Shown: positions 1-64,000 of the stretch, in pieces
Layout: every line of letters begins with the position of its first letter
Numbering within the stretch: position 1 is the first letter of the stretch
Assembly: GCF_034377285.1 (NCBI RefSeq)
Contig: NZ_CP139715.1
Location: 1,534,001-1,598,000 of the forward strand
Reading direction: 5' to 3'
Origin: Thalassobaculum sp. OXR-137
GTDB lineage: Bacteria > Pseudomonadota > Alphaproteobacteria > Thalassobaculales > Thalassobaculaceae
DNA: 64,000 bases
Notes under the pieces: model-generated
What the model was told of the DNA's origin: nothing
Databases searched by the model: none
The model's input: only the letters and a program-made list of their open reading frames with translations
Position numbers and translations under genes: made by a program

Positions 1-14
1 GTGGGTGAAGTGAG

Positions 15-596
15 ATGACCGGATTGCTCGACCGCCGCGCCGTGACCGCGGAGCTTCTGAAGGACCGCGGCGACCTGCTGGTCGTCACCGGCCTGGGCTC
101 GCCCAGCTATGACGCCATGGCCGCCGGCGACCACGACCAGAACTTCTACCTCTGGGCCGCCATGGGCAGCGCCGCCACCGTCGGCTTCGGCCTGGCGATG
201 AGCCAGCGGACCCGTCCGGTGCTGGTGCTGACCGGCGACGGCGAGATGCTGATGGGGCTTGGCGCGCTGGCCACCATCGGCCAGGTGCTGCCGCCGAACC
301 TCACTTTCGCCGTTCTCGACAACGGTCATTACGGCGAGACCGGGATGCAGCAGAGCCATGCCGGCCGGGGCATCGAGCTGTCGCGCATGGCGGCGGCGGC
401 GAACTTTCCCTGGACCAAGGTGGTCGACGACATGGCCGGCGTCGCCGAGCTGCGCGACCGCATCCATGCCCGGGCCGGAACCAGCTTCGCCACGGTGAAG
501 ATCGATGTCGGCGAGGTCGATCGCGTCTTGCCTCCGCGCGACGGGGTCTATGTAAAGAACCGCTTCCGTAACGCGCTCGGTCATCCGACACTCTGA
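15..596 (+). CDS. Thiamine pyrophosphate-binding decarboxylase-type subunit
   Basis: The 193-residue protein matches only the C-terminal TPP-binding half of the acetolactate synthase/sulfopyruvate decarboxylase superfamily. The TPP/Mg motif is visible as GDGE at residues 74-77 followed by LDN at 101-103, the usual 30-residue spacing. A stand-alone half of this size is typical of the beta subunit of sulfopyruvate or phosphonopyruvate decarboxylases, whose alpha (Pyr) half is a separate gene, presumably just upstream of the window. The ATG at 15 is very close to the edge, so the operon context is cut. An acyl-CoA dehydrogenase and a CoA transferase follow, suggesting decarboxylation of a 2-oxoacid ahead of CoA-linked steps. 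The substrate cannot be named. Confidence 0.75.
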   Translation: MTGLLDRRAVTAELLKDRGDLLVVTGLGSPSYDAMAAGDHDQNFYLWAAMGSAATVGFGLAMSQRTRPVLVLTGDGEMLMGLGALATIGQVLPPNLTFAVLDNGHYGETGMQQSHAGRGIELSRMAAAANFPWTKVVDDMAGVAELRDRIHARAGTSFATVKIDVGEVDRVLPPRDGVYVKNRFRNALGHPTL

Positions 597-635
597 CCGC
601 AGCCGTAAAAGAACAGACAGCTTCGGAGGAATCAG

Positions 636-1793
636 GTGACGCCTGCTGACGACTACACCGACATTCGCGACGCCGTGCGCGCACTCTGCGCCGAGTTCCC
701 GCCGGAATATCACCGCGGCGTGGACGAGAAGCGCGGCTATCCGGCGGAGTTCGTCGACGCGCTCACCAAGGCCGGGTGGCTGGCCGCCCTGATCCCTGAG
801 GAATACGGCGGGTCCGGCCTCGGCCTCACCGAAGCCTCCGTGATCATGGAGGAGATCAACCGCTCGGGCGGCAACTCCGGCGCCTGTCACGGCCAGATGT
901 ACAACATGGGCACGCTGCTGCGGCACGGCTCCGACGAACAGAAGAAGCACTATCTGCCGAAGATCGCGTCCGGCGAGCTGCGGCTGCAGTCCATGGGCGT
1001 CACCGAGCCGACCACCGGCACCGACACCACCAAGATCAAGACCAAGGCCGAGCGCAAGGGCGACCGCTACGTCATCAACGGTCAAAAGGTCTGGATCTCG
1101 CGCATCCAGCATTCCGACCTGATGATCCTGCTGGCCCGCACCACCCCGCTGGAGGAGGTCGAGAAGAAGTCGCGCGGCATGTCGATCTTCATCGTCGACC
1201 TGAAGGACGCGATCGGCAACGGCATGGAGGTCAAGCCGATCCAGAACATGGTCAACCACGAGACCAACGAGCTGTTCTTCGACAATCTGGAGATCCCGGC
1301 CGAGAACCTGATCGGCGAGGAGGGGATGGGCTTCAAGTACATCCTCGACGGCCTGAACGCCGAACGCGCCCTGATCGCCGCCGAGTGCATCGGCGACGGC
1401 CACTGGTTCATCGACAAGGTCACCGCCTATGCCAAGGAGCGGGTCGTGTTCGGCCGGCCGATCGGCCAGAACCAGGGCGTGCAGTTCCCGATCGCCGAGA
1501 GCCATATCGAGATCGAGGCCGCCAGCCTGATGCGGTTCGAGGCCTGCCGGCTGTTCGACGCAAACCAGCCCTGCGGTGCCCAGGCCAACATGGCCAAGTA
1601 CCTGGCGGCCAAGGCGTCCTGGGAGGCGGCGAATGCCTGCATCCAGTTCCATGGCGGCTTCGGCTTCGCCACCGAATACGACGTGGAGCGCAAGTTCCGC
1701 GAGACCCGGCTCTATCAGGTGGCGCCGATCTCCACCAACCTGATCCTCAGCTACGTGGCCGAGCACGTTCTCGGCCTGCCCCGGTCATTCTGA
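636..1793 (+). CDS. Acyl-CoA dehydrogenase family protein
   Basis: This 385-residue FAD-dependent acyl-CoA dehydrogenase has the normal family length: an N-terminal helical domain, a middle beta domain (the GVTEPTTGTDT stretch near residue 127) and a C-terminal helical domain. It would oxidise an acyl-CoA to the enoyl-CoA. The usual C-terminal YEGTxE catalytic segment is replaced by LYQVAPISTN. A Glu in the LNAER helix lies where isovaleryl-CoA dehydrogenase keeps its base, so activity is still plausible. The GTG start is supported by a GGAGG ribosome binding site about 10 bases upstream. The stop overlaps the next start (TGATG), so it is coupled to the CoA transferase gene. Confidence 0.88.
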   Translation: MTPADDYTDIRDAVRALCAEFPPEYHRGVDEKRGYPAEFVDALTKAGWLAALIPEEYGGSGLGLTEASVIMEEINRSGGNSGACHGQMYNMGTLLRHGSDEQKKHYLPKIASGELRLQSMGVTEPTTGTDTTKIKTKAERKGDRYVINGQKVWISRIQHSDLMILLARTTPLEEVEKKSRGMSIFIVDLKDAIGNGMEVKPIQNMVNHETNELFFDNLEIPAENLIGEEGMGFKYILDGLNAERALIAAECIGDGHWFIDKVTAYAKERVVFGRPIGQNQGVQFPIAESHIEIEAASLMRFEACRLFDANQPCGAQANMAKYLAAKASWEAANACIQFHGGFGFATEYDVERKFRETRLYQVAPISTNLILSYVAEHVLGLPRSF

Positions 1794-2911
1794 TGCCGGA
1801 CAAGATGCGTCCCCTGGAGGGACTGACCGTCCTCGCCCTGGAACAGGCGGTGGCGGCCCCGTTCTGCACCTCGCGGCTGGCCGATGCCGGCGCGCGGGTG
1901 ATCAAGATCGAACGGCCGGAGGGCGATTTCGCCCGCGGCTACGACGATGTGGCCCAGGGGCAGAGCAGCTATTTCGTCTGGCTGAACCGGGGCAAGGAAT
2001 CCCTGGTGGTCGATCTGGCGAGTGCCGAGGGCAAGGAGACCCTGGGCAAGCTGATCGCCGGCGCCGACGTGCTGGTGCAGAACCTGAAGCCGGGCGCCAT
2101 CGGCCGTCTCGGCTTCCCGCTGGAGCAGATCCGCAAGGACCATCCGAAGCTCATCATGTGCTCGATCAGCGGCTACGGCGACAGCGGCCCGCTGGCCCAG
2201 CGCAAGGCCTACGACCTGCTGATCCAGGCGGAGTCCGGCCTCTGCTCGATCACCGGCGGCCCCGAAGGGGCGTCGCGGGTCGGGATCTCGGTGGTCGACA
2301 TCGCGACAGGCTCGACCGCGCATGCCGCCATCCTGGAGGCCCTGATCGGCCGCGGGATTCACGGCGACGGCGCCGATATCCGGATCTCCATGTTCGACGT
2401 CATGGCCGACTGGGAGACGGTGCCGCTGCTGAACCACGAGGGCGGCAAGTCGCCCAAGCGGATCGGCCTCGCCCACCCCTCGATCTCGCCCTACGGCGCC
2501 TTCGCGTCGTCCGACGGCATCCAGATCCTGATCTCGATCCAGAGCGAACGGGAATGGGCCAACCTCGCCCGCCACGTGCTGGGCGACGAGGGCCTCACCG
2601 TGCACGAGCTGTTCAAGACCAACGTCCTGCGGGTACGCAACCGGCCGCAGACCGACGGTCTCGTCGCCGAGGTCTTCGCCCGCTACACGGCGGACGCGCT
2701 GGAGGCGATGCTCGACAAGGCGGACGTAGCCTTCGCCCGGGTCAATGACATGACCGCGCTGGCGGCCCATCCGCATGTGCGGCGGGTGACGGTGGACACC
2801 CCGAACGGCCCCGTCGCCTATCCCGCCCCGGCCGCCATCGTCGACGGCCGGACCCGGAGCTACGGCCCGGTGCCGGCGGTGGGCGAGCACAAGACGCTGG
2901 ACCTGGGGTAG
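1793..2911 (+). CDS. CaiB/BaiF-type CoA transferase
   Basis: The 372-residue protein is a class III (CaiB/BaiF) CoA transferase, which moves CoA between organic acids through an aspartyl-CoA thioester. The N-terminal Rossmann-like opening (PLEGLTVLALEQAVAAPF) and the ISGYGDSGP segment are diagnostic. The probable catalytic Asp is D141 in AYDLLIQ. The start is set at the ATG overlapping the acyl-CoA dehydrogenase stop; the reading frame extends further upstream but that part is a shadow. With the preceding dehydrogenase it probably activates and oxidises a carboxylic acid. A large palindromic repeat follows downstream. Confidence 0.88.
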   Translation: MPDKMRPLEGLTVLALEQAVAAPFCTSRLADAGARVIKIERPEGDFARGYDDVAQGQSSYFVWLNRGKESLVVDLASAEGKETLGKLIAGADVLVQNLKPGAIGRLGFPLEQIRKDHPKLIMCSISGYGDSGPLAQRKAYDLLIQAESGLCSITGGPEGASRVGISVVDIATGSTAHAAILEALIGRGIHGDGADIRISMFDVMADWETVPLLNHEGGKSPKRIGLAHPSISPYGAFASSDGIQILISIQSEREWANLARHVLGDEGLTVHELFKTNVLRVRNRPQTDGLVAEVFARYTADALEAMLDKADVAFARVNDMTALAAHPHVRRVTVDTPNGPVAYPAPAAIVDGRTRSYGPVPAVGEHKTLDLG

Positions 2912-2934
2912 GCGGCACTTCGAGGCCTCCGCCC

Positions 2935-3062
2935 GCCCTTCGACACGCCAGGCCCTTCGACACGCCCCGGACGCGGTCCGGGGCTGCTCAGGACGAGGGT
3001 CTATAGAAAACCTCCTATGACCTCACCCTGAGCAGCGCCCGCAGGGCGCGTGTCGAAGGGCC
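2935..3062. repeat. Long imperfect palindromic repeat element
   Basis: Arms at 2952-2965 (GCCCTTCGACACGC) and 3048-3061 are perfect 14-base inverted copies. Inside them CTGCTCAGGACGAGG (about 2984-2998) pairs with a segment near 3021-3035 with 13 of 15 matches. The left arm is also present as a direct copy at 2935-2949. This looks like a REP-type palindrome of the kind common in alphaproteobacterial intergenic DNA. It lies between convergent genes and may act as a bidirectional terminator. Confidence 0.8.
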
Positions 3063-3145
3063 GTTCCCGCCGCTCCTCTCTCCCGACATCCCGAACTCGT
3101 TTCGGGACCTTCACGAGCCACGATGCCGGCGACTCCCCGAAACAG

Positions 3146-3174
3146 GTCAGCCCCGGCGCGGGGCCGGGGCTGAC
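3146..3174. terminator. Perfect 11-bp stem-loop between convergent genes
   Basis: GTCAGCCCCGG (3146-3156) pairs perfectly with 3164-3174 across a 7-base loop. It lies 26 bases beyond the stop of the minus-strand gene ending at 3200. There is no clear T tract, so rho-independent function is only likely by position and stem strength. Confidence 0.5.
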
Positions 3175-3199
3175 GGTCGATCCAAAGCTGAGTGACAGC

Positions 3200-4225
3200 T
3201 CAGAACTTCGCCTTGATCTGCGGATTGCGGCTCAGCAGGGCGGTGTCGCTGGACCAGAGGGTGACCTCGGTGGTCTCGCCGTAGCTCACCACCAGCGCTT
3301 CCAGCTCATAGGTCACCGGATCGATGCCGCTCGGCCGGGCCGAGGCCTCGATCGGGCGGTCCAGCGGGGCGCGCCAGGACAACAGGGTGTATTTGTTCCC
3401 GGCATTGTTCCAGCTCGACCCCGGCAGCTCACCGCGTTCGCGCTTGGCCGGGCGGCCGAAACGGTCCTCGAGCTGGGCGACGATCTGCTCGCGCTGATCC
3501 TGGTCGACAGCCTGGTGCAGGATGGTCTGATAGATGCGCGGCGGATCGGTCTCCACGGTCTGGGCGACCAGGCAGCGCTGACCCGCGAACAGGCGGGTGT
3601 TGCTCTGCAGCCGGCCGACGCAGTCGTCGTCCCCGGCGACCAGCGCCTGCAGGTCGCGGCGGTAGACCGGCTTGCCGGCGAAGTCGCCGCCGGCCGCATT
3701 GGTCGCCTCGGCCACGGTCATGCCGGTGCGCACCCCGCCCACGGCATCGCCGCCGAGGGAGACGGTACCCGATCCGGCATTGCCCGAGCCGGAGGTTCCG
3801 GCGGATGCGCCGCTGCCGACCGTCGAGCCGCTGCCGGAGGGGGCGGCGGCCAGGGCCTGGCTCGACTGCACCAGCCACCGGGTCGGATCGCCGGCGGTGC
3901 CGCGGAACACGACGTCGCCTGTGCGGTTATCCTCGCCGGTGATGTTGAAGGCCGGTGTGCGGGCGCATTCGAAGCCGAGGATCGCGCGGGTTCCGTCGAC
4001 CACCCGCTGCATCCGCGCACTGTCCTTGCGGAACAGATCCGGGTCGGAGGAGCGGATTGTCAGCTCGGTGATCTCGCCGCAGCCGACCTCGCGATCGACC
4101 ACGACCAGCAGGTCGGGCTCCTGCACGACCAGGCGCTCGGCAGCGGTGGCGGTGCTCAGGGCGACGGGGGCCAGCAGCAGGGACAGGCCGGCTGCGCGGA
4201 GGAGAGATTTGGGCATCATACTCAT
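3200..4225 (-). CDS. Secreted protein of unknown function with Gly/Ser-rich linker
   Basis: I do not recognise the family. The 341-residue protein starts with a clear signal peptide (basic MPKSLLR, hydrophobic core, likely cleavage after ATA at about residue 28). Two parts flank a low-complexity Gly/Ser linker at about residues 115-150. Each part carries paired cysteines (GCGE and FECART before the linker, DDCVGR and QRCLVA after it), suggesting disulfides outside the cytoplasm. The start ATG overlaps the stop of the upstream gene (TGATG), so it is translated together with the glycine-zipper/SH3 protein. The two probably work together in the envelope. Confidence 0.7.
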   Translation of the reverse strand: MSMMPKSLLRAAGLSLLLAPVALSTATAAERLVVQEPDLLVVVDREVGCGEITELTIRSSDPDLFRKDSARMQRVVDGTRAILGFECARTPAFNITGEDNRTGDVVFRGTAGDPTRWLVQSSQALAAAPSGSGSTVGSGASAGTSGSGNAGSGTVSLGGDAVGGVRTGMTVAEATNAAGGDFAGKPVYRRDLQALVAGDDDCVGRLQSNTRLFAGQRCLVAQTVETDPPRIYQTILHQAVDQDQREQIVAQLEDRFGRPAKRERGELPGSSWNNAGNKYTLLSWRAPLDRPIEASARPSGIDPVTYELEALVVSYGETTEVTLWSSDTALLSRNPQIKAKF

Positions 4226-5040
4226 CACACCAGCTCCCAGCTTCCATCGGCGCGCTGGCAGGCCTGAGCCTCGCGGGTCTCGGTGCGGCCGTTCGTGGTC
4301 TCGACCCGCTGGGTGATGATCGAGCATTCGCGGGCGTTCACCTGCGTCGCGCTCGACTGCGGCCGCTCGGCGGTATATGTGCCGCTATCGACCCGGCGCA
4401 GCAGGTCGCCGAAGACGAAGCCTTTGCCGATGCCGTTGCGCGAGATCATGTACCAGTTCTCGTTGGCGACCTTGCCCACGACGCGGACGGTCTCGCCGGA
4501 CTCGAGCTGATCCATGATGGCGTAGTTGGTGCTCGGACCGCCGCGCACGTTGGTCTTGGTGGTCGCGGCGTAGTCGGCGCCGACGAGCTGCATGGTGGGC
4601 ACGCGCCAGGCCAGCTTGCTGCTGTCCTGCGTCGCGGTGGCGGTCGGGGCGGGACGGTAGGTCACCTGCTGCACCTCGGCGGTGGTCGTGGTGCCGGTAT
4701 CCGGATTGGTCCAGGTCTGGGTCTGGCCGGTGTTCAGCGCCTGCTGAGACGTGTCGGCGATGCCCTGCTGGTCGCGTTCGGTCAGATAGTCCGCAACCTC
4801 GCCGCCCAGGAACAGGCCGCCGATGGCGCCGGCGGCCACGGCAACCATCTTTCCACTGCCGCCACCGATCTGCGAGCCGAGCAGCGCGCCGCCGATGCCG
4901 CCCAGCACGCGGCCGATATTCTTGTTGGAAATGCCGAGAGTGCTGTTGTTGCTGGCGTCCTGGGCCAGAACGGGCGCGGCGGCCATGGGCTGCAGCGCGA
5001 GCGCTCCGGCCAGGGCGAGAGCTGTGTAGCGCGGTCGCAT
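4225..5040 (-). CDS. Envelope protein with glycine-zipper and SH3-like domain
   Basis: The 271-residue protein has a signal peptide (AAPVLAQ, cleavage near residue 27) and then a glycine zipper of the 17-kDa surface-antigen type (GGIGGALLGSQIGGG near residues 48-62, then a second Gly-rich hydrophobic stretch). A bacterial SH3-like domain follows at about residues 160-215 (TNVRGGPSTNYAIMDQLESG). The C-terminal end is a short module with two Cys (ECSIITQ and QACQRADGSWELV). Such proteins usually sit in the outer membrane or bind peptidoglycan. An AAGGAGG ribosome binding site precedes the ATG. Confidence 0.8.
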   Translation of the reverse strand: MRPRYTALALAGALALQPMAAAPVLAQDASNNSTLGISNKNIGRVLGGIGGALLGSQIGGGSGKMVAVAAGAIGGLFLGGEVADYLTERDQQGIADTSQQALNTGQTQTWTNPDTGTTTTAEVQQVTYRPAPTATATQDSSKLAWRVPTMQLVGADYAATTKTNVRGGPSTNYAIMDQLESGETVRVVGKVANENWYMISRNGIGKGFVFGDLLRRVDSGTYTAERPQSSATQVNARECSIITQRVETTNGRTETREAQACQRADGSWELV

Positions 5041-5128
5041 GACGGGGCCTCCTTTTTGGTATCCCTGGGTAACGAACGAGTCAGACCGGGGTTCCCGTCG
5101 GTTTATTCGCCGATACTTTTCCGGATGG

Positions 5129-5794
5129 TCATTCCTCGAGGGTGACGGAGTCCGGATCGGCGCCCAGCGCCTTGAGGTCGTCGGTCACGCTGTCGATCAT
5201 CTTCGGCGGGCCGCAGACGTAGAATTCCTGGCCGAAATCATTCAGATGGGCCTTCAGGAAGTCCTGGTCGATCATCCCCCGCGCCAGCGGGCTGTCGTTC
5301 TGGTCGGTCACGGTGAACAGGCATTCCAGCCCCTTCATCCCCTCGAACTCGCCGCGAAGGATGATGTCGCGCTCGGTGCTGTTGGAGAAGATCAGGCGTT
5401 GGCCCTCCAACTCGCCCTTGCGCTCCAGGTCGCGCAGGATGGCGATGAACGGCGTCACGCCCGCCCCGCCGGCGATGAAGGCGCCCGGACCCTTGTACTG
5501 GATCGCGCCCCAGGGCTCGTCGATCAGCAGCCGGTCGCCCTTCTGCAGCTTGCCGATCTGCTCGGTCACGCCGTCATGGTCGGGATAGACCTTGATGGTG
5601 AACTCCAGATGGTCGGCATCGGTCAGGGAGGTGAAGGTGAAGGGCCGCTGCTCGTCGCGCCAGCCGTCGCGGTCGAGGGCGACGTCGGTCGCCTGGCCCG
5701 GAGTGTAGTCGTAGCCATCCGGCTTTTCGACCGTCAGGCGGACCACATTGTGGGTGACGTTCTCAGTGTTCAGGACGGCCACGCTGTGTGCCAT
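5129..5794 (-). CDS. Flavodoxin reductase-like FAD/NAD(P)-binding oxidoreductase
   Basis: The 221-residue protein is a single-chain ferredoxin-reductase-type flavoprotein without an iron-sulfur domain. The FAD motif RPFTFTS is at about residues 50-56, the nucleotide-binding GGAGVTPF follows near residue 108, and the C-terminal YVCGPPKM is typical of NAD(P)H binding. It would pass electrons between NAD(P)H and a flavodoxin, ferredoxin or oxygenase partner; none is encoded nearby. An AAGGAG site precedes the ATG. The gene is divergent from the DUF3616 gene, with a perfect palindrome between them. Confidence 0.85.
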   Translation of the reverse strand: MAHSVAVLNTENVTHNVVRLTVEKPDGYDYTPGQATDVALDRDGWRDEQRPFTFTSLTDADHLEFTIKVYPDHDGVTEQIGKLQKGDRLLIDEPWGAIQYKGPGAFIAGGAGVTPFIAILRDLERKGELEGQRLIFSNSTERDIILRGEFEGMKGLECLFTVTDQNDSPLARGMIDQDFLKAHLNDFGQEFYVCGPPKMIDSVTDDLKALGADPDSVTLEE

Positions 5795-5891
5795 GGGAAG
5801 TTTCTCCTTCTCGCGTTCCAGCGACTTCAGGTGTGAGTCTTTGCGGAATTGGCAACCCTGTTTTCGTCCGACTGGGCGGTTCTTTCAGGGG

Positions 5892-5913
5892 ATTCACAGT
5901 CGTCTGTGAATCA
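5892..5913. promoter_or_regulatory. Perfect 9-bp inverted repeat in a divergent promoter region
   Basis: GATTCACAG (5892-5900) and CTGTGAATC (5905-5913) are perfect inverted copies around TCGT. The site lies between the divergent flavodoxin-reductase-like and DUF3616 genes, 64 bases before the DUF3616 start. Symmetry and position suggest an operator; the regulator is unknown and no regulator gene is adjacent. Confidence 0.5.
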
Positions 5914-5976
5914 AGGGAACCGATGCTGTTCCCCAGACGTTTTGCTCAACTGCATCACCGTCAGCAGGAGCCATGC

Positions 5977-7107
5977 ATGTCCGACGCCGCCACCCCCGCC
6001 GATGCCCCCTGGCCGACGGTCGCCCAGCCCCGGCGCCGGGTGCGGCTGGACTTCCAGCATCACTCCGAGGTGGACGCCGTGTTCGACCCGGTGCGCCAGG
6101 ATCTGTCGGCGCTGGCGGTGCTGGGGCGCAGCATGTGGCTGGCCTGCGACGAGACCACGACCATCGAACAGCTCACCCGCACCGGCGGCTCGCGCTGGTC
6201 CGACCATCGGACCATCAATCTGCACGACGCCTTCGATCTGCATGGCGACGAAAGCGACGAGATCGATATCGAGGGCCTGGCGATCGACGACGGCTGGCTG
6301 TGGATCACCGGCTCTCACGGTCTGACCCGCAAGAAGCCGAAATGGCACGAGAACGACCCCTCGGTGGCGATGAGCCGATTGACCGAGGTGAAGAGCAATG
6401 TCGCGCGCCGGGTGATCGGCCGATTGCCCCTGGTCAATCTCGGCGACGGCATGTGGTCGCCGTCGCTGGTGGGGACGGAGGACGGGCGCAGGCCTGCAAG
6501 CGTGCGGCTGAAGAAGGGCAAGACACCCCTGACCAAGAGCCTCGCCAAGGACATCCATCTCGGCCGCTTCATGGACATTCCGTGCAAGGAGAACGGCTTC
6601 GACATCGAGGGTATCGCGGCACGCGGCGACCGGGTGCTGCTCGGCCTGCGCGGCCCCGTCCTGCGCGGCTGGGCGGTGATCCTGGAGCTGCGCATGAAGC
6701 TGACCAAGTCGGGCCATCTAAAACCGCGCCGGATCGGCCCGGACGGGGAGCGGTATCGGAAATACTTCCTCGATCTGGAAGGGCTCGGCATCCGCGATCT
6801 TCAAGCCGATGGCGACGATCTGCTGATCCTGGCCGGACCCACCATGGACCTGGACGGCCCGGTCGCCCTGATGCGCTGGCCGGGCGCGTGGACGACCCGG
6901 GTCCAGAAACAATCCATCGTCCCGTACGAGAAGCTGCAGCGGGTGATCGACCTGCCCTACGGCTACGGGACCGACCATGCCGAAGGGATCGCCCTCACCG
7001 AACGGAGCGACGGCGGGCGCGAAGTGATGGTGGTGTTCGACAGCCCTGGCGCGGCGCGGCTGGTGGACGGCACCGCCATCCGGGCCGATCTGTTCGCCTA
7101 CGACTGA
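5977..7107 (+). CDS. DUF3616 family protein
   Basis: The 376-residue protein resembles DUF3616 proteins: repeated beta-propeller-like stretches with the recurring DIEGLA/DIEGIA motif (near residues 95 and 210) and AEGIALTE near the C-terminus. There is no signal peptide, so it is probably cytoplasmic. The family has no established function. The ATG at 5977 was chosen because GGAG lies 7 bases upstream; upstream in-frame codons have no support. A second ATG at 5973 is in another frame. Confidence 0.75.
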   Translation: MSDAATPADAPWPTVAQPRRRVRLDFQHHSEVDAVFDPVRQDLSALAVLGRSMWLACDETTTIEQLTRTGGSRWSDHRTINLHDAFDLHGDESDEIDIEGLAIDDGWLWITGSHGLTRKKPKWHENDPSVAMSRLTEVKSNVARRVIGRLPLVNLGDGMWSPSLVGTEDGRRPASVRLKKGKTPLTKSLAKDIHLGRFMDIPCKENGFDIEGIAARGDRVLLGLRGPVLRGWAVILELRMKLTKSGHLKPRRIGPDGERYRKYFLDLEGLGIRDLQADGDDLLILAGPTMDLDGPVALMRWPGAWTTRVQKQSIVPYEKLQRVIDLPYGYGTDHAEGIALTERSDGGREVMVVFDSPGAARLVDGTAIRADLFAYD

Positions 7108-7135
7108 TGGGCGGGCAGGCGGACAGATCGAAATT

Positions 7136-7145
7136 CTGTCGACAG
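7136..7145. promoter_or_regulatory. 10-bp perfect palindrome upstream of an ABC operon
   Basis: CTGTCGACAG is a self-complementary decamer in the 203-base gap between the DUF3616 gene and the ABC transporter operon. The flanking GACAG at 7122-7126 also pairs with CTGTC, so it could be an operator or a weak hairpin. No convincing -35/-10 pair could be assigned in this gap. Confidence 0.25.
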
Positions 7146-7310
7146 TTTGCAGTTTGACGTCTTGCCAATTGATCCCCGGAACCCGCACTCTACGTCTTAA
7201 TCCGGCGCCGCAGGGACACTGGGCAGTGCTTTGACGCTGTCCGATCAAGAATCCGACGTCAGCGGTGGCCTGAACAGGACGAGATCGGCTTTTAGGGGGC
7301 TACGAAAATC

Positions 7311-8477
7311 ATGAATCAGGTTGAGTTCACCCGCCGCCATATGATGGCGTTGATGGGAACGGCCGCGACCGCGGCGATGCTGCCGAGTGTCGCCGGTGCC
7401 GCCGACGAGGCGCTGAAATTCTGGGCGCCGGGCATCGCCCGGGTCGGCGAGAAGGATTGGAGCTCGATGGAGAAGGAGGCCGGCATCAAGCTGGCCAATG
7501 TCGCCAAGAGTGCCCGCGCCGACGAGTCGATCCAGAAGATGGTGGTCGGTGATGGCAACGCCCTCTACGACGCCATGACCGACAACGGCGGCGGCATGGA
7601 GGATGCGCTGGCGAGCCAGAACGCCATCGCCGAGATCGACACCTCGAAGATCCCGAACTGGTCGATCATCGAGAAGCGCTACCTGGACGGCGGCGACGCG
7701 GCGGACACCATCCGCTACGAGGGCAAGGTCTACGCCATCCCCTACATCTCCAACGCCGACGCGCTGGCCTTCAACTACGACGTCATCGGCCAGGAGCTGA
7801 CCTCCTGGGAGGTTCTGTTCGACGAGCAGTTCAAGGGCCGCGCCGCCCTGCAGAACGACTTCGGTCCGACCCTGACCAACACGGCGATCTACCTCAAGCA
7901 GTCGGGCAAGCAGGACATCGACAACCCGTCCGACATGTCCGAGGACGAGGTGAAGGGCGTGTGTCAGTTCCTGATCGACAAGAAGAAGGCCGGCCAGTTC
8001 CGCACCTTCTGGGACGGGTTCCAGAACGGCGTCGACCTGCTGGCCTCCGAAGAGGTGCTGGTCGCCTCGTGCTGGGAGCCGGTGCAGATCGTCGCCGCCA
8101 AGAAGGCGGGCAAGGACATCCGCTACGGCACGATGAAGGAGGGTCACCAGACCTGGAACAACATCGTCATGATGACCCGCGGCGGCCTTGAGCGCGGCAT
8201 GGACGAGACGTTCTACAAGCTGGCGAACCTGTACCTGTCTCCGTGGTTCGGCGCGCGCACCCTGGCGGGTCTCGGCTTCACGCCGCAGATGACCGGGGTG
8301 CTGGAATACGTGGACGCCAATCCGGACACCTTCGATGCCGAGACCAAGGCGCTGATGAACGACCGCCTGGCCCGCAAGAAGGAGCGGATCGCGGTTCCCG
8401 GCAACTCCTGGCAGAACGTGTTCCCGACGAACATGCGCGCCTATCAGGACTGGTGGTCCCGGGTACAGGCTGCCTGA
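7311..8477 (+). CDS. PotD-like ABC transporter substrate-binding protein
   Basis: The 388-residue periplasmic binding protein resembles the polyamine/iron (PotD) class. The N-terminus has a twin-arginine-like signal (FTRRHMMALMG, hydrophobic stretch, SVAGA cleavage at about residue 32), so Tat export is plausible. The PYISNADALAFNYDVIG segment in the middle is typical of the fold's hinge and binding cleft. It is first in an operon with two permeases and an ATPase, then catabolic genes. The ligand is not known; the enzymes downstream suggest an amine or amide-like compound that yields an aldehyde. Confidence 0.85.
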   Translation: MNQVEFTRRHMMALMGTAATAAMLPSVAGAADEALKFWAPGIARVGEKDWSSMEKEAGIKLANVAKSARADESIQKMVVGDGNALYDAMTDNGGGMEDALASQNAIAEIDTSKIPNWSIIEKRYLDGGDAADTIRYEGKVYAIPYISNADALAFNYDVIGQELTSWEVLFDEQFKGRAALQNDFGPTLTNTAIYLKQSGKQDIDNPSDMSEDEVKGVCQFLIDKKKAGQFRTFWDGFQNGVDLLASEEVLVASCWEPVQIVAAKKAGKDIRYGTMKEGHQTWNNIVMMTRGGLERGMDETFYKLANLYLSPWFGARTLAGLGFTPQMTGVLEYVDANPDTFDAETKALMNDRLARKKERIAVPGNSWQNVFPTNMRAYQDWWSRVQAA

Positions 8478-8483
8478 TCCCCG

Positions 8484-9398
8484 ATGACCGCATCCACTGA
8501 TACCGGGCTCGACGGGCTTCCCCCCGTCGAGCCTTTCCGGCCGACTCTGCGCGAGCGGGTGTCGGGCTGGGCGTTCTACATCCCGATCGTCTTCATGGTG
8601 CTGTTCTTCGCTCTGCCGATGGCGCTGACCGTCGTGTTCAGCGTGTTCGAGCGGACCATGTTCTGGATGGAGCCGGGCTTCACCCTGCTGGCGTATGAGA
8701 ACTTCTTCTTCTCCGCCCGGCTGGAGAATTTCCTCGCCTCCATGGGCTATTCGCTGATCTCGGTGGTGGTGTCCTTCTGCCTCGGCTTCCCGATCGCGGT
8801 CTTCGTGCGCAAATCGGTGCCCCAGGCGGCGCAGCACCGGGTGGTGCTGTTGTTCATCCTGCCGTTCATGGTGTCGGAGATCATCCGCATCTTCGCCCTG
8901 CGCCCGGTGCTCCAGCGCAACGGGCTGGTGAACGAGACGCTGCTGAGCCTCGGCCTGATCGACGAGCCGATCACCGCGCTGCTCTACACCCATACCGGCG
9001 TGATCATCGGCGAGGTGCTGTCCTTCATGCCGTTCATCGTGTTCTCCGGCTTCCTCGCCATGGAGGCGGTGCCGAAATACATCTTCGAGGTCTGCGACGA
9101 CCTGGGCGCCGGGCCGGTGCGCCGGTTCACCGACGTGATCCTGCCGCTGGCCGCCCCCGGCATCTTCGCCGGCGCGGTGTTCATCTTCGTCAACGGCATC
9201 GGCGTGGCGCTGATCCCCAACATCATGGGCGGGCCGGGGGCGGTGAATGCCGGCCTGATCGCCACCCAGGCGATCACCGCGCTCGACTTCCCGCTGGCCA
9301 TGGCGGTGAGCGCGATCATGATGGCGACGCTGATGGGGCTGCTCTATGTCGGCCACAAGCTGTTCGACCTGACCAAGATCCTGGCACCGATGAACTGA
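8484..9398 (+). CDS. PotB-like ABC transporter permease
   Basis: The 304-residue inner-membrane permease has about six transmembrane helices and the cytoplasmic EAA-type loop (FEVCDDLGAGPVRRFTDVILP, about residues 197-217) that contacts the ATPase. It lies 6 bases after the binding-protein gene and 11 bases before the second permease. It is the first of a heteromeric pair forming the channel of a PotABCD-type importer. Confidence 0.9.
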   Translation: MTASTDTGLDGLPPVEPFRPTLRERVSGWAFYIPIVFMVLFFALPMALTVVFSVFERTMFWMEPGFTLLAYENFFFSARLENFLASMGYSLISVVVSFCLGFPIAVFVRKSVPQAAQHRVVLLFILPFMVSEIIRIFALRPVLQRNGLVNETLLSLGLIDEPITALLYTHTGVIIGEVLSFMPFIVFSGFLAMEAVPKYIFEVCDDLGAGPVRRFTDVILPLAAPGIFAGAVFIFVNGIGVALIPNIMGGPGAVNAGLIATQAITALDFPLAMAVSAIMMATLMGLLYVGHKLFDLTKILAPMN

Positions 9399-9409
9399 GG
9401 GGCGGGATC

Positions 9410-10300
9410 ATGGACGATTACGCGAATATCTGGCTGCACCGCGCCAAATGGGCCTATCTGCTGCTGATCGTGGCGACCCTGATGAGCCCGGTCTTCTACG
9501 TCATGTACATCTCGTTCAACGAGAACGGGTTCGGGGCGGCGGAGTACGAGTTCACCACCCGCTGGTACGGGCTGATCTTCTCCGATGGTCAGCTCATGGC
9601 CGCCTTGCGCTGGACCTTGGGTCTGGCGGTGACGACGACGCTGCTGACCATCCCGATGGCCCTGCTGGCGGCCAAGTTCTACAAGGCGACCCGGGCCAAG
9701 GTGGCGGTGGTGTTTCTGCTGCTGGCGCCGCTCTTCGTGGCGCCGGACATCCTGAGTGCCGCCCTGCTGGTGTTCTTCAAGAACGTCAACCTCAGCTTCC
9801 AGTGGCTCGGCGATGCGGCCGGCGTGACCTTCATGGACAGCTGGTTCCGGCTCGGCTTCGGGACCACGGTGATCGGGCTGATCATCTACACGATCCCCTA
9901 CGCCTTCGTGGTGATCCTGATCACCATGGGGCGCTACAACAAGGAGCAGACCGAAGCGGCCCGCGCCTGTGGGGCGACCGGCTGGCGGGCGTTCTGGGAC
10001 ATCGAGTTTCCGCAGATCCGCGCCGGCGTGTTCAGCGCTTCGGCCTTCACGGTGATCCTCTGCTTCAACGAGTATACCCGCACCAGCCTGCTCAAGGGTG
10101 GGTTCGACACCTTCACCACGGTGCTGGTCAGCCAGATGCTGAATGAGGGCATGTCGGAGCAGTCCTACGCCATGTCGAGCTTCGTCAGCGTCATCGCCAT
10201 CGCGCTGATCGGCGGCATCATCGTCTTCACCCTGCTGCGCTCGGAGGCGGCCGCCCGCAAGGCGCAGCCCGTTGCCGAGCCGAACACCGCGCCCGCCTGA
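9410..10300 (+). CDS. PotC-like ABC transporter permease
   Basis: The 296-residue permease has about six hydrophobic helices. Its EAA loop is TEAARACGATGWRAFWDIEFP near residues 183-203. It pairs with the preceding permease. A GGGGCGGG stretch upstream may serve as ribosome binding site. The C-terminal tail (RSEAAARKAQPVAEPN) is polar and probably cytoplasmic. Confidence 0.9.
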   Translation: MDDYANIWLHRAKWAYLLLIVATLMSPVFYVMYISFNENGFGAAEYEFTTRWYGLIFSDGQLMAALRWTLGLAVTTTLLTIPMALLAAKFYKATRAKVAVVFLLLAPLFVAPDILSAALLVFFKNVNLSFQWLGDAAGVTFMDSWFRLGFGTTVIGLIIYTIPYAFVVILITMGRYNKEQTEAARACGATGWRAFWDIEFPQIRAGVFSASAFTVILCFNEYTRTSLLKGGFDTFTTVLVSQMLNEGMSEQSYAMSSFVSVIAIALIGGIIVFTLLRSEAAARKAQPVAEPNTAPA

Positions 10301-10328
10301 TGAGAGCCAGCCTGATGAAAGTATGCCG

Positions 10329-11420
10329 ATGAACGACACCACCCCAGCCGTCCAGGTCCGGCAGCTCTGCAAGAACTACGGCAGCGTCCAGGCGCTCAAG
10401 GGCGTCGATCTGACCATCGCGGCGGGCGAGTATTTCGTGCTGCTCGGCCCCTCGGGCGGCGGCAAGACCACCCTGCTGCGCACCATCGGCGGCTTCCACA
10501 AGCCGTCCAGCGGCCAGGTCTGGCTGAACGGCCAGGAGGTCTCCCACCTGCCGCCGGACAAGCGCCCCACCTCCATGGTGTTCCAGGCCTATGCGCTGTT
10601 CCCGCACATGACGGTGCTGGGCAATGTCGGCTACGGCCTCAGCCTGGCCAAGCTGCCGAAGGCGGAGGTGCGCGACAAGTCCATGGCCATGCTGGAGATG
10701 GTCGGCCTCAAGGGCTACGAGAACCGGCGGCCGCACGAGCTTTCCGGCGGCCAGCAGCAGCGGGTGCAGCTCGCCCGTGCCCTGGTGCTGGGCCGCAACA
10801 TCCTGCTGCTGGACGAGCCGCTGGCCGCCCTCGACGCCCAGCTCCGCAAGGACATGTGCCTGGAGCTGAAGCACCTGCAGGAGAAGGTCGGCATCACCTT
10901 CATCCACGTCACCCACAACCAGGAAGAGGCGATGACGGTTGCCGACCGCATCGCGCTGATCGCCAATGGCGAACTGGTGGAGCAGGGGGCGGCGCGCGAC
11001 ATCTACCGCACGCCGGAGCGCCGCTTCACCGCGAGCTTCGTGGGCGAGAACAACCTGCTGTCGGGCACCGTCACGGCGGTCGAGGGGCAGAGCGTGACCG
11101 TGGAGGTCTGCGGCCAGGCTCTGATGGTCGAGCGGCGCGACCTGCCGGTGCGCGTCGGCGACACGGTCGCCCTGTCGATCCGCTCCGAACTGGTGGAGAT
11201 GGTGCCTGCCGATGGCGTGCCGGCCGATGGGTGCGCGATCGCCGGGACCTATGCCGAAAGCGTCTATCTCGGCCTGACCCTGTCGCATCGTGTGGCGCTG
11301 GCCGATGGCAGCGAGATCGTCTCGCGGGTGGTCGGCGAGTCCGACGCGCCGGATCCGGCGCCGGGCACCGCCGTCCATCTTCGCTGGAAGCCCGGTGCCC
11401 TGCGCCTGCACGTGACCTGA
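10329..11420 (+). CDS. PotA-like ABC transporter ATP-binding protein
   Basis: The 363-residue ATPase has Walker A GPSGGGKTT (about residues 39-47), signature LSGGQQQR, Walker B ILLLDEPLAALD and the switch His in FIHVTHNQ. A C-terminal TOBE-type regulatory domain follows (about residues 240-360). It powers the preceding PotBC-like permeases. The start could be ATG 10323 or 10329; upstream in-frame ATG 10272 lies inside the permease gene and is rejected because the NBD fold begins just after 10329. Confidence 0.88.
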   Translation: MNDTTPAVQVRQLCKNYGSVQALKGVDLTIAAGEYFVLLGPSGGGKTTLLRTIGGFHKPSSGQVWLNGQEVSHLPPDKRPTSMVFQAYALFPHMTVLGNVGYGLSLAKLPKAEVRDKSMAMLEMVGLKGYENRRPHELSGGQQQRVQLARALVLGRNILLLDEPLAALDAQLRKDMCLELKHLQEKVGITFIHVTHNQEEAMTVADRIALIANGELVEQGAARDIYRTPERRFTASFVGENNLLSGTVTAVEGQSVTVEVCGQALMVERRDLPVRVGDTVALSIRSELVEMVPADGVPADGCAIAGTYAESVYLGLTLSHRVALADGSEIVSRVVGESDAPDPAPGTAVHLRWKPGALRLHVT

Positions 11421-11442
11421 CCGCCGATTGGAGGACTCCGCC

Positions 11443-12357
11443 ATGTGGCCCAACCCGCGCATCCCCTTCGAGCTGGCGAACAAGCGCCGGAAGCTGGCGC
11501 CGCTGAACGGCAAACCGCTGATCGTCCATGTGGCGATGAACATCGAGTATTGGCCGATCAACCGGCCCATGCCGCGCGGCATCATCCCGCCGCCCCACGG
11601 CGCCCAGATCGCGCCGCCGGACGTGCCGAACTTCTCCTGGGTTGAGTACGGACTGCGGGTCGGCATGCCGCGGATCATGCGGATGCTGGCCGAGCGCGGC
11701 CTGCCCGCCTCCGCCCTGATCAACGCCCAGGTGGCCGACGCCTATCCCGCCCTGATGGACGCGGTGGTGGAGGCCGGGTGGGAGCTTGTCGGCCATGGCT
11801 GGTTCCAGCAGTCGCTGAAACAGGCCGACGACGAGCGCGCGGTGATCCGCAAGAGCCTCGACCGGCTGAAGGCGGCGGACGGCAAGAAGGTCCGCGCCTG
11901 GCTCGGTCCGGGCATCGGCGAGAGTTTCGACACGGTCGACATCCTGAAGGAGGAGGGGATCGAGTTCCTGCACGACTGGGTGGTCGACGACCTGCCGGTC
12001 TGGATGCGCACGATCCACGGGCCCATGGTCGGCCTGCCCTATACGATGGAGCTGAACGACGTGCCGATCTATGCGGTGCAGAACGGCTCCACCGACGAGT
12101 TCTACAAGCGGGTGGAGGCGACCGTCGCCACCCTGGAGCCGGAGCTGGAAGAGAACCCGCGGGTCATCACCCTCGCCCTGCATCCGCACCTGATCGGCGT
12201 GCCGCACGTGGCGCATTTCTTCGAGAAATCCCTCGACCTGCTGGTCAAGCGCAACGACACGGTCTTCGTCACCTCCTCGGTCATGGGCGACTGGTTCGTG
12301 GAAGCCGACGGTACCGGCGGGGCGGATCTGCCGAATGAGGCTCCACCGCTGCCGTAA
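11443..12357 (+). CDS. Polysaccharide deacetylase family (PuuE/allantoinase-like) hydrolase
   Basis: The 304-residue protein has the distorted barrel of polysaccharide deacetylases in the PuuE-like branch, which hydrolyses amide or cyclic ureide bonds rather than chitin. The features seen are IEYWPINRP near residue 32, ELVGHGWFQ near residue 110 and WLGPGIGESFDT near residue 149. It sits directly after the ABC ATPase, so it probably acts on the imported compound. GGAGG lies 9 bases before the ATG at 11443. A TTG in-frame upstream would put this site inside the gene, so ATG is preferred. Confidence 0.8.
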   Translation: MWPNPRIPFELANKRRKLAPLNGKPLIVHVAMNIEYWPINRPMPRGIIPPPHGAQIAPPDVPNFSWVEYGLRVGMPRIMRMLAERGLPASALINAQVADAYPALMDAVVEAGWELVGHGWFQQSLKQADDERAVIRKSLDRLKAADGKKVRAWLGPGIGESFDTVDILKEEGIEFLHDWVVDDLPVWMRTIHGPMVGLPYTMELNDVPIYAVQNGSTDEFYKRVEATVATLEPELEENPRVITLALHPHLIGVPHVAHFFEKSLDLLVKRNDTVFVTSSVMGDWFVEADGTGGADLPNEAPPLP

Positions 12358-12391
12358 GCTTCCGTAAGCTACCCGCAACGCCGCCCCGACG

Positions 12392-12413
12392 GCCCGGCCA
12401 TCTGGTGCCGGGC
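12392..12413. other. Intra-operon stem-loop
   Basis: GCCCGGC (12392-12398) pairs with GCCGGGC (12407-12413) over an 8-base loop, in the 83-base gap between the deacetylase and TIM-barrel genes. A tandem CCGTAAGCTT-like decamer at the deacetylase stop (about 12352-12370) lies just before it. It may tune downstream expression. Confidence 0.35.
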
Positions 12414-12440
12414 GGGGAGCGACGGGTGCGGAGGGAACCC

Positions 12441-13436
12441 ATGGCCAACGACCTGCTGTTCGGCATCCAGACCAACGGCATCAAGCATGCCGATGCCGAC
12501 CCCATGGCGGACGTGCGCACCCGCTTCCGCATGGTGAAGGAGGCGGGGGTCTTCGACTACGTCGACAAGACCCCGGACCCGGATCAGGTCGAGGACTTCA
12601 AGGCCGGCTCGGCGGAGACCGGTCTGCCGATCCGCGCCGGCGGCTGGTTCTACGAGCTGGGCGGCGACGAGGGGCTGCTGGAGCGCAACGTGAAGCTCGG
12701 CGCCGAGCTCGGCTCCCTGGTCCACAACACTCAGATCAAGCTGCGCCATGCCGACGGCCATGTGGTCACCGACGACGAGGTGATGGCGGCCTATCTCGCC
12801 GCCGCCGAGCTGGGCGAGAAGTACGGCTGCGTGCCCTGCTTCGAGGTGCATGTGAACATGTGGTCGGAGGACTTCCCCCGGGTCGCCAAGGTCGCCCGGA
12901 TGGTCGAGGCCCGAGGCGTCGAGTTCAACATGACCCTCGACCACAGCCATGTGATCTTCAAGATCGACAATCCGGACGAACAGAAGATCTTCGGCACCGA
13001 CGCCAAGATCGTCTCCGGCGAGCTGGTGCTCGACCCGTACACGCCGGGCAACGTGATCGAGGAATGGGTGACCTCCGGCTGGGTGAAGCATTGCCACGCA
13101 CGCGCCGCGATCCCCAACAACCCGAAGAACACCCTGGCCCATCATCCCGACGGCTCGGTCGGCCGGGGCATCCAGTATCCGTTCAAGCAACCCAAGCCCG
13201 GCGAATACCATGCCGACTGGGACGAGACCCGGCTGGAGCCCTGGAAGGAGGGGCTGCGCATCCTCATGCGCCACCACGCAAGCGATCCCAAGGCCAAGCT
13301 CGGCCAGATCTCCACCGAGTTCATCCCGAACCCGGATTACGGCGGCGGCTGCAGGTACTCCCTGTTCGAGCAGGCGATCGCCTGTGTCGGCTGGATGCGC
13401 GAGACCTGGGCGCAGATCCGGGCGGAGGCGACCTGA
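12441..13436 (+). CDS. TIM-barrel sugar phosphate isomerase/epimerase-like protein
   Basis: The 331-residue protein looks like a xylose-isomerase-type TIM barrel. Acidic and His residues that could bind a divalent metal are visible in EVHVNMWSEDF (near residue 136), MTLDHSHVIFKI (near residue 165) and HCHARAA (near residue 217). The exact reaction is unknown. GGAGGGA lies upstream of ATG 12441, which fixes the start; the in-frame ATG at 12405 lacks such a site. As part of the ABC operon it is probably catabolic. Confidence 0.72.
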   Translation: MANDLLFGIQTNGIKHADADPMADVRTRFRMVKEAGVFDYVDKTPDPDQVEDFKAGSAETGLPIRAGGWFYELGGDEGLLERNVKLGAELGSLVHNTQIKLRHADGHVVTDDEVMAAYLAAAELGEKYGCVPCFEVHVNMWSEDFPRVAKVARMVEARGVEFNMTLDHSHVIFKIDNPDEQKIFGTDAKIVSGELVLDPYTPGNVIEEWVTSGWVKHCHARAAIPNNPKNTLAHHPDGSVGRGIQYPFKQPKPGEYHADWDETRLEPWKEGLRILMRHHASDPKAKLGQISTEFIPNPDYGGGCRYSLFEQAIACVGWMRETWAQIRAEAT

Positions 13437-13573
13437 CCCGTCTTTATTGCGAACCGTTCGCATTGACGCTTTGCCGCAGCCTCGTTTAACTGCGGCCGTG
13501 ACCACCCCACATACCGTGAAGCCGGGCATCCGTGCCCGCCCCGACTGCGACTTCTCGCCAAAGGAAAACAACA

Positions 13574-15019
13574 ATGCTGCGTAAGACCGATTTCTACATC
13601 AACGGCGCCTGGGTTCCGCCCACCACGCCCAAGGACTTCGACGTGATCAACCCGGCGGACGAGACCGCCTTCGGCGTGATCTCCCTGGGTTCCAAGGCCG
13701 ATGTGGACAAGGCGGTCGCCGCCGCGAAGGCCGCCTTCGACGGCTGGAGCAAGACCCCGCTGGCCGAGCGCATCGCCAAGGTCGAGAAGCTGGCCGAAAT
13801 CTACGAGCGCCGCTCCGGCGAGATGGCCGAGGCGATCTCCAAGGAGATGGGCGCGCCGATGAAGCTGGCGACGACGGCCCAGGCCGCCGCCGGCCTTGGT
13901 CACATCAAGGCGTTCATCCGCGCCCTGAAGGAGTTCAAGTTCGAGCACCAGCTCCGCGACGATACCCCGGACGAGTTCATCATCCACGAGGCGATCGGCG
14001 TCTGCGGCCTGATCACCCCGTGGAACTGGCCGATGAACCAGGTGACCCTGAAGGTCGTCCCGGCGGTCGGCGTCGGCTGCACCGTCGTGCTGAAGCCGTC
14101 CGAGATCGCGCCGATGTCCTCGCTGCTCTTCGCCGAGTTCATGGACGAGGCCGGCTTCCCCAAGGGCGTGTTCAACCTGGTGAACGGCGACGGTCCGACC
14201 GTCGGCGAGGCGATGAGCCGCCATCCGGACATCGACATGATGAGCTTCACCGGCTCGACCCGCGCCGGCATCGCCGTCACCCAGGCCTCGGCCGAGACGG
14301 TCAAGCGCGTGGCCCTGGAGCTCGGCGGCAAGGGGGCGAACATCGTCTTCGCCGATGCCGACGTCGCCAAGGCGGTGAAGCGTGGCGCCATCCACTGCTT
14401 CAACAACACCGGCCAGTCGTGCAACGCCCCGACCCGTATGCTGGTCGAGCGCTCGGTCTATGACGAGGCGGTGGAAGTCGCCCGCGCAACGGCCGAGGCC
14501 ACCGCGGTCGGCCAGCCGAGCGAGGACGGCAACCATATCGGCCCGCTCGTCTCCGAGCTGCAGTTCACCAAGGTGCAGGACCTGATCCAGGCCGGCATCG
14601 ACGAGGGCGCGCGTCTGGTCGCCGGCGGCACCGGCCGTCCGGAGGGCTTCAACCGCGGCTATTTCGTGCGGCCCACGGTCTTCGCCGACGTGAACAACGA
14701 CATGCGGATCGCGCGGGAAGAGATCTTCGGCCCGGTGCTGTCGATGATCCCGTTCGAGAGCGAGGACGAGGCGGTGAAGATCTCCAACGACACCAGCTAC
14801 GGCCTGACCGACTACGTGCAGAGCGGCGACAGCGCGCGCACCCAGCGCGTCGCCCGTCAGCTCCGCGCCGGCATGGTGGTGGCCAACGGCGCCCCGCGCG
14901 CCCCGGGCAGCCCGTTCGGCGGCTACAAGCAGTCCGGCAACGGCCGCGAAGGCGGCCAGTACGGCCTGACCGAGTTCCTGGAAGTGAAGGCGGTCTCCGG
15001 CTGGACCACCACGAGCTGA
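13574..15019 (+). CDS. NAD(P)-dependent aldehyde dehydrogenase
   Basis: The 481-residue enzyme has the classical aldehyde dehydrogenase fold and length. The general base is E249 in LELGGKGAN and the nucleophile is C283 in NTGQSCNAP. It also has PWNWP near residue 155 and the cofactor motif FTGSTRAG near residue 226. It oxidises an aldehyde to the acid. It lies 137 bases after the TIM-barrel gene, so it may share the operon or have its own promoter. AAGGAAAA precedes the ATG. It probably handles the aldehyde formed from the imported substrate. Confidence 0.93.
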   Translation: MLRKTDFYINGAWVPPTTPKDFDVINPADETAFGVISLGSKADVDKAVAAAKAAFDGWSKTPLAERIAKVEKLAEIYERRSGEMAEAISKEMGAPMKLATTAQAAAGLGHIKAFIRALKEFKFEHQLRDDTPDEFIIHEAIGVCGLITPWNWPMNQVTLKVVPAVGVGCTVVLKPSEIAPMSSLLFAEFMDEAGFPKGVFNLVNGDGPTVGEAMSRHPDIDMMSFTGSTRAGIAVTQASAETVKRVALELGGKGANIVFADADVAKAVKRGAIHCFNNTGQSCNAPTRMLVERSVYDEAVEVARATAEATAVGQPSEDGNHIGPLVSELQFTKVQDLIQAGIDEGARLVAGGTGRPEGFNRGYFVRPTVFADVNNDMRIAREEIFGPVLSMIPFESEDEAVKISNDTSYGLTDYVQSGDSARTQRVARQLRAGMVVANGAPRAPGSPFGGYKQSGNGREGGQYGLTEFLEVKAVSGWTTTS

Positions 15020-15065
15020 GGATGGGGTGAGGGGGGGTCTCCTCACGCCACCGCGACAACCGCAG

Positions 15066-15092
15066 CGCCCGCCCTTCTTCGAGGGGCGGGCG
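15066..15092 (+). terminator. Terminator-like hairpin after aldehyde dehydrogenase
   Basis: CGCCCGCCC (15066-15074) pairs perfectly with 15084-15092 around a 9-base loop, 46 bases beyond the stop. T-rich sequence appears only further on (CTCTTTTTG near 15110), so this is a probable rather than textbook rho-independent terminator. Confidence 0.55.
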
Positions 15093-15120
15093 TTGTGCGT
15101 TCCGCCGTCTCTTTTTGTCA

Positions 15121-15227
15121 CTCCCCGGATTTATTCCGGGGCAACGCCTGGAGCTGGGGCGGGCGTCGGGGAAGAGCTTCACGCGTCTACGCGAGCGGAG
15201 GTGTGGCCCCGGAATAAATCCGGGGAG
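15121..15227. repeat. Palindromic repeat element, copy 1
   Basis: Outer arms of 22 bases at 15121-15142 and 15206-15227 are perfect inverted copies; each arm begins CTCCCCGGATTTATTCC. Each arm is itself a near-palindrome (CCCCGGA..TCCGGGG). About 63 bases separate them. The element lies between convergent genes. Two related copies occur at 19082-19187 and 19284-19389. Confidence 0.85.
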
Positions 15228-15256
15228 TGAGTGGAGGAAATGAGGGAGCCTCTCCC

Positions 15257-15646
15257 TCACCCCCGCCCGGCAAGGTCCTCCAGGATCGGGCAGTCTGGCC
15301 TTGTATCGCCGTGGCACCGCGTCACCAGGTCCGACAGGGTCGCGTGCATCGCCTGCAATTCGGCGATCTTGCGTTCGATGCTGGCGAGATGGCCCTGCGC
15401 CACCTGCTTCACGTCCGCACTCGCGCGGCCGCGGTCCCCGTAGAGTCCCAGAAGGGCCCGGCAATCCTCGATGGTGAAGCCGAGCGAACGGGCGCGGGCA
15501 AGAAACACCAGCTTGTGCACGTCCGCCGGCCCGAACGCGCGGTAGCCGTTTTCGCCCCGCGCGGGCCGCACCAGCCCGATATCTTCGTAATAGCGGATCG
15601 TCTTGGCCGGCAGGCCGCTCTGCTCGGCAACCTCTCCGATGTTCAT
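15257..15646 (-). CDS. cueR: CueR-type copper-responsive MerR regulator
   Basis: The 129-residue MerR-family activator has an N-terminal winged helix (MNIGEVAEQSGLPAKTIRYYE), a dimerisation helix and a metal-binding loop. C111 and C119 lie in CHGDTRPDC, the C-x7-C pattern of CueR/HmrR, and S76 matches the monovalent-metal serine. It should sense Cu(I), and possibly Ag(I), and activate copper export genes. The ATG at 15646 is preferred over 15655 because an AAGGA site lies about 10 bases upstream. A CueR box sits in its own promoter, indicating autoregulation, and another lies before copA. Confidence 0.9.
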   Translation of the reverse strand: MNIGEVAEQSGLPAKTIRYYEDIGLVRPARGENGYRAFGPADVHKLVFLARARSLGFTIEDCRALLGLYGDRGRASADVKQVAQGHLASIERKIAELQAMHATLSDLVTRCHGDTRPDCPILEDLAGRG

Positions 15647-15678
15647 GGCCGTCATCCTTCAGCAGGTGTCGGAACAGA

Positions 15679-15709
15679 TAGGTAGGCCTTCCCGTCACTG
15701 GAAGGTCAA
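15679..15709 (-). promoter_or_regulatory. CueR operator/promoter for cueR
   Basis: The palindrome CCTTCC-N7-GGAAGG (15687-15705) is the CueR consensus. On the minus strand it sits in the 19-base spacer between -35 TTGACC (15704-15709) and -10 TACCTA (15679-15684), the stretched spacing activated by MerR-type proteins. It points toward cueR. The divergent glutaredoxin-MauE gene may also be affected. Confidence 0.8.
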
Positions 15710-15788
15710 GCGGTGCGGCCGATCTTGGAACCCGACCCGCCGCCGGCCCGTTGCTCGGGGGAGGCACCCTCAACCGATGGAGAGCCCC

Positions 15789-16532
15789 ATGGCTGCGCAA
15801 TCCGCCCGCCTGTACCGGATGGTGATGCCCGATCACCTCTGCCCCTTTGGCCGGAAGTCGAAATTCCTGCTGGAGCGCAAGGGCTACGCAGTCGAGGACC
15901 ACCATCTGATGACGCGCGACGAGGTCGATGCCTTCATGGAGAAGCACGGGGTGGAGACCACGCCCCAGACCTTCATCGGCGACGAGCGGATCGGCGGCTA
16001 TGACGACCTGCGCGTCCATTTCGGCCTGGACGACCCGGAGAGCGACACGACCTACCGGCCGATCGTCGCCCTGTTCGCCGTCGCCGCGCTCATGGCGGTG
16101 GCGCTGACCTGGCTGATGCGGGGGGAGGTGCTGCTCCCGCGCACGGTGGAGTGGTTCGTGGCGATCTCGATGATCCTGCTCGGCCTGCAGAAGCTGAAGG
16201 ATGTGGAGGGCTTCTCCACCATGTTCCTGAACTACGATCTGCTGGCCCAGAAATGGGTGCCTTACGGCTATATCTACCCCTATGCGGAAGCCGGCGCCGG
16301 CGTGCTCATGCTGGCGGGCGTGCTGACCTGGATCTCCGCCCCGGTGGCGCTGTTCATCGGTACCGTCGGCGCGGTCAGCGTGTTCAAGGCGGTCTATGTC
16401 GACAAACGGGAGCTGAAATGCGCCTGCGTCGGCGGCGACAGCTCGGTGCCGCTCGGCTTCGTGTCGCTGACCGAGAACCTGATGATGATCGCCATGGGCC
16501 TGTGGATGGGGGCGAAGGCGCTCTTTCTGTAA
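15789..16532 (+). CDS. Glutaredoxin-MauE-type membrane redox protein
   Basis: The 247-residue protein fuses a glutaredoxin-like domain (CPFG at residues 18-21 and the TTPQTF cis-Pro segment near residue 57) to four or five transmembrane helices of MauE/DoxX type (about residues 93-245). A Cys pair LKCACVGGD sits near residue 211 before the last helix. It could relay electrons to thiols or bind copper at the membrane. It is divergent from cueR and 62 bases upstream of copA. ATG 15789 is chosen because GGAGAG lies 5 bases before it; ATG 15777 is an alternative. Confidence 0.78.
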   Translation: MAAQSARLYRMVMPDHLCPFGRKSKFLLERKGYAVEDHHLMTRDEVDAFMEKHGVETTPQTFIGDERIGGYDDLRVHFGLDDPESDTTYRPIVALFAVAALMAVALTWLMRGEVLLPRTVEWFVAISMILLGLQKLKDVEGFSTMFLNYDLLAQKWVPYGYIYPYAEAGAGVLMLAGVLTWISAPVALFIGTVGAVSVFKAVYVDKRELKCACVGGDSSVPLGFVSLTENLMMIAMGLWMGAKALFL

Positions 16533-16537
16533 GCCCC

Positions 16538-16568
16538 TTGACCTTCCAGTGACCGGAAGGCCCATCTC
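16538..16568 (+). promoter_or_regulatory. CueR operator/promoter for copA
   Basis: CCTTCC-N7-GGAAGG (16542-16560) matches the box upstream of cueR, sharing the string TTGACCTTCCAGTGAC. The -35 is TTGACC (16538-16543). After a 19-base spacer the -10 is weak (CATCTC, 16563-16568). It lies between the glutaredoxin-MauE stop and the copA start at 16595, so copA can be induced separately. Confidence 0.78.
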
Positions 16569-16594
16569 TCGGCCTCCAGCACAGCGAGGCAGAG

Positions 16595-19051
<2,457 letters not shown>

Positions 19052-19081
19052 GGGGGGCTCCCCTCAACTCCCTCTTCTAGA

Positions 19082-19187
19082 CTCCCCGGATTCATTCCGG
19101 GGCAGCGCTGCAGCCGGGACGGGCGTAAGAGGCTATGCGTCGGCGTTCGAGATGCGGCACGGATCGCCCCGGAACAGGTCCGGGGAG
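19082..19187. repeat. Palindromic repeat element, copy 2
   Basis: Arms at 19082-19103 and 19166-19187 resemble copy 1, with a slightly diverged right arm. The core at 19113-19156 is nearly identical to that of copy 3. It lies between convergent copA and the sensor kinase gene. Confidence 0.85.
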
Positions 19188-19283
19188 TGAGCGTAAGGTT
19201 GGGAGGGGGAGAGCGGAAAAACGGGAAACTGGGAACAACCCAGCATGCCTTTCGTTGGCTTCACCCCTTCCCACTTAAGAACA
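19188..19283. other. Spacer between repeat copies, no feature seen
   Basis: This stretch separates the two palindromic elements in the 356-base gap between copA and the kinase gene. I see no gene, promoter or hairpin of note in it. Confidence 0.6.
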
Positions 19284-19389
19284 CTCCCCGGATTTATTCC
19301 GGGGCGACGCTTCCGCCGGGACGGGCGTAAGAGGCAATGCGTCGGCGTTCGAGATGCGTCAGGCCTCACCCCGGAATAAATCCGGGGAG
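19284..19389. repeat. Palindromic repeat element, copy 3
   Basis: Arms at 19284-19305 and 19368-19389 pair almost perfectly. The core at 19315-19358 differs from the copy-2 core by one base in 44. The spacing of 202 bases from copy 2 suggests a local duplication or two nearby insertions. Confidence 0.85.
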
Positions 19390-19407
19390 TGGGAAAGGGG
19401 TACGAGG

Positions 19408-21255
19408 TCATCCCTCCCGGTTCCCCTTCAGCGGCAACCGCACGCGGAAGGTCGTCCCCTCCCCGGGCGTGCTGTCGACCAGGATGCGGCCCTTATGGCC
19501 CGCCACGATCGCGGCGACGATGGCGAGCCCTTGGCCGGTGCCCTTGCCGGTCGGCTTCGTCGTGAAGAACATGTCGAAGATCCGCGCCCGCACCTCCGGC
19601 GCCATCCCGGGGCCGTCGTCCTCGACCTGGATCTCGGCCATGTCGCCGTCCACCAGGGTGCGGATCGTGATGGTCCCCACCGCGCCCGGCGCCCGCGCCT
19701 CGTCGATGGCGTCGACCGCGTTCGAGATCAGGTTCAGCAGCACCTGATTGATCTCGCCCGGCTTGCACGGTACCCGCGGTAGTTCTTCGTCGAGTTCCAG
19801 CTCCACCTTCGCCACCTGTTTCCACAGGTTGCGCGACACGTTGGTGGTCACCCGCACCGACTCGTTCAGGTCGTTGGGCTCCGGCGCCAGCGGGTCGGGA
19901 TGGGCGAAGCTGCGCATGGAGCCGACGATCTGGCCGACCCGCGCCACCCCCGCCAGACTGTCGCGGATCGCCGGCGGAACTTCCTCCATGAAGTCGCCGG
20001 GCAGGGTGTCTATCGGGGTCTTCAGGGCCAGGACCTCGTCGACCACCTCCTCCAGGAACCGCAGATTGTCGCCGATGAACTGCATCGGCGTGTTGATCTC
20101 GTGGGCGATCCCGGCGGCGAGCGTGCCCAGGCTCTCCATCTTCTGGCTCTGCAGCAGTTCGAGCTGCAGGCTGCGGGCCCGCTCCTGGGCGACCGCGAGC
20201 TCGGTGACGTCCTTGGCGACGATGACGACGCCGCCGAGTCCGGTCGGCCGATGATCGACCAGCAGGCGCCGCCCGTCCGACAGGGCGACTTGGCGGGCCG
20301 TGGGGGACCGGGTGTCCAGCTCCTGCATCCGGTCGTTCAGCGGGGCGCCGTGCAGTTCCTCGGTGACGGCAAGGATCTGGCGCAGGGAGCCGGCGGCGAG
20401 GATGTCGTCGCTGATCGCCGGATAGAACCGGCGGAAGGCGTCGTTGACCCGTAAGACCCGCCCCCGATCGTCGGCGATCAGGATTGCCTCTGCCATGCTG
20501 GCGACCGCGTCGGTCAGGATCGACTCGGCCTCGTAGGTCTTGCGTTCGGCGGCGTCGCGGGCGGCGCGCTGTTCGGCGGCGAACCCGGCAAGCGCGCGGG
20601 ACATGGCGTTGAAGCTGCGGCCGGTTTCGGCCAGCTCGTCGCTGCCGCGGATGGCGATCTGATGCCCGAAATCGCCGCTCGCCACCCGCTTGGCTCCGTC
20701 GCGCAGGGAGCTGAGCTGGCGTACGAGATACTGGCCGAGGATCAGGCCGAGCAGGCCCACCAGGGCGAGTTCGACCAGGGCGACCGTGCCCATCCAGCGC
20801 AGGGCGTCGTCGAGCAGGTCGTCGAGCGCGGTGGTGGAGAGTCCGAGCTCGATCATGCCGAAGCGATGGCCCGCGATCTCGATCGGCTGGGCGATGTCGC
20901 GAATGCCGTCATCGTCGGAATCCGCGGCGCTCTCGTCCGGCCGAAACGGTCGCGACAGGGGTTCGGGATCGCCGCCCTCGGCCAGGACCTTGCCGCTGAT
21001 CCCGCGGACCCGCAGGTAACTGATGTCCGGGTTGATCAGCACCTGCTCGACCAGGGCGTCCAGGGTGGCCAGATCGTTGGCGACCACGCTGTCGCTGGTC
21101 ATGGTGGCGATCAGCTTCGCCGTGGTCCGGGCGCGCTCGTCGAGCTGCGACTGATTGGAGGCGCGCAGGTAATAGACACCGCTTACCACAAGGGCCGTGA
21201 GCAGGACCGCCTCGATCAGCGCGACGCCCAGGATGGTCTTCAGCCGGAAGGACAC
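19408..21255 (-). CDS. Membrane sensor histidine kinase with HAMP and PAS domains
   Basis: The 615-residue kinase has TM1 at about residues 7-29, a periplasmic sensor region of about 120 residues, TM2 at about 153-175, HAMP at about 176-228, and a PAS-like domain at about 245-360. Phosphoacceptor H385 lies in GIAHEINTP; the ATPase domain has NLISNAVDAI, DDGPGM and GKGTGQGLAI. The HEINTP box is typical of kinases with a PAS-fed core. Its start overlaps the end of the binding-protein gene by 16 bases, so the two are one signalling unit. A response regulator lies just upstream in the same direction. Confidence 0.9.
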   Translation of the reverse strand: MSFRLKTILGVALIEAVLLTALVVSGVYYLRASNQSQLDERARTTAKLIATMTSDSVVANDLATLDALVEQVLINPDISYLRVRGISGKVLAEGGDPEPLSRPFRPDESAADSDDDGIRDIAQPIEIAGHRFGMIELGLSTTALDDLLDDALRWMGTVALVELALVGLLGLILGQYLVRQLSSLRDGAKRVASGDFGHQIAIRGSDELAETGRSFNAMSRALAGFAAEQRAARDAAERKTYEAESILTDAVASMAEAILIADDRGRVLRVNDAFRRFYPAISDDILAAGSLRQILAVTEELHGAPLNDRMQELDTRSPTARQVALSDGRRLLVDHRPTGLGGVVIVAKDVTELAVAQERARSLQLELLQSQKMESLGTLAAGIAHEINTPMQFIGDNLRFLEEVVDEVLALKTPIDTLPGDFMEEVPPAIRDSLAGVARVGQIVGSMRSFAHPDPLAPEPNDLNESVRVTTNVSRNLWKQVAKVELELDEELPRVPCKPGEINQVLLNLISNAVDAIDEARAPGAVGTITIRTLVDGDMAEIQVEDDGPGMAPEVRARIFDMFFTTKPTGKGTGQGLAIVAAIVAGHKGRILVDSTPGEGTTFRVRLPLKGNREG

Positions 21256-22121
21256 GGGCCCTCGCTGGTCAGACGGATGCCGGTTTCTTCCGGCGTCAGG
21301 GCGATGGCGCGGACATCGTCCCAGTCCGCGTCGACGGCGGCTGTGAAGCCCTCCATCCCGAGGGGCGCCAGAACCGGATCGTCGGCCGCCAGGGCGACCA
21401 TCGCCTTGGCGACGGCCTCGACGGCGCCCGCCGGGATCCGCGGATGGACGGCGAAGGCATGGGGCGTATAGGCGCGGGTCAGATGCAGGATCCGCAGGTC
21501 GTCGCGGATCTCCGGCGCCGCCGCCTCCAGGGTCCGGATGACCCCGCCGCCCGCTGGATAAAGCCCGCTCTGCACCGTGCGGTAGACCGAATCGTGGGAC
21601 TTCACATAGACCGGCGTGATGGCGATGCCGAGCTGGCGCAGTTCGGCGCGTTGGATCGCGCTGGCGCCGAAGGCCGCCGGCGAGGGGAAGGCCACCTCCC
21701 GTCCCTCAAGCTGTGTCAGGTTCTGGATCTCGGAATCTGCCCGCACCACGACCAGCCCCCGCAGTCGGTGCTCGCGCTGATGGGCGAAGGCGCGGTAGCC
21801 CTGGGTGCCGGCGAAGACGGTGTAGTGGTACGGGTTCATATAGGCGAAGTCGAAGGCGCCTTCGCTCAGGCAGCCCTCGAAGGTCGGGATGTCGGTGACC
21901 GTGGCGAAGCGCAGGGCGATGCCGGAACGAGCGGACAGCACCTCCAGAAACGGCAGCCAGTCGCGCGCCAGCCGGGTCGCCGACTGCTGGGGCACGACGC
22001 CGAAGCTGTAGGGCTGGGTCGCCGGGGCTCGAGCGTCGGTCTGAGCCCGGAGCCCGGGGATCGAGGCGAGCACGAAGAGGCACACCAGGACGGTGGCGAG
22101 ACGGGGGCTGTACGGCTGCAT
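21240..22121 (-). CDS. PhnD-type periplasmic binding protein
   Basis: The 293-residue protein has a signal peptide (cleavage near LRAQ at residue 27) and the PhnD/SsuA/transferrin-like periplasmic fold (YSFGVVPQQSATRLARDWLPFLE near residue 38, FDFAYMNPYHY near residue 92). No ABC permease or ATPase is nearby. Its gene overlaps the sensor kinase gene, so it probably presents a ligand, such as an oxyanion or organophosphonate-like solute, to the kinase rather than importing it. ATG 22121 is preceded by AGAAGGGAG; ATG 22187 further upstream has no such site. Confidence 0.85.
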   Translation of the reverse strand: MQPYSPRLATVLVCLFVLASIPGLRAQTDARAPATQPYSFGVVPQQSATRLARDWLPFLEVLSARSGIALRFATVTDIPTFEGCLSEGAFDFAYMNPYHYTVFAGTQGYRAFAHQREHRLRGLVVVRADSEIQNLTQLEGREVAFPSPAAFGASAIQRAELRQLGIAITPVYVKSHDSVYRTVQSGLYPAGGGVIRTLEAAAPEIRDDLRILHLTRAYTPHAFAVHPRIPAGAVEAVAKAMVALAADDPVLAPLGMEGFTAAVDADWDDVRAIALTPEETGIRLTSEGPCPSG

Positions 22122-22200
22122 GGTCTCGGCTCCCTTCTGGGTCGAGGGTTTCGCGTAGGGCGCCGCGCCGAACCGGGCCATCCCCATAAGGGGAGGGCGC

Positions 22201-23211
22201 CTATTCCTCGTCCGCGCGCACGATCGAGGCCGAGGTCGTCAACGCCTTCTGGACCAGCTCCGCCTGGCGCACCACGCCCATCTTCTGGAAGATCGCCTTC
22301 AGGTAGGTCCGTGCCGAGCTGATCTTGAGGCCGTTGATCTCGGCCGCCTCCTCCAGGCTCAGCCCGCGCACGAGCTGTTCCACGAGACGGCTTTCCGATC
22401 CGGTGAGGCCGAAGAGCTGGGCGAGGGTCGCAGCGGTGGGATAGCGGGTCAGGTCGGGGTCGCTGATGAACAGGGTCACGCCGGCGGTGCCGGGGCTGTC
22501 CGGGTCGCCGCAGATCGTCGCGTGCAGCGTGCGGCCGCCCTCGGCATCGGACAGCGCGACGAAACCGGTCTCCCCGGTCTGTGCCGCGGCGGTGATGGCC
22601 GCGTCCAGCGCCCGGGCGGTTTCGGAATTGTTGGTGCGCAGGCGGCGGGCGCCGTCCTGGGACAGGGCGCCGCCGCCGCCGAGGATCTTCAAGCCGATCT
22701 TGTTGACGAAGGACACCGCCTGGTTGGCGTCGAGCACCACCGTGCCGATCGACAGCCTGTCGGCGAGTAGGGATTCCGCATCGGCCACCGCGCCGTCGCT
22801 CGGAGTCGCGGCGGTATCGCGCTCGCGGGCATCGGCCAGGGCGGCTTCCACCGCCGCGCCGAGGATCTCCGGCTCGCAGGGCTTCATGTAGTAGCGGAAC
22901 ACGGACGCCTCGTTGATGAAGGCCATGGCGTCCTTCAGGCTGGCATTACCGGTCAGCATGATGCAGCGGGTCTGCGCCCCAGCCTCGCGCATCCGGGTGG
23001 CGAGGTCCAGGCCGGACCAGCCGGGCATCGTCAGGTCGAGAACGGCCACGTCGGGCCAGTCGTCGCTGCGCACGTCCCAGAAGGCTTCGGCGGACGGGAA
23101 GAAGATCATGTCCCAGTCCCGCGCCCGGGATCGCAGGGACCGCTTCAGGGCATCGAGGACCATCTGTTCGTCGTCAACGAAGGCGACGAGGGGGCGTGTG
23201 GAAGAGGACAT
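22201..23211 (-). CDS. Response regulator with receiver, PAS-like and LuxR-type HTH domains
   Basis: The 336-residue protein has a canonical receiver at residues 8-125 (acidic FVDDE, phosphoacceptor D59 in VLDLTMPG, Lys in YYMKP), a PAS-like middle region at about 140-260, and a LuxR-type DNA-binding domain at the end (LTGSESRLVEQLVRGLSLEEAAEINGLKISSARTYLKAIFQK, about 278-320, given in part). It is the likely partner of the downstream kinase. ATG 23211 is chosen; a TTG 60 bases upstream is possible but unsupported. No strong ribosome binding site is visible. Confidence 0.87.
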   Translation of the reverse strand: MSSSTRPLVAFVDDEQMVLDALKRSLRSRARDWDMIFFPSAEAFWDVRSDDWPDVAVLDLTMPGWSGLDLATRMREAGAQTRCIMLTGNASLKDAMAFINEASVFRYYMKPCEPEILGAAVEAALADARERDTAATPSDGAVADAESLLADRLSIGTVVLDANQAVSFVNKIGLKILGGGGALSQDGARRLRTNNSETARALDAAITAAAQTGETGFVALSDAEGGRTLHATICGDPDSPGTAGVTLFISDPDLTRYPTAATLAQLFGLTGSESRLVEQLVRGLSLEEAAEINGLKISSARTYLKAIFQKMGVVRQAELVQKALTTSASIVRADEE

Positions 23212-23299
23212 CCGCGCATCGAAACATTGATCCGAAGCGCGCTCAATACGGGGATAATTGAAATGAGGCAAGCGAACGCCCCTTCGCGGGGCGCGCGAA

Positions 23300-23698
23300 T
23301 CAGGCCACCTGGCGGACGCGCGGGTGGAAGGCGTTGCCGACGAAGCTGCGGGGCATCGCCGGGTTCAGGCCGGAGACGACGCTCTGGTTGACGTCGATCA
23401 GCGCCCGCAGCGACCCGATATCGCCGGCCGCGGCCTTGGCGCAGGCCAGGATCATGTCGGCGGCCAGGTCGCGCATGGTGCGGCGGATCTCGTCCGGCAT
23501 GGCGGTCTCGTCGTGGCAGGCGTTGACGCCGCAGCGGGTCCAGATCTGCCGGGTCTCCTCGATCGCCTGCTGGCGTTCGGACAGGGTCTCGGCATGCAGA
23601 AGGGCGACGGTCACCCGGGCCAGCTCGCTGGCATCGCGGTGGCGCGAGGCGCCGGTGTGGTTCAGCGTTTTGCGGTAGGCGTTGTAGTGCGCGTGCAT
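23300..23698 (-). CDS. flaF: FlaF-type flagellin biosynthesis regulator
   Basis: The 132-residue protein matches the FlaF family, which in alphaproteobacteria is needed for flagellin synthesis or secretion. It has the conserved helical pattern: IWTRCGVNAC near residue 51, LPDE-like MPDEIRR near 67, and LIDVNQSVVSGL near 100. It follows the flagellin gene by 81 bases, the usual neighbourhood. A GGGAG site lies about 10 bases before the ATG. FlbT, the usual partner, is not in the window. Confidence 0.8.
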   Translation of the reverse strand: MHAHYNAYRKTLNHTGASRHRDASELARVTVALLHAETLSERQQAIEETRQIWTRCGVNACHDETAMPDEIRRTMRDLAADMILACAKAAAGDIGSLRALIDVNQSVVSGLNPAMPRSFVGNAFHPRVRQVA

Positions 23699-23734
23699 TT
23701 TACAGGCACTCCCTCACTGGGTGGTCACGGCAAG

Positions 23735-23769
23735 GAGGGGCCGCGCCGGGAGGATCCGGCGCAGCCCTC
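23735..23769 (-). other. Stem-loop between flagellin and flaF
   Basis: GCGCCGG (23743-23749) pairs with CCGGCGC (23756-23762) and flanking G/C-rich stretches extend the stem. It begins 10 bases beyond the flagellin stop. It probably attenuates read-through into flaF or stabilises the flagellin mRNA end. Confidence 0.5.
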
Positions 23770-23779
23770 TCGGTAGGGG

Positions 23780-24595
23780 TCAGCGGAAGAGCGACAGGAT
23801 GTTCATCGGGGCGCTGGCCGCGGAGCTCAGGGCCTGCACCGCGAGCTGCTGCTTGACCTGCAGCGCGCTCTGGTTGGCGGCTTCCTGGGCCAGGTCGGCG
23901 TCGACCATGTTGCCCAGGCCCTTCTCGGTGGCATCGCTCAGCTTGCCGATGAAGTCGCTGTGCATGTCCAGCGCCTTGCCGTCGCTGCCCAGCGAGCTGA
24001 TCGCGCTGTTCACCGCGCTCTCGAAGGTATCCAGGGCGGCCAGGGTGGCCCGGGCGTTGGTGGCGTCGGAGACGTCGACCGCGCCATCCAGGGTCGTCTT
24101 GGCGGTCTCGATGTCGGCGGCGGAGACCGTCATGGTCGTGCCGTCGGCGGCCGCGACGAAGCTGATGTCGGTCGAGGCGGTCTGCAGCAGGTTCGAGCCG
24201 TCGAAGTTCGAGTTGGAGATGAACGAGTCCACCTGGGCCAGCATCGAGTTCAGGTCTTCGGTATAGCTGGCGCGGGTCTCGGCACTGATGCTGTCGTCGG
24301 CGAGCTGGGTCACCTTCTCGCGGATCGATCCGGTCAGGTCGCTGACCGCGGTGGCACCCGCCATGGCGACCTCGACCGAACCCTTCACGCCGTTCAGCGA
24401 CTGGTCGATCTTGTCGAAGGCCTTGATGTCCGAACGCAGGCGCTGGGCGACGGCGAAGGTCGACGCATCGTCGAAGCCGTCGGCGACCTTGAGGCCCGTG
24501 GAAATCCGCTTCTGGACCTGGGACAGGTCGTTGGAGGCGGAGTTGTACATCTGGACAGCGGCCATGGCGCTGGAGTTGGTGTTGATCGAAAGCAT
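23780..24595 (-). CDS. Flagellin
   Basis: The 271-residue flagellin has the conserved N-terminal D0/D1 (LSINTNSSAMAAVQMYN, then LSQVQKRISTGLKVADGFDD) and C-terminal D1/D0 (ALQVKQQLAVQALSSAASAPMNILSLFR) with a short middle domain. It polymerises into the flagellar filament after export. GAGGAG lies before ATG 24595; an in-frame upstream start at 24628 has no support. flaF follows. The leader contains a CAGTG-TTCT-CACTG hairpin, a position where Caulobacter FlbT acts on flagellin mRNA. Confidence 0.94.
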   Translation of the reverse strand: MLSINTNSSAMAAVQMYNSASNDLSQVQKRISTGLKVADGFDDASTFAVAQRLRSDIKAFDKIDQSLNGVKGSVEVAMAGATAVSDLTGSIREKVTQLADDSISAETRASYTEDLNSMLAQVDSFISNSNFDGSNLLQTASTDISFVAAADGTTMTVSAADIETAKTTLDGAVDVSDATNARATLAALDTFESAVNSAISSLGSDGKALDMHSDFIGKLSDATEKGLGNMVDADLAQEAANQSALQVKQQLAVQALSSAASAPMNILSLFR

Positions 24596-24616
24596 CGTGG
24601 TTCTCCTCGTTTGGAC

Positions 24617-24630
24617 CAGTGTTCTCACTG
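24617..24630 (-). promoter_or_regulatory. Small hairpin in the flagellin mRNA leader
   Basis: CAGTG and CACTG (with TTCT between on the plus strand) form a perfect 5-bp stem just upstream of the flagellin ribosome binding site. It could mask or expose translation signals. No sigma-28 or sigma-54 promoter matched convincingly in the AT-rich DNA upstream. Confidence 0.4.
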
Positions 24631-24732
24631 GCGATGAGGAAGTTGTACTTCAGTCTTTCAAGATAAAAAACGAAACAAACATAAACTAAAAACAATGTGA
24701 ATTCAGTACATCAACGATCGTTTACACAATTA

Positions 24733-24773
24733 AGCAAAATAAAACCACGCAGATTTAAAGTATCGGCGTGGTT
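24733..24773 (-). terminator. Rho-independent terminator for the OmpR-like gene
   Basis: AACCACGC (24743-24750) and GCGTGGTT (24766-24773) form an 8-bp stem. On the minus strand the stem is followed by a T-rich tract (complement of 24733-24744). It lies 14 bases after the stop at 24787. Confidence 0.75.
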
Positions 24774-24786
24774 AAAGAGGTAATTT

Positions 24787-25509
24787 TTACTTACTGTTAA
24801 CGGCGGCGGCGAAAACGTACCCGATGCCGCGTACCGTCTGGATGAGACGGGGATTGGACTGATCCTCTTCGATCTTGCGACGGATACGACCGATCAACAC
24901 GTCGATCGAGCGTTCGTATCCCTCGCACCGACCGCCTCGGGTCTCGTCGAGAATCTGCTGCCGGGTCAGCGGCCGCAGCGGGTTCTGAACGAAGCAGCGC
25001 AGGATGTCGAATTCGCCGCTGGTCATGTCGACCTCGCCCTCGGTCTCGCTGAAGACGCGGCGGCGCACCACATCGAGGGACCAGCGGCCGAAGCGCATGA
25101 CGGTCATGGCCTGCGGCGTGCCGCTGGCGCCGTCGGCGGCGCGCATGCGGCGCATGATGGCGCGGACCCGGGCGGAAACTTCGCGGGGAGAGATGTCGCG
25201 CTCCACCACGTCGTCGGCGCCGAGCTCGAGGGCAATGATGCGGTCTACCGACTGGTTGGCGGCGCTGAGCGCGATCATCGGGCGGTCGTCGCGGCTGCGG
25301 AATGCACGGATATCCTCGAAGCCGCTCTGGCCGGCGGGGGAAAGTGCGACGATCACGCAATCCGGCCGGCTGGGGCCGTCGAGGGTGTCGAGGTCCGACA
25401 TGGAGGCCACGGCGTCGACCGAGAAATGGTTGTCGCGGAGCTGGGCGGCGAGGGTGTTTCGGGCGTGAGTGTCGCCGTCGACGAGGGCAATGCAGGCTGT
25501 TGTCGCCAT
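24787..25509 (-). CDS. OmpR-like regulator with degenerate receiver
   Basis: The 240-residue protein has an OmpR/PhoB-type winged helix at the C-terminus (FDILRCFVQNPLRPLTRQQIL, then the recognition helix in RSIDVLIGRIRRKIE and the RGIGYVF wing). Its receiver-like domain lacks key residues: the phosphoacceptor position is Ala55 (VIVALSPAG instead of V-L-D), and the Lys position is Arg104 (VVERDIS). It is probably a pseudo-receiver not switched by phosphorylation. ATG 25509 is preceded by AGAAGGA. It is divergent from the HDOD response regulator, near the flagellin gene. Confidence 0.85.
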   Translation of the reverse strand: MATTACIALVDGDTHARNTLAAQLRDNHFSVDAVASMSDLDTLDGPSRPDCVIVALSPAGQSGFEDIRAFRSRDDRPMIALSAANQSVDRIIALELGADDVVERDISPREVSARVRAIMRRMRAADGASGTPQAMTVMRFGRWSLDVVRRRVFSETEGEVDMTSGEFDILRCFVQNPLRPLTRQQILDETRGGRCEGYERSIDVLIGRIRRKIEEDQSNPRLIQTVRGIGYVFAAAVNSK

Positions 25510-25660
25510 CGGAGTCCATCCTTCTGTCTGGGGGTCCGGTTGTTCAAGACGCGTCTTTCGGCGCGCATCCGGAAACTGCCTGAACGGTCGGGAGGCTCGT
25601 ATCCCCATTTAGGAGGGTGCCGCTGCGTTCGCCCATGTATTCTTGCGTCAGGGGGTGGAG

Positions 25661-26818
25661 ATGGACCGACCTCGGATCTTTTTCGTCGATGACGAGCCGC
25701 ATGTGCTCAACGGCCTGCGCCGGATGCTCCGCAGCCGCCGCGATACGTGGGAGATGATGTTCTTCGAGGATCCGCGCCGGGCGCTGCTGGCCTGCGGTGC
25801 CGAACCGGCGACGGTGGTGGTGTCCGACATGCGAATGCCCGGCCTCGACGGCGGGGCCTTGCTCGACATTCTGCGCGAGCGGTTTCCGCAGACGATCCGA
25901 TTCGTGCTGTCGGGCCAGAGCCAGGCGGAGGCCGGATTGCGGGCAGCCGGCATCGCCCACCAGTATCTGTCGAAGCCGACCGACGGACCGACGCTGATCT
26001 CCGCCATCGAGGACGCGCTGGTCCTGCGCGAACGGTTGGGCGGCGAGGCGGTGGTGCGGCTGGTCGCCAGCCTCACCGCGATTCCCGCCCTGCCGGGCTC
26101 CTACCGCGAGCTGACCGAGCAACTCCGTCACGACACCCTCGACACCGAGGCGATCGCCGAGACGATGGCGCGCGACCCGGGCATCGCGACCCGGCTGATC
26201 CAGGTCGCCAATTCGAGCTATTTCGGAGCGGCGAAACGAATCGCCACGGTCCGCGGGGCGGTGCAGTTCCTGGGAATGGAGACGCTGAAATCCCTGGTGC
26301 TGACCTATGGGGTGCTGAGCCAGGTGGTGCACGACCGCATCGACGGCGCCCCGGTCGCGCAGCAGATCGTGGAGACCATGCTGCTGAAATCCGCCCTGTC
26401 GTCGCGGATCGCGCAGGACCTGGGGTGGGACCGGGCCGAGCGCGAACTGGTCGCCACGGTGGGGCTGCTATCCGATGTCGGGCTGCTGGTGCTGAGCGAT
26501 AATTTTCCGACCAGCTTCGCGACCCGGATCGTCGACGGGGTGCTGCAGATGGAGGGGCTCGCCGAGTTCGAGCGGTCGACATTCGGGGTCGATCACGCCC
26601 TGGTCGGCGCCTATCTCCTGGGAACCTGGGGACTGCCGGATTCGCTGACCGGCGGAGTGGCAGAGCAGGCGCTCGGAGAGTTCGGGGAGCTCGCCACGGC
26701 CGGTCAGATCGTGGCGCTGGCCGGCCGGTTGATGCTGGGGGACGATCTGTCCGAGTTCCATGGCCGATGGCCGATTGAGGCCTGGGCCGCGGCGGCCCGG
26801 GAGAGCGCGCCGCTTTGA
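25661..26818 (+). CDS. Response regulator with HDOD output domain
   Basis: The 385-residue protein has a full receiver at residues 1-120 (VDDE, phosphoacceptor D56 in VVSDMRMPG, Lys in YLSKPTD) and an HDOD domain from about 140 to 340 (IPALPGSYRELTE, then VANSSYFGAAKRIATVRGAVQFLGME). HDOD output domains act in signalling and in regulation of motility or biofilm, but lack the HD-GYP catalytic set, so the direct output is unknown. GGGGGTGGAG precedes ATG 25661. The receiver opening (FFVDDE..VL.GLRRMLRSR) resembles that of the LuxR-type regulator at 22201-23211. Confidence 0.87.
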   Translation: MDRPRIFFVDDEPHVLNGLRRMLRSRRDTWEMMFFEDPRRALLACGAEPATVVVSDMRMPGLDGGALLDILRERFPQTIRFVLSGQSQAEAGLRAAGIAHQYLSKPTDGPTLISAIEDALVLRERLGGEAVVRLVASLTAIPALPGSYRELTEQLRHDTLDTEAIAETMARDPGIATRLIQVANSSYFGAAKRIATVRGAVQFLGMETLKSLVLTYGVLSQVVHDRIDGAPVAQQIVETMLLKSALSSRIAQDLGWDRAERELVATVGLLSDVGLLVLSDNFPTSFATRIVDGVLQMEGLAEFERSTFGVDHALVGAYLLGTWGLPDSLTGGVAEQALGEFGELATAGQIVALAGRLMLGDDLSEFHGRWPIEAWAAAARESAPL

Positions 26819-26849
26819 GGATGGTGCCCGTCGGGGGCGGCTTCCACCT

Positions 26850-27539
26850 TCAGGCGGCGGCCTGAACGTAGTAGCCGTCCTGGCTGCACCGGATCCGCAC
26901 GCCCGCTCCGGAGACGCCCGCCAGCTTCTTGTTGAGCATGCTGATATGAACCCGGATCGTCTCGTGGTTCGGCAGGCGCGAGTCCATCGAGCAGACGGCC
27001 TGGTAGATCCGGCTCAGCGAGATCGGGTTGTGCTCCACATGGCTGCGCAGCACGGACATGATGCTGACCTGCCGGGGGGTGAGCCGGATACGCTGGTCGC
27101 GGACCACCAGGGCCTGGCGGTCCTCGTCGAGGAGGAACGCGCCGACGGTCTTCGGGGTATCCTCGAAACGCTGGGCAGAGGGCAGCGCACGGCGGATGGC
27201 GACGGCGATCCGCATCTCCAGTTCTTCGATCGCCACGTCGCCGCCGACCGCGTCGTCGGCGCAGAGCCGCAGGGCTCGGGCCTTGGTCTCGGTGTCGTCG
27301 CTGACGGCGATGATCGGCGTCTCCTTCCACCGGCGCCGCAGGGCGGCGACATCGTCCAGATCGTCGCTGACCAGGATCAGGGCGTCGAGGTCGCTTTGGC
27401 GGGGCGGTCGGCCCGGAAAGCAGGCGGTGGCCAAGCGTTTTACCTTGGTGCCGCGGTCGGTCAGGGCCTGGGCAAGGCGGTCTGCGGTAGCCGATGAGCC
27501 GATCAGGCAGATTGCGCGGGTCTCCACTACGACTTCCAT
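26850..27539 (-). CDS. OmpR-like regulator with fully degenerate receiver
   Basis: The 229-residue protein has a winged-helix C-terminal domain (RLTPRQVSIMSVLRSHVEH, then the recognition helix in ETIRVHISMLNKKL and the RCSQDGYYV wing). The N-terminal receiver-like part lacks the acidic pair (CLIGSSATAD), the phosphoacceptor (V57 in ALILVSDD) and the Lys. It cannot be a classical phospho-switch. It is convergent with the HDOD gene (31-base gap). GGAGG precedes the ATG. Its receiver is even more decayed than that of the regulator at 24787-25509. Confidence 0.8.
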   Translation of the reverse strand: MEVVVETRAICLIGSSATADRLAQALTDRGTKVKRLATACFPGRPPRQSDLDALILVSDDLDDVAALRRRWKETPIIAVSDDTETKARALRLCADDAVGGDVAIEELEMRIAVAIRRALPSAQRFEDTPKTVGAFLLDEDRQALVVRDQRIRLTPRQVSIMSVLRSHVEHNPISLSRIYQAVCSMDSRLPNHETIRVHISMLNKKLAGVSGAGVRIRCSQDGYYVQAAA

Positions 27540-27757
27540 TCTGAGCCTCCGTTCTGAGTGCCGTCCTGGGACGAGGTTCGATGTGAGGCTGTATGCGCCG
27601 GAAGCCGTGTGGGCGCCGTCCCCATTTGCAGAGGGTCGTGCTTAAAACTACTGGTTAGCGATTAACGAATTTTCAATTGCAGGGAGGGCATTGTCCGGGC
27701 GTTGAGCCGCGGAACGGCTCGTTGTTCGGGATTTCCGATAAATTCCTGGAGAAAGAT

Positions 27758-28279
27758 ATGAAACTTCTCAGCCCTGCGCTGATCGCCGTCTGCGCGGCGG
27801 TGGCGATCTTCGTCAGCTTGCCGATTTCCGCGGAAGCCGACGGCCTTTCCAAGCCGACCGGGCGCGTCATCCTCGTCGTGTCCGGCGAGATCGGGAACAC
27901 GAATGCCGGTGACAAGGCGGAATTCGACCGCGCCCAGCTCGAGGCGCTGGATCCCGGCGTGATCGAGACCTCGACGCCCTGGACCGAAGGCGTGCAGCGT
28001 TTCGAAGGCTTTCCGATCAAGGCTCTGCTCGACGCCGTCGGAGCGACGGGCACGAGCGTGCGCGCCACCGCCATCAACGACTATGCGGTGACGATGCCGA
28101 TCGACGATCTGGTCGGCGCCGGAGGGTTCGTGGCGATCCGTCACAATGGCGAGCCGATGAAGATCCGCGAGCGCGGACCGCTGTGGATCATCTTCCCGTA
28201 CGACACGGATTCGCGGCTGACGGGGGACGACTTCCTGAACTGGTCCATCTGGCAGCTTAAGTCGCTCGAGATCCAGTAA
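27758..28279 (+). CDS. Secreted sulfite-oxidase-fold (molybdopterin-binding-like) protein
   Basis: The 173-residue protein has a signal peptide (cleavage near ISAEA at residue 28) and a small domain like the SUOX/oxidoreductase molybdopterin-binding fold (GVQRFEGFPIKALLDAVGA near residue 80, RERGPLWIIFPYD near 139). The only Cys lies in the signal peptide, so the molybdenum-coordinating Cys is absent. It is probably a binding or sensing protein rather than an enzyme. The hybrid kinase gene begins on the base right after its stop, pointing to a periplasmic ligand-sensing role. GGAG precedes the ATG. Confidence 0.75.
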   Translation: MKLLSPALIAVCAAVAIFVSLPISAEADGLSKPTGRVILVVSGEIGNTNAGDKAEFDRAQLEALDPGVIETSTPWTEGVQRFEGFPIKALLDAVGATGTSVRATAINDYAVTMPIDDLVGAGGFVAIRHNGEPMKIRERGPLWIIFPYDTDSRLTGDDFLNWSIWQLKSLEIQ

Positions 28280-30187
28280 ATGCCTCACCGCGCTCCGAGG
28301 TTCAGACCGACACAACTCAGCCTGCTTGCGCTGCTGGCCATCTTTACGGCCATCGGCGCGGCGGTGCTGGCGGTGTCCATCTATATCTCGATCGAGCGCC
28401 AGATCGATCGACCGACCGAGAACTGGCAATGGGCGGTCTATCAGCTTCAGGCCGAACATCTGAAATTGATGAGTGCGGCCCAAGAGGCCAAGTCCGGAGA
28501 AATCGACTACGGGGCGTTGCAGGAACGCTACGAGATCTTCGTCAGCCGCATCCTCACGGTCAACCAGGGGGAAGCCTATCGGGGCCTGCGCGAGAGCCCG
28601 GAATTGAAGGATCTGCTGCCGGCGATCCTTCAGGCCGTGGACCTTCTCGATGCGATGATCGTCCAGGACGATCCGCCGGCCTTCGTTCTCGGCAAGCGGC
28701 TCGAGGAGACGCTGGAACGCTTCGCCGAGCCGCTCCAGGCGGCAGCGCTGGACGTGGTCGCCTTCAGCGCCGGCATCCGCGCCGCCGAGCGCAACCGCAT
28801 CCATGACGAGATGCTGTCCCTGATGATCTGCCTGTCGGTCATGCTGGTGATCAGCGGACTGCTCGGCGGCGTGACGATCAAGCAGATTGCAGAGTTGTCG
28901 GGCAGCCGGCGGCGCCTGACCGAGGCGCTGACCCTTGCCGAGAAATCCAATCAGGCGAAAAGCCGCTTCGTCGCCAGCATGAGCCACGAAATGCGAACGC
29001 CGCTGAACGCGATGACGGGCCTGCTGCGCGAGATCGGCCATATGACCCGCAATCCGGAGATCGCCCGCCTGGTCGAGGTGGCGCAATCCTCCGCCGGCAT
29101 GCTGTGCGGCCTGGTCGAGGACGTCATCGACGTCGTCCGCATCGAGTCCGGCAAGTTCCAGATCAATGCCACCAGCTTCGAGGTCGGCCCGCTGCTGCGC
29201 GAGGCCATCGACCTGCTGGCGGAACGGGCACGGGACCGCAACAACATCCTGTCCCTGGACATGACCGATGTCCCGATATCGACGGTGCGCGCGGACCGCG
29301 CGCGGATCAAGCAGGTGCTGGTCAATCTCATCGGCAACGCGGTGAAGTTCACTCGCGACGGTTCGGTCGACGTGCATGCGCGTATCGCCTTCGTCGGTCG
29401 CGGCCAGGTCCGCCTGCGGGTCAGCGTCTGCGACACCGGCATCGGGATCGCCCATGACCAGCAGGAGCGGATCTTCCAGCGCTTCTATCAGACGGGCGAG
29501 GGCAGCGCCGAGGGGATCGGTCTCGGGCTGTCCATCAGCCGCGACATCGTGGAGCGTCTGGGCGGCCGCATGGCGATGACCAGCACGCCGGGGCAGGGCA
29601 GCATCTTCTGGTTCGAAGTTCCGGTCCAGGTCGCGGTGGAGGCGGCCGCCCCCGAGGCCCCGGCGCCGGTGATGCACCGGCCGCTGGCCGGCCTGCGATT
29701 CCTGGTGGCGGAGGATAACGGCACCAACCGTCAGGTCATCCAGCTTCTGCTCGCACGCCTGGGCGGGACCTGCGTTTTCGCCTTGGACGGCCTGGATGCG
29801 GTCGCCAAGGCGCGCAGCGAGCCTTGCGATCTGATCCTGATGGATATCAACATGCCCGAAATGGACGGCGTCACGGCGTTCAACGAAATCGGACGGCTGC
29901 TCGGCGACGCCCGGCCGCCGGTCATCGCCCTGACCGCCAGCGCGATGCCGGAGGACGTGGAGGGCTTCACCGCCGCCGGCATGGCCGGCTGCGTGACCAA
30001 GCCGATCGGGGAGGCGGATCTGGTGCGCGAGATCCTCCGCGCCCTTGGGCGTGACCCCGCTGCCGGTCTAGATACCGACTCCGCGAGCCGGGCGCCTGTC
30101 CAGACGCCCGCTCCCGCCGCCGCTCCCCTGACCGATCGCCAAAGGTCGGCGGTGCTGGGGCTGGTGGCGCAATTGGACGATGATTGA
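28280..30187 (+). CDS. Hybrid sensor histidine kinase with receiver domain
   Basis: The 635-residue kinase has TM1 at about residues 12-37, a short periplasmic region, TM2 at about 176-200, a HisKA domain with H236 in SMSHEMRTPLN, an ATPase domain at about 340-455 (NAVKF, DTGIGI, GLGLSI), and a C-terminal receiver at about 475-590 with D522 in LMDINMPEMDG. A short Pro/Ala-rich tail follows. It should pass phosphate from H236 to D522 and on to an HPt-type protein, probably the next gene's C-terminal part. Its ATG follows directly on the stop of the SUOX-fold gene. Confidence 0.9.
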   Translation: MPHRAPRFRPTQLSLLALLAIFTAIGAAVLAVSIYISIERQIDRPTENWQWAVYQLQAEHLKLMSAAQEAKSGEIDYGALQERYEIFVSRILTVNQGEAYRGLRESPELKDLLPAILQAVDLLDAMIVQDDPPAFVLGKRLEETLERFAEPLQAAALDVVAFSAGIRAAERNRIHDEMLSLMICLSVMLVISGLLGGVTIKQIAELSGSRRRLTEALTLAEKSNQAKSRFVASMSHEMRTPLNAMTGLLREIGHMTRNPEIARLVEVAQSSAGMLCGLVEDVIDVVRIESGKFQINATSFEVGPLLREAIDLLAERARDRNNILSLDMTDVPISTVRADRARIKQVLVNLIGNAVKFTRDGSVDVHARIAFVGRGQVRLRVSVCDTGIGIAHDQQERIFQRFYQTGEGSAEGIGLGLSISRDIVERLGGRMAMTSTPGQGSIFWFEVPVQVAVEAAAPEAPAPVMHRPLAGLRFLVAEDNGTNRQVIQLLLARLGGTCVFALDGLDAVAKARSEPCDLILMDINMPEMDGVTAFNEIGRLLGDARPPVIALTASAMPEDVEGFTAAGMAGCVTKPIGEADLVREILRALGRDPAAGLDTDSASRAPVQTPAPAAAPLTDRQRSAVLGLVAQLDDD

Positions 30188-30200
30188 GGATACCCCGGCG

Positions 30201-31169
30201 ATGAGCACACCCTCCGCCAACGACGCCCGGTTCCAGGGACGCAGCGCCCTCGTCATCGACGACAGCCCGCTGATGCGGCAGCTCATACGGTCGCTGCTGC
30301 GCCAGTTCGGCTTCTCCACGGTGGACGAGGCGGCGGACGGGTCGGCCGCCCTGCGCCAGGTCGAGCGGCACCGCTACGACGTGGCGATCTGCGACTGGAT
30401 GATGGAGCCGACCGACGGGTTCGGGTTCCTGCGCGCGCTGCGGCGGCATCAGGACCCGGCATGCTTCGGCCTGCCGGTGATCATGGTGACCTCGGTCGCC
30501 AACAAGTCCCAGGTGCTCGCGATGCGCGACCAGGGCGTTATCGAGTATCTGGTGAAGCCGATCTCGGCACAGAAGCTGGAGCAGCGGCTGGTCTCCGCCT
30601 TGACCCGTCCGCGCAACCTGATCATGACGGACGCCTATTCCGGCCCCGACCGCCGGCGGCGGCAGGATCCCGCCTATGCCGGGCCGCGGCGCCGGCTGGA
30701 GGACAAGATGGCCGCCCTGCCCTGGGACGAGGGCGAGGAAGATGCGGCGATCCGTCGGGCCACCGAAGAGCTGCCCGATTACGCGGAGGTCCTCGGCCGG
30801 GACCTGGAGAAGCTGCGCGGCCTTCTGGCCGAGCTGGAGGCGGCGGTCGAGCCGCCGGTGGAGACGTGGCGGCGGATCTTCCGGATCGCCCACGACATTT
30901 CCGGTCAGGCGCCCAGCTTCCGACATCCGGCCGCGGCTGCGGTGGGAAACAGCCTGGAGCGGCTTCTGCAACCGATCCTGAAGAAGCCGGAGCTCCTGCG
31001 GCTCGCCGCCAACCGACGCTTGCGGGCGGTGCGCACCCATGTGGAGGCCCTGGCCCTGCTGCTGGAGGAAGGCATCACCGACACCTCGGCGGAGACCGGG
31101 ATGCTGATCGAACGGCTGCGTCTGGCGGTCGACCGGGTGCGTCGGGAAGAACGGGACGGGGCGCCCTGA
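30201..31169 (+). CDS. Response regulator with C-terminal HPt-like domain
   Basis: The 322-residue protein has a receiver (VIDDSPLMRQ, D65 in AICDWMMEP, Lys in YLVKPIS), a linker with SGPDRRRRQ, and a helical C-terminal region with RIAHDISGQAPS near residue 230 that resembles the His box of HPt domains. It could relay phosphate with the hybrid kinase upstream, or act as a scaffold. The start is ATG 30201, with GAGGA about 10 bases upstream; ATG 30180 overlaps the kinase stop and is an alternative. Confidence 0.75.
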   Translation: MSTPSANDARFQGRSALVIDDSPLMRQLIRSLLRQFGFSTVDEAADGSAALRQVERHRYDVAICDWMMEPTDGFGFLRALRRHQDPACFGLPVIMVTSVANKSQVLAMRDQGVIEYLVKPISAQKLEQRLVSALTRPRNLIMTDAYSGPDRRRRQDPAYAGPRRRLEDKMAALPWDEGEEDAAIRRATEELPDYAEVLGRDLEKLRGLLAELEAAVEPPVETWRRIFRIAHDISGQAPSFRHPAAAAVGNSLERLLQPILKKPELLRLAANRRLRAVRTHVEALALLLEEGITDTSAETGMLIERLRLAVDRVRREERDGAP

Positions 31170-31179
31170 GGCGCGACTG

Positions 31180-31243
31180 AATTTGCCGATTGGAGAACGA
31201 TCCGTTCTGAAAATAGCGATTTCGGCAAATTAGCGATGCGCTA
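31180..31243. promoter_or_regulatory. Nested inverted repeats upstream of VOC operon
   Basis: Outer arms AATTTGCCGA (31180-31189) and TCGGCAAATT (31222-31231) pair perfectly. They enclose AGAACG-ATC-CGTTCT (31194-31208). TAGCG-ATG-CGCTA (31231-31243) follows. The group ends 23 bases before the VOC gene start. It could bind one or more regulators, possibly including the LysR encoded downstream. Confidence 0.5.
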
Positions 31244-31266
31244 TTCTCCCGTCTCGGGAGGACGCC

Positions 31267-31662
31267 ATGAAGATCGAGCGCATCGACCATTTTGTCCTGA
31301 CGGTCCGCGACATCGCCGCCACCTGCGACTTCTACGGCCGCGGGCTCGGGATGACCGTGGAGACGTTCGGCGCCGGGCGTACGGCGCTGCATTTCGGTCG
31401 CCAGAAGATCAACCTGCACGAAGCGGGTCGCGAGTTCGACCCGAAGGCGGTGTCGCCCATGCCGGGCAGCGGCGATTTCTGTCTGATCACCGAGACCCCT
31501 CTCGACGAGGTCGTCGCTCATCTGCAGGCCGAAGGCCTTGAGATCGAGCTGATGCCGAGTTCCCGCACCGGCGCCGTCGGCCCGATCGCCTCGATCTACC
31601 TGCGCGATCCCGACGGCAACCTGGTCGAGATTTCCACCTACCGGACTCCCCCACAGGACTGA
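31267..31662 (+). CDS. VOC family (glyoxalase-like) protein
   Basis: The 131-residue protein has the paired beta-alpha-beta-beta-beta modules of the vicinal oxygen chelate family. Likely metal ligands are H8 (IDHFVLTV), a His in LHFGRQKINLHE near residue 40, and Glu in NLVEIST near residue 122. The family includes glyoxalases, epimerases and dioxygenases; the reaction is unclear. GGGAGG lies 6 bases before the ATG. It leads the CoA transferase and lyase genes, so a small CoA-linked or keto-acid substrate is likely. Confidence 0.85.
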   Translation: MKIERIDHFVLTVRDIAATCDFYGRGLGMTVETFGAGRTALHFGRQKINLHEAGREFDPKAVSPMPGSGDFCLITETPLDEVVAHLQAEGLEIELMPSSRTGAVGPIASIYLRDPDGNLVEISTYRTPPQD

Positions 31663-31681
31663 GACAGGGCAGAAGCACACG

Positions 31682-32950
31682 ATGACCACCACGGAGAGCG
31701 ACATTGGGGGCTCGGCTCCCGGCGGGCCGCTGAGCGGGCTGCGCATTCTCGAACTCGGCCATTTCATCGCCGCCCCCTTCTCCACGAGGGTGCTTGCCGA
31801 TCTCGGGGCCGACGTGATCAAGGTGGAGCCGCCGGGCAAGGGCGATCCGGTCCGCTCCTGGGGCATCATCCCGGAGGGCGAGACCGACTCGCTCTGGTGG
31901 TCGGTCCATGGCCGGAACAAGCGCTCCATCACCGCGGATCTGAAGAAGCCGGAAGGCATCGCCCTGGTGAAGCGGTTGATCGCCCGGGTCGACGCGGTGG
32001 TGGAGAATTTCAAGCCGGGTCAGCTCGCCTCCTGGGGTCTCGGTCCCGACGACATGACGGCGGTGAATCCCGACGTGATCGTCGTGCAGATCTCGGGCTA
32101 CGGCCAGACCGGACCGGGCCACAACCGGGCTGCCTTCGGGGTGATCGGCGAGGCGGTGGGCGGCCTGCGCCACCTGACCGGCTATCCCAAGGAGGTCAGC
32201 GACCTGCCGCCGGTGCGCACCGGCATCTCCATCGGCGACAGCGTGGCCGGGCTCTACGGCGCCATCGGCCTGCTCGCCGCCCTGTTCGAGAAGGGCCGGT
32301 TCGAAAAGGGCGGGGGGCGCGGCAAGTCCGGGCGCCGGATCGACGTCGCCCTGACCGAGAGCATCTTGAGCCTGCTGGAGGGGTGTCTGCCGGAATACGG
32401 TGCCACCGGCGCGATCCGGCAGCCGACCGGCTCGACCCTGCCGACCAATGCGCCCTCCAATGCCTATCCTACCGCCGATGGCCGGTTCTTCCTGATTGCG
32501 GCCAATTCCAACGCCCTGTTCCGCCGGCTCTGCGGTGCCATGGGGCGGCCGGAGATGGCTGACGATCCGCGCTATGCCGACAATCCGAGCCGGGTGAAGC
32601 ACGCGGCCGAGCTGGACGCGGCGATCACCCACTGGACCACCGGCCTGACCCTGGACGCGGTCTCGGCCAAGGTGGAGGCGGCCGACGTGCCCTGTTCGCG
32701 GATCTACGACATTGCCGATATCGCCGCCGACCCCCAGTTCCTGGACCGGGGCATGGTGCGCAGGGTCGCCGATCCGCGCCTGGGCGAGATGCTGCATCCG
32801 GGCGTGGTTCCGGCCATGACCGGCGGCCCCGCCGGCGGTGTGCGCTGGGCCGGCCCCACTGTGGGCGCCCATACCGATGAGGTGCTGTCCGAGCTGCTGG
32901 GCATGGCGCCGGACGAGATCGATGCGTTGAAGAAGGACGGTGTGCTGTGA
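31682..32950 (+). CDS. CaiB/BaiF-type CoA transferase
   Basis: The 422-residue protein is a class III CoA transferase (LSGLRILELGHFIAAPF at residues 18-34, ISGYGQTGP near 138). Where other members have a catalytic Asp before the Q-A-x-S-G stretch, this one has G153 (AFGVIGEAVGG). This fits a known-looking subfamily variant rather than obvious decay. The VOC gene precedes it, and its stop overlaps the GTG start of the lyase gene by 4 bases, so they are translated together. Confidence 0.85.
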   Translation: MTTTESDIGGSAPGGPLSGLRILELGHFIAAPFSTRVLADLGADVIKVEPPGKGDPVRSWGIIPEGETDSLWWSVHGRNKRSITADLKKPEGIALVKRLIARVDAVVENFKPGQLASWGLGPDDMTAVNPDVIVVQISGYGQTGPGHNRAAFGVIGEAVGGLRHLTGYPKEVSDLPPVRTGISIGDSVAGLYGAIGLLAALFEKGRFEKGGGRGKSGRRIDVALTESILSLLEGCLPEYGATGAIRQPTGSTLPTNAPSNAYPTADGRFFLIAANSNALFRRLCGAMGRPEMADDPRYADNPSRVKHAAELDAAITHWTTGLTLDAVSAKVEAADVPCSRIYDIADIAADPQFLDRGMVRRVADPRLGEMLHPGVVPAMTGGPAGGVRWAGPTVGAHTDEVLSELLGMAPDEIDALKKDGVL

Positions 32951-33867
32951 GCGAGGCTGTTGAGATTTGCGATGTCGCCCCGCGCGACGGGTTCCAGGTG
33001 ATCAAGGAGCCGATCCCGACCGACACCAAGGTCAAGGTGGTCGAGCTGCTGGCCCGGGCCGGCCTGACCCGCATCGAGACCGGTGCCTTCGTCAGCCCGG
33101 TCCATGTGCCGCAGATGGCCGATACCGCCGAGGTGCACCGGCTGGCCAAGGTCGGGGACAGCGTGCGGCTGTCGACCCTGGTGCCGAACCTGCGCGGCGC
33201 TGAGGACGCCTTCGCCGCCGGGATCGCCGACATCGTCTACGTCTTCTCGATCTCCGAGAGCCACAACAATGCCAATGTCCGCCGTCCGGTTGAGGCCTCC
33301 ATCGGCCAACTCGGCGAGGTGATCGCCCGCGGCCGCGACGTGCCGGGCTTCCGCCTGCGCGCCAATCTCGCCACCGTGTTCGACTGCCCGTTCGAAGGCA
33401 CGACCAACCCCGACGCGGTTTATGCCGCCATCGAGACGGTGCTGGGCTTCGGCGCGCCGGTGGAGTTCGGCCTGTGCGACACCACCGGCCGGGCGATTCC
33501 GGACCAGGTGGCGGAGGTCTGCTCCACCGTGCTGAAGCGCTTCTCCGGCGAGGGCATCGGCTGGGCCTATCATGGCCACGACACCTTCGGCCTCGGCGTC
33601 GCCAATGCGCTCTACGCCTATCAGGCGGGCATCCGGGTGTTCGACAGTGCGGCGGCCGGTCTGGGGGGCTGTCCCTTCGCGCCGGGGGCGACCGGCAACA
33701 CGGCGACCGAGGATCTGGTCTTCACCTTCGAGAACATGGGCATCGCCACCGGCATCGATCTCGACCGGCTGCTGGATGCGGCCGAAGTCGTGGCCGAGGT
33801 GCCGGGCGGGGAGACGGGCGGTCATCTGCGCAAGGTGCCGCGGCGCCGGGCCCTGGCCGCCGCGTGA
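32947..33867 (+). CDS. Hydroxymethylglutaryl-CoA lyase-like enzyme
   Basis: The 306-residue TIM-barrel enzyme of the HMG-CoA lyase/DRE family cleaves a 3-hydroxyacyl-CoA to acetyl-CoA and a keto acid. Visible signatures are DVAPRDGFQVIKE at residues 9-21 and the GLGGCPFAPGATGN catalytic Cys loop near residue 240. The metal-binding His pair is seen in YHGHDTFGLG. Together with the CoA transferase upstream it forms a make-then-split route for a branched hydroxy acid. The start is GTG, coupled to the preceding stop. Confidence 0.88.
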   Translation: MSEAVEICDVAPRDGFQVIKEPIPTDTKVKVVELLARAGLTRIETGAFVSPVHVPQMADTAEVHRLAKVGDSVRLSTLVPNLRGAEDAFAAGIADIVYVFSISESHNNANVRRPVEASIGQLGEVIARGRDVPGFRLRANLATVFDCPFEGTTNPDAVYAAIETVLGFGAPVEFGLCDTTGRAIPDQVAEVCSTVLKRFSGEGIGWAYHGHDTFGLGVANALYAYQAGIRVFDSAAAGLGGCPFAPGATGNTATEDLVFTFENMGIATGIDLDRLLDAAEVVAEVPGGETGGHLRKVPRRRALAAA

Positions 33868-33874
33868 CCTGCCC

Positions 33875-34768
33875 GTGAAGGCGCGGGCCGATCTCGGTCT
33901 GACCTCGCTACGCCTGTTCGAAGCGGCGGTGCGGCTCGGCTCGCTGTCGGCCGCCTCGGCGGAGGCCCATATCGCCATCTCCGCCGTCAGCCGGCGGATC
34001 GCCGATCTGGAGCACCAGTTCGGCACCCGCCTGCTCTACCGCGACATCCGGGGGGTGGAGCCGACCCCGGCGGGCCAGGTGCTCGCCGCCCATGCCCGCA
34101 ACCTGCTGCGCCTGGCGGAACGGGTCAGCGAGGACATGGCTCAGTTCTCCGACGGCGCGCGCGGGCTGGTGCGGGTGGCCGCCAATCCTTCAGCGGTGAA
34201 CCAGTTCCTGCCCGACCTGTTCTTCCGCTTTCGGGAAGCCGCGCCGCAGATCCGCTTCGAAGTGCGCGAGGGCGTGTCGGCCGACATCGTGCGCGAGGTG
34301 CTGGAAGGACATGTGGATATCGGCATCTTCGCCGCCTCGGTCTCGCATGAAGGGCTCCAGGCCTTCCCGTTCCGCACCGACTCGCTTTGCGTGGTCGTCC
34401 CGACCGGACACCGGTTGGCCGCTTGCGGCTCGCTCGCCCTGCGCGAGCTGTTCGACGAGCCGCATATCGGGCTGGAGGACGGCAGTTCCCTGTTCGCCCA
34501 GGTCTGCCAGCGGGCCGAGGAGGCCGGACATCCGCTGACCGTGGCCTTTCGTGTGCGCAGCTTCGAGGCGGTGCGCCGGATGGCGGCGGCCGGGCTCGGC
34601 GTCGGCATCCTGCCCCAGGCGGTGGCCGCCCCCTATGCCGAGGTGGACGGGATCGCCGTCGTCCCGTTGTCGGAGGAATGGTCGCGCCGGCCGTTCCTGG
34701 TCGGGGTGCGCGAACGCTCCGCCCTGTCGGCCTCGGCGGAGGCGTTTCTCGCCTATCTGATCGGCTGA
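33875..34768 (+). CDS. LysR-family transcriptional regulator
   Basis: The 297-residue regulator has an N-terminal winged helix (LRLFEAAVRLGSLSAASAEAH, SAVSRRIADLE) and a co-inducer-binding domain from about residue 90. It likely controls the upstream VOC-CoA transferase-lyase operon in response to a substrate. The start is taken as GTG 33875, 7 bases after the lyase stop, with no clear ribosome binding site; the longer frame begins inside the lyase gene and is a shadow. Confidence 0.85.
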   Translation: MKARADLGLTSLRLFEAAVRLGSLSAASAEAHIAISAVSRRIADLEHQFGTRLLYRDIRGVEPTPAGQVLAAHARNLLRLAERVSEDMAQFSDGARGLVRVAANPSAVNQFLPDLFFRFREAAPQIRFEVREGVSADIVREVLEGHVDIGIFAASVSHEGLQAFPFRTDSLCVVVPTGHRLAACGSLALRELFDEPHIGLEDGSSLFAQVCQRAEEAGHPLTVAFRVRSFEAVRRMAAAGLGVGILPQAVAAPYAEVDGIAVVPLSEEWSRRPFLVGVRERSALSASAEAFLAYLIG

Positions 34769-34772
34769 GGCC

Positions 34773-35234
34773 TCAGTTCTGGACGGTGACCGAGGCTTCC
34801 AGCGGCTTGCCGTCGACCGAGATCGGCCGGTGGTCGTTGGTGTTGAGCGAGACCATGACCTCCACCCGGCCCGGCGGCAGGCTGGCGATGTGCAGCCACG
34901 GACCGTAGGCGCGGGCGATCTTCTCTCCGTTCACATAGACATGGGCATGGCCCTCGCCCGGCACATGCGGGCCGCTGGCGTGCTCCGGGGCGAAGCGGAA
35001 GCCGCTGGGCTCGATATGCAAGTTCCAGCCGCCCATCGGGTCCGGTCGCAGGTCGATGCTCAGACCTGCCGAAGCGACCTCCATTGCGGCACCGTGCTGG
35101 TGCATGGCGACATGCTGCGCCGGGTCGCCATGGTCGTGACCGTCCAGGGTCACACCCTGGGAGGCGGCGAGCAGAAAGCCGCTCCCGCCGCCGAAGACCA
35201 GGCCGATGAGAAACAGGGCGATGCCGCGGGTCAT
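34773..35234 (-). CDS. His-rich membrane-anchored protein of cobalt transport operon
   Basis: I do not recognise the family. The 153-residue protein has an N-terminal hydrophobic anchor (about residues 4-24), a His-rich segment (DGHDHGDPAQHVAMHQHG near residues 31-48) and a beta-rich extracytoplasmic domain with YVNGEKIARAYGPWLHI and LNTNDHRPI. It lies 7 bases after cbtA and belongs to the cbtB-cbtA operon. It could bind cobalt and hand it to CbtAB. It is convergent with the LysR gene, with only a 4-base gap. Confidence 0.65.
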   Translation of the reverse strand: MTRGIALFLIGLVFGGGSGFLLAASQGVTLDGHDHGDPAQHVAMHQHGAAMEVASAGLSIDLRPDPMGGWNLHIEPSGFRFAPEHASGPHVPGEGHAHVYVNGEKIARAYGPWLHIASLPPGRVEVMVSLNTNDHRPISVDGKPLEASVTVQN

Positions 35235-35241
35235 GGCCAGT

Positions 35242-35928
35242 TCACACCGTCTCGTCGGCCGTGTCGCGGGACCAGAGATGCCCCGCCAGCAGACCCAGGA
35301 CCAGCCAGCCGGCCAGCGCCACGCCGAGGCTGCGGGCGGCGAACAGGGCCGACAGTTCCGGCGGGGTCGGTCCGGCGAAGCTGTCCGGTTCCGGCGCGCC
35401 GATCGCATGCGGGGCGAGGATCAGGATCACCGCCGCGGCCCAGGCGATCCAGTGCCGCCCGAAGGCGATCAGCCCAGCCCCGACGGCGCTGGCCGCCACC
35501 GTCGCGAACCACCAGATCTGCCGCGCGGTCACATCCGCCGCGGCTGCTCCCGGCACTTCGGGGGCCAGCGAGAAGGCCGGGGCCAGGTGCAGCACGGCGA
35601 AGCCGGCGAGGCCCCAGACCAGTCCGGTGCGGGCGGTGATCGCCGCCCCCCGCTCCTCCGCCAGGGCCATGGCGGCGACCAGCAGCAGGGCGAACCCGGT
35701 ATAGATCAGCATGGAGAAGAACACGCTGAGACCGTCGCGCACCGGATCGATCCCGCCGAGCTCCGGATGGGCCGAAACAGGGACCGCGCCGAAATGGGTG
35801 AGGGTGCCCTGCTCGTACAGCTCGGCATGCAGCAGAACCGGCTGCACGAACCAGAGCTGGAGAAGGGCCGCAACGAGACCGGCTCCCGCGCCGGCCAGCA
35901 GGGCGCAGGTCAGAAGGCGCTGGAACAT
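35242..35928 (-). CDS. cbtA: Cobalt transporter subunit CbtA
   Basis: The 228-residue inner-membrane protein matches CbtA, a predicted cobalt importer found in cobalamin-related operons. It has about five to six hydrophobic helices. The N-terminal helix (FQRLLTCALLAGAGAGLVAALLQ, in part) is followed by a conserved HAELYEQG-type segment near residue 34 and a GLAGFAVLHLAPAF stretch near residue 107. CbtB is encoded just upstream on the same strand. Confidence 0.82.
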   Translation of the reverse strand: MFQRLLTCALLAGAGAGLVAALLQLWFVQPVLLHAELYEQGTLTHFGAVPVSAHPELGGIDPVRDGLSVFFSMLIYTGFALLLVAAMALAEERGAAITARTGLVWGLAGFAVLHLAPAFSLAPEVPGAAAADVTARQIWWFATVAASAVGAGLIAFGRHWIAWAAAVILILAPHAIGAPEPDSFAGPTPPELSALFAARSLGVALAGWLVLGLLAGHLWSRDTADETV

Positions 35929-35955
35929 GGCCCGAGGAAGATCAGTGGCAGAGGA

Positions 35956-36129
35956 TCAGTGACAGGGAAAGCCGGTGGCGTGGCGGCTGTCGTGGGCGGC
36001 GTTGTGCAGTGTCTGGGTCTGCGCATGGCCGGCGACGAACAGCACCGACAGGCCGAGAAAGGCGACGAGCAGGGCCGGCATCAGCCGGGATTTGGTCAGA
36101 CCGCGCGCGGCCACATCCGTCATGCTCAT
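35956..36129 (-). CDS. cbtB: Cobalt transporter subunit CbtB
   Basis: This 57-residue gene is easily missed because of its size. The protein has one transmembrane helix (about residues 17-34) and the CbtB-type C-terminal metal motif HNAAHDSRHATGFPCH, with four His and one Cys that could bind cobalt. It lies 27 bases upstream of cbtA, on the same strand. The second in-frame ATG (MTDV) is an alternative start. It is divergent from a LysR gene. Confidence 0.85.
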   Translation of the reverse strand: MSMTDVAARGLTKSRLMPALLVAFLGLSVLFVAGHAQTQTLHNAAHDSRHATGFPCH

Positions 36130-36148
36130 CGTCGCCTCTTCCCTTCGT

Positions 36149-36172
36149 TGCGCCGGGTATGCCCGTGGCGCA
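36149..36172 (-). promoter_or_regulatory. Hairpin in cbtB leader
   Basis: TGCGCC (36149-36154) pairs with GGCGCA (36167-36172), with a GGG/CCC pairing inside. It sits about 20-43 bases upstream of the cbtB start. The gap is too short for a full cobalamin riboswitch, and no B12 box was found, so this is only a possible leader hairpin or operator. Confidence 0.3.
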
Positions 36173-36258
36173 GGTCATCGTTGCGGGCAGAGTAAGCAAT
36201 CCCGATGCCCTTGCAAACCGCTCTCGACGGCGCGGCGGCGAGGCGGGATATAGAAGCC

Positions 36259-37134
36259 ATGAACCTGCGCCAGATCGAGACCTTCGCCGCCGTTATGCGC
36301 TGCGGCACCGCCTCGCGGGCGGCGGAGACCCTGGGGGTGACCCAGCCGGCCGTCAGCCGCACGCTGTCGGAGCTGGAGCGCTCGGTCGGCTTCGCCCTGT
36401 TCGCCCGCATCCGCAACCGGCTGGTGCCGACCCCGGAGGCGCGGCTGCTGTACCAGGACGTGGAGGCGGCGTTCCAGGGCATCGACACGATCCGCGCCTC
36501 CGCCGCCCGTATCCGCGACCAGGGCTCCGGCGAGCTGCGGGTGGCCTCGCTCTCGGCCCTGGGCGGCTCGCTGGTGCCGCGCGCCATCGCCGCCTTCCGG
36601 AAGCGGCATCCGGCGGTGCGGGTGACCCTTCTGGTCCTGTCCTCGCGGGAGGTGCGCGATCTGGTTGCCTCCGGCCAGTTCGACCTGGGCCTCGCCGCCG
36701 ACGAGATCGACGTTACCGGCGTCACCTCCCAGACCTTCCTCACCCGCGATGCGCTCTGCGCCATACCCTGCGACCACCCGCTGGCGGACAAACAGGTCAT
36801 CACGCCGGCCGACCTGCACGGCGTGCCTTTCATCGCCTATGTGCCGGAGGACAGGGGCCGTCAGCGGCTCGATGCCCTCCTGGAGGCGGAGACGGTGGTG
36901 CCTGAAATCGTGGTGGAGACGATCTATGCCTCTACCCTCCATGCCCTGGTGGCGCAGGCAGTGGGGATCGGGCTGATCAGCCCGGCGGCGGCCGAGGGTC
37001 TTGACGGGTCGCGGGTCGTGCTGCGGCCGTTCGCGCCGGCGGTGTCGATCCGCAGTCTCCTCATTCTGCCGTCGGACCGGCCGAAATCGGAGATCGTGCG
37101 CGACTTCATCGACGCGCTGATGGCGGCCCGGTAG
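36259..37134 (+). CDS. LysR-family transcriptional regulator
   Basis: The 291-residue LysR regulator has the standard N-terminal helix-turn-helix (MNLRQIETFAAVMRCGTASR, then VTQPAVSRTLSELE) and effector domain. It is divergent from cbtB (129-base gap) and 100 bases upstream of the PLP enzyme gene, so it could control either. ATG 36259 gives the canonical LysR start; ATG 36205 has no support. Confidence 0.88.
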   Translation: MNLRQIETFAAVMRCGTASRAAETLGVTQPAVSRTLSELERSVGFALFARIRNRLVPTPEARLLYQDVEAAFQGIDTIRASAARIRDQGSGELRVASLSALGGSLVPRAIAAFRKRHPAVRVTLLVLSSREVRDLVASGQFDLGLAADEIDVTGVTSQTFLTRDALCAIPCDHPLADKQVITPADLHGVPFIAYVPEDRGRQRLDALLEAETVVPEIVVETIYASTLHALVAQAVGIGLISPAAAEGLDGSRVVLRPFAPAVSIRSLLILPSDRPKSEIVRDFIDALMAAR

Positions 37135-37234
37135 CGGCTGGAGCATCAGCTTCGCGCATGAACTCATGCGCCGGCGTCAGTGTACCTGACGAGGCGGTCG
37201 CGCTAGCACGGGGGACCCCTTCGAGGAGATCCCC

Positions 37235-38398
37235 ATGCGCGACCAGACCCGCTGCGTTCAGCATCCGCCCGCCAAGCTCGACGGCTACGCCAGCCTGGCC
37301 GTGCCCACATATCGGGCCTCCACCATCGTCTATCCGGACGGCCAGTCTTTCCTGAGCCGGCACGAGCGCGGCTTCGACGACTACACCTACGGCATGCACG
37401 GCACGCCGACCACGCGGGTGCTGGAGGCGCAGCTCACCGAGCTGCATGGCGGCGCGCGGACGATCCTGGTGCCCTCGGGCCAGGCGGCGATCAGCATGGT
37501 GATGCTGACCCTGCTCGAGCCGGGCGACCATGTGCTGATCCCCGACCATGCCTATGGCCCGGTGCGCAGCCTGTGCCGGAACTACCTCGCACCACGCGGG
37601 GTCGACCATACGATCTACGACCCGATGATCGGCGGCGGCATCGCCGACCTGATCCGGCCGGAGACCAGGTTGGTCTGGGTCGAATCCCCCGGCTCCGGCA
37701 CCATGGAGGTCCAGGACGTCCCCGCCATCGCCGCCGTGGCGAAGGCCAGGGGCGTGCTGGTCGGCTGCGACAACACCTGGGCCACGCCGCTGCTGTTCAA
37801 GCCGCTGGCCCATGGGGTCGACGTCGCGGTGGAGGCGCTGACGAAATATGTGGGCGGGCATTCCGACCTGCTCATGGGTTCGATCACCGTGGCGGACGTG
37901 GCCCTGCGCGACCGGATCAAGCTGGTGATGCGCGATCTCGGCATCGGCGTGTCGCCGGACGAGGCCTCGCTCGCTCTGCGCGGGCTGGAGACAATGGCGG
38001 TGCGGCTGGCCCATATGGGACGGGTATCCGAGGCGTTCGCCCGCCGCCTGGCCGAACACCCGGCGGTGGAGACCGTTCTGCATCCGGCGCTGCCGTCCTG
38101 CCCCGGCCACGAATTCTGGAAGCGGGACTTCGCCGGCTCGGCCAGCGTGTTCAGCATCGTGCTGAAGCCGGGGCTGGAGGTGCGGATAGAGCCGGCCCTG
38201 TCGGCGCTCAAGGTCTTCGCGATCGGCGCGTCCTGGGGCGGCACCCGAAGCCTGATCGCGCCGGCCAATGTGGCGGGCGACCGGGTGGCGGTGCCCTGGC
38301 CGCACGAGAGCGGCCTGATCCGCATCAATATCGGCCTGGAGGACCCGGACGATCTGTGGGCCGATCTGGAGGCGATGTTGGCGGTGTTCTCGGGCTGA
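37235..38398 (+). CDS. Cystathionine beta-lyase-like PLP enzyme
   Basis: The 387-residue enzyme belongs to the Cys/Met-metabolism PLP family. The cofactor Lys is K204 in ALTKYVGGHSD, and YGMHGTPTT near residue 50 and SGQAAISM near 87 are typical. Most likely it cleaves cystathionine to homocysteine, pyruvate and ammonia; closely related activities (e.g. other C-S lyases) cannot be excluded. A GAGGAG site lies 7 bases before the ATG. Confidence 0.85.
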   Translation: MRDQTRCVQHPPAKLDGYASLAVPTYRASTIVYPDGQSFLSRHERGFDDYTYGMHGTPTTRVLEAQLTELHGGARTILVPSGQAAISMVMLTLLEPGDHVLIPDHAYGPVRSLCRNYLAPRGVDHTIYDPMIGGGIADLIRPETRLVWVESPGSGTMEVQDVPAIAAVAKARGVLVGCDNTWATPLLFKPLAHGVDVAVEALTKYVGGHSDLLMGSITVADVALRDRIKLVMRDLGIGVSPDEASLALRGLETMAVRLAHMGRVSEAFARRLAEHPAVETVLHPALPSCPGHEFWKRDFAGSASVFSIVLKPGLEVRIEPALSALKVFAIGASWGGTRSLIAPANVAGDRVAVPWPHESGLIRINIGLEDPDDLWADLEAMLAVFSG

Positions 38399-38411
38399 AT
38401 TTCTAGTCAAA

Positions 38412-38524
38412 CCGACTTCCCGGACGGACCCCGGCCCCGGCCTCGCGCCGGGGTGATCCCGGGGGCGATCCAGGACCATGTTCCGGCGCTCGGACACGGT
38501 CCTGGATCAAGTCCAGGAAGTCGG
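38412..38524. repeat. Palindromic element between convergent genes
   Basis: Outer arms CCGACTTCC (38412-38420) and GGAAGTCGG (38516-38524) are perfect inverses. Inner arms ATCCAGGACC (38468-38477) and GGTCCTGGAT (38498-38507) are also perfect, and GC-rich stems at about 38431-38452 lie between. CTTTTATTTTG follows on the plus strand, so it can terminate the PLP gene. The sequence is unrelated to the 15-19 kb repeats. Confidence 0.7.
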
Positions 38525-38544
38525 CTTTTATTTTGGCAGTGCGC

Positions 38545-39570
38545 TCAGTCGCTCTTCTTCATGCCGTGACCGCTGCCGTGGGTGCCACCATGGGTGCCGT
38601 GGTGGCTGCTGTCGCCGCTGCCCTGCATGGCGCCGACGCCGCCGACGGGGACGTCGATGGTCACCTCGCCGGCCTTCTCGAAGATCAGGGTCAGCGGGAA
38701 GCTCTCGCCTTCCTTCAGCGGCGCCTTCAGGCCCATCATCATGACGTGGTCGCCGCCCGGCGCCAGGGTCGCCATGCCGCCGGCCGGCACCTCGATCGCC
38801 TCGACCTGACGCATCTTCATCACGCCGTTCTCATGCAGGTGGGTGTGCAGCTCGGCCCTGTCGGCGACCGGGGTCTTCGCACCGATCAGCCGATCGGCCT
38901 CGGTCCCCGCGTTCTTCACGGTCAGGAAGGCCGCCCCGTTCTTTGCCGGGCCGGCGGTCGCGCGGGCGAAGGGCGCCTCCACGGCGACACCGTCCGCCAT
39001 CGCCATCTGCATGCCGCCATGGCCGTGCCCGTGGCCGCCCGTCTCGGCGGCGGCGACCACGGTCAGGGTCGGGGCCGGATGGGCCAGGTCGTGCGGGTTC
39101 TGCCCCGGAGCCGCGATTTCCGTCCAGGCCACCTGCGCGCCTTCCGGGCAGAACTGGGTGGTCGGGAAGGCCACGGTGGTGCCGGCGAGGTCGCCGGTGA
39201 GGCGGACGCGGAACACGAACTCGTCGTAGAAATCGTCCGGCAGCTCGCCGCCCGACCAGCGGATCTGCTTCACGCCCTCGCTCATCGGCGTGCCGTAATA
39301 GTCGTAGGTCTTGCCGTAGGCGCCCCACACGGTCTCCACCTTCCAGCCGGGCTTCGGCATCGGCTTGGCGGCGATCACGCCTTCGGGCAGGTCGACGGTC
39401 AGGGCGATGGTCGGCAGGCCCTTGCAGCCGTGCGGTACGCGCATCACCGCCTTGTACATGCTGTCGGCGGTGGCCTGCCCGGTCTCCAGCGAGGAATGGG
39501 CCAGGGCCGGGGTGGCGGTGAAGGCCGCACCCAGCAGGGCGAGGGAGAGGATTGTGGTCTTGCTCGTCAT
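38545..39570 (-). CDS. YcnI-like (DUF1775) and PCuAC copper chaperone fusion
   Basis: The 341-residue exported protein joins a DUF1775/YcnI domain (about residues 25-170, starting at the mature His of AHSSLE) to a PCuAC-type copper chaperone domain (about 195-320). The PCuAC ligands are seen in HTHLHENGVMKM and GGDHVMMMG. The C-terminal tail is His-rich (SSHHGTHGGTHGSGHGM). It probably binds Cu(I)/Cu(II) in the periplasm and delivers it, for example to cytochrome oxidase. It is encoded after a DUF2946 gene, its usual neighbour. Confidence 0.88.
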   Translation of the reverse strand: MTSKTTILSLALLGAAFTATPALAHSSLETGQATADSMYKAVMRVPHGCKGLPTIALTVDLPEGVIAAKPMPKPGWKVETVWGAYGKTYDYYGTPMSEGVKQIRWSGGELPDDFYDEFVFRVRLTGDLAGTTVAFPTTQFCPEGAQVAWTEIAAPGQNPHDLAHPAPTLTVVAAAETGGHGHGHGGMQMAMADGVAVEAPFARATAGPAKNGAAFLTVKNAGTEADRLIGAKTPVADRAELHTHLHENGVMKMRQVEAIEVPAGGMATLAPGGDHVMMMGLKAPLKEGESFPLTLIFEKAGEVTIDVPVGGVGAMQGSGDSSHHGTHGGTHGSGHGMKKSD

Positions 39571-39653
39571 CGGATTTGCTTTCCGTCATTCGGCGCGCGT
39601 CGTCGCGGGCCGCTGAAACCTTGCGCGCGGGGACGCCGCGCGCGATCGGGGTG

Positions 39654-40106
39654 TCAGGCGGAGAGCAGGGGCGGTGCGCGGGGATTGAGGTCGGTGATGC
39701 GCTCGCGCAGCGCCGGCACGTCGCCGCCCGGCACCGGTCGCATCGGCTGCGCGGAAACCGGCTCCGGCAGGCTGGCGACGACGGTCTGCGGTGGGATCGG
39801 TCCGGCATGGGCGAACAGGCAGCCCGGACAGATCGGGCCGCCGCGCCAGGCGGTGTCCGAATGACCGTCATCGACGGCGAGCTGAATCAATCCGGCGGGG
39901 GAACAGATCTGCAGGGCAAGGGCGGAGACGTCTCCGCCGCCGGCCTGCTGCTCCCGGGCGATGGACTCGCCGGCCAGGCCCGCGACGATTCCGAGGCCGA
40001 GCTGCAGAACGATCGCATAGACCCCGAGCACGGCGGCGATGTCTCGCCAGCCGTAGCGCCGCTTCGCCCAGAGGCGGCGGCCGGGTTTCCGGGTCCGTCC
40101 GATCAT
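39654..40106 (-). CDS. DUF2946-type membrane-associated protein
   Basis: The 150-residue protein resembles DUF2946 proteins, small single-pass or lipoprotein-like proteins often near copper genes. It has one hydrophobic helix (about residues 24-46), a CPGC motif near residue 92 and the family-like C-terminal NPRAPPLL. It lies 83 bases upstream of the YcnI-PCuAC gene on the same strand. The function is not established but a copper-handling role fits the context. Confidence 0.7.
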   Translation of the reverse strand: MIGRTRKPGRRLWAKRRYGWRDIAAVLGVYAIVLQLGLGIVAGLAGESIAREQQAGGGDVSALALQICSPAGLIQLAVDDGHSDTAWRGGPICPGCLFAHAGPIPPQTVVASLPEPVSAQPMRPVPGGDVPALRERITDLNPRAPPLLSA

Positions 40107-40144
40107 GGCGGGACCCTACTGCATCGGGCGCAGCGCTCCAAGGG

Positions 40145-40885
40145 TCAGGAGGCCGCAGTCACCGGTGCGGAGAGGTCGAGCCCGGCCAGTTCCCACCCGC
40201 GGCGGAAATCGACGATATGCTTGCGCATCCATTCCTCCGCCGTGGCCGGGTCGTGGGCCTTCAGCGCGTCGACGATGGCCCGGTGAGCGTCGAACATGCG
40301 CGAGCCGGCATCCAGGTGCTGGAAGATCTGCTCGAAGGCCGGATAGAACAGCGCACCCAGGGGCTGGCGGGCGAGCTGGATCGCCCGGTTGCCGCTGGCC
40401 TCGGCGATCAGGTCGTGGAAGGCGAGGTCGAGGGCGGGAATGGCGGCCGAGTCGGTCACATGGCTTCGCGTCGCCGCAAGGTTGGCCTCCAGCGCTGCGA
40501 GCTGCTCCTCGCTGGCGTGCTGCGCCGCCAGGGCCGCCGTGCCGGGCTCCAGCACCAGCATCGAGCGCCACAGTTCCTCCACCGTGACCTTGTGCAGCAC
40601 CATGGCGGTGGTCATCCGATCGCTCAGGGTCTCGGCGGTCGGGGCGGTGACGAACAGTTTCTTGCCGCCCGGCCGGCGGGCGACCACGCCGGTCTCCTCC
40701 AAGGAACGGATCGCCTCGCGCACGGTGGAACGGTTGACGCTCAGCAGTGCGGCCATGGCCATCTCCGAGGGCAGGGAACTGCCGACCGCGATCTCGCCGC
40801 TGACGATCTTCTCGCGCAGGGCGCGGGCGGCGATCCGGTAGGCCGGCTCGGTCTGGATCGGGTCGAGGGTGAAGCAGCCCGCCAT
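40145..40885 (-). CDS. GntR/FadR-family transcriptional regulator
   Basis: The 246-residue regulator has an N-terminal winged helix (LREKIVSGEIAVGSSLPSEM, then NRSTVREAIRSLEE) and a C-terminal FCD ligand-binding domain (about residues 95-230, with HDLIAEASGN). It is the last gene of the acyl-CoA operon: its ATG lies directly against the stop of the acyl-CoA synthetase gene. It probably represses the operon and responds to an acyl-CoA or carboxylic acid. Confidence 0.88.
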   Translation of the reverse strand: MAGCFTLDPIQTEPAYRIAARALREKIVSGEIAVGSSLPSEMAMAALLSVNRSTVREAIRSLEETGVVARRPGGKKLFVTAPTAETLSDRMTTAMVLHKVTVEELWRSMLVLEPGTAALAAQHASEEQLAALEANLAATRSHVTDSAAIPALDLAFHDLIAEASGNRAIQLARQPLGALFYPAFEQIFQHLDAGSRMFDAHRAIVDALKAHDPATAEEWMRKHIVDFRRGWELAGLDLSAPVTAAS

Positions 40886-42502
40886 TCAGGGTGCCGTCTT
40901 TGCTTGGGCGCGGGCCTCGTCGCGCAGGGCGCGGCGAAGCACCTTACCGGTATGGCCCTTCGGCAGCTCGTCGCGGAACTCGATGCGGCGCGGATACTTG
41001 TAGGGCGCGGCGACCCGTTTGACGTGGTTCTGGATATCGGCGACCAGGGCGTCGTCGGCCGTCACCCCGCGCTTCAGCACGATATAGGCCTTCACCACCT
41101 CGCCGCGCTCGTCGTCCGGAGCGCCGACCACGGCGCATTCCTGCACCGCCTCGTGCTCCAGCACCGCGTTCTCCACCTCGATCGGGCCGATACGGTAGCC
41201 GGCGGAATTGATGACGTCGTCGGAGCGACCCTCGTACCAGAAATAACCGTCGGCATCCCGCGAGGCGAGGTCGCCGGTGAGGAACCAGCGTCCCTCGGGC
41301 CCCACCACATGGCTCTGCTCCGTGCGTTCGGGGTCGTTCCAGTAGCCGAGCATCATGGTCGGACAGGGGGTTAGGAGGGCGACATGCCCGACCTCGCCAT
41401 CCGGCAGCCGGTGCCCGTCATCGCCGATCACCGCCAGGGTGAGGCCGGGGGCGGCCATGCCCATGGAGCCGAGCTTCGGTGTCACCTCGGTGGTGGTCAG
41501 CGCGGTCATCAGGGTTTCTGTCTGGCCATAGGCCTCGGCCACCGGCACGCCGGTCGCCCTGGTCCATTTGTCGGCGACCACCGGGTTCATCGCCTCACCC
41601 GCCGACACGGTGCGGCGCAGGGCCGACAGGTCATGGGCGGCGATATTCTCCTGCACCACCCGGTACAGCTCGGTCGCAGGCGCGCAGTAGACGCTGATCC
41701 GATGCTCCGAGAGCAGCCGCAGGCGCTCCGCCGGATCGAACGGGCCGTCGTAGTGAAAGCTCGTGGCTCCCTCCGACCACGGGCCGATCAGGACGCTGGT
41801 GCCGGCCTTCGACCAGCCGGTATCGGCCCCGCACCAGATCCGCTCCCCCGGCCGCAGGTCGAGCCAGAACCGGGCGGCATAACGCCAGCCGAAGACGGCG
41901 CGGGCGGCATGGACCACGCCCTTGGGATAGCCGGTGGAGCCCGAGGTGTAATACATCATCGCCGGTTCCTCGGCGCCGACGGTGGCGGCCTCCGCCTCGT
42001 CCGGCCGCTCATAGGCCTCGGTCAGGTCGCGCCAGCCGGCCCGCGGGCCGACGCTGAAGCGGATGGCGACATCGTTCAGGCCCGGCTCGATCTTCTCCGC
42101 ATGCGCCGCCCGGCAGACCACGGCGACGGCACCGGAATGCTCGGCGCGGTAGGCGATCTCGCGGGCGGTCAGCATCTCGATGCAGGGGATCGGCACCGCA
42201 CCGATGCGCATGGCGGCGACCAGGGAGATCTGCCATTCGGGAATGCGCGGCATCACGATCAGGACCCGGTCGCCCTTGCCGATGCCGGCATCGCGCATTG
42301 CCTGGGCCACCCGTTTGGTCAGGCGGGAAATGTCGGAGAAGCGGAACCGGCGCTCGTCCCCGGCGGCGTTCTGCCAGATCAGCGCCAAAGGGTCCCCGTC
42401 GGCTGCCCAGCGGTCGACCACGTCGGTGGCGAAATTGAAGGTCGCCGGGATCGCCCAGTCGAAGGCCTGGGCATCCCGATCGGCCGGTGCTGCGTGTGCC
42501 AT
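40886..42502 (-). CDS. AMP-forming acyl-CoA synthetase
   Basis: The 538-residue adenylate-forming enzyme activates a carboxylic acid with ATP and CoA. The AMP-binding motif YYTSGSTGYPKGVVH is near residue 192, YGQTET near 314, TGDLASRDADGYFWYEGRSDD near 407, and the C-terminal catalytic Lys is in LPKGHTGKVLRR. The length fits medium-chain or aromatic acyl-CoA synthetases. The substrate is not evident. It shares the operon with an acyl-CoA dehydrogenase. Confidence 0.9.
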   Translation of the reverse strand: MAHAAPADRDAQAFDWAIPATFNFATDVVDRWAADGDPLALIWQNAAGDERRFRFSDISRLTKRVAQAMRDAGIGKGDRVLIVMPRIPEWQISLVAAMRIGAVPIPCIEMLTAREIAYRAEHSGAVAVVCRAAHAEKIEPGLNDVAIRFSVGPRAGWRDLTEAYERPDEAEAATVGAEEPAMMYYTSGSTGYPKGVVHAARAVFGWRYAARFWLDLRPGERIWCGADTGWSKAGTSVLIGPWSEGATSFHYDGPFDPAERLRLLSEHRISVYCAPATELYRVVQENIAAHDLSALRRTVSAGEAMNPVVADKWTRATGVPVAEAYGQTETLMTALTTTEVTPKLGSMGMAAPGLTLAVIGDDGHRLPDGEVGHVALLTPCPTMMLGYWNDPERTEQSHVVGPEGRWFLTGDLASRDADGYFWYEGRSDDVINSAGYRIGPIEVENAVLEHEAVQECAVVGAPDDERGEVVKAYIVLKRGVTADDALVADIQNHVKRVAAPYKYPRRIEFRDELPKGHTGKVLRRALRDEARAQAKTAP

Positions 42503-42571
42503 CCGTTTCCTCCTGCCTATCCCGGATTGCCGTGCCGCCCTGCCGGCGGTTCTTGGCCGGGTTGTCTTAGG

Positions 42572-43753
42572 TCATGCGTGACGCGCCGCCGCCCGCTTCA
42601 GCGCCTTGCGGGCCAGGGACCAGCGGTGCACCTCGGACGGGCCGTCATAGATCCGGAAGCCGCGGACCTCGCGGAAGATCCGCTCCACCGGCAGATGGGC
42701 GCTGGTGCCGGCCCCGCCGAGCACCTGGACCGAGTTGTCGACGATCCGCCAGATCGCCTCCGAGCACTGGACCTTGGCCATGGAGCTTTCCTCCGCCGCC
42801 CGGTCGCCCTGGTCGAGCAGCCAGGAGGCCTGCTGCAGGGAGAGGCGGGCGGTGCGCATGTCCATCTCGTTGTCGGCCAGCATAAAGCCCACGCCCTCGT
42901 GCTTGCCGAGGATCTGGCCGAAGGCCATGCGGGTATTGGCGTAGTCGCAGGCGGTGTCATGGGCGCGGCGGGCCGATCCCAGCCACCGCATGCAGTGAGT
43001 CAGCCGGGCCGGGGCCAGCCGGACCTGGGCGTAGCGGAAGCCGGCCCCCGGCGCGCCGAGCACGGCGTCGGCATCGACCCGCAGGTCGTCGAACCGCATG
43101 TTCCAGTGGCCGCCGGCGAAGCTGGTGTCGAGCGTGTCCATCTGGCTCTCCAGCACGATCGCCGGATCGTCCATCGGGGCGAGGAACATGGTGGCCTCGC
43201 CGTCATGGGGACCGCCCTCGATCTTCGCCATGATGATGACGAAGGTGCTGTCCTTCGCACCCGTGATGAACCACTTCCTGCCGTTGATCACATAGCCGTT
43301 GCCGTCGGCCCGGGCGGTCGCGGCCAGCATGGTCGGATCGGCACCGGCGCCGTCCGGCTCGGTCATGGCGAAGCAGGAGCGGGCGCCCTGGGCGAGCGGC
43401 TTCAGGTACTTCTCGCGCTGCTCGGGGCTGGCGACCTCGTTGAGCAGGTGGATGTTGCCCTCGTCCGGGGCGCCGCAATGCATGGCCGACGGGCCGAGCA
43501 GGGAATACCCCGCCTCCTCGAACACCCAGGATCGCTCCAGATGCGACAGGCCGAGGCCGCCGAACTCCTTCGGCGCATGCGGCGCGAAGATGCCGGCCGC
43601 CTTGGCCTTGGCGTTCATCTCGGCGCGCAGGTCCTCGCTCGGCCCATGCTCGCCCCAGCGCGGGTCCTGTTCGTAGGGGATGATCTCATCGGCGATGAAG
43701 GTCCGGGTGCGTTTCACCAGGTCCTGGATGTGGTCGGGTGTCGAGAAGTCCAT
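42572..43753 (-). CDS. Acyl-CoA dehydrogenase
   Basis: The 393-residue FAD enzyme has all three ACAD domains, including FAMTEPDGAGADPT near residue 128, WFITGAKDS near 156 and the C-terminal RIYDGPSEVH with the catalytic Glu. It oxidises an acyl-CoA. The phosphotransferase-like gene lies 38 bases upstream and the synthetase gene 69 bases downstream. ATG 43753 (MDFSTPDH) was chosen because a GAGGGATGG stretch precedes it; the longer frame overlaps the upstream gene. Confidence 0.9.
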   Translation of the reverse strand: MDFSTPDHIQDLVKRTRTFIADEIIPYEQDPRWGEHGPSEDLRAEMNAKAKAAGIFAPHAPKEFGGLGLSHLERSWVFEEAGYSLLGPSAMHCGAPDEGNIHLLNEVASPEQREKYLKPLAQGARSCFAMTEPDGAGADPTMLAATARADGNGYVINGRKWFITGAKDSTFVIIMAKIEGGPHDGEATMFLAPMDDPAIVLESQMDTLDTSFAGGHWNMRFDDLRVDADAVLGAPGAGFRYAQVRLAPARLTHCMRWLGSARRAHDTACDYANTRMAFGQILGKHEGVGFMLADNEMDMRTARLSLQQASWLLDQGDRAAEESSMAKVQCSEAIWRIVDNSVQVLGGAGTSAHLPVERIFREVRGFRIYDGPSEVHRWSLARKALKRAAARHA

Positions 43754-43791
43754 CGGTTTCCATCCCTCAGTCGTCGGCCTTGCCGGCCGTG

Positions 43792-44871
43792 TCAGTCCGC
43801 CGCGCCGCGCGCGACATCCCACGTGTGCGTCATCAGATCGAAGCCCAGCCGCTCGAACCGGGCATAGCGGTCGTCCCCGATCGCGCCCGATTTCCAGCGG
43901 GCGTGAAGCTGCAGGAAGATCGCCGACAGCTTGAACAGGCAGAGCACGTAGAGGTCGGCCAGCCCGTCCAGGCTGCGGCCGCTGGCCTTGGCATACGCCT
44001 CCGCCATGTCCCGGCGCGAGGGGAAGCCGGGCAGCGCGGTCGGCATCTGGCCGAGGTCGCGCAGGCAGTCCGGGTCGCCCGGCTCCGACCAGTAGCTGAG
44101 CAGGGTGGCGAGGTCGAACAGCGGTTCGCCGCGTGTCGCCATGTCCCAGTCGACGATCCCCACCGGTTCCAGGCGGTCGGGTGCGAGGATCATGTTGTCG
44201 AGCTTGAAGTCGCAATGCAGCAGCGAGACCTCGGCGCGGTCCCAATGGGCGAGCCGTTTGTCCAGCCAGGCGCCGATCTCGGCGGCGAGGGCGGCTTCCG
44301 GCCGTCCCTCGGCGAGTTCGGCACCCCTGGCCGACCAGCGCGCGGCGTTGCGGGCCACGAACCCCTCCGGTCGGCCGAGATCGCCGAGGCCGCAGTCATC
44401 CGGATCGACGGCGTGCAGATCGGCCAGCGGCCGGGCCAGCAGGTCGCAGAGAGCGCCCGGCAGATCCTCGCCGGCGGCAAGGACGCTCAGGTCGTCGCCC
44501 CGCACCGTGCGGCCGTGGCGGTATTCCAGGATCTGGAACGGCGCGCCCAGCACTTCGGGGTCCTCGCACAGCGCCAGGCTGTTCGGCGCCAGCGGGAACG
44601 CCGGGGACAGGGCCGACAGCACCCGATGCTCGCGGGCCATGTCATGGGCGCCTGGCGGCAGCGGGCCCGACGGTGCGCGGCGCAGCACGGCTGGTTGCCC
44701 GTCCACCGAGATGCGGTAGTTCAGGTTCGCCAGCCCGCCCGAGAAACGCTCGGCCGGGACATCCAGGTCCAGCCTCCGGCCCGCCTGCGCCAGGAAAGCG
44801 GCCAGGGGGTCGGGCGCGAACGGCCACGTCTCCGCCCCTGATCCGGTGGCATTTTTTTGTCCGACAATCAT
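43792..44871 (-). CDS. Aminoglycoside phosphotransferase-like (ACAD10-type) protein
   Basis: The 359-residue protein has the APH/choline kinase fold: catalytic loop HCDFKLDNM near residue 218 and metal-binding IVDWDMA near 238. Proteins of this type encoded next to acyl-CoA dehydrogenases resemble the kinase part of human ACAD10/11, which acts on 4-hydroxyacyl-CoAs. It heads the acyl-CoA operon. Antibiotic resistance is therefore unlikely. The first ATG is used; the fold begins near residue 20. Confidence 0.82.
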   Translation of the reverse strand: MIVGQKNATGSGAETWPFAPDPLAAFLAQAGRRLDLDVPAERFSGGLANLNYRISVDGQPAVLRRAPSGPLPPGAHDMAREHRVLSALSPAFPLAPNSLALCEDPEVLGAPFQILEYRHGRTVRGDDLSVLAAGEDLPGALCDLLARPLADLHAVDPDDCGLGDLGRPEGFVARNAARWSARGAELAEGRPEAALAAEIGAWLDKRLAHWDRAEVSLLHCDFKLDNMILAPDRLEPVGIVDWDMATRGEPLFDLATLLSYWSEPGDPDCLRDLGQMPTALPGFPSRRDMAEAYAKASGRSLDGLADLYVLCLFKLSAIFLQLHARWKSGAIGDDRYARFERLGFDLMTHTWDVARGAAD

Positions 44872-44897
44872 ACCGAAAATCTGAGCATATCCGGAGG

Positions 44898-44922
44898 CGG
44901 GCGCAAGGGAGAATTGCGCCCG
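44898..44922 (-). terminator. Stem-loop after small membrane protein gene
   Basis: CGGGCGCAA (44898-44906) pairs perfectly with TTGCGCCCG (44914-44922) over a 7-base loop. It lies between the membrane protein stop (45006) and the start of the acyl-CoA operon. No T tract follows, so it could instead be an operator. Confidence 0.4.
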
Positions 44923-45005
44923 TCGCGGATCGACCCGATTCCACGGCTCTTCGGCGTGTGGGCGGGATGGGACCCGGGTATCGTGCCGGACACCGGGCGT
45001 AGGGT

Positions 45006-45335
45006 CTACGCGCCCAGGGCCTGGGCCGGCGGGACCGGCCGCCTGTTGGTTCCCGATATCCGCCGGACAAGCCGGGCCAGAACCAGGAGCGCAAGACCGA
45101 CCGGCACGGCGATGGCGATCTCGCGACCCATGTGCCCGATGAGCGCAGCCTCGATCACGAAGGCGGCGCCACAGGCCAGGAGGCTGGTGATCAGGGTGCC
45201 GGCCATCGCCGGCACGAAATAGTCGTCGGAAGAGGCCGGCGCCTTGGCAACGAACCGGTGCGTCAGCACGAGCAGGACAATCCCGGCGCCCAACAGGAGG
45301 GTGCCGACGAGCAAATCGACCCAGACGGAAGACAT
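45006..45335 (-). CDS. Small hydrophobic membrane protein
   Basis: I do not recognise the family. The 109-residue protein has three hydrophobic helices (about residues 6-26, 42-66 and 72-90) and a basic, proline-containing C-terminal tail (RRISGTNRRPVPP). No catalytic motif is visible. It stands alone between the acyl-CoA operon and the DUF1348 gene, and no neighbour suggests a role. Confidence 0.55.
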   Translation of the reverse strand: MSSVWVDLLVGTLLLGAGIVLLVLTHRFVAKAPASSDDYFVPAMAGTLITSLLACGAAFVIEAALIGHMGREIAIAVPVGLALLVLARLVRRISGTNRRPVPPAQALGA

Positions 45336-45522
45336 GGGAGAGCTTTCAACGGCTCAGGACAAGGACCGCCAGACGAGCCGCCACTGGTGGTCCGCCGTAT
45401 GTGGGGATGCCGGGCCGGCGGCAGAATAGATCCAGGACCGAACTTGCCATGCTTGCCGCGCAGGCCGCGACCGCGCGGGATGCGAAAATACCCTTTCAGG
45501 CTCGGTCAGCGCGATCGGGCCG
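45336..45522. other. 187-base intergenic region, nothing recognised
   Basis: The gap lies between the small membrane protein start and the stop of the DUF1348 gene, both on the minus strand. It presumably contains the promoter of the membrane protein gene, but no clear promoter, hairpin or short gene was found. Confidence 0.4.
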
Positions 45523-45987
45523 CTACAGGCCGAGGTCCGACAGGCCGGCATGATCCTGCGGGCGCGGGCCCTGGGGCCAGTGGAACAGCCGTTGGTCCGC
45601 CGTGATCGCCAGATCGTTGATCGAGGCGATCCGACGCTGCATCAGGCCGTCGGGCGCGAACTCCCAGTTCTCGTTGCCATAGGCCCGGAACCAGGACCCG
45701 GCGTCGTCCCGGTACTCGTAGGCGAAGCGGACGGCGATGCGGTTATCGGTGAAGGCCCAGAGTTCCTTGATCAGCCGGTAGTCGTGTTCGCGCGCCCATT
45801 TGCGGGTCAGAAACGCGACGATCCGGTCGCGCCCGGAAAAGATCTCCGCGCGGTTCCGCCACTGGCTGTCGGGCGTATAGGCCAGCGACACCTGTTCGGG
45901 CGACCGCCCGTTCCAGGCATCTTCGGCCTTGCGCACCTTGAGCGCGGCGCTCTCCGCGTCGAAGGGCGGGAGGGGTGGACGGCTCAT
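45523..45987 (-). CDS. DUF1348 family, NTF2-like protein
   Basis: The 154-residue protein matches DUF1348, an NTF2-like fold ([22 protein letters not shown] near residues 18-39, in part, then [20 protein letters not shown]). The C-terminal half carries [23 protein letters not shown]. The conserved pocket suggests a small-molecule function, but none is established. It is 76 bases downstream of the AhpD-like gene, on the same strand, and may be its operon partner. Confidence 0.82.
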
Positions 45988-46063
45988 CGCCTGTCTCCTT
46001 GTCTCTTCATGCTGAGCGGCGTGCCGCGGGCGCGAGGGGGGCGGCCCGCGGCACGTCGAAGGG

Positions 46064-46612
46064 TCAGGCGGCGCTGGCGCTCACCGCGGGGAAATCGATC
46101 GGGGTGCCGAACGCCTCGTTGACGTAGTTGGTCAGCGTGTTCAGCGCGACATGGGCCACGATCTCCACGATCTCGGCATCGCCATAGCCTGCCATCCGGA
46201 CCGCCGAGACGTCGGCCTCGCTGACCTTGCCGCGCTGCTGCACCAGCTTCACCGCGAAGCGGACGGCGGCGTCGGCCTTCGGATCGTTGGAGCCGCCGGC
46301 CCGGTTCGCGGCGATCTCCGCGTCGTCCAGCTTGGCCAGGTTCTTGCCCAGATAGGTGTGGGCCGACAGGCAGTAGTCGCAGCCGTTGATCTGGGCCACC
46401 GCCAGGGCGATCCGCTCCCGGGTCTGCGGCTTCAGGGCCCCCTTGGCCAGGGCGCCGTTCAGACCGAGATAGCCCTCCAGCGCGGCTGGGCTGTTGGCGG
46501 TCAGGCGGAACAGGTTCGGAACGCTGCCGAGCATTTTCTTCACCCCTTCCAGCAGCGGCTGGGAGGCGGCCGGGGCGTCTTCGATCGAGGCGGGAAGCGG
46601 AACGCGGGTCAT
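46064..46612 (-). CDS. Carboxymuconolactone decarboxylase/AhpD-like protein
   Basis: The 182-residue helical protein has the CxxC-x3-H redox motif in [15 protein letters not shown] near residues 80-94, as in AhpD-type peroxidase-related proteins. It may reduce hydroperoxides or act as a thiol oxidoreductase. AAGGAG precedes ATG 46612; the reading frame continues upstream only through the promoter. It is divergent from a TetR gene, with one TetR-like operator placed just upstream, so it is probably the regulated target. Confidence 0.85.
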
Positions 46613-46663
46613 GTCGGATCTCCTTGATGGGCGCCGATGCGCCGTTTCGGTGATCGATAATAT

Positions 46664-46677
46664 ACAGACAGGTCTGT
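46664..46677. promoter_or_regulatory. TetR-type operator 1
   Basis: ACAGAC-AG-GTCTGT (46664-46677) is an inverted repeat preceded by TAT. It lies 51 bases upstream of the AhpD-like start. A second copy is at 46757-46770. Both belong to the divergent gap between the AhpD-like and TetR genes. Confidence 0.65.
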
Positions 46678-46756
46678 CTATTATCAAGGCCGGTTTTTCC
46701 AGAATTTTCGCAGATTCTCTGGAAACCCCTTTCACTCACGCCGATGTGAATTATAT

Positions 46757-46770
46757 ACAGACCTGTCTGC
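46757..46770. promoter_or_regulatory. TetR-type operator 2
   Basis: ACAGAC-CT-GTCTGC (46757-46770) is a near-perfect repeat of operator 1, again preceded by TATAT. It lies 36 bases before the TetR start, so the regulator probably represses its own gene and the AhpD-like gene. Confidence 0.65.
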
Positions 46771-46806
46771 TCCCCTTGCGGACGCTTAAGAAAAGGAGCC
46801 TGTGCC

Positions 46807-47385
46807 GTGAAGTCCCGCCGCGACGAACTCGTCGATACCGCCCTGCGCCTGTTCTATGCCCAGGGCTTCCACGCCACCGGGATCGACAAGGTCCTGGCCG
46901 AGGCCGGGGTGGCGAAGATGACCCTGTACAAGCACTTCCGCTCGAAGGACGAGCTGATCCTGGCGGCGCTGCACCGGCGCGATGAGCAGTTCCGCAACTG
47001 GCTGATGGGCGAGATGGAGCGGGCGTCGGCCGATCCGCGCGAACGGCTGCTCGCCATGTTCGACGCGCTGGAAGACTGGTTCGAGGGGCGCGCCTTCAAG
47101 GGGATGGGGTTTTCCGGCTGCGTCTTCATCAACGCCGCCGGCGAGTTCGGCGATGCCGACCACCCGGCCCACCGGTCGTGCAGCGAGCACAAGCGGCTGA
47201 TCGTCGATTACCTGGCGAAGGTCTGTGCCGAGGCCGGGGCCTCCGACCCCCAGGGCCTGGCGGAACAGCTCGCCCTGCTCAAGGAGGGGGCCATCGTCAC
47301 CGCCCAGGTCCGGGGCATGCCCGACGCCGCGCAGACCGCCAAGGCCATGGCCCGGGGCATCCTCGACGCGGCGCTGGCGGCGTAG
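46807..47385 (+). CDS. TetR-family transcriptional regulator
   Basis: The 192-residue repressor has the TetR N-terminal helix-turn-helix (TALRLFYAQGFHATGIDKVL, then VAKMTLYKHFRSKDEL) and a variable ligand-binding C-terminal domain with a Cys in SGCVFINAA near residue 105. The start is GTG 46807 with AGGAG about 9 bases upstream. Two operators lie in the divergent region shared with the AhpD-like gene, pointing to a repressor responding to a small ligand or oxidant. Confidence 0.88.
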   Translation: MKSRRDELVDTALRLFYAQGFHATGIDKVLAEAGVAKMTLYKHFRSKDELILAALHRRDEQFRNWLMGEMERASADPRERLLAMFDALEDWFEGRAFKGMGFSGCVFINAAGEFGDADHPAHRSCSEHKRLIVDYLAKVCAEAGASDPQGLAEQLALLKEGAIVTAQVRGMPDAAQTAKAMARGILDAALAA

Positions 47386-47388
47386 ACC

Positions 47389-48366
47389 CTACCGGTAGGT
47401 GCGATCCTCGACCGGCGTGGTGGCGATGGCGTCGCGCAGGGCCGCCAGCAGCATTTCCTCCGCCCGGTTCTTCGCCGTCTTCGGGTTCCAGACCAGATAG
47501 ACATCGATCGCCGCCAGGGACTCGTAGGGCGGCACCTGCCACAGCCGCCCGTCGGCCACGTCGCGTGCGGCCACATGCACCGGCAGCGGGCCGATGCCGA
47601 TGCCGGTGTAGATCATCCGCGTGACCTCCTCCAGGTTGCTCGACATGCCGGTGATCCTCTGGCCGAGCTCGGCCTGGGCGCGCATGAGCGTCACCGGCTT
47701 CAGGGCGTCGTGCAGCCGGTCGGTCTCGAAGCTGACGGAATTGTGCCCGGCCAGGTCGGCCAGGGTCAGGTCGGTGCGGCCGAACAGGCTGTGATGCGGC
47801 CCGCAGAACAGGCCGAAGAACTCGCGGTACAGCTGTTCGTATTCGAGCTGCGGGTTCGGCTCGCGCACCAGACAGATCGCGAAGGAGGCGCGCTTGGCCA
47901 TCACCTCGGCCACCGCGTCGGCGCTGGACAGCACGTCCAGGGAGAGGCTGACCCCCGGGTTGGCCCGATGGAACTGTGCCAGCACCCGGTCGAACAGCGG
48001 GCAGACCACATGGCTCGCCACCGCGATCGTCACATGGCCGCGGATCTCGTCGGTCACCTCCCGCATCAGAGTGGAGAGCCGCAGGACCGAGCCGTTGATC
48101 TCGAGCGCCGCCTGATACAGCAACTCGCCGGCGTCGGTCAGGGCGTAGTGCCCGGGCGACCGGTCGATCAGCCGGCGGCCGAGCCGATCCTCCAGCTTCT
48201 TCAAGGCGGTGGAGACCGAGGGCTGTTTCAGGCTGAGCCGCTGCGCCGCGTCGGTCACCGACCGGCTCTCGGCCAGAACCACGAAAGTACGCAGCAGATT
48301 CCAGTCCAGCTCGCGGGCGATCCGGTCGGGGTCGAGATACGGGTCGGATGAGGTCATAGCTTTCAT
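47389..48366 (-). CDS. LysR-family transcriptional regulator
   Basis: The 325-residue LysR regulator has an N-terminal helix-turn-helix (LLRTFVVLAESRSVTDAAQR, KQPSVSTALKKLEDRLG) preceded by about 22 residues. It is divergent from the second PotB/C/D/A-like operon (85-base gap with a TTCA..AATA-N9-TATTTGAA dyad), so it probably controls it. It is convergent with TetR at a 3-base gap. Starts at 48366 or 48357 are equally possible. Confidence 0.87.
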   Translation of the reverse strand: MKAMTSSDPYLDPDRIARELDWNLLRTFVVLAESRSVTDAAQRLSLKQPSVSTALKKLEDRLGRRLIDRSPGHYALTDAGELLYQAALEINGSVLRLSTLMREVTDEIRGHVTIAVASHVVCPLFDRVLAQFHRANPGVSLSLDVLSSADAVAEVMAKRASFAICLVREPNPQLEYEQLYREFFGLFCGPHHSLFGRTDLTLADLAGHNSVSFETDRLHDALKPVTLMRAQAELGQRITGMSSNLEEVTRMIYTGIGIGPLPVHVAARDVADGRLWQVPPYESLAAIDVYLVWNPKTAKNRAEEMLLAALRDAIATTPVEDRTYR

Positions 48367-48371
48367 CGATA

Positions 48372-48397
48372 TTCAGAATACATCATATCTATTTGAA
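48372..48397. promoter_or_regulatory. Putative LysR binding dyad
   Basis: TTCAGAATA (48372-48380) and TATTTGAA (48390-48397) form an imperfect inverted repeat around a 9-base spacer, in the AT-rich gap between the LysR gene and the ABC operon. The AATA-N9-TATT part is similar to LysR T-N11-A sites. Confidence 0.4.
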
Positions 48398-48451
48398 CTA
48401 TGGTTAAGGACTTCGCAAGCTTTCGGCGATCACAGCAATGAAGGCTGATGA

Positions 48452-49318
48452 ATGTCGGTTGAAGCGCGCGAAGCCCGCCAGCCCTGGATTCTCCTGTCGC
48501 CGGCCCTGACGGCGGTCGGGCTGCTGCTGTTCGTGCCGCTGCTCTTCATCGTGGTCTACAGCTTCTGGCTGCGCACCGCCTCCGGCGCCGATCAGGTCGG
48601 CTTCTTCCTCGACAACTGGCAGGAAGCGCTGACCGACCGGTTCTACCGCGACATCCTGATCTCCACCCTGCGCATCGCCGCGATCACCACGGTGGTCTGC
48701 GCGCTGATGGGCTATCCGTCGGCGTATTTCATAGCCCGGGCCCGCGGCAACAAGGCGATCCTGCTGCTGCTGCTCATGCTGCCATTCTGGATCAGCTACA
48801 TCATCCGCACGATGAGCTGGATCAACATCCTCGGGGTGTCCGGCGCGCTGAACACCTTCCTGATGTGGACCGGGCTGATCTCCGAGCCGATCCAGATGCT
48901 CTACAACGAGCCGACGGTGATCCTCGGCCTCGTCCACTTCCTGCTGCCGTTCATGATCCTCAACGTCTATGTCAGCCTCGACGGCATCGACCGGACGCTG
49001 GAGGAGGCGGCGACCTCGCTGGGCGCCAACCGGTGGGAGGCGTTCCTGCAGGTCACCCTGCCGCTGTCCCTGCCCGGTCTCGCCGCCGGCGGGCTGCTGT
49101 GCTTCGTGCTGGGGGCCGGCACCTACATCACGCCGCTGGTCCTGGGCGGGCCGAGCGACGCCATGTTCGCCAATCTGGTGTTCGAGGCGATCATCACCCA
49201 GCTCAACTGGCCGCTCGGCTCGGCGCTGAGCCTCATGCTGCTGGCCGTGCTCGGCCTGCTGGTGGCGATCTACAACCGCTACCTGGGCATGGCCCAGCTC
49301 ATGAAGGGGCTCGGGTGA
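48452..49318 (+). CDS. PotB-like ABC transporter permease
   Basis: The 288-residue permease has about six transmembrane helices and the EAA loop (LEEAATSLGANRWEAFLQVTLP near residues 184-205, in part). It is the first gene of a complete PotB-C-D-A-like importer. Its stop overlaps the next gene's ATG (TGATG). It is regulated probably by the divergent LysR. Confidence 0.9.
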   Translation: MSVEAREARQPWILLSPALTAVGLLLFVPLLFIVVYSFWLRTASGADQVGFFLDNWQEALTDRFYRDILISTLRIAAITTVVCALMGYPSAYFIARARGNKAILLLLLMLPFWISYIIRTMSWINILGVSGALNTFLMWTGLISEPIQMLYNEPTVILGLVHFLLPFMILNVYVSLDGIDRTLEEAATSLGANRWEAFLQVTLPLSLPGLAAGGLLCFVLGAGTYITPLVLGGPSDAMFANLVFEAIITQLNWPLGSALSLMLLAVLGLLVAIYNRYLGMAQLMKGLG

Positions 49319-50121
49319 TGCGGAGCACGAGCGGCCTGGGCTGGCACCTGATCCGCGGCTGGGCGCTGCTGGTCTATGTCTTCATGTTCCTGCCGGTGGC
49401 GGTCGTGGTGCTGCTCAGCTTCAACGACAGCCAGTTCGGCAGCTTCCCGATGACCGGCCTGTCTTTCCGCTGGTTCGTCGAGCTGTGGGAGAACGAGGCG
49501 ATCCTGCGGGCCTTCGAGACGTCGATCGTCCTCGGCCTGCTGACCTCGATCATCTCCACCACGCTGGGCGTGCTCGCCAGCCTCGCCCTGGTCCGCTACC
49601 GGGTGCCCGGGGCGAACGCGATCTCGACCCTGCTGATCGCGCCGATCCTGGTGCCCGAGGTGGTGCTGGCGGTGGCGCTGCTGCTGTTCCTCAATTTCCT
49701 GGGCATCCACAAGAGCTTCGCCCTGCTGCTGTTCGGGCATGTGATCTTCACCCTGCCCTTCGTCATCCTCGTGGTGCAGGCCCGCCTGGTCGGCATCAAG
49801 CGCGAGGTGGAGGAAGCCGCCCTGAGCCTGGGAGCCAACCCGGTCCAGACCTTCTTCCAGATCACCCTGCCGCTGATGCTGCCGGCGGTGCTGGCGGGCG
49901 CTTTGTTCGCCTTCACCATCAGCTTCGACGACATCACCGGCACCCTGTTCTGGAAGCCCGGTGGGGTCGAGACCATCCCCACCCAGATCTTCGCCATGCT
50001 GCGGAACTCGATCTCTCCGGAGATCAACGCGCTCGGCACGGTGATGATCGTGATGACCGTCGGCCTGCCGCTGCTGGGAGTGGCGGTGGCCCGCCGCCTC
50101 GCCCAACGCAGCGGGGGCTGA
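49318..50121 (+). CDS. PotC-like ABC transporter permease
   Basis: The 267-residue permease has about six helices and the EAA loop VEEAALSLGANPVQTFFQITLP near residues 163-184 (in part). It is coupled to the preceding permease by overlap of stop and start. The second channel subunit of the importer. Confidence 0.9.
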   Translation: MRSTSGLGWHLIRGWALLVYVFMFLPVAVVVLLSFNDSQFGSFPMTGLSFRWFVELWENEAILRAFETSIVLGLLTSIISTTLGVLASLALVRYRVPGANAISTLLIAPILVPEVVLAVALLLFLNFLGIHKSFALLLFGHVIFTLPFVILVVQARLVGIKREVEEAALSLGANPVQTFFQITLPLMLPAVLAGALFAFTISFDDITGTLFWKPGGVETIPTQIFAMLRNSISPEINALGTVMIVMTVGLPLLGVAVARRLAQRSGG

Positions 50122-50161
50122 TGCCGATTTCCGATCTCATAAGAACCCACAGGAGAGCTTC

Positions 50162-51316
50162 ATGACCGATAAGATGGACGCCACCACCCGCCTGGAGCGG
50201 CTGCGCGAACGCTATATGAACGGCGACCTCGACCGCCGCGGCTTCCTCGGCCTGATCGGTGCCGCCGGCCTGGCCTACGGCGTGCAGACGCCCTTCGCCC
50301 GTCATGCCCTGGCCGCCAATGTCAGCCAGGTCCGGTTCGACGGCTGGGGCGGCGTGGTCTCCGAGGCGTTCCGCAAATACGCCTTCGATCCGTACACCAA
50401 GCAGACCGGCATCGAGGTGGTCGACGGCACCTTCGGCGGCGGCGACGAGTACCTGTCGCGGGTCAAGGCCAGCCAGTCCGGCGAGTACAACATCGCCCAC
50501 CTGTCCGGCGTGTTCGACTATGCCCGCTACCACAATCTCGGCCTGTCCTCGGAGCTGAACGAGGCCAACATCCCGAACCTGAAATACGTCATCCCCAAGC
50601 TGGTAGACGTGTTCCGCGCGGTCACAGACGGCAAGCTGTCCTGCGTACCCTACGACTACGGCACCACCGGCATCGCCTATGACCGCAAGCACATCTCCGA
50701 CGACGAGATGAAGGAGAAGGGTGCCAAGATCCTCATCGACGAGAAGCTGAAGGACAAGATCTCCGGCTGGGGCGACTGGCGCACCCGGATCTGGTTCGGC
50801 GCCCTGCAGACCGGCCAGGATCCGAACAACGCGACCGACATGGACGCGGTGTGGGACGCCATCCGCAAGCACCGCGATCTGTCCCTGAAGTACTGGGGTT
50901 CGGGGGCCGAGCTGATGAGCCTGCTGGCCGAGGAGGAGATCTACGTCACCGAGGGCTGGTCCGGCCGGATCTATGCGCTGCAGGAGCAGGGCCACGACAT
51001 CGGCTACATGGATCCGCCGAACGGCTACGGCTGGCAGGAATGCCTGTTCGTCATCAAGGGCTCGCCGATGGAGCCCTGCGAGGAGCTGCTGAACTTCATG
51101 CTGGCGCCGGAGACCTCCATCGCCGTGGCGGAAGGGCAGAACTACCCGCCGGCGCTGGACCCGCAGAAGGTCGATCTCGGCAAGAAGATCCCGACCCTGC
51201 CGGCCTTCGATCCGACCGGCAAGCTGGCCGGCCTGACCTTCGCCGATCCGCAGTACTGGAACAGCCACGAGGCCGACTGGTCGAAGACCTTCGGCCGGGT
51301 CCAGAAGGGCTACTAA
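50162..51316 (+). CDS. PotD-like ABC transporter substrate-binding protein
   Basis: The 384-residue binding protein has a long N-terminal region with a Tat-type motif (DRRGFLGLIGAAGLAYG, about residues 22-38) and cleavage near HALAA. The mature part is of PotD type (DGWGGVVSEAFRKYAFDPY near 60, VPYDYGTTGIAYDR near 162). It is similar in type, not in sequence detail, to the first binding protein of the window. The ligand is unknown. CAGGAG lies 7 bases before the ATG. Confidence 0.87.
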   Translation: MTDKMDATTRLERLRERYMNGDLDRRGFLGLIGAAGLAYGVQTPFARHALAANVSQVRFDGWGGVVSEAFRKYAFDPYTKQTGIEVVDGTFGGGDEYLSRVKASQSGEYNIAHLSGVFDYARYHNLGLSSELNEANIPNLKYVIPKLVDVFRAVTDGKLSCVPYDYGTTGIAYDRKHISDDEMKEKGAKILIDEKLKDKISGWGDWRTRIWFGALQTGQDPNNATDMDAVWDAIRKHRDLSLKYWGSGAELMSLLAEEEIYVTEGWSGRIYALQEQGHDIGYMDPPNGYGWQECLFVIKGSPMEPCEELLNFMLAPETSIAVAEGQNYPPALDPQKVDLGKKIPTLPAFDPTGKLAGLTFADPQYWNSHEADWSKTFGRVQKGY

Positions 51317-51323
51317 GACGTCA

Positions 51324-51353
51324 GCCCCCTTCCGGCAGCCGCCGGGAGGGGGC
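51324..51353 (+). other. Strong stem-loop between binding protein and ATPase genes
   Basis: GCCCCCTTCCGGC (51324-51336) pairs with 51341-51353 over a 4-base loop (12 of 13 pairs plus one G-T). It begins 8 bases after the binding-protein stop. Such hairpins usually keep the binding protein mRNA more abundant than the downstream ATPase. Confidence 0.65.
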
Positions 51354-51388
51354 CCTCACGCAGCCAGGGAACGGACGGGAGTGTCCAG

Positions 51389-52462
51389 GTGAGCTCGGTA
51401 GTCCTGAAGAACATCGTCAAGCGGTTCGGCAGCTTCACCGCCGTCCATCCGTCGGATCTGGAGATCGCGGAAGGGGATTTCGTCACCCTGCTGGGCCCGT
51501 CCGGCTGCGGCAAGACGACGACCCTGCGGATGATCGCCGGCCTGCTCGACCCGAGCGAGGGCGAGATCCTGATCGGCGGCAGGCGGGTCAACGACGTCCC
51601 GATCCACAAGCGCAATCTGGGCATCGTGTTCCAGAACTACGCCCTGTTCCCGCACAAGACGGTGGCCGACAACGTCGCCTTCGGCCTGAAATACCGCAAG
51701 GTCTCCAAGGACGAGATCGCCCGCCGGGTGGAACAGGCCCTCAATCTGGTGCAGCTCCCCCATGTGGGCGGCCGCTATCCCAAGGAACTCTCCGGCGGCC
51801 AGCAGCAGCGCATTGCGCTGGCCCGCGCCATCGTCATCGAGCCGGACGTCCTGCTCCTCGACGAGCCGCTCTCGGCGCTGGACGCTAACCTGCGCGAGGA
51901 CATGCGGGTCGAGTTGAAGCGCATCCAGCACCAGATCGGCGTGACCACCGTCTTCGTCACTCACGACCAGTCGGAGGCCTTGGCCATGTCCGACCGCATC
52001 GTGGTGATGAGCGGCGGCCGGATCGAGCAGGTCGGCACGCCGGAGGAGGTCTACAACCGGCCGCGCAGCGAGTTCGTCGCCAACTTCCTGGGCGCCTCCA
52101 ACATCCTGGACGGGGTGTGCCGGTCGCGCGGCGGCGATACGGCCAGCCTGGAGGTGCCGCTGTTCGGCACGGTGCCAGTGCCGCAGGACAAGGCGGCCGG
52201 CGTGTCCGACGGGCCCGCCAAGCTGGTGATCCGGGCCGAGAAGCTGACCCTGATGGATCCCCGCGCAGATACGTCAGGGATGATCGCCACCCAGGCGACG
52301 GTGGAGACCGTCGATTACCAGGGTCAGACCGTGCGTTATTTCGTGCGCGCCGGCGACCGGTCGTTCCAGGCGATCAACATGATCAACGAGCGCCCCTTCG
52401 CCGAAGGCAGCACCGTCACGATCGCCTTCCGGCCCAAGGACTGCGCCGCCCTGCCGGGCTGA
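51389..52462 (+). CDS. PotA-like ABC transporter ATP-binding protein
   Basis: The 357-residue ATPase has Walker A GPSGCGKTT at about residues 36-44, signature LSGGQQQR, Walker B VLLLDEPLSALD and switch His in FVTHDQS. A TOBE domain follows (about 270-355). The start is GTG 51389 with ACGGGAG upstream. It drives the PotBC-like permeases. Confidence 0.9.
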   Translation: MSSVVLKNIVKRFGSFTAVHPSDLEIAEGDFVTLLGPSGCGKTTTLRMIAGLLDPSEGEILIGGRRVNDVPIHKRNLGIVFQNYALFPHKTVADNVAFGLKYRKVSKDEIARRVEQALNLVQLPHVGGRYPKELSGGQQQRIALARAIVIEPDVLLLDEPLSALDANLREDMRVELKRIQHQIGVTTVFVTHDQSEALAMSDRIVVMSGGRIEQVGTPEEVYNRPRSEFVANFLGASNILDGVCRSRGGDTASLEVPLFGTVPVPQDKAAGVSDGPAKLVIRAEKLTLMDPRADTSGMIATQATVETVDYQGQTVRYFVRAGDRSFQAINMINERPFAEGSTVTIAFRPKDCAALPG

Positions 52463-52492
52463 TCACAACCCCGACCCGAATTGGACCGCATC

Positions 52493-53590
52493 ATGACCAA
52501 GGCCGATGTCATCGTCATTGGCGGAGGAATCGCCGGCATCACCGCCGGTGCCTGCCTGGCCCGCGACCTTTCCGTCCTGGTTCTGGAGGGGGAGTCCCGG
52601 ATCGGTTACCACGCCACCGGCCGCTCTGCCGCGATCCTGATCCGCAACTACGGCAACGCCACCCTGCGGGCGCTGAACCTGGCCTCCGCACCGTTCCTGG
52701 AAGCTCCGCAGGAGGTCAGCGACGACAGCCTGCTCAGCCCGCGCGGCGAGATGCTGGTGGCGGGCGAGGACGAACTGCCGGATCTGGAGGCCTATGTCGA
52801 CGGCGCGACCGGCATGGAGATCCTGACCGGCGCCCAGGCCCGGGAACTGGTCCCGATCCTGCGGGCCGAGGCGATCGTGAAGGCGGCGATCGAATGGGAC
52901 GCCCAGGACATCGACGTCGACCGGATGCTGTCGGGCTATGCAAGGCTGCTGCGCCGGCGGGGCGGGGTGGTGGAGACCGATGTGACGGTGCGCGACATCC
53001 GCCGCGAGTCCGGCCATTGGAAGATCACCTCCGACCGAGAAACCTATTCCGCCGCCATCGTCATCAACGCCGCCGGCGCCTGGGCGGGTGGCGTGGGCCG
53101 GATGGCCGGCGCCACCGACATCGCCCTGTCGCCGCTGCGCCGCACGGCGGCGATCCTGCCGGCGCCGGAGGCGCACGACATCTCTCGCTGGCCGCTCTTC
53201 GCGCCGGCGACCGAGGCCTGGTACGCCAAGCCGGAGGCCGGCAAGCTGCTGGTCAGCCCGGCCGACGAGGATCCGGTCGAACCCCATGACGCCTGGGCCG
53301 ACGACATGGTGCTCGCGGAGGGTCTGGACCGGTTCGAGCGGGCGGTCGACTACACCGTGTCGCGGGTCGAGACGAGCTGGGCGGGCCTGCGGACCTTCGC
53401 CCCGGATCGCACCCCGGTGGTCGGCATGGACCCGGGCGCCGACGGGTTCTTCTGGCTGGCCGGCCAGGGCGGCTACGGCGTTCAGACCGCCCCCGCCCTC
53501 TCCACCCTGACCGCGGAGATGATCCTGGGCGGGCCGACAAGCCTGAAGCCGGAGATCGTCGCCGCCCTGTCGCCGTCCCGCTTCGCGTAG
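52493..53590 (+). CDS. DAO-type FAD-dependent oxidoreductase
   Basis: The 365-residue protein belongs to the glycine/D-amino-acid oxidase family. The FAD dinucleotide motif VIGGGIAGITAG is at residues 8-19, and GRSAAILIRNYGN near residue 45 is typical. A C-terminal FAD-contacting WLAGQGGYGVQTAP stretch is present. It oxidises an amine or amino acid. It is the last gene of the ABC operon, so it probably acts on the imported ligand. ATG 52493 is used; an in-frame TTG at 52481 is possible. Confidence 0.87.
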   Translation: MTKADVIVIGGGIAGITAGACLARDLSVLVLEGESRIGYHATGRSAAILIRNYGNATLRALNLASAPFLEAPQEVSDDSLLSPRGEMLVAGEDELPDLEAYVDGATGMEILTGAQARELVPILRAEAIVKAAIEWDAQDIDVDRMLSGYARLLRRRGGVVETDVTVRDIRRESGHWKITSDRETYSAAIVINAAGAWAGGVGRMAGATDIALSPLRRTAAILPAPEAHDISRWPLFAPATEAWYAKPEAGKLLVSPADEDPVEPHDAWADDMVLAEGLDRFERAVDYTVSRVETSWAGLRTFAPDRTPVVGMDPGADGFFWLAGQGGYGVQTAPALSTLTAEMILGGPTSLKPEIVAALSPSRFA

Positions 53591-53598
53591 AGGGCCGG

Positions 53599-55104
53599 CT
53601 AGCGGCGCAGACCGATCCGGGCCCGCGCCCAGGTCCATAGCGGCGTCTGCGACAGCAGCATGGTCAGGAAGCCGATGGTCAGGATCAGCGAGATCGGGTG
53701 GGAGACGAAATCCCACAGGAACGTGCCCACATCCTGGCGCGCGCCGATCATCGCCCGTCGGTAGTTCGCGTCCATCATCGGCCCCAGGATCACCCCGAGG
53801 ATCACCGGCCCGACCTGGAAGCCGTAGGTTTTCATGAAATAGCCGACCACGCCGAACAGCAGCATCCAGTAGATATCGACCGGGTTGTTCTGGATCGCGT
53901 AGGTGCCGACCGCCGACAGCACGATGATCAGCGGGATCAGTACCGCCTTGGGGCACTCGACGATCTTGGTGAAGACCCGGATGCCGGTCAGCCCGAAGAT
54001 CAGCAGGAAGACGTTCGCCAGGGTCAGGCTGCCCACGGTGAACCAGAACAGGTGCGGGGTTTCGACCAGCAGCAGCGGGCCGGGCTTCAGCCCGTGGATG
54101 AACAGCGCGCCGATGATCACCGCGGTCACCGCATCGCCGGGAATGCCGAGCGTCAGCATCGGGATGAAGGCGCCACCGACGGCCGCGTTGTTCGCCGCTT
54201 CCGGCGCCACCAGTCCCTCCTTCGCACCCTCGCCGAACGGGCGCTCCGGGTTCTTGGTCGAGCGCTTTGCGTGGTCGTAGGCCAGCAGGGCGGCGATGTC
54301 CCCGCCGGTTCCGGGCAGCGCGCCGATGATGGTGCCGATGCCGGACGCCCGCATGGCCAGCCCGAAATAGCGCCGCACGTCGGAGAGGCGCGGGACGATC
54401 CGGTCGATCTTCTGGCGGATCGCCGGCATGCCCAGGGTATGAAGCTGCACCAGCGCTTCGGCCACGCCGAAGAAGCCGATCATCGCCGCCACATAGGGAA
54501 TGCCGCCCATCAGGGTGATCGTGCCGAAGGTGAAGCGGCCCTCCGCCGTCATCGGATCGAGCCCGACCATGCCGATCAGCACGCCCAGCGCCCCGGCGAA
54601 GGCGCCCTTGGCGAAGCTCTCGCCCGACAGGGTGCCGACCAGCAGAATGCCGATCATGCCCAGAAGCAGGTAGTCGCGGGACTGGAACAGCAGCGCGAAA
54701 TCGGAGATCACCGGTGCGAAGATCGCCAGGGCCAGAATGCCGACGAAGCCGCCGAACACCGACATGACGGTGGTCAGGCCGATCGCCTCTCCCGCCTCGC
54801 CGCGCTTCGCCAGGGGATAGCCGTCCAGGGCGGTGGCGATGGCGCTCGGCGCGCCGGGGATGTTCAGCAGGATGGCGGTACGCGACCCGCCATAGACGCC
54901 GCCGATGAAGATCCCGGCGATCAGGGCGAGCGCGTCGTTGACCGGCCATTTAAAGGTGAAGGAGATCAGGATCGAGGTCGCCATGGTGACCGACAGGCCG
55001 GGGATGGCGCCGACATAGATCCCGGCAAGGGTCCCGGCCGCGGTCAGGAACAGCAGCCACGGATCGAGCCAGACGGTGGAGAAGTTTGCAAACGCCTCGA
55101 CCAT
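53599..55104 (-). CDS. tctA: TctA-type tripartite tricarboxylate transporter large permease
   Basis: The 501-residue integral membrane protein has about 11-12 hydrophobic helices and the conserved IYVGAIPGLSVTMATSILI segment near residue 29 (in part), as in TctA. It forms the transport channel for a dicarboxylate or tricarboxylate with TctB and TctC. Its start is one base from the tctB stop. It is convergent with the FAD oxidoreductase gene at an 8-base gap. Confidence 0.92.
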   Translation of the reverse strand: MVEAFANFSTVWLDPWLLFLTAAGTLAGIYVGAIPGLSVTMATSILISFTFKWPVNDALALIAGIFIGGVYGGSRTAILLNIPGAPSAIATALDGYPLAKRGEAGEAIGLTTVMSVFGGFVGILALAIFAPVISDFALLFQSRDYLLLGMIGILLVGTLSGESFAKGAFAGALGVLIGMVGLDPMTAEGRFTFGTITLMGGIPYVAAMIGFFGVAEALVQLHTLGMPAIRQKIDRIVPRLSDVRRYFGLAMRASGIGTIIGALPGTGGDIAALLAYDHAKRSTKNPERPFGEGAKEGLVAPEAANNAAVGGAFIPMLTLGIPGDAVTAVIIGALFIHGLKPGPLLLVETPHLFWFTVGSLTLANVFLLIFGLTGIRVFTKIVECPKAVLIPLIIVLSAVGTYAIQNNPVDIYWMLLFGVVGYFMKTYGFQVGPVILGVILGPMMDANYRRAMIGARQDVGTFLWDFVSHPISLILTIGFLTMLLSQTPLWTWARARIGLRR

Positions 55105-55105
55105 G

Positions 55106-55597
55106 TCAGAACAGCCCCCGCATCAGGCTGCCTTCGGGCAGGACAACCTGGAACACGATCCGGAAGATCACATAGACCGCCGCCAGGGCGCCCGCCGAGA
55201 GCAGCAGGGTGATCAGCACGTGGCGGCGCCACAGGTACTGGAACGCCGCGAGCAGGAACAGCGCCGAGCTGGCGATGAAGCCGAGGGACGGCAGCAGCAG
55301 CAGGTAGGCTAGGACCAGGCCGATAAGCACCATGTGGCGGACCGGCAGGATCTCGGCGACGAACCGTTTCGCGACGGCCGCACCCTCCGCCTCGGCGGGT
55401 CGGCGCGCGGTATCGGCCAAGACGAAGAGCGAGGCCAGGACCATGGTCCCCGTGGCCAGCATCGGAAACACGCCCGGCGTGGTCAGCCCGGTGAAGCCGG
55501 AGATCTCATAGGCCTGCCATAAGGCCGCCAGGCTGAACAGCAGGACGGTAACGGCGAACACGAGCTCGCCGGGCCTGCGCACGGGCGTGGTGTCCAA
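55106..55597 (-). CDS. tctB: TctB-type small permease subunit
   Basis: The 163-residue membrane protein has four hydrophobic helices (VTVLLFSLAALWQAYEI, a second near 45-60, then GLVLAYLLLLPSLGFIASSALF and ALAAVYVIFRIVFQVVLP, in part) as in TctB. The start is TTG at 55597, preceded by GGGAG 7 bases upstream. It lies between tctC and tctA. Confidence 0.87.
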   Translation of the reverse strand: MDTTPVRRPGELVFAVTVLLFSLAALWQAYEISGFTGLTTPGVFPMLATGTMVLASLFVLADTARRPAEAEGAAVAKRFVAEILPVRHMVLIGLVLAYLLLLPSLGFIASSALFLLAAFQYLWRRHVLITLLLSAGALAAVYVIFRIVFQVVLPEGSLMRGLF

Positions 55598-55663
55598 GGG
55601 GCATCTCCCGTCTCGGCGAAGGGCCGCCGGCCCGCGGATCGCACGGGCCGGCGGCGGCGCGTG

Positions 55664-56659
55664 TTACGGGCGGGCGATGCCGAGCTTCTCGGGGCTGACC
55701 TTGGCCGCTCCGGTGTCCTGCAGCACCCAGGCGGTGACCTGCTGCCACTTCTTCAGGAAGGCGATCGCCTCCTCGCCGGAGATGTCCATGATGACGTTGC
55801 CCTTGTTCGCCATCAGGGTCTTGAAGTTCTCGCTCTTGGCGGCGGTGTGGAAGGCGGCTTCCAGCTTGGCCTTCACGTCGTCCGGCGTGTCCTTCTTGAC
55901 GAAGACGCCATAGAACGGCCCCCAGGGCAGGAACTTCGCCATGTCCGGCAGGGCGTCGGTGATCGGCGGCACATTCGGCATGGCGTCCACCGAGCTGGTG
56001 TTGACCACGGCCAGGGCGCGCATCTTGCCGGCCTTCACCTGCTCGGCGGCGGCGGAAATGCCCGACGGCATGAAGTCGACTTCACCGCCCAGCATGGCGG
56101 TCAGGCCCGGACCCTCGCCGTCGAACGGGATGGCGGTGACGTCGAAATCGGCGGCGTTCTTGACGATCGCCCCGACCGTGCTCGGCAGGCCGCCAGGCCC
56201 GGTCGAGCCCATCTTCACCGCACCCGGATTGGCTTTGATGTCGGCCAGCAGGTCCTGCATCGTCTGGTACTTGGACTCGGCCGGCACCACGATGACCGCG
56301 ACGCCGCGGCCCAGGATGTTGATCGGATAGAAGTGCGAGTAGTCCAGCGGCGAGACGTCCATCACCGGATGGAGCTGCGGATTCTCGGCCCCGTACAGGA
56401 AGGTATAGCCGTCGGCCGGGGCCGCGTTCACATAGGCGGTGGAGATCGCACCGGCGCCGCCGGACTTGTTCAGCACCACGATCGGCTTGCCCAGCGCCTC
56501 CTCGGCGGCCGGATTGACCGCCCGCGCGACCGTGTCGGTCGCCCCGCCGGCGCCCCACATGACCACGCCCAGCAGTTCGCGCTCCGGAAAGGTCTGGGCC
56601 GATGCGGCCGTGCCCAGCATAAGCAGGGCGGCGCCCGCCCCAAGCAGACTTCTCATCAT
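55664..56659 (-). CDS. tctC: TctC-type solute-binding protein
   Basis: The 331-residue periplasmic protein has a signal peptide (MMRSLLGAGAALLMLGTAASA) and the TctC/Bug fold (VVMWGAGGATDTVARAVNP near residue 32, VKMGSTGPGGLPSTVGAI near 147). It captures the substrate and brings it to TctAB. The carboxylate ligand is unknown. It is the first gene of tctCBA on the minus strand. Confidence 0.92.
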   Translation of the reverse strand: MMRSLLGAGAALLMLGTAASAQTFPERELLGVVMWGAGGATDTVARAVNPAAEEALGKPIVVLNKSGGAGAISTAYVNAAPADGYTFLYGAENPQLHPVMDVSPLDYSHFYPINILGRGVAVIVVPAESKYQTMQDLLADIKANPGAVKMGSTGPGGLPSTVGAIVKNAADFDVTAIPFDGEGPGLTAMLGGEVDFMPSGISAAAEQVKAGKMRALAVVNTSSVDAMPNVPPITDALPDMAKFLPWGPFYGVFVKKDTPDDVKAKLEAAFHTAAKSENFKTLMANKGNVIMDISGEEAIAFLKKWQQVTAWVLQDTGAAKVSPEKLGIARP

Positions 56660-56854
56660 GTATCTCTCCCTCGGCGGCGGCGCCGCGCTTTTATTTCGGT
56701 GCCTTAGGGCGGCACCCTCGGGTCCCGGTTCGATAACCGGCCCGCGCGCTTATGTAGAAAGAGCATCAATGCGCGGTCAATGGACAGTGAACGCCATGGC
56801 CCGAAAAAGGCTCGGTATTCGGGCCTCGGGCGGTCGCAGGCGGCCGCTCTCCGT
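56660..56854. other. 195-base intergenic region upstream of tctC
   Basis: The gap holds the tctC promoter region and follows the aldehyde oxidase operon on the same strand. I found no gene or strong hairpin, and no convincing promoter or operator. Confidence 0.4.
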
Positions 56855-59029
56855 TCAGAGAGCCGGCAGGCCGGCGATCATCTTGTCCAGGGTGAGCGGA
56901 TAGTCCCGCACCCGCACGCCGCTGGCGTTGTAGGCCGCGTTGGCGATGGCCGCCGCGGCGCCGCAGATGCCGAGCTCGCCCACGCCCTTGGCCTTCAGCG
57001 GGCTGGCGACGGCGTCCAGAGTGTCGAGGAAGATCACCTCCTGGCGGCCGATATCGGCATGGACCGGCACCTCGTAGCCGGCCAGGTCGTGGTTCGCGAA
57101 AAAGGCCCGGCCGGTATCGGTCGCGAGTTCCTCCGACAGGGCGGCGCCGGCGGCCATGGTCATGCCGCCGATCACCTGGCTGCGCGCGGTGAGCGGGTTC
57201 AGGATCCGGCCGCTGTCGCAGACCGCCAGCATGCGCCGCACCCGGATCTCGCCGGTGCCGCGATGCACGCCGACCTCGGCGAAATGGGCGCCGAAGGTCG
57301 CCACCTTGTAGTCGGACTTGAAGTCGCCGAAGGACATCTTGTCCTCGGCTTCCACGGTGTCGAGATCGGCCAGGGCGGTTTCGGTGTCGCCGGCGATCAC
57401 CTTGCCCTCGCGGAACTCGGCCGCGTTCACGCCGAGCTTGCGGGCGATGCGGTCCTGCAGGGCGAGACAGGCGGCATAGACGCCCGACGTGGCGCTGACC
57501 GCGCCGAACTGGCCGCCGGAGCCGGAAGAGACCGGGAAGGCGCTGTCGCCGAGCCGGACTTCCACGTCGTCGATCTCCAGGCCCATGGCCTCCGCCGCGG
57601 TCTGGGCGAGGATCGTGTAGGAGCCGGTGCCGATATCGGTCATGTCGGTCTCCACGACCAGCTTGCCCTTCTCCAGCCGCACCCGTGCCCCGGAATCCAG
57701 GGTCGGCGCGCCGCGATAGGCGCCGGCCATGCCGTGGCCGACCAGCCAGTCGCCGTCGCGGGTGGCGCCGGGCGCGGTGTTCCGCTCGTCCCATCCGAAC
57801 TCGGCGGCGCCGCGCTCCAGGCATTCCACGAAGTTCCGGTCGGAGAACGGCATGTCCGGGTCGCTCGGGTTGACCTTGGTGTCGTTCACGATGCGGAACC
57901 GCACCGGGTCCATGCCCAGCTTCTCCGCCATCTCGTCCATGGCGATCTCCAGCGCCATCAGGCCCGACGCCTCGCCCGGCGCGCGCATGGCGTTGGCCTC
58001 GGGCAGGTGCATCTTCGCCAGATGCTCCGTCACCCGGCGGTTCGGCCCCGCATAGAAGAACGGGGTCTGAGCCGTGGAACTCTCGCCCTTGCCGTCCGGC
58101 AGGGCATGGGACGCCGCCTCGTGCTCGATGGCGGTCAGTCTGCCGTCGCGTCCGGCGGCCAAGCGGATCCGCTGGATCGTGGCCGAGCGGTGGGTGGTGT
58201 TGTTCATAATCATCGGCCGGGGCAGGGCGAGCTTGACCGGCGCCCCGACGGCGCGGGATCCGAGGGCCGCCAGCACCGTGTCGGCGCGCAGGAACAGCTT
58301 GCCGCCGAAGCCGCCGCCGATGAATGGGCTGTCCACCCGGATGCGCTCCTTGTCCAGCTCGAACGTGTCGGCCAGTGCGCTGCAGGCCCAGTCGATCATC
58401 TGGTTCGACGTCCATACCGTCATGTCGCCGCCATCGGACCAGTCGACGATGGAGGCGTGCGGCTCCATCATCGCATGGCTCTGGGATGGGGTGCGGTAGG
58501 TGGCGTCCAGGGTGACCTCGGCGTCGGCGAAGGCGGCCGCCACGTCGCCGATTTCGGTCGACGGCTCGCCTGTGCCCTGCAGCCGCTCGAACGCGGCATC
58601 CAGATCCGCTTCCACCGCATCCGGGGCGTAGCTGACCTCGATCAGGTGGGCGGCGGCGCGCGCCTCCTCGAACGTATCGGCGACCACCACGGCGATGGCC
58701 TGGTGGTAGTGCTCGACCGCGTCGCCGCCGAACAGGCGGGCGGTGTTGTCGTCGGAGATCGGCAGCGGGTCGATGTCGAGGGTCGTGATCACGGCGCGCA
58801 CGCCCGGCGCCGCGCGGGCGGCCTCGGCGTCCATGGCGGTGATCCGGCCCTTGGCGATGCCGGCACCCAGCGGATAGCCGTGGAGCTGTCCGGCGGCGAC
58901 GTCGTGCCGCTCATAGGCGTAGGGGGCCGTCCCGGTGACCTTCAGCGGGCCGTCCCGGCGCTCCATCGGTCGGCCGACCACGTTGGCATGGTCGAACCGG
59001 TTGTCTTCGGCGGGATGTGTGAAGTCCAT
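56855..59029 (-). CDS. paoC: Molybdenum-binding large subunit of aldehyde oxidase (PaoC type)
   Basis: The 724-residue protein is the molybdopterin subunit of a xanthine oxidase-family enzyme, of PaoC/YagR length. It includes the GGGFGGK segment near residue 238 and the C-terminal GVGELG near residue 685 where the catalytic Glu sits. It hydroxylates aldehydes to acids. It belongs to the three-gene paoABC set with short spacing. A GGAG site precedes the ATG. Confidence 0.9.
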
Positions 59030-59033
59030 GGGA

Positions 59034-59999
59034 TTACTCCTCGGCCACAGGCGAGTCGGCCAGCAGGGCGGCCAGCGTTCGCTCCGCGAGCGTGATCTTG
59101 AAGGCGTTGGCGTCGGTCGGGCGCGCTCCCTCGAGCAGCTTGGCCATCACCGCGCGGGCGCCGTTCGGCAGTTCCGCATCGGCCTCGGCCGACCGCCAGG
59201 GCTTCGGCGCCACGCCGCCGAGCGCGACCCGGCCGCTGCCGTCCGGCTGGCGGATCAGCGCGACGGAGACCAGGGCGAAGGCATACGACGCCCGGTCGCG
59301 GGCCTTGTGATAGGCGTGGCGGCCGCCGACCGGGGCCGGCAGGGTGACGGCGGTGATCAGTTCCCCCGGCTCCAGCGCGGTCTCCCGGTGCGGGGTGTCG
59401 CCCGGCAGCAGATGGAAATCGGCGATGGGAATCCGCCGGGTGGCGCCCGACGGTTTCACCGTCTCCACCTCCGCGTCCAGGATCCGCATGGCGACCGCCA
59501 TGTCCGACGGGTGGGTGGCGATGCAGGAGTCGGATATGCCGACGATGCCGAGCTGGCGCGAGAATGCACCCTTGCTCAGGGCGGCGCAGCCGCTGCCCGG
59601 CGCGCGTTTGTTGCAGGCCTGGGCGGTGTCGTAGAAATACGGGCAGCGCGTGCGCTGCAGCAGGTTGCCGCCGGTCGTCGCCTTGTTGCGCAACTGGCCC
59701 GAGGCGCCGGCGACGATGGCCCGCGTCAGGACGCCGTAGTCGCGGCGCACCCGGCTGTCGGCGGCAAGCGCGGTGTTGCTGACCAGCGCGCCGATCCGCA
59801 GCCCGCCGTCCCCGGTCTCGGTGATCTCGTCGAGGCCGAGACCGGTCACGTCGATCAGGTGGCCGGGGCGCTCGATCTCCAGCTTCATCAGGTCGATCAG
59901 GTTGGTGCCGCCGGCGATGAACCGCGCACCCTCGATCTCGGCGGCGCGGGCAGCGGCCGCGGCCGGGTCCGTCGCCTTCTCGTAGGAGAACACTCTCAT
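59034..59999 (-). CDS. paoB: FAD and 4Fe-4S subunit of aldehyde oxidase (PaoB type)
   Basis: The 321-residue FAD subunit has [13 protein letters not shown] near residue 28. Four Cys in [23 protein letters not shown] and [11 protein letters not shown] (near residues 118-171, in part) match the extra 4Fe-4S cluster of PaoB. It transfers electrons from the Mo centre to the cluster and FAD. Its ATG overlaps the paoA stop (ATGA). Upstream in-frame starts lie inside paoA and are rejected. Confidence 0.9.
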
Positions 60000-60652
60000 C
60001 GCTTCGTCTCCTCTGCGGTGCTCTGCGCGGTGTCCGCGGCCTGCTCCGCGGCTTCGGTGATGGCGGCGAGGATGTTGGAATAGGCGCCGCAGCGGCAGAT
60101 GTTCCCCGACATCCGCTCGCGGATCTCGGCGTCGGTCAGCGCGATGGTGGCGGTCAGGTCGTCGGTGACATGGGACGGGATGCCGGCGCGGACCTCCTCG
60201 ATCACCGCGCGTGCCGAGGCGATCTGCCCCGGCGTGCAGTAGCCGCACTGGAAGGCGTCATGGGCCAGGAAGGCGGCCTGCATCGGGTCGAGCCGGTCGG
60301 GGGTGCCGATCCCCTCGATGGTCTCCACCGTGTCGCCGTCATGCATCACCGCGAGGCAGAGGCAGGAATTCACCCGCTCGCCGTTCACCGAGACGGTGCA
60401 GGCGCCGCACTGTCCGTGGTCGCAGCCCTTCTTGGTGCCGGTCAGTTTCAGACCTTCGCGCAGCAGGTCGAGCAGGGTGGTGCGGTTGTCGAGATCGACG
60501 GAGCGCTCCTCCCCGTTGACGGTCAGGGTGATGCGCGTGCGGTCGGGACCGGCGGCGGTCCGGTCCGTTCGGCCGGCCGACCGGGAGCCGGAGGAGGCGC
60601 CGTCGGGCGCGAACGGGACATCGGGTCGGCGGGGGGCGATGGGGGGGCTCAT
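59996..60652 (-). CDS. paoA: 2Fe-2S subunit of aldehyde oxidase (PaoA type)
   Basis: The 218-residue iron-sulfur subunit has two [2Fe-2S] motifs: [15 protein letters not shown] near residues 75-89 with the NSCLC Cys, and QCGYCTPGQ plus CRCGAY further on. The N-terminal 38 residues are Pro/Ser/Arg-rich without a clear Tat signal, unlike the E. coli periplasmic PaoA, so a cytoplasmic enzyme is possible. It is encoded first in paoABC. Confidence 0.9.
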
Positions 60653-60764
60653 CGTCGGTCCTTCCGTGCGGGAAGCAGGGTGTCTCCCCCTGGGAACACG
60701 CGAGCCCGCGGACAGGTTCCGAAATTCTGGGTAGTAAGTCGCCCCGCCCCTCGGCCTTGGGGGG

Positions 60765-63700
60765 CTACTCCGCCGGGGCCGGCGCCGTGCCGTCGGACTG
60801 GGCGGGAGCCTCGTCCGGCTGGGCCGCGCGGCGGCGCGACATCAGGGTGTAGACCGCCGGGACCACGAACAGGGTCAGGATGGTGCCCAGGCTCATGCCG
60901 CCGACGATCACCCAGCCGATCTCCTGGCGGCTCTCCGCCCCGGCCCCCTGCGCCAGGGCCAGCGGCACCGCGCCGGAGACCATGGCGCCGGTGGTCATCA
61001 GGATCGGCCGCAGCCGCAGCACGGCGGCTTCCACCACCGCCTCCTGCAGCGACTTGCCCTCGTCCTGAAGCTGGTTGGCGAACTGCACGATCAGGATGCC
61101 GTGCTTGCTGATCAGGCCGATCAGCGTGACCAGCCCGACCTGGCTGTAGATGTTCAGGGTGCCGCCGCTGAGCTGCAGCGCCAGCAGGGCGCCGGTCATC
61201 GACAGCGGCACGGTGACCATGATGATGATCGGATCGACGAAGCTCTCGAACTGGGCGGCCAGCACCAGGAAGATGAAGCACACCGCCAGGATGAAGACGA
61301 AGACCAGGTTGCTGCCGGTCTGCTTGAACTCGCGGGACTCTCCGGCGAAGTCGTAGCGCACGGTGGTCGGCAGCACAGTCTTCGCCGCCGCCTCCAGCAC
61401 CTCGAGGCCTTCGCCGAGCGAGTAGCCGGGCGCCAGGTTGCCGGTGATGGTGGCCGACCGGAACTGGTTGAAGCGGTTCAGCTCCTTCGGCGCCACCGTC
61501 TCGCGCACGGTCACCAGGTTGGAGAGCTGGATGTCGGTGCCGCCGCGGCCGTGGACGTAGATGTCGTTCAGGTCGCTGACGGTGCGCCGGTCGTCCGGGG
61601 CCATCTGGACGATGACGTCGTACTGCTCGCCGTTCTGGTTGAAGCGCGTCACCAGACGGCCGCCCAGCAGGGTCTCCAGGGTGCGCCCCACGGTCAGCAC
61701 GCCCGCACCCGTATCCGCCACCCGCTCCCGGTCCATCTCGACCGAGAGCTGCGGCTTGTTCAGCCGCAGGTCGCTGTCCAGGTTGATCAGGCCGGGGAAC
61801 TTCTCCGCCTCGGCGATGACCTTGCCGACATACTCGTCGAGCTTTTCATAGCTGTCGGAGGTCTGGATCACGAATTCGATCGGCTTGCTTCGGGCACTCT
61901 GGCCGAAGGAGCCCGGATTGTTGGCGAAGGCGCGCACGCCCGCGATCTGGCGCAGGTCCGGCTGCACGCTGCGCACGATCTCCATCTGGGTGCGCTCGCG
62001 CTCCTCCCAGGGGGTGAGCTGCGAGAACGAGATCAGCTCGGTGACGGCGCGGGAGCCGACGATCACGAAGTAATGCTCGACCTCCGGAATCTTGTTGAGC
62101 ATCGCCTCGAACTGCTCGGCGTAGCGGCTGGTGAAGGTGACGGTGGAGCCTTCCGGCGCGTTGCCGGCGGTGAACAGCACGCCGCGATCCTCGATCGGCG
62201 CCAGCTCCGACTTCAGCCCGGTCAGCAGCACGTAGCTGCAACCCGCCACGCCCACGGCCAGCAGGATCACCAGGGGCCGCACCTTCAGGCTCAGGGTCAG
62301 CAGGCGGCGGTAACCATTGTTCAAGCCGTTCAGCCCGCGCTCCAGCACGTTGTAGAGCGTGCCGTGCTTCTCGTGGTTCTTCAGCAGCCGCGAGCACATC
62401 ATCGGGCTCAGCGTCAGGGCGACGAAGCCCGACACCAGGACCGAGCCGGCCAGCGTGAGGGCGAATTCGGCGAACAGCGTGCCGGTGCGACCGGGGGTGA
62501 AGGCCACCGGAATGTACACCGCGGCCAGGGTTAGGGTCATGGCCACGACCGCGCCGGCGATCTCCTTGATGCCGACGATGGCCGCGCGGATCGGCTTCAG
62601 CCCGTTCTCCACGTGGCGGTGGATGTTCTCCAGCACGACGATGGCGTCGTCCACCACCAGGCCGATGGCCAGCACCATGGCCAGCAGGGTCAGGGTGTTG
62701 ATGGAGAAGCCGAGGATGCTCATCAGGGTGAAGGCGCCGATCAGCGAGACCGGGATGGTCACCAGCGGGATCAGCGTCGCCCGGAAGGAGCGCAGGAAGA
62801 AGAAGATCACGATCACCACGAGGCCGATCGCCTCCAGGATGGTCTCGTAGACCGCCTCGATGGAGCGGTCGATGAACACCGACTTGTCGTAGGCGATCTT
62901 GACCGCCATGCCCTGGGGCAGGCTGTCCGTCAGCTCCGGCATCACCTCGGACATGGCATTGGACACGTCGAGCGGATTGGCCGTGGCCTGCTTGACGATG
63001 CCGAGGATGACCGCGTTGTCGCCGCTGAACCGGGTCACCCGCCGTTCGTCCTGCGGGCCGAGCTCGACCCGGGCGACGTCGCGCATGCGCACTGGGAAAC
63101 CCTCGACGTCGCTGATGACGATGCGCTCGAACTGTTCCGGGGTGACCAGGCCGGTCTCCGACAGGACGGTGAACTCCCGGTCGATGCTCTCGATCCGGCC
63201 GGCGGGCACCTCCACGTTCTGCTGGCGCAGGGCGTCCTCGATGTCCTGGGTGGTCAGCCGGTAGGCCGCCAGACGGGCGCGGTCGACCCAGATGCGCATG
63301 GCATAGCGCCGCTCGCCGAAGATCCGCACCTCGGCCACGCCGGGCAGGTTCTGCAGTCGGTCGCGGACGTAGCGGTCGGCATAGTCGGAGATCTGGATCG
63401 GCGAGTGCCGGTCGCTGGTGAAGGCGAGGTAGATGATCGCCTGGGCGTCGGCCTCGACCTTGGCGATGACCGGCTCCTCCACCTCGTCCGGCAGCCGCCC
63501 GCGGACGCGGGAGACCCGGTCGCGCACGTCGCTGGCCGCCACGTCCGGATCGACGCCGAGGCGGAAGCGCACGGTGATCTGGCTCTGCTCCGGCTTGCTG
63601 GTCGAGGTCAGGATCTCGATGCCCTCGATGCCGGCGATCGAGCCTTCCAGCACCTGGGAGACCTGGGTCTCGATGATCTGCGCACTCGCCCCCGGATAGT

Positions 63701-63848
63701 CGGTCCGCACGGAGACCACGGGTTCGTCGATATTGGGATATTCGCGCACGGTGAGCTGATTGTAGGAGACCAGCCCGACCAGGGTGACGATCAGGCTGAC
63801 GACCGTCGCGAAGACCGGGCGGCGGATGAAGAACTCGAATGCGCCCAT
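60765..63848 (-). CDS. RND-type efflux pump inner-membrane subunit
   Basis: The 1027-residue proton-driven RND transporter is of the AcrB/MexB (HAE1) type with 12 transmembrane helices and two large periplasmic loops. The proton-relay Asp pair D400-D401 lies in IGLVVDDAIVVLENI. It exports hydrophobic compounds with the adjacent membrane fusion protein and an outer-membrane channel not seen here. Its start is one base from the upstream gene's stop. Confidence 0.93.
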   Translation of the reverse strand: MGAFEFFIRRPVFATVVSLIVTLVGLVSYNQLTVREYPNIDEPVVSVRTDYPGASAQIIETQVSQVLEGSIAGIEGIEILTSTSKPEQSQITVRFRLGVDPDVAASDVRDRVSRVRGRLPDEVEEPVIAKVEADAQAIIYLAFTSDRHSPIQISDYADRYVRDRLQNLPGVAEVRIFGERRYAMRIWVDRARLAAYRLTTQDIEDALRQQNVEVPAGRIESIDREFTVLSETGLVTPEQFERIVISDVEGFPVRMRDVARVELGPQDERRVTRFSGDNAVILGIVKQATANPLDVSNAMSEVMPELTDSLPQGMAVKIAYDKSVFIDRSIEAVYETILEAIGLVVIVIFFFLRSFRATLIPLVTIPVSLIGAFTLMSILGFSINTLTLLAMVLAIGLVVDDAIVVLENIHRHVENGLKPIRAAIVGIKEIAGAVVAMTLTLAAVYIPVAFTPGRTGTLFAEFALTLAGSVLVSGFVALTLSPMMCSRLLKNHEKHGTLYNVLERGLNGLNNGYRRLLTLSLKVRPLVILLAVGVAGCSYVLLTGLKSELAPIEDRGVLFTAGNAPEGSTVTFTSRYAEQFEAMLNKIPEVEHYFVIVGSRAVTELISFSQLTPWEERERTQMEIVRSVQPDLRQIAGVRAFANNPGSFGQSARSKPIEFVIQTSDSYEKLDEYVGKVIAEAEKFPGLINLDSDLRLNKPQLSVEMDRERVADTGAGVLTVGRTLETLLGGRLVTRFNQNGEQYDVIVQMAPDDRRTVSDLNDIYVHGRGGTDIQLSNLVTVRETVAPKELNRFNQFRSATITGNLAPGYSLGEGLEVLEAAAKTVLPTTVRYDFAGESREFKQTGSNLVFVFILAVCFIFLVLAAQFESFVDPIIIMVTVPLSMTGALLALQLSGGTLNIYSQVGLVTLIGLISKHGILIVQFANQLQDEGKSLQEAVVEAAVLRLRPILMTTGAMVSGAVPLALAQGAGAESRQEIGWVIVGGMSLGTILTLFVVPAVYTLMSRRRAAQPDEAPAQSDGTAPAPAE

Positions 63849-63849
63849 C

Positions 63850-64000
63850 TCAGCTCGCTCCGCCGCCGAGGACGTCGACCGCGCCCTTGTCGCGGACCTT
63901 CTCGTGACCGGCGGTGATCACCACGTCGCCGGCGGCGAGGCCCTGGGTGATCTCCACCTCTCCGGGCCGGCGCTGGCCGAGCTCGACCTGGGTCAGGGCA
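63850..64000 (-). CDS. RND membrane fusion protein, C-terminal part (cut by window edge)
   Basis: Only the last 49 residues are in the window. They match the C-terminal part of HlyD/AcrA-type membrane fusion proteins (VELGQRRPGEVEITQGLAAG, in part, then GDVVITAGHEKVRDKGAV). The rest lies beyond the edge. The stop is adjacent to the RND pump start, the normal gene order. Confidence 0.8.
   Translation of the reverse strand, partial: ALTQVELGQRRPGEVEITQGLAAGDVVITAGHEKVRDKGAVDVLGGGAS

Follow-up and report, generated by a model that had tools for sequence, protein, structure and literature searches.

Introduction

PruR has been described as a periplasmic pterin-binding protein of the sulfite oxidase (SUOX) fold that lacks the molybdenum-ligand Cys (Rucker, Augusta, Fuqua and Allen 2026, PMC13259868). 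Its gene lies directly upstream either of the gene for DcpA, a c-di-GMP enzyme, or of a gene for a sensor kinase whose periplasmic domain is DcpA-like and carries a WX7E motif, and the PruR-sensor kinase pairs, for example that of Ruegeria pomeroyi DSS-3, have been named PruR-DTB (DcpA-TorS-BaeS), with Greenwich et al. 2024 cited for the original work (PMC13259868). In Agrobacterium tumefaciens PruR the residues named for the pterin site are N102, Y104 and W160; of PruR in general, a Trp is stated to take the place of the molybdenum Cys, and the site is reported to be truncated and too small for the molybdenum cofactor, Moco (PMC13259868). A third gene for a REC-Hpt protein, an Hpt domain and a phosphorelay are not mentioned in that review.

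In this study, three adjoining genes of Thalassobaculum sp. OXR-137 were analysed within a window of 64,000 nucleotides, the whole stretch of DNA under study, to which the coordinates below refer unless a genome or locus prefix is given. The initial annotation had proposed that a SUOX fold was reused here as a periplasmic ligand sensor that feeds a multi-step phosphorelay; homology and the published PruR work support the sensor part, which has already been published under the name PruR-DTB. We conclude that the three genes very probably form a PruR-DTB pterin-sensing system, made up of PruR and a hybrid kinase, with the Hpt step supplied in trans by a REC-Hpt protein. The locus resembles PruR-DTB in having pruR directly upstream of the kinase gene, no molybdenum Cys, a W-x7-E periplasmic domain and a TorS-like hybrid kinase, but differs from PruR-DTB as described in that the kinase has no PAS domain and is followed by the REC-Hpt gene. 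It likewise resembles A. tumefaciens PruR-DcpA, the PruR proteins being 46% identical and the sensor domain being related by profile to that of the GGDEF-EAL partners, while a GGDEF-EAL enzyme that acts on c-di-GMP provides the output in A. tumefaciens and a histidine kinase does so here.

Results and discussion

Gene arrangement

The three genes lie on the forward strand in the following order.

27758-28279, plus strand: PruR homologue of the SUOX fold, 173 aa (Pfam, PDB sequence search, modelled fold)
28280-30187, plus strand: DTB-type hybrid histidine kinase, 635 aa (Pfam, NCBIfam, alignments A3 and A5)
30180-31169, plus strand: REC-Hpt phosphorelay protein, up to 329 aa (Pfam, conserved place, model)

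The SUOX-fold gene had been noted to end one base ahead of a hybrid kinase gene, and this is exact: the pruR TAA (28277-28279) directly precedes the kinase ATG (28280-28282). The further claim that the third gene overlaps or nearly abuts the end of the kinase gene agrees with both of its candidate starts, namely 30180, which gives an 8-base overlap, and the Met conserved in its relatives at 30201, which leaves a 13-base gap. A triad of PruR, a kinase whose last domain is REC and a REC-Hpt protein recurs in fixed order and with near-overlapping spacing in six Thalassobaculaceae genomes; Thalassobaculum litoreum DSM 18839 carries it. This constant order, together with the linkage across 62 loci described below, rules out chance adjacency. 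Upstream of the triad, the window holds a flagellin-like gene (23780-24628, minus strand), a winged-helix response regulator gene (24787-25608, minus strand) and a gene for a REC-HDOD protein (25643-26818, plus strand); no indication of membership in the triad was found for these genes between 23780 and 26818.

The SUOX-fold protein and its probable pterin site

The features of the first protein are listed here.

27758-27835, plus strand: putative N-terminal signal peptide, about residues 1-26, recognised by eye (MKLLSPALIAVCAAVAIFVSLPISAEA, with a hydrophobic core and an AXA-like end)
28076-28084, plus strand: N107-D108-Y109, corresponding to N102 and Y104 of A. tumefaciens PruR; in alignment A1 Y109 is invariant and N107 is kept in at least 90%
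28250-28252, plus strand: W165, corresponding to the pterin-associated Trp W160 of A. tumefaciens PruR, invariant in alignment A1

Its Pfam match to the molybdopterin domain PF00174 (25.2 bits against a cut-off of 24), and the automatic annotation of plasmid homologues as 'molybdopterin-dependent oxidoreductase', would fit a small molybdenum-cofactor enzyme whose kinase neighbour is incidental. The window protein does share the fold of the SUOX/YedY molybdoenzymes and a weak sequence match to them, but it has no molybdenum-ligand Cys, is truncated and gives no hint of catalysis. Its sole Cys, Cys12, lies inside the putative signal peptide, so that the mature chain would be without Cys, and the column that holds the molybdenum-ligand Cys in two SUOX proteins of the same genome is occupied by Thr in all 13 aligned PruR sequences. 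In alignment here the conserved Trp stands four residues past the molybdenum-Cys column, unlike the statement that Cys is replaced by Trp (PMC13259868). The initial annotation had described a secreted SUOX-fold protein devoid of the metal Cys and named homologues retaining that Cys and binding molybdenum cofactor as evidence to the contrary; the Thr and the Cys-free mature chain bear the description out, with the signal peptide still putative, and none of the aligned homologues keeps the Cys. The protein is also only about 170 aa long, whereas the Cys-bearing proteins of the same genome have 260-370 aa, and for nearly every homologue examined the next gene downstream encodes a signalling protein.

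The structural comparisons point the same way. A PDB sequence search with the 173-aa protein gave four significant matches, all of them pterin-binding proteins (7rkb at E 2e-41 and 7kos/7kou at E 1e-38, together with 7kp2 and 7kom), and identity to the solved PruR structures is about 46%. With Foldseek the modelled structure matched PruR of Klebsiella pneumoniae, Agrobacterium fabrum, Vibrio cholerae and V. vulnificus (7kos_A: E 4e-18, rmsd 1.3, target TM 0.95), and molybdenum sulfite oxidases ranked next, far weaker. With the Cys missing and with PruR, whose site is reported to be too small for Moco (PMC13259868), as the nearest structural match, the molybdoenzyme reading, which we regard as extremely improbable, was dropped.

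On these sequence and model comparisons, the SUOX-fold protein is a PruR homologue, with a reduced pterin as its probable ligand. The same pocket might instead hold a redox metabolite or a small heterocycle other than a pterin, given that even for Agrobacterium PruR the ligand bound in vivo is not settled (PMC13259868) and that identity to the solved proteins is no higher than stated above; we nevertheless consider a ligand other than a pterin quite improbable, as the Asn, Tyr and Trp of the pterin site are all kept and the genome holds a candidate pteridine reductase. This candidate (G000:C1:2361923-2362633) carries the TGX3RXG motif (as TGAARRVG) together with YX3K; the NCBIfam model NF006598 (pteridine reductase) gave 74 SDR-like matches, none above its cut-off, and TGX3RXG picked out one of the best 12.

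A second group of small SUOX-like proteins, of about 185 aa, was seen in the same genome (L004:1417-1971, that is G000:C1:927027-927554, minus strand) and in L049-L053. It has DGY for NDY and F at the position of the pterin Trp, no kinase was detected nearby, and it forms an unlinked PruR-like branch.

The hybrid kinase

The second protein consists of a transmembrane segment, a helical periplasmic domain, a second transmembrane segment, HisKA, HATPase, REC and a tail of about 45 aa, with the following features.

28430-28456, plus strand: W51-x7-E59 (WAVYQLQAE) in the periplasmic domain, the DcpA/DTB sensor signature; W and E are invariant in the six triads
28985-28987, plus strand: phospho-acceptor His H236 of HisKA (HisKA match 226-291; H in 58 of 62)
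29843-29845, plus strand: phospho-acceptor Asp D522 of the kinase REC (Response_reg match 475-585; D in all 53 of the 62 sequences that have the column)

HisKA, HATPase_c and Response_reg all score far above their Pfam cut-offs, and the best NCBIfam match is TorS (308.6 bits, under the equivalog cut-off of 676.5). Aligned by profile, the sensor domain matched that of the GGDEF-EAL partners (hhalign probability 97.3, E 1.7e-11). Among 62 PruR partners the Trp of the periplasmic motif is present in 55, the Gln at Q55 in 59 and Glu or Asp at the last position in 57, so that on these alignments the motif is better put as W-x3-Q-x3-[ED] than as W-x7-E. A model of PruR fused to the sensor domain (in-frame TAA read through; alignment A6, 65 rows) reached a mean pLDDT of 93.1 with a pTM of 0.53; each part was confident and their relative placement was not, and direct fusion strains the geometry.

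Linkage of PruR to signalling proteins

The initial annotation had suggested looking in other genomes for adjacency between the SUOX-fold protein and a hybrid kinase. At E 1e-15 or better, a PruR-like protein was found in 79 of 387 evenly drawn alphaproteobacterial genomes. A separate pattern-based search of named genomes, with patterns that bias the set towards close relatives, yielded 62 PruR loci, the top matches being Thalassobaculum litoreum (73% identity) and T. fulvum. At each of these loci a sizeable same-strand ORF starts between 20 bases before and 246 bases after the PruR stop. When 62 partner proteins were scanned with Pfam, with the kinase of the window included and one very long ORF left out, HisKA was found in 56, Response_reg in 47, Hpt in 28 and GGDEF with EAL in five. 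Linkage of PruR to kinases is thus strong, contrary to the lack of conserved linkage that the initial annotation had named as its other refuting outcome.

The partners differ in what follows the receiver domain. Kinases of other, mostly rhodobacterial, alphaproteobacteria often extend 108-162 aa past REC, which is consistent with the 28 Hpt matches, and PruR kinases with such a long tail have no third gene. Triad kinases extend only about 45 aa past REC and are all adjoined by the REC-Hpt gene. With short-tailed triad kinases beside a REC-Hpt gene and relatives carrying Hpt in cis, the Hpt step seems to have been relocated onto a protein of its own.

Other types of PruR locus occur within Thalassobaculaceae; in some, a single REC gene comes after a PAS hybrid kinase, and in others the kinase has no REC. 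In one genus of the family (L040:8005-9513, and at the corresponding position in L041), a PruR-linked PAS hybrid kinase is followed by a HATPase_c_2-REC-SpoIIE phosphatase protein, a neighbour that suggests a partner-switch output for another PruR type. On the conjugative plasmid pAtCFBP6623a of A. tumefaciens (L204:3953-7730), a PruR-kinase pair is followed by a gene for an HD-domain phosphohydrolase, a possible link to c-di-GMP.

The REC-Hpt protein, its probable origin and its proposed place in the relay

The third protein was modelled as a REC domain plus a helical bundle, no output domain was found in it, and its phosphorelay residues are the following.

30393-30395, plus strand: phospho-acceptor Asp D72 of the REC half, in the motif CDWMMEP, which is invariant in alignment A2
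30891-30893, plus strand: candidate phospho-His H238 of the Hpt half (IAHDISGQAP); H238, D239 and G242 are invariant in alignment A2

In Pfam, Response_reg scores 91.5 bits and Hpt (PF01627) 26.2 bits, barely above the cut-off of 24.6. An HPt-like region had been proposed from the start, and a profile check of its His had been advised; the check places the match at residues 209-290, around the invariant H238.

Within the family, the Hpt half is strong in only six of 36 genomes, and these six are those with the closest PruR proteins and carry the REC-Hpt gene at the same place. At E 1e-55 the whole protein was found among the 387 alphaproteobacterial genomes in Thalassobaculaceae only. For the REC half, the closest relative in the same genome is a 180-aa REC protein (G000:C1:1641382-1641885) with the same GPDRRRR linker and 37% identity, and next to it lies the gene for a 165-aa Hpt-like protein (HDLRGQAGTFGYP), whose resemblance to the Hpt half is weak (28% over 72 residues, E 3e-7). 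This REC/Hpt-like pair lies outside the window in the same genome (L160:3333-4401, about G000:C1 1640832-1641900) and also occurs in another genome of the family (L087). To judge from these sequence matches, it looks as if the third gene arose by fusion of copies of such a pair, this being the simplest origin.

Many PruR kinases work without such a neighbour gene and the Hpt score is marginal, so the PruR-kinase pair could be the working unit, with the REC-Hpt protein a separate regulator or phosphate sink that shares the putative operon without being a relay partner. This is unlikely in our judgement, since the order and near-overlapping spacing are constant in the six family genomes, the gene occurs at that strength nowhere else among the 387 genomes, the phospho-acceptor residues are invariant, and the kinase ends in a REC without an Hpt that many relatives have in cis. 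Hybrid kinases with Hpt in trans are known from LuxQ-LuxU and CckA-ChpT. The window proteins would resemble these in that an HK-REC protein would hand phosphate to a separate Hpt protein, but differ in that the Hpt domain shares a chain with a CheY-like REC, and that its gene belongs to the same putative operon as the kinase gene.

Returning to the PruR-DTB system with its Hpt step in trans, the following course may be proposed. Secreted PruR would bind a small pterin, probably a tetrahydropterin, in its Cys-less SUOX fold, and pterin-loaded PruR would contact the helical periplasmic domain of the kinase at W51-E59, which would shift the balance between kinase and phosphatase activity. Phosphate may then pass from H236 to D522 of the kinase and on to H238 of the third protein, presumably in this order, and from H238 either to D72 in a REC-Hpt protein or to some other receiver as a putative final output. 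The Hpt step, in cis in the kinases of many relatives, would thus be supplied in trans.

Conclusions

The PruR-DTB reading rests on the matches to PruR structures, the retained Asn, Tyr and Trp of the pterin site, the loss of the molybdenum Cys and the agreement with the published operon, W-x7-E motif and TorS-BaeS-like kinase, as well as on the profile alignment of the sensor domain, the presence of HisKA in 56 of 62 partners, the confinement of full-strength REC-Hpt matches to the six triad genomes and the candidate pteridine reductase in the genome, below the NCBIfam cut-off as it is. We also lean, with less assurance, towards regarding the locus as a family-specific variant of PruR-DTB, with the Hpt placed on a dedicated REC-Hpt protein fused from copies of a REC/Hpt-like pair, so that a periplasmic pterin signal would enter a split phosphorelay undescribed for PruR. 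Published PruR pterin signalling would explain why a metal-less SUOX fold stands beside a kinase, and assigning the protein to PruR puts right the database name 'molybdopterin-dependent oxidoreductase'. The outputs of PruR-DTB kinases are not described in PMC13259868, and the additional REC-Hpt gene, set against the relatives that carry their Hpt in cis, offers a concrete handle on them.
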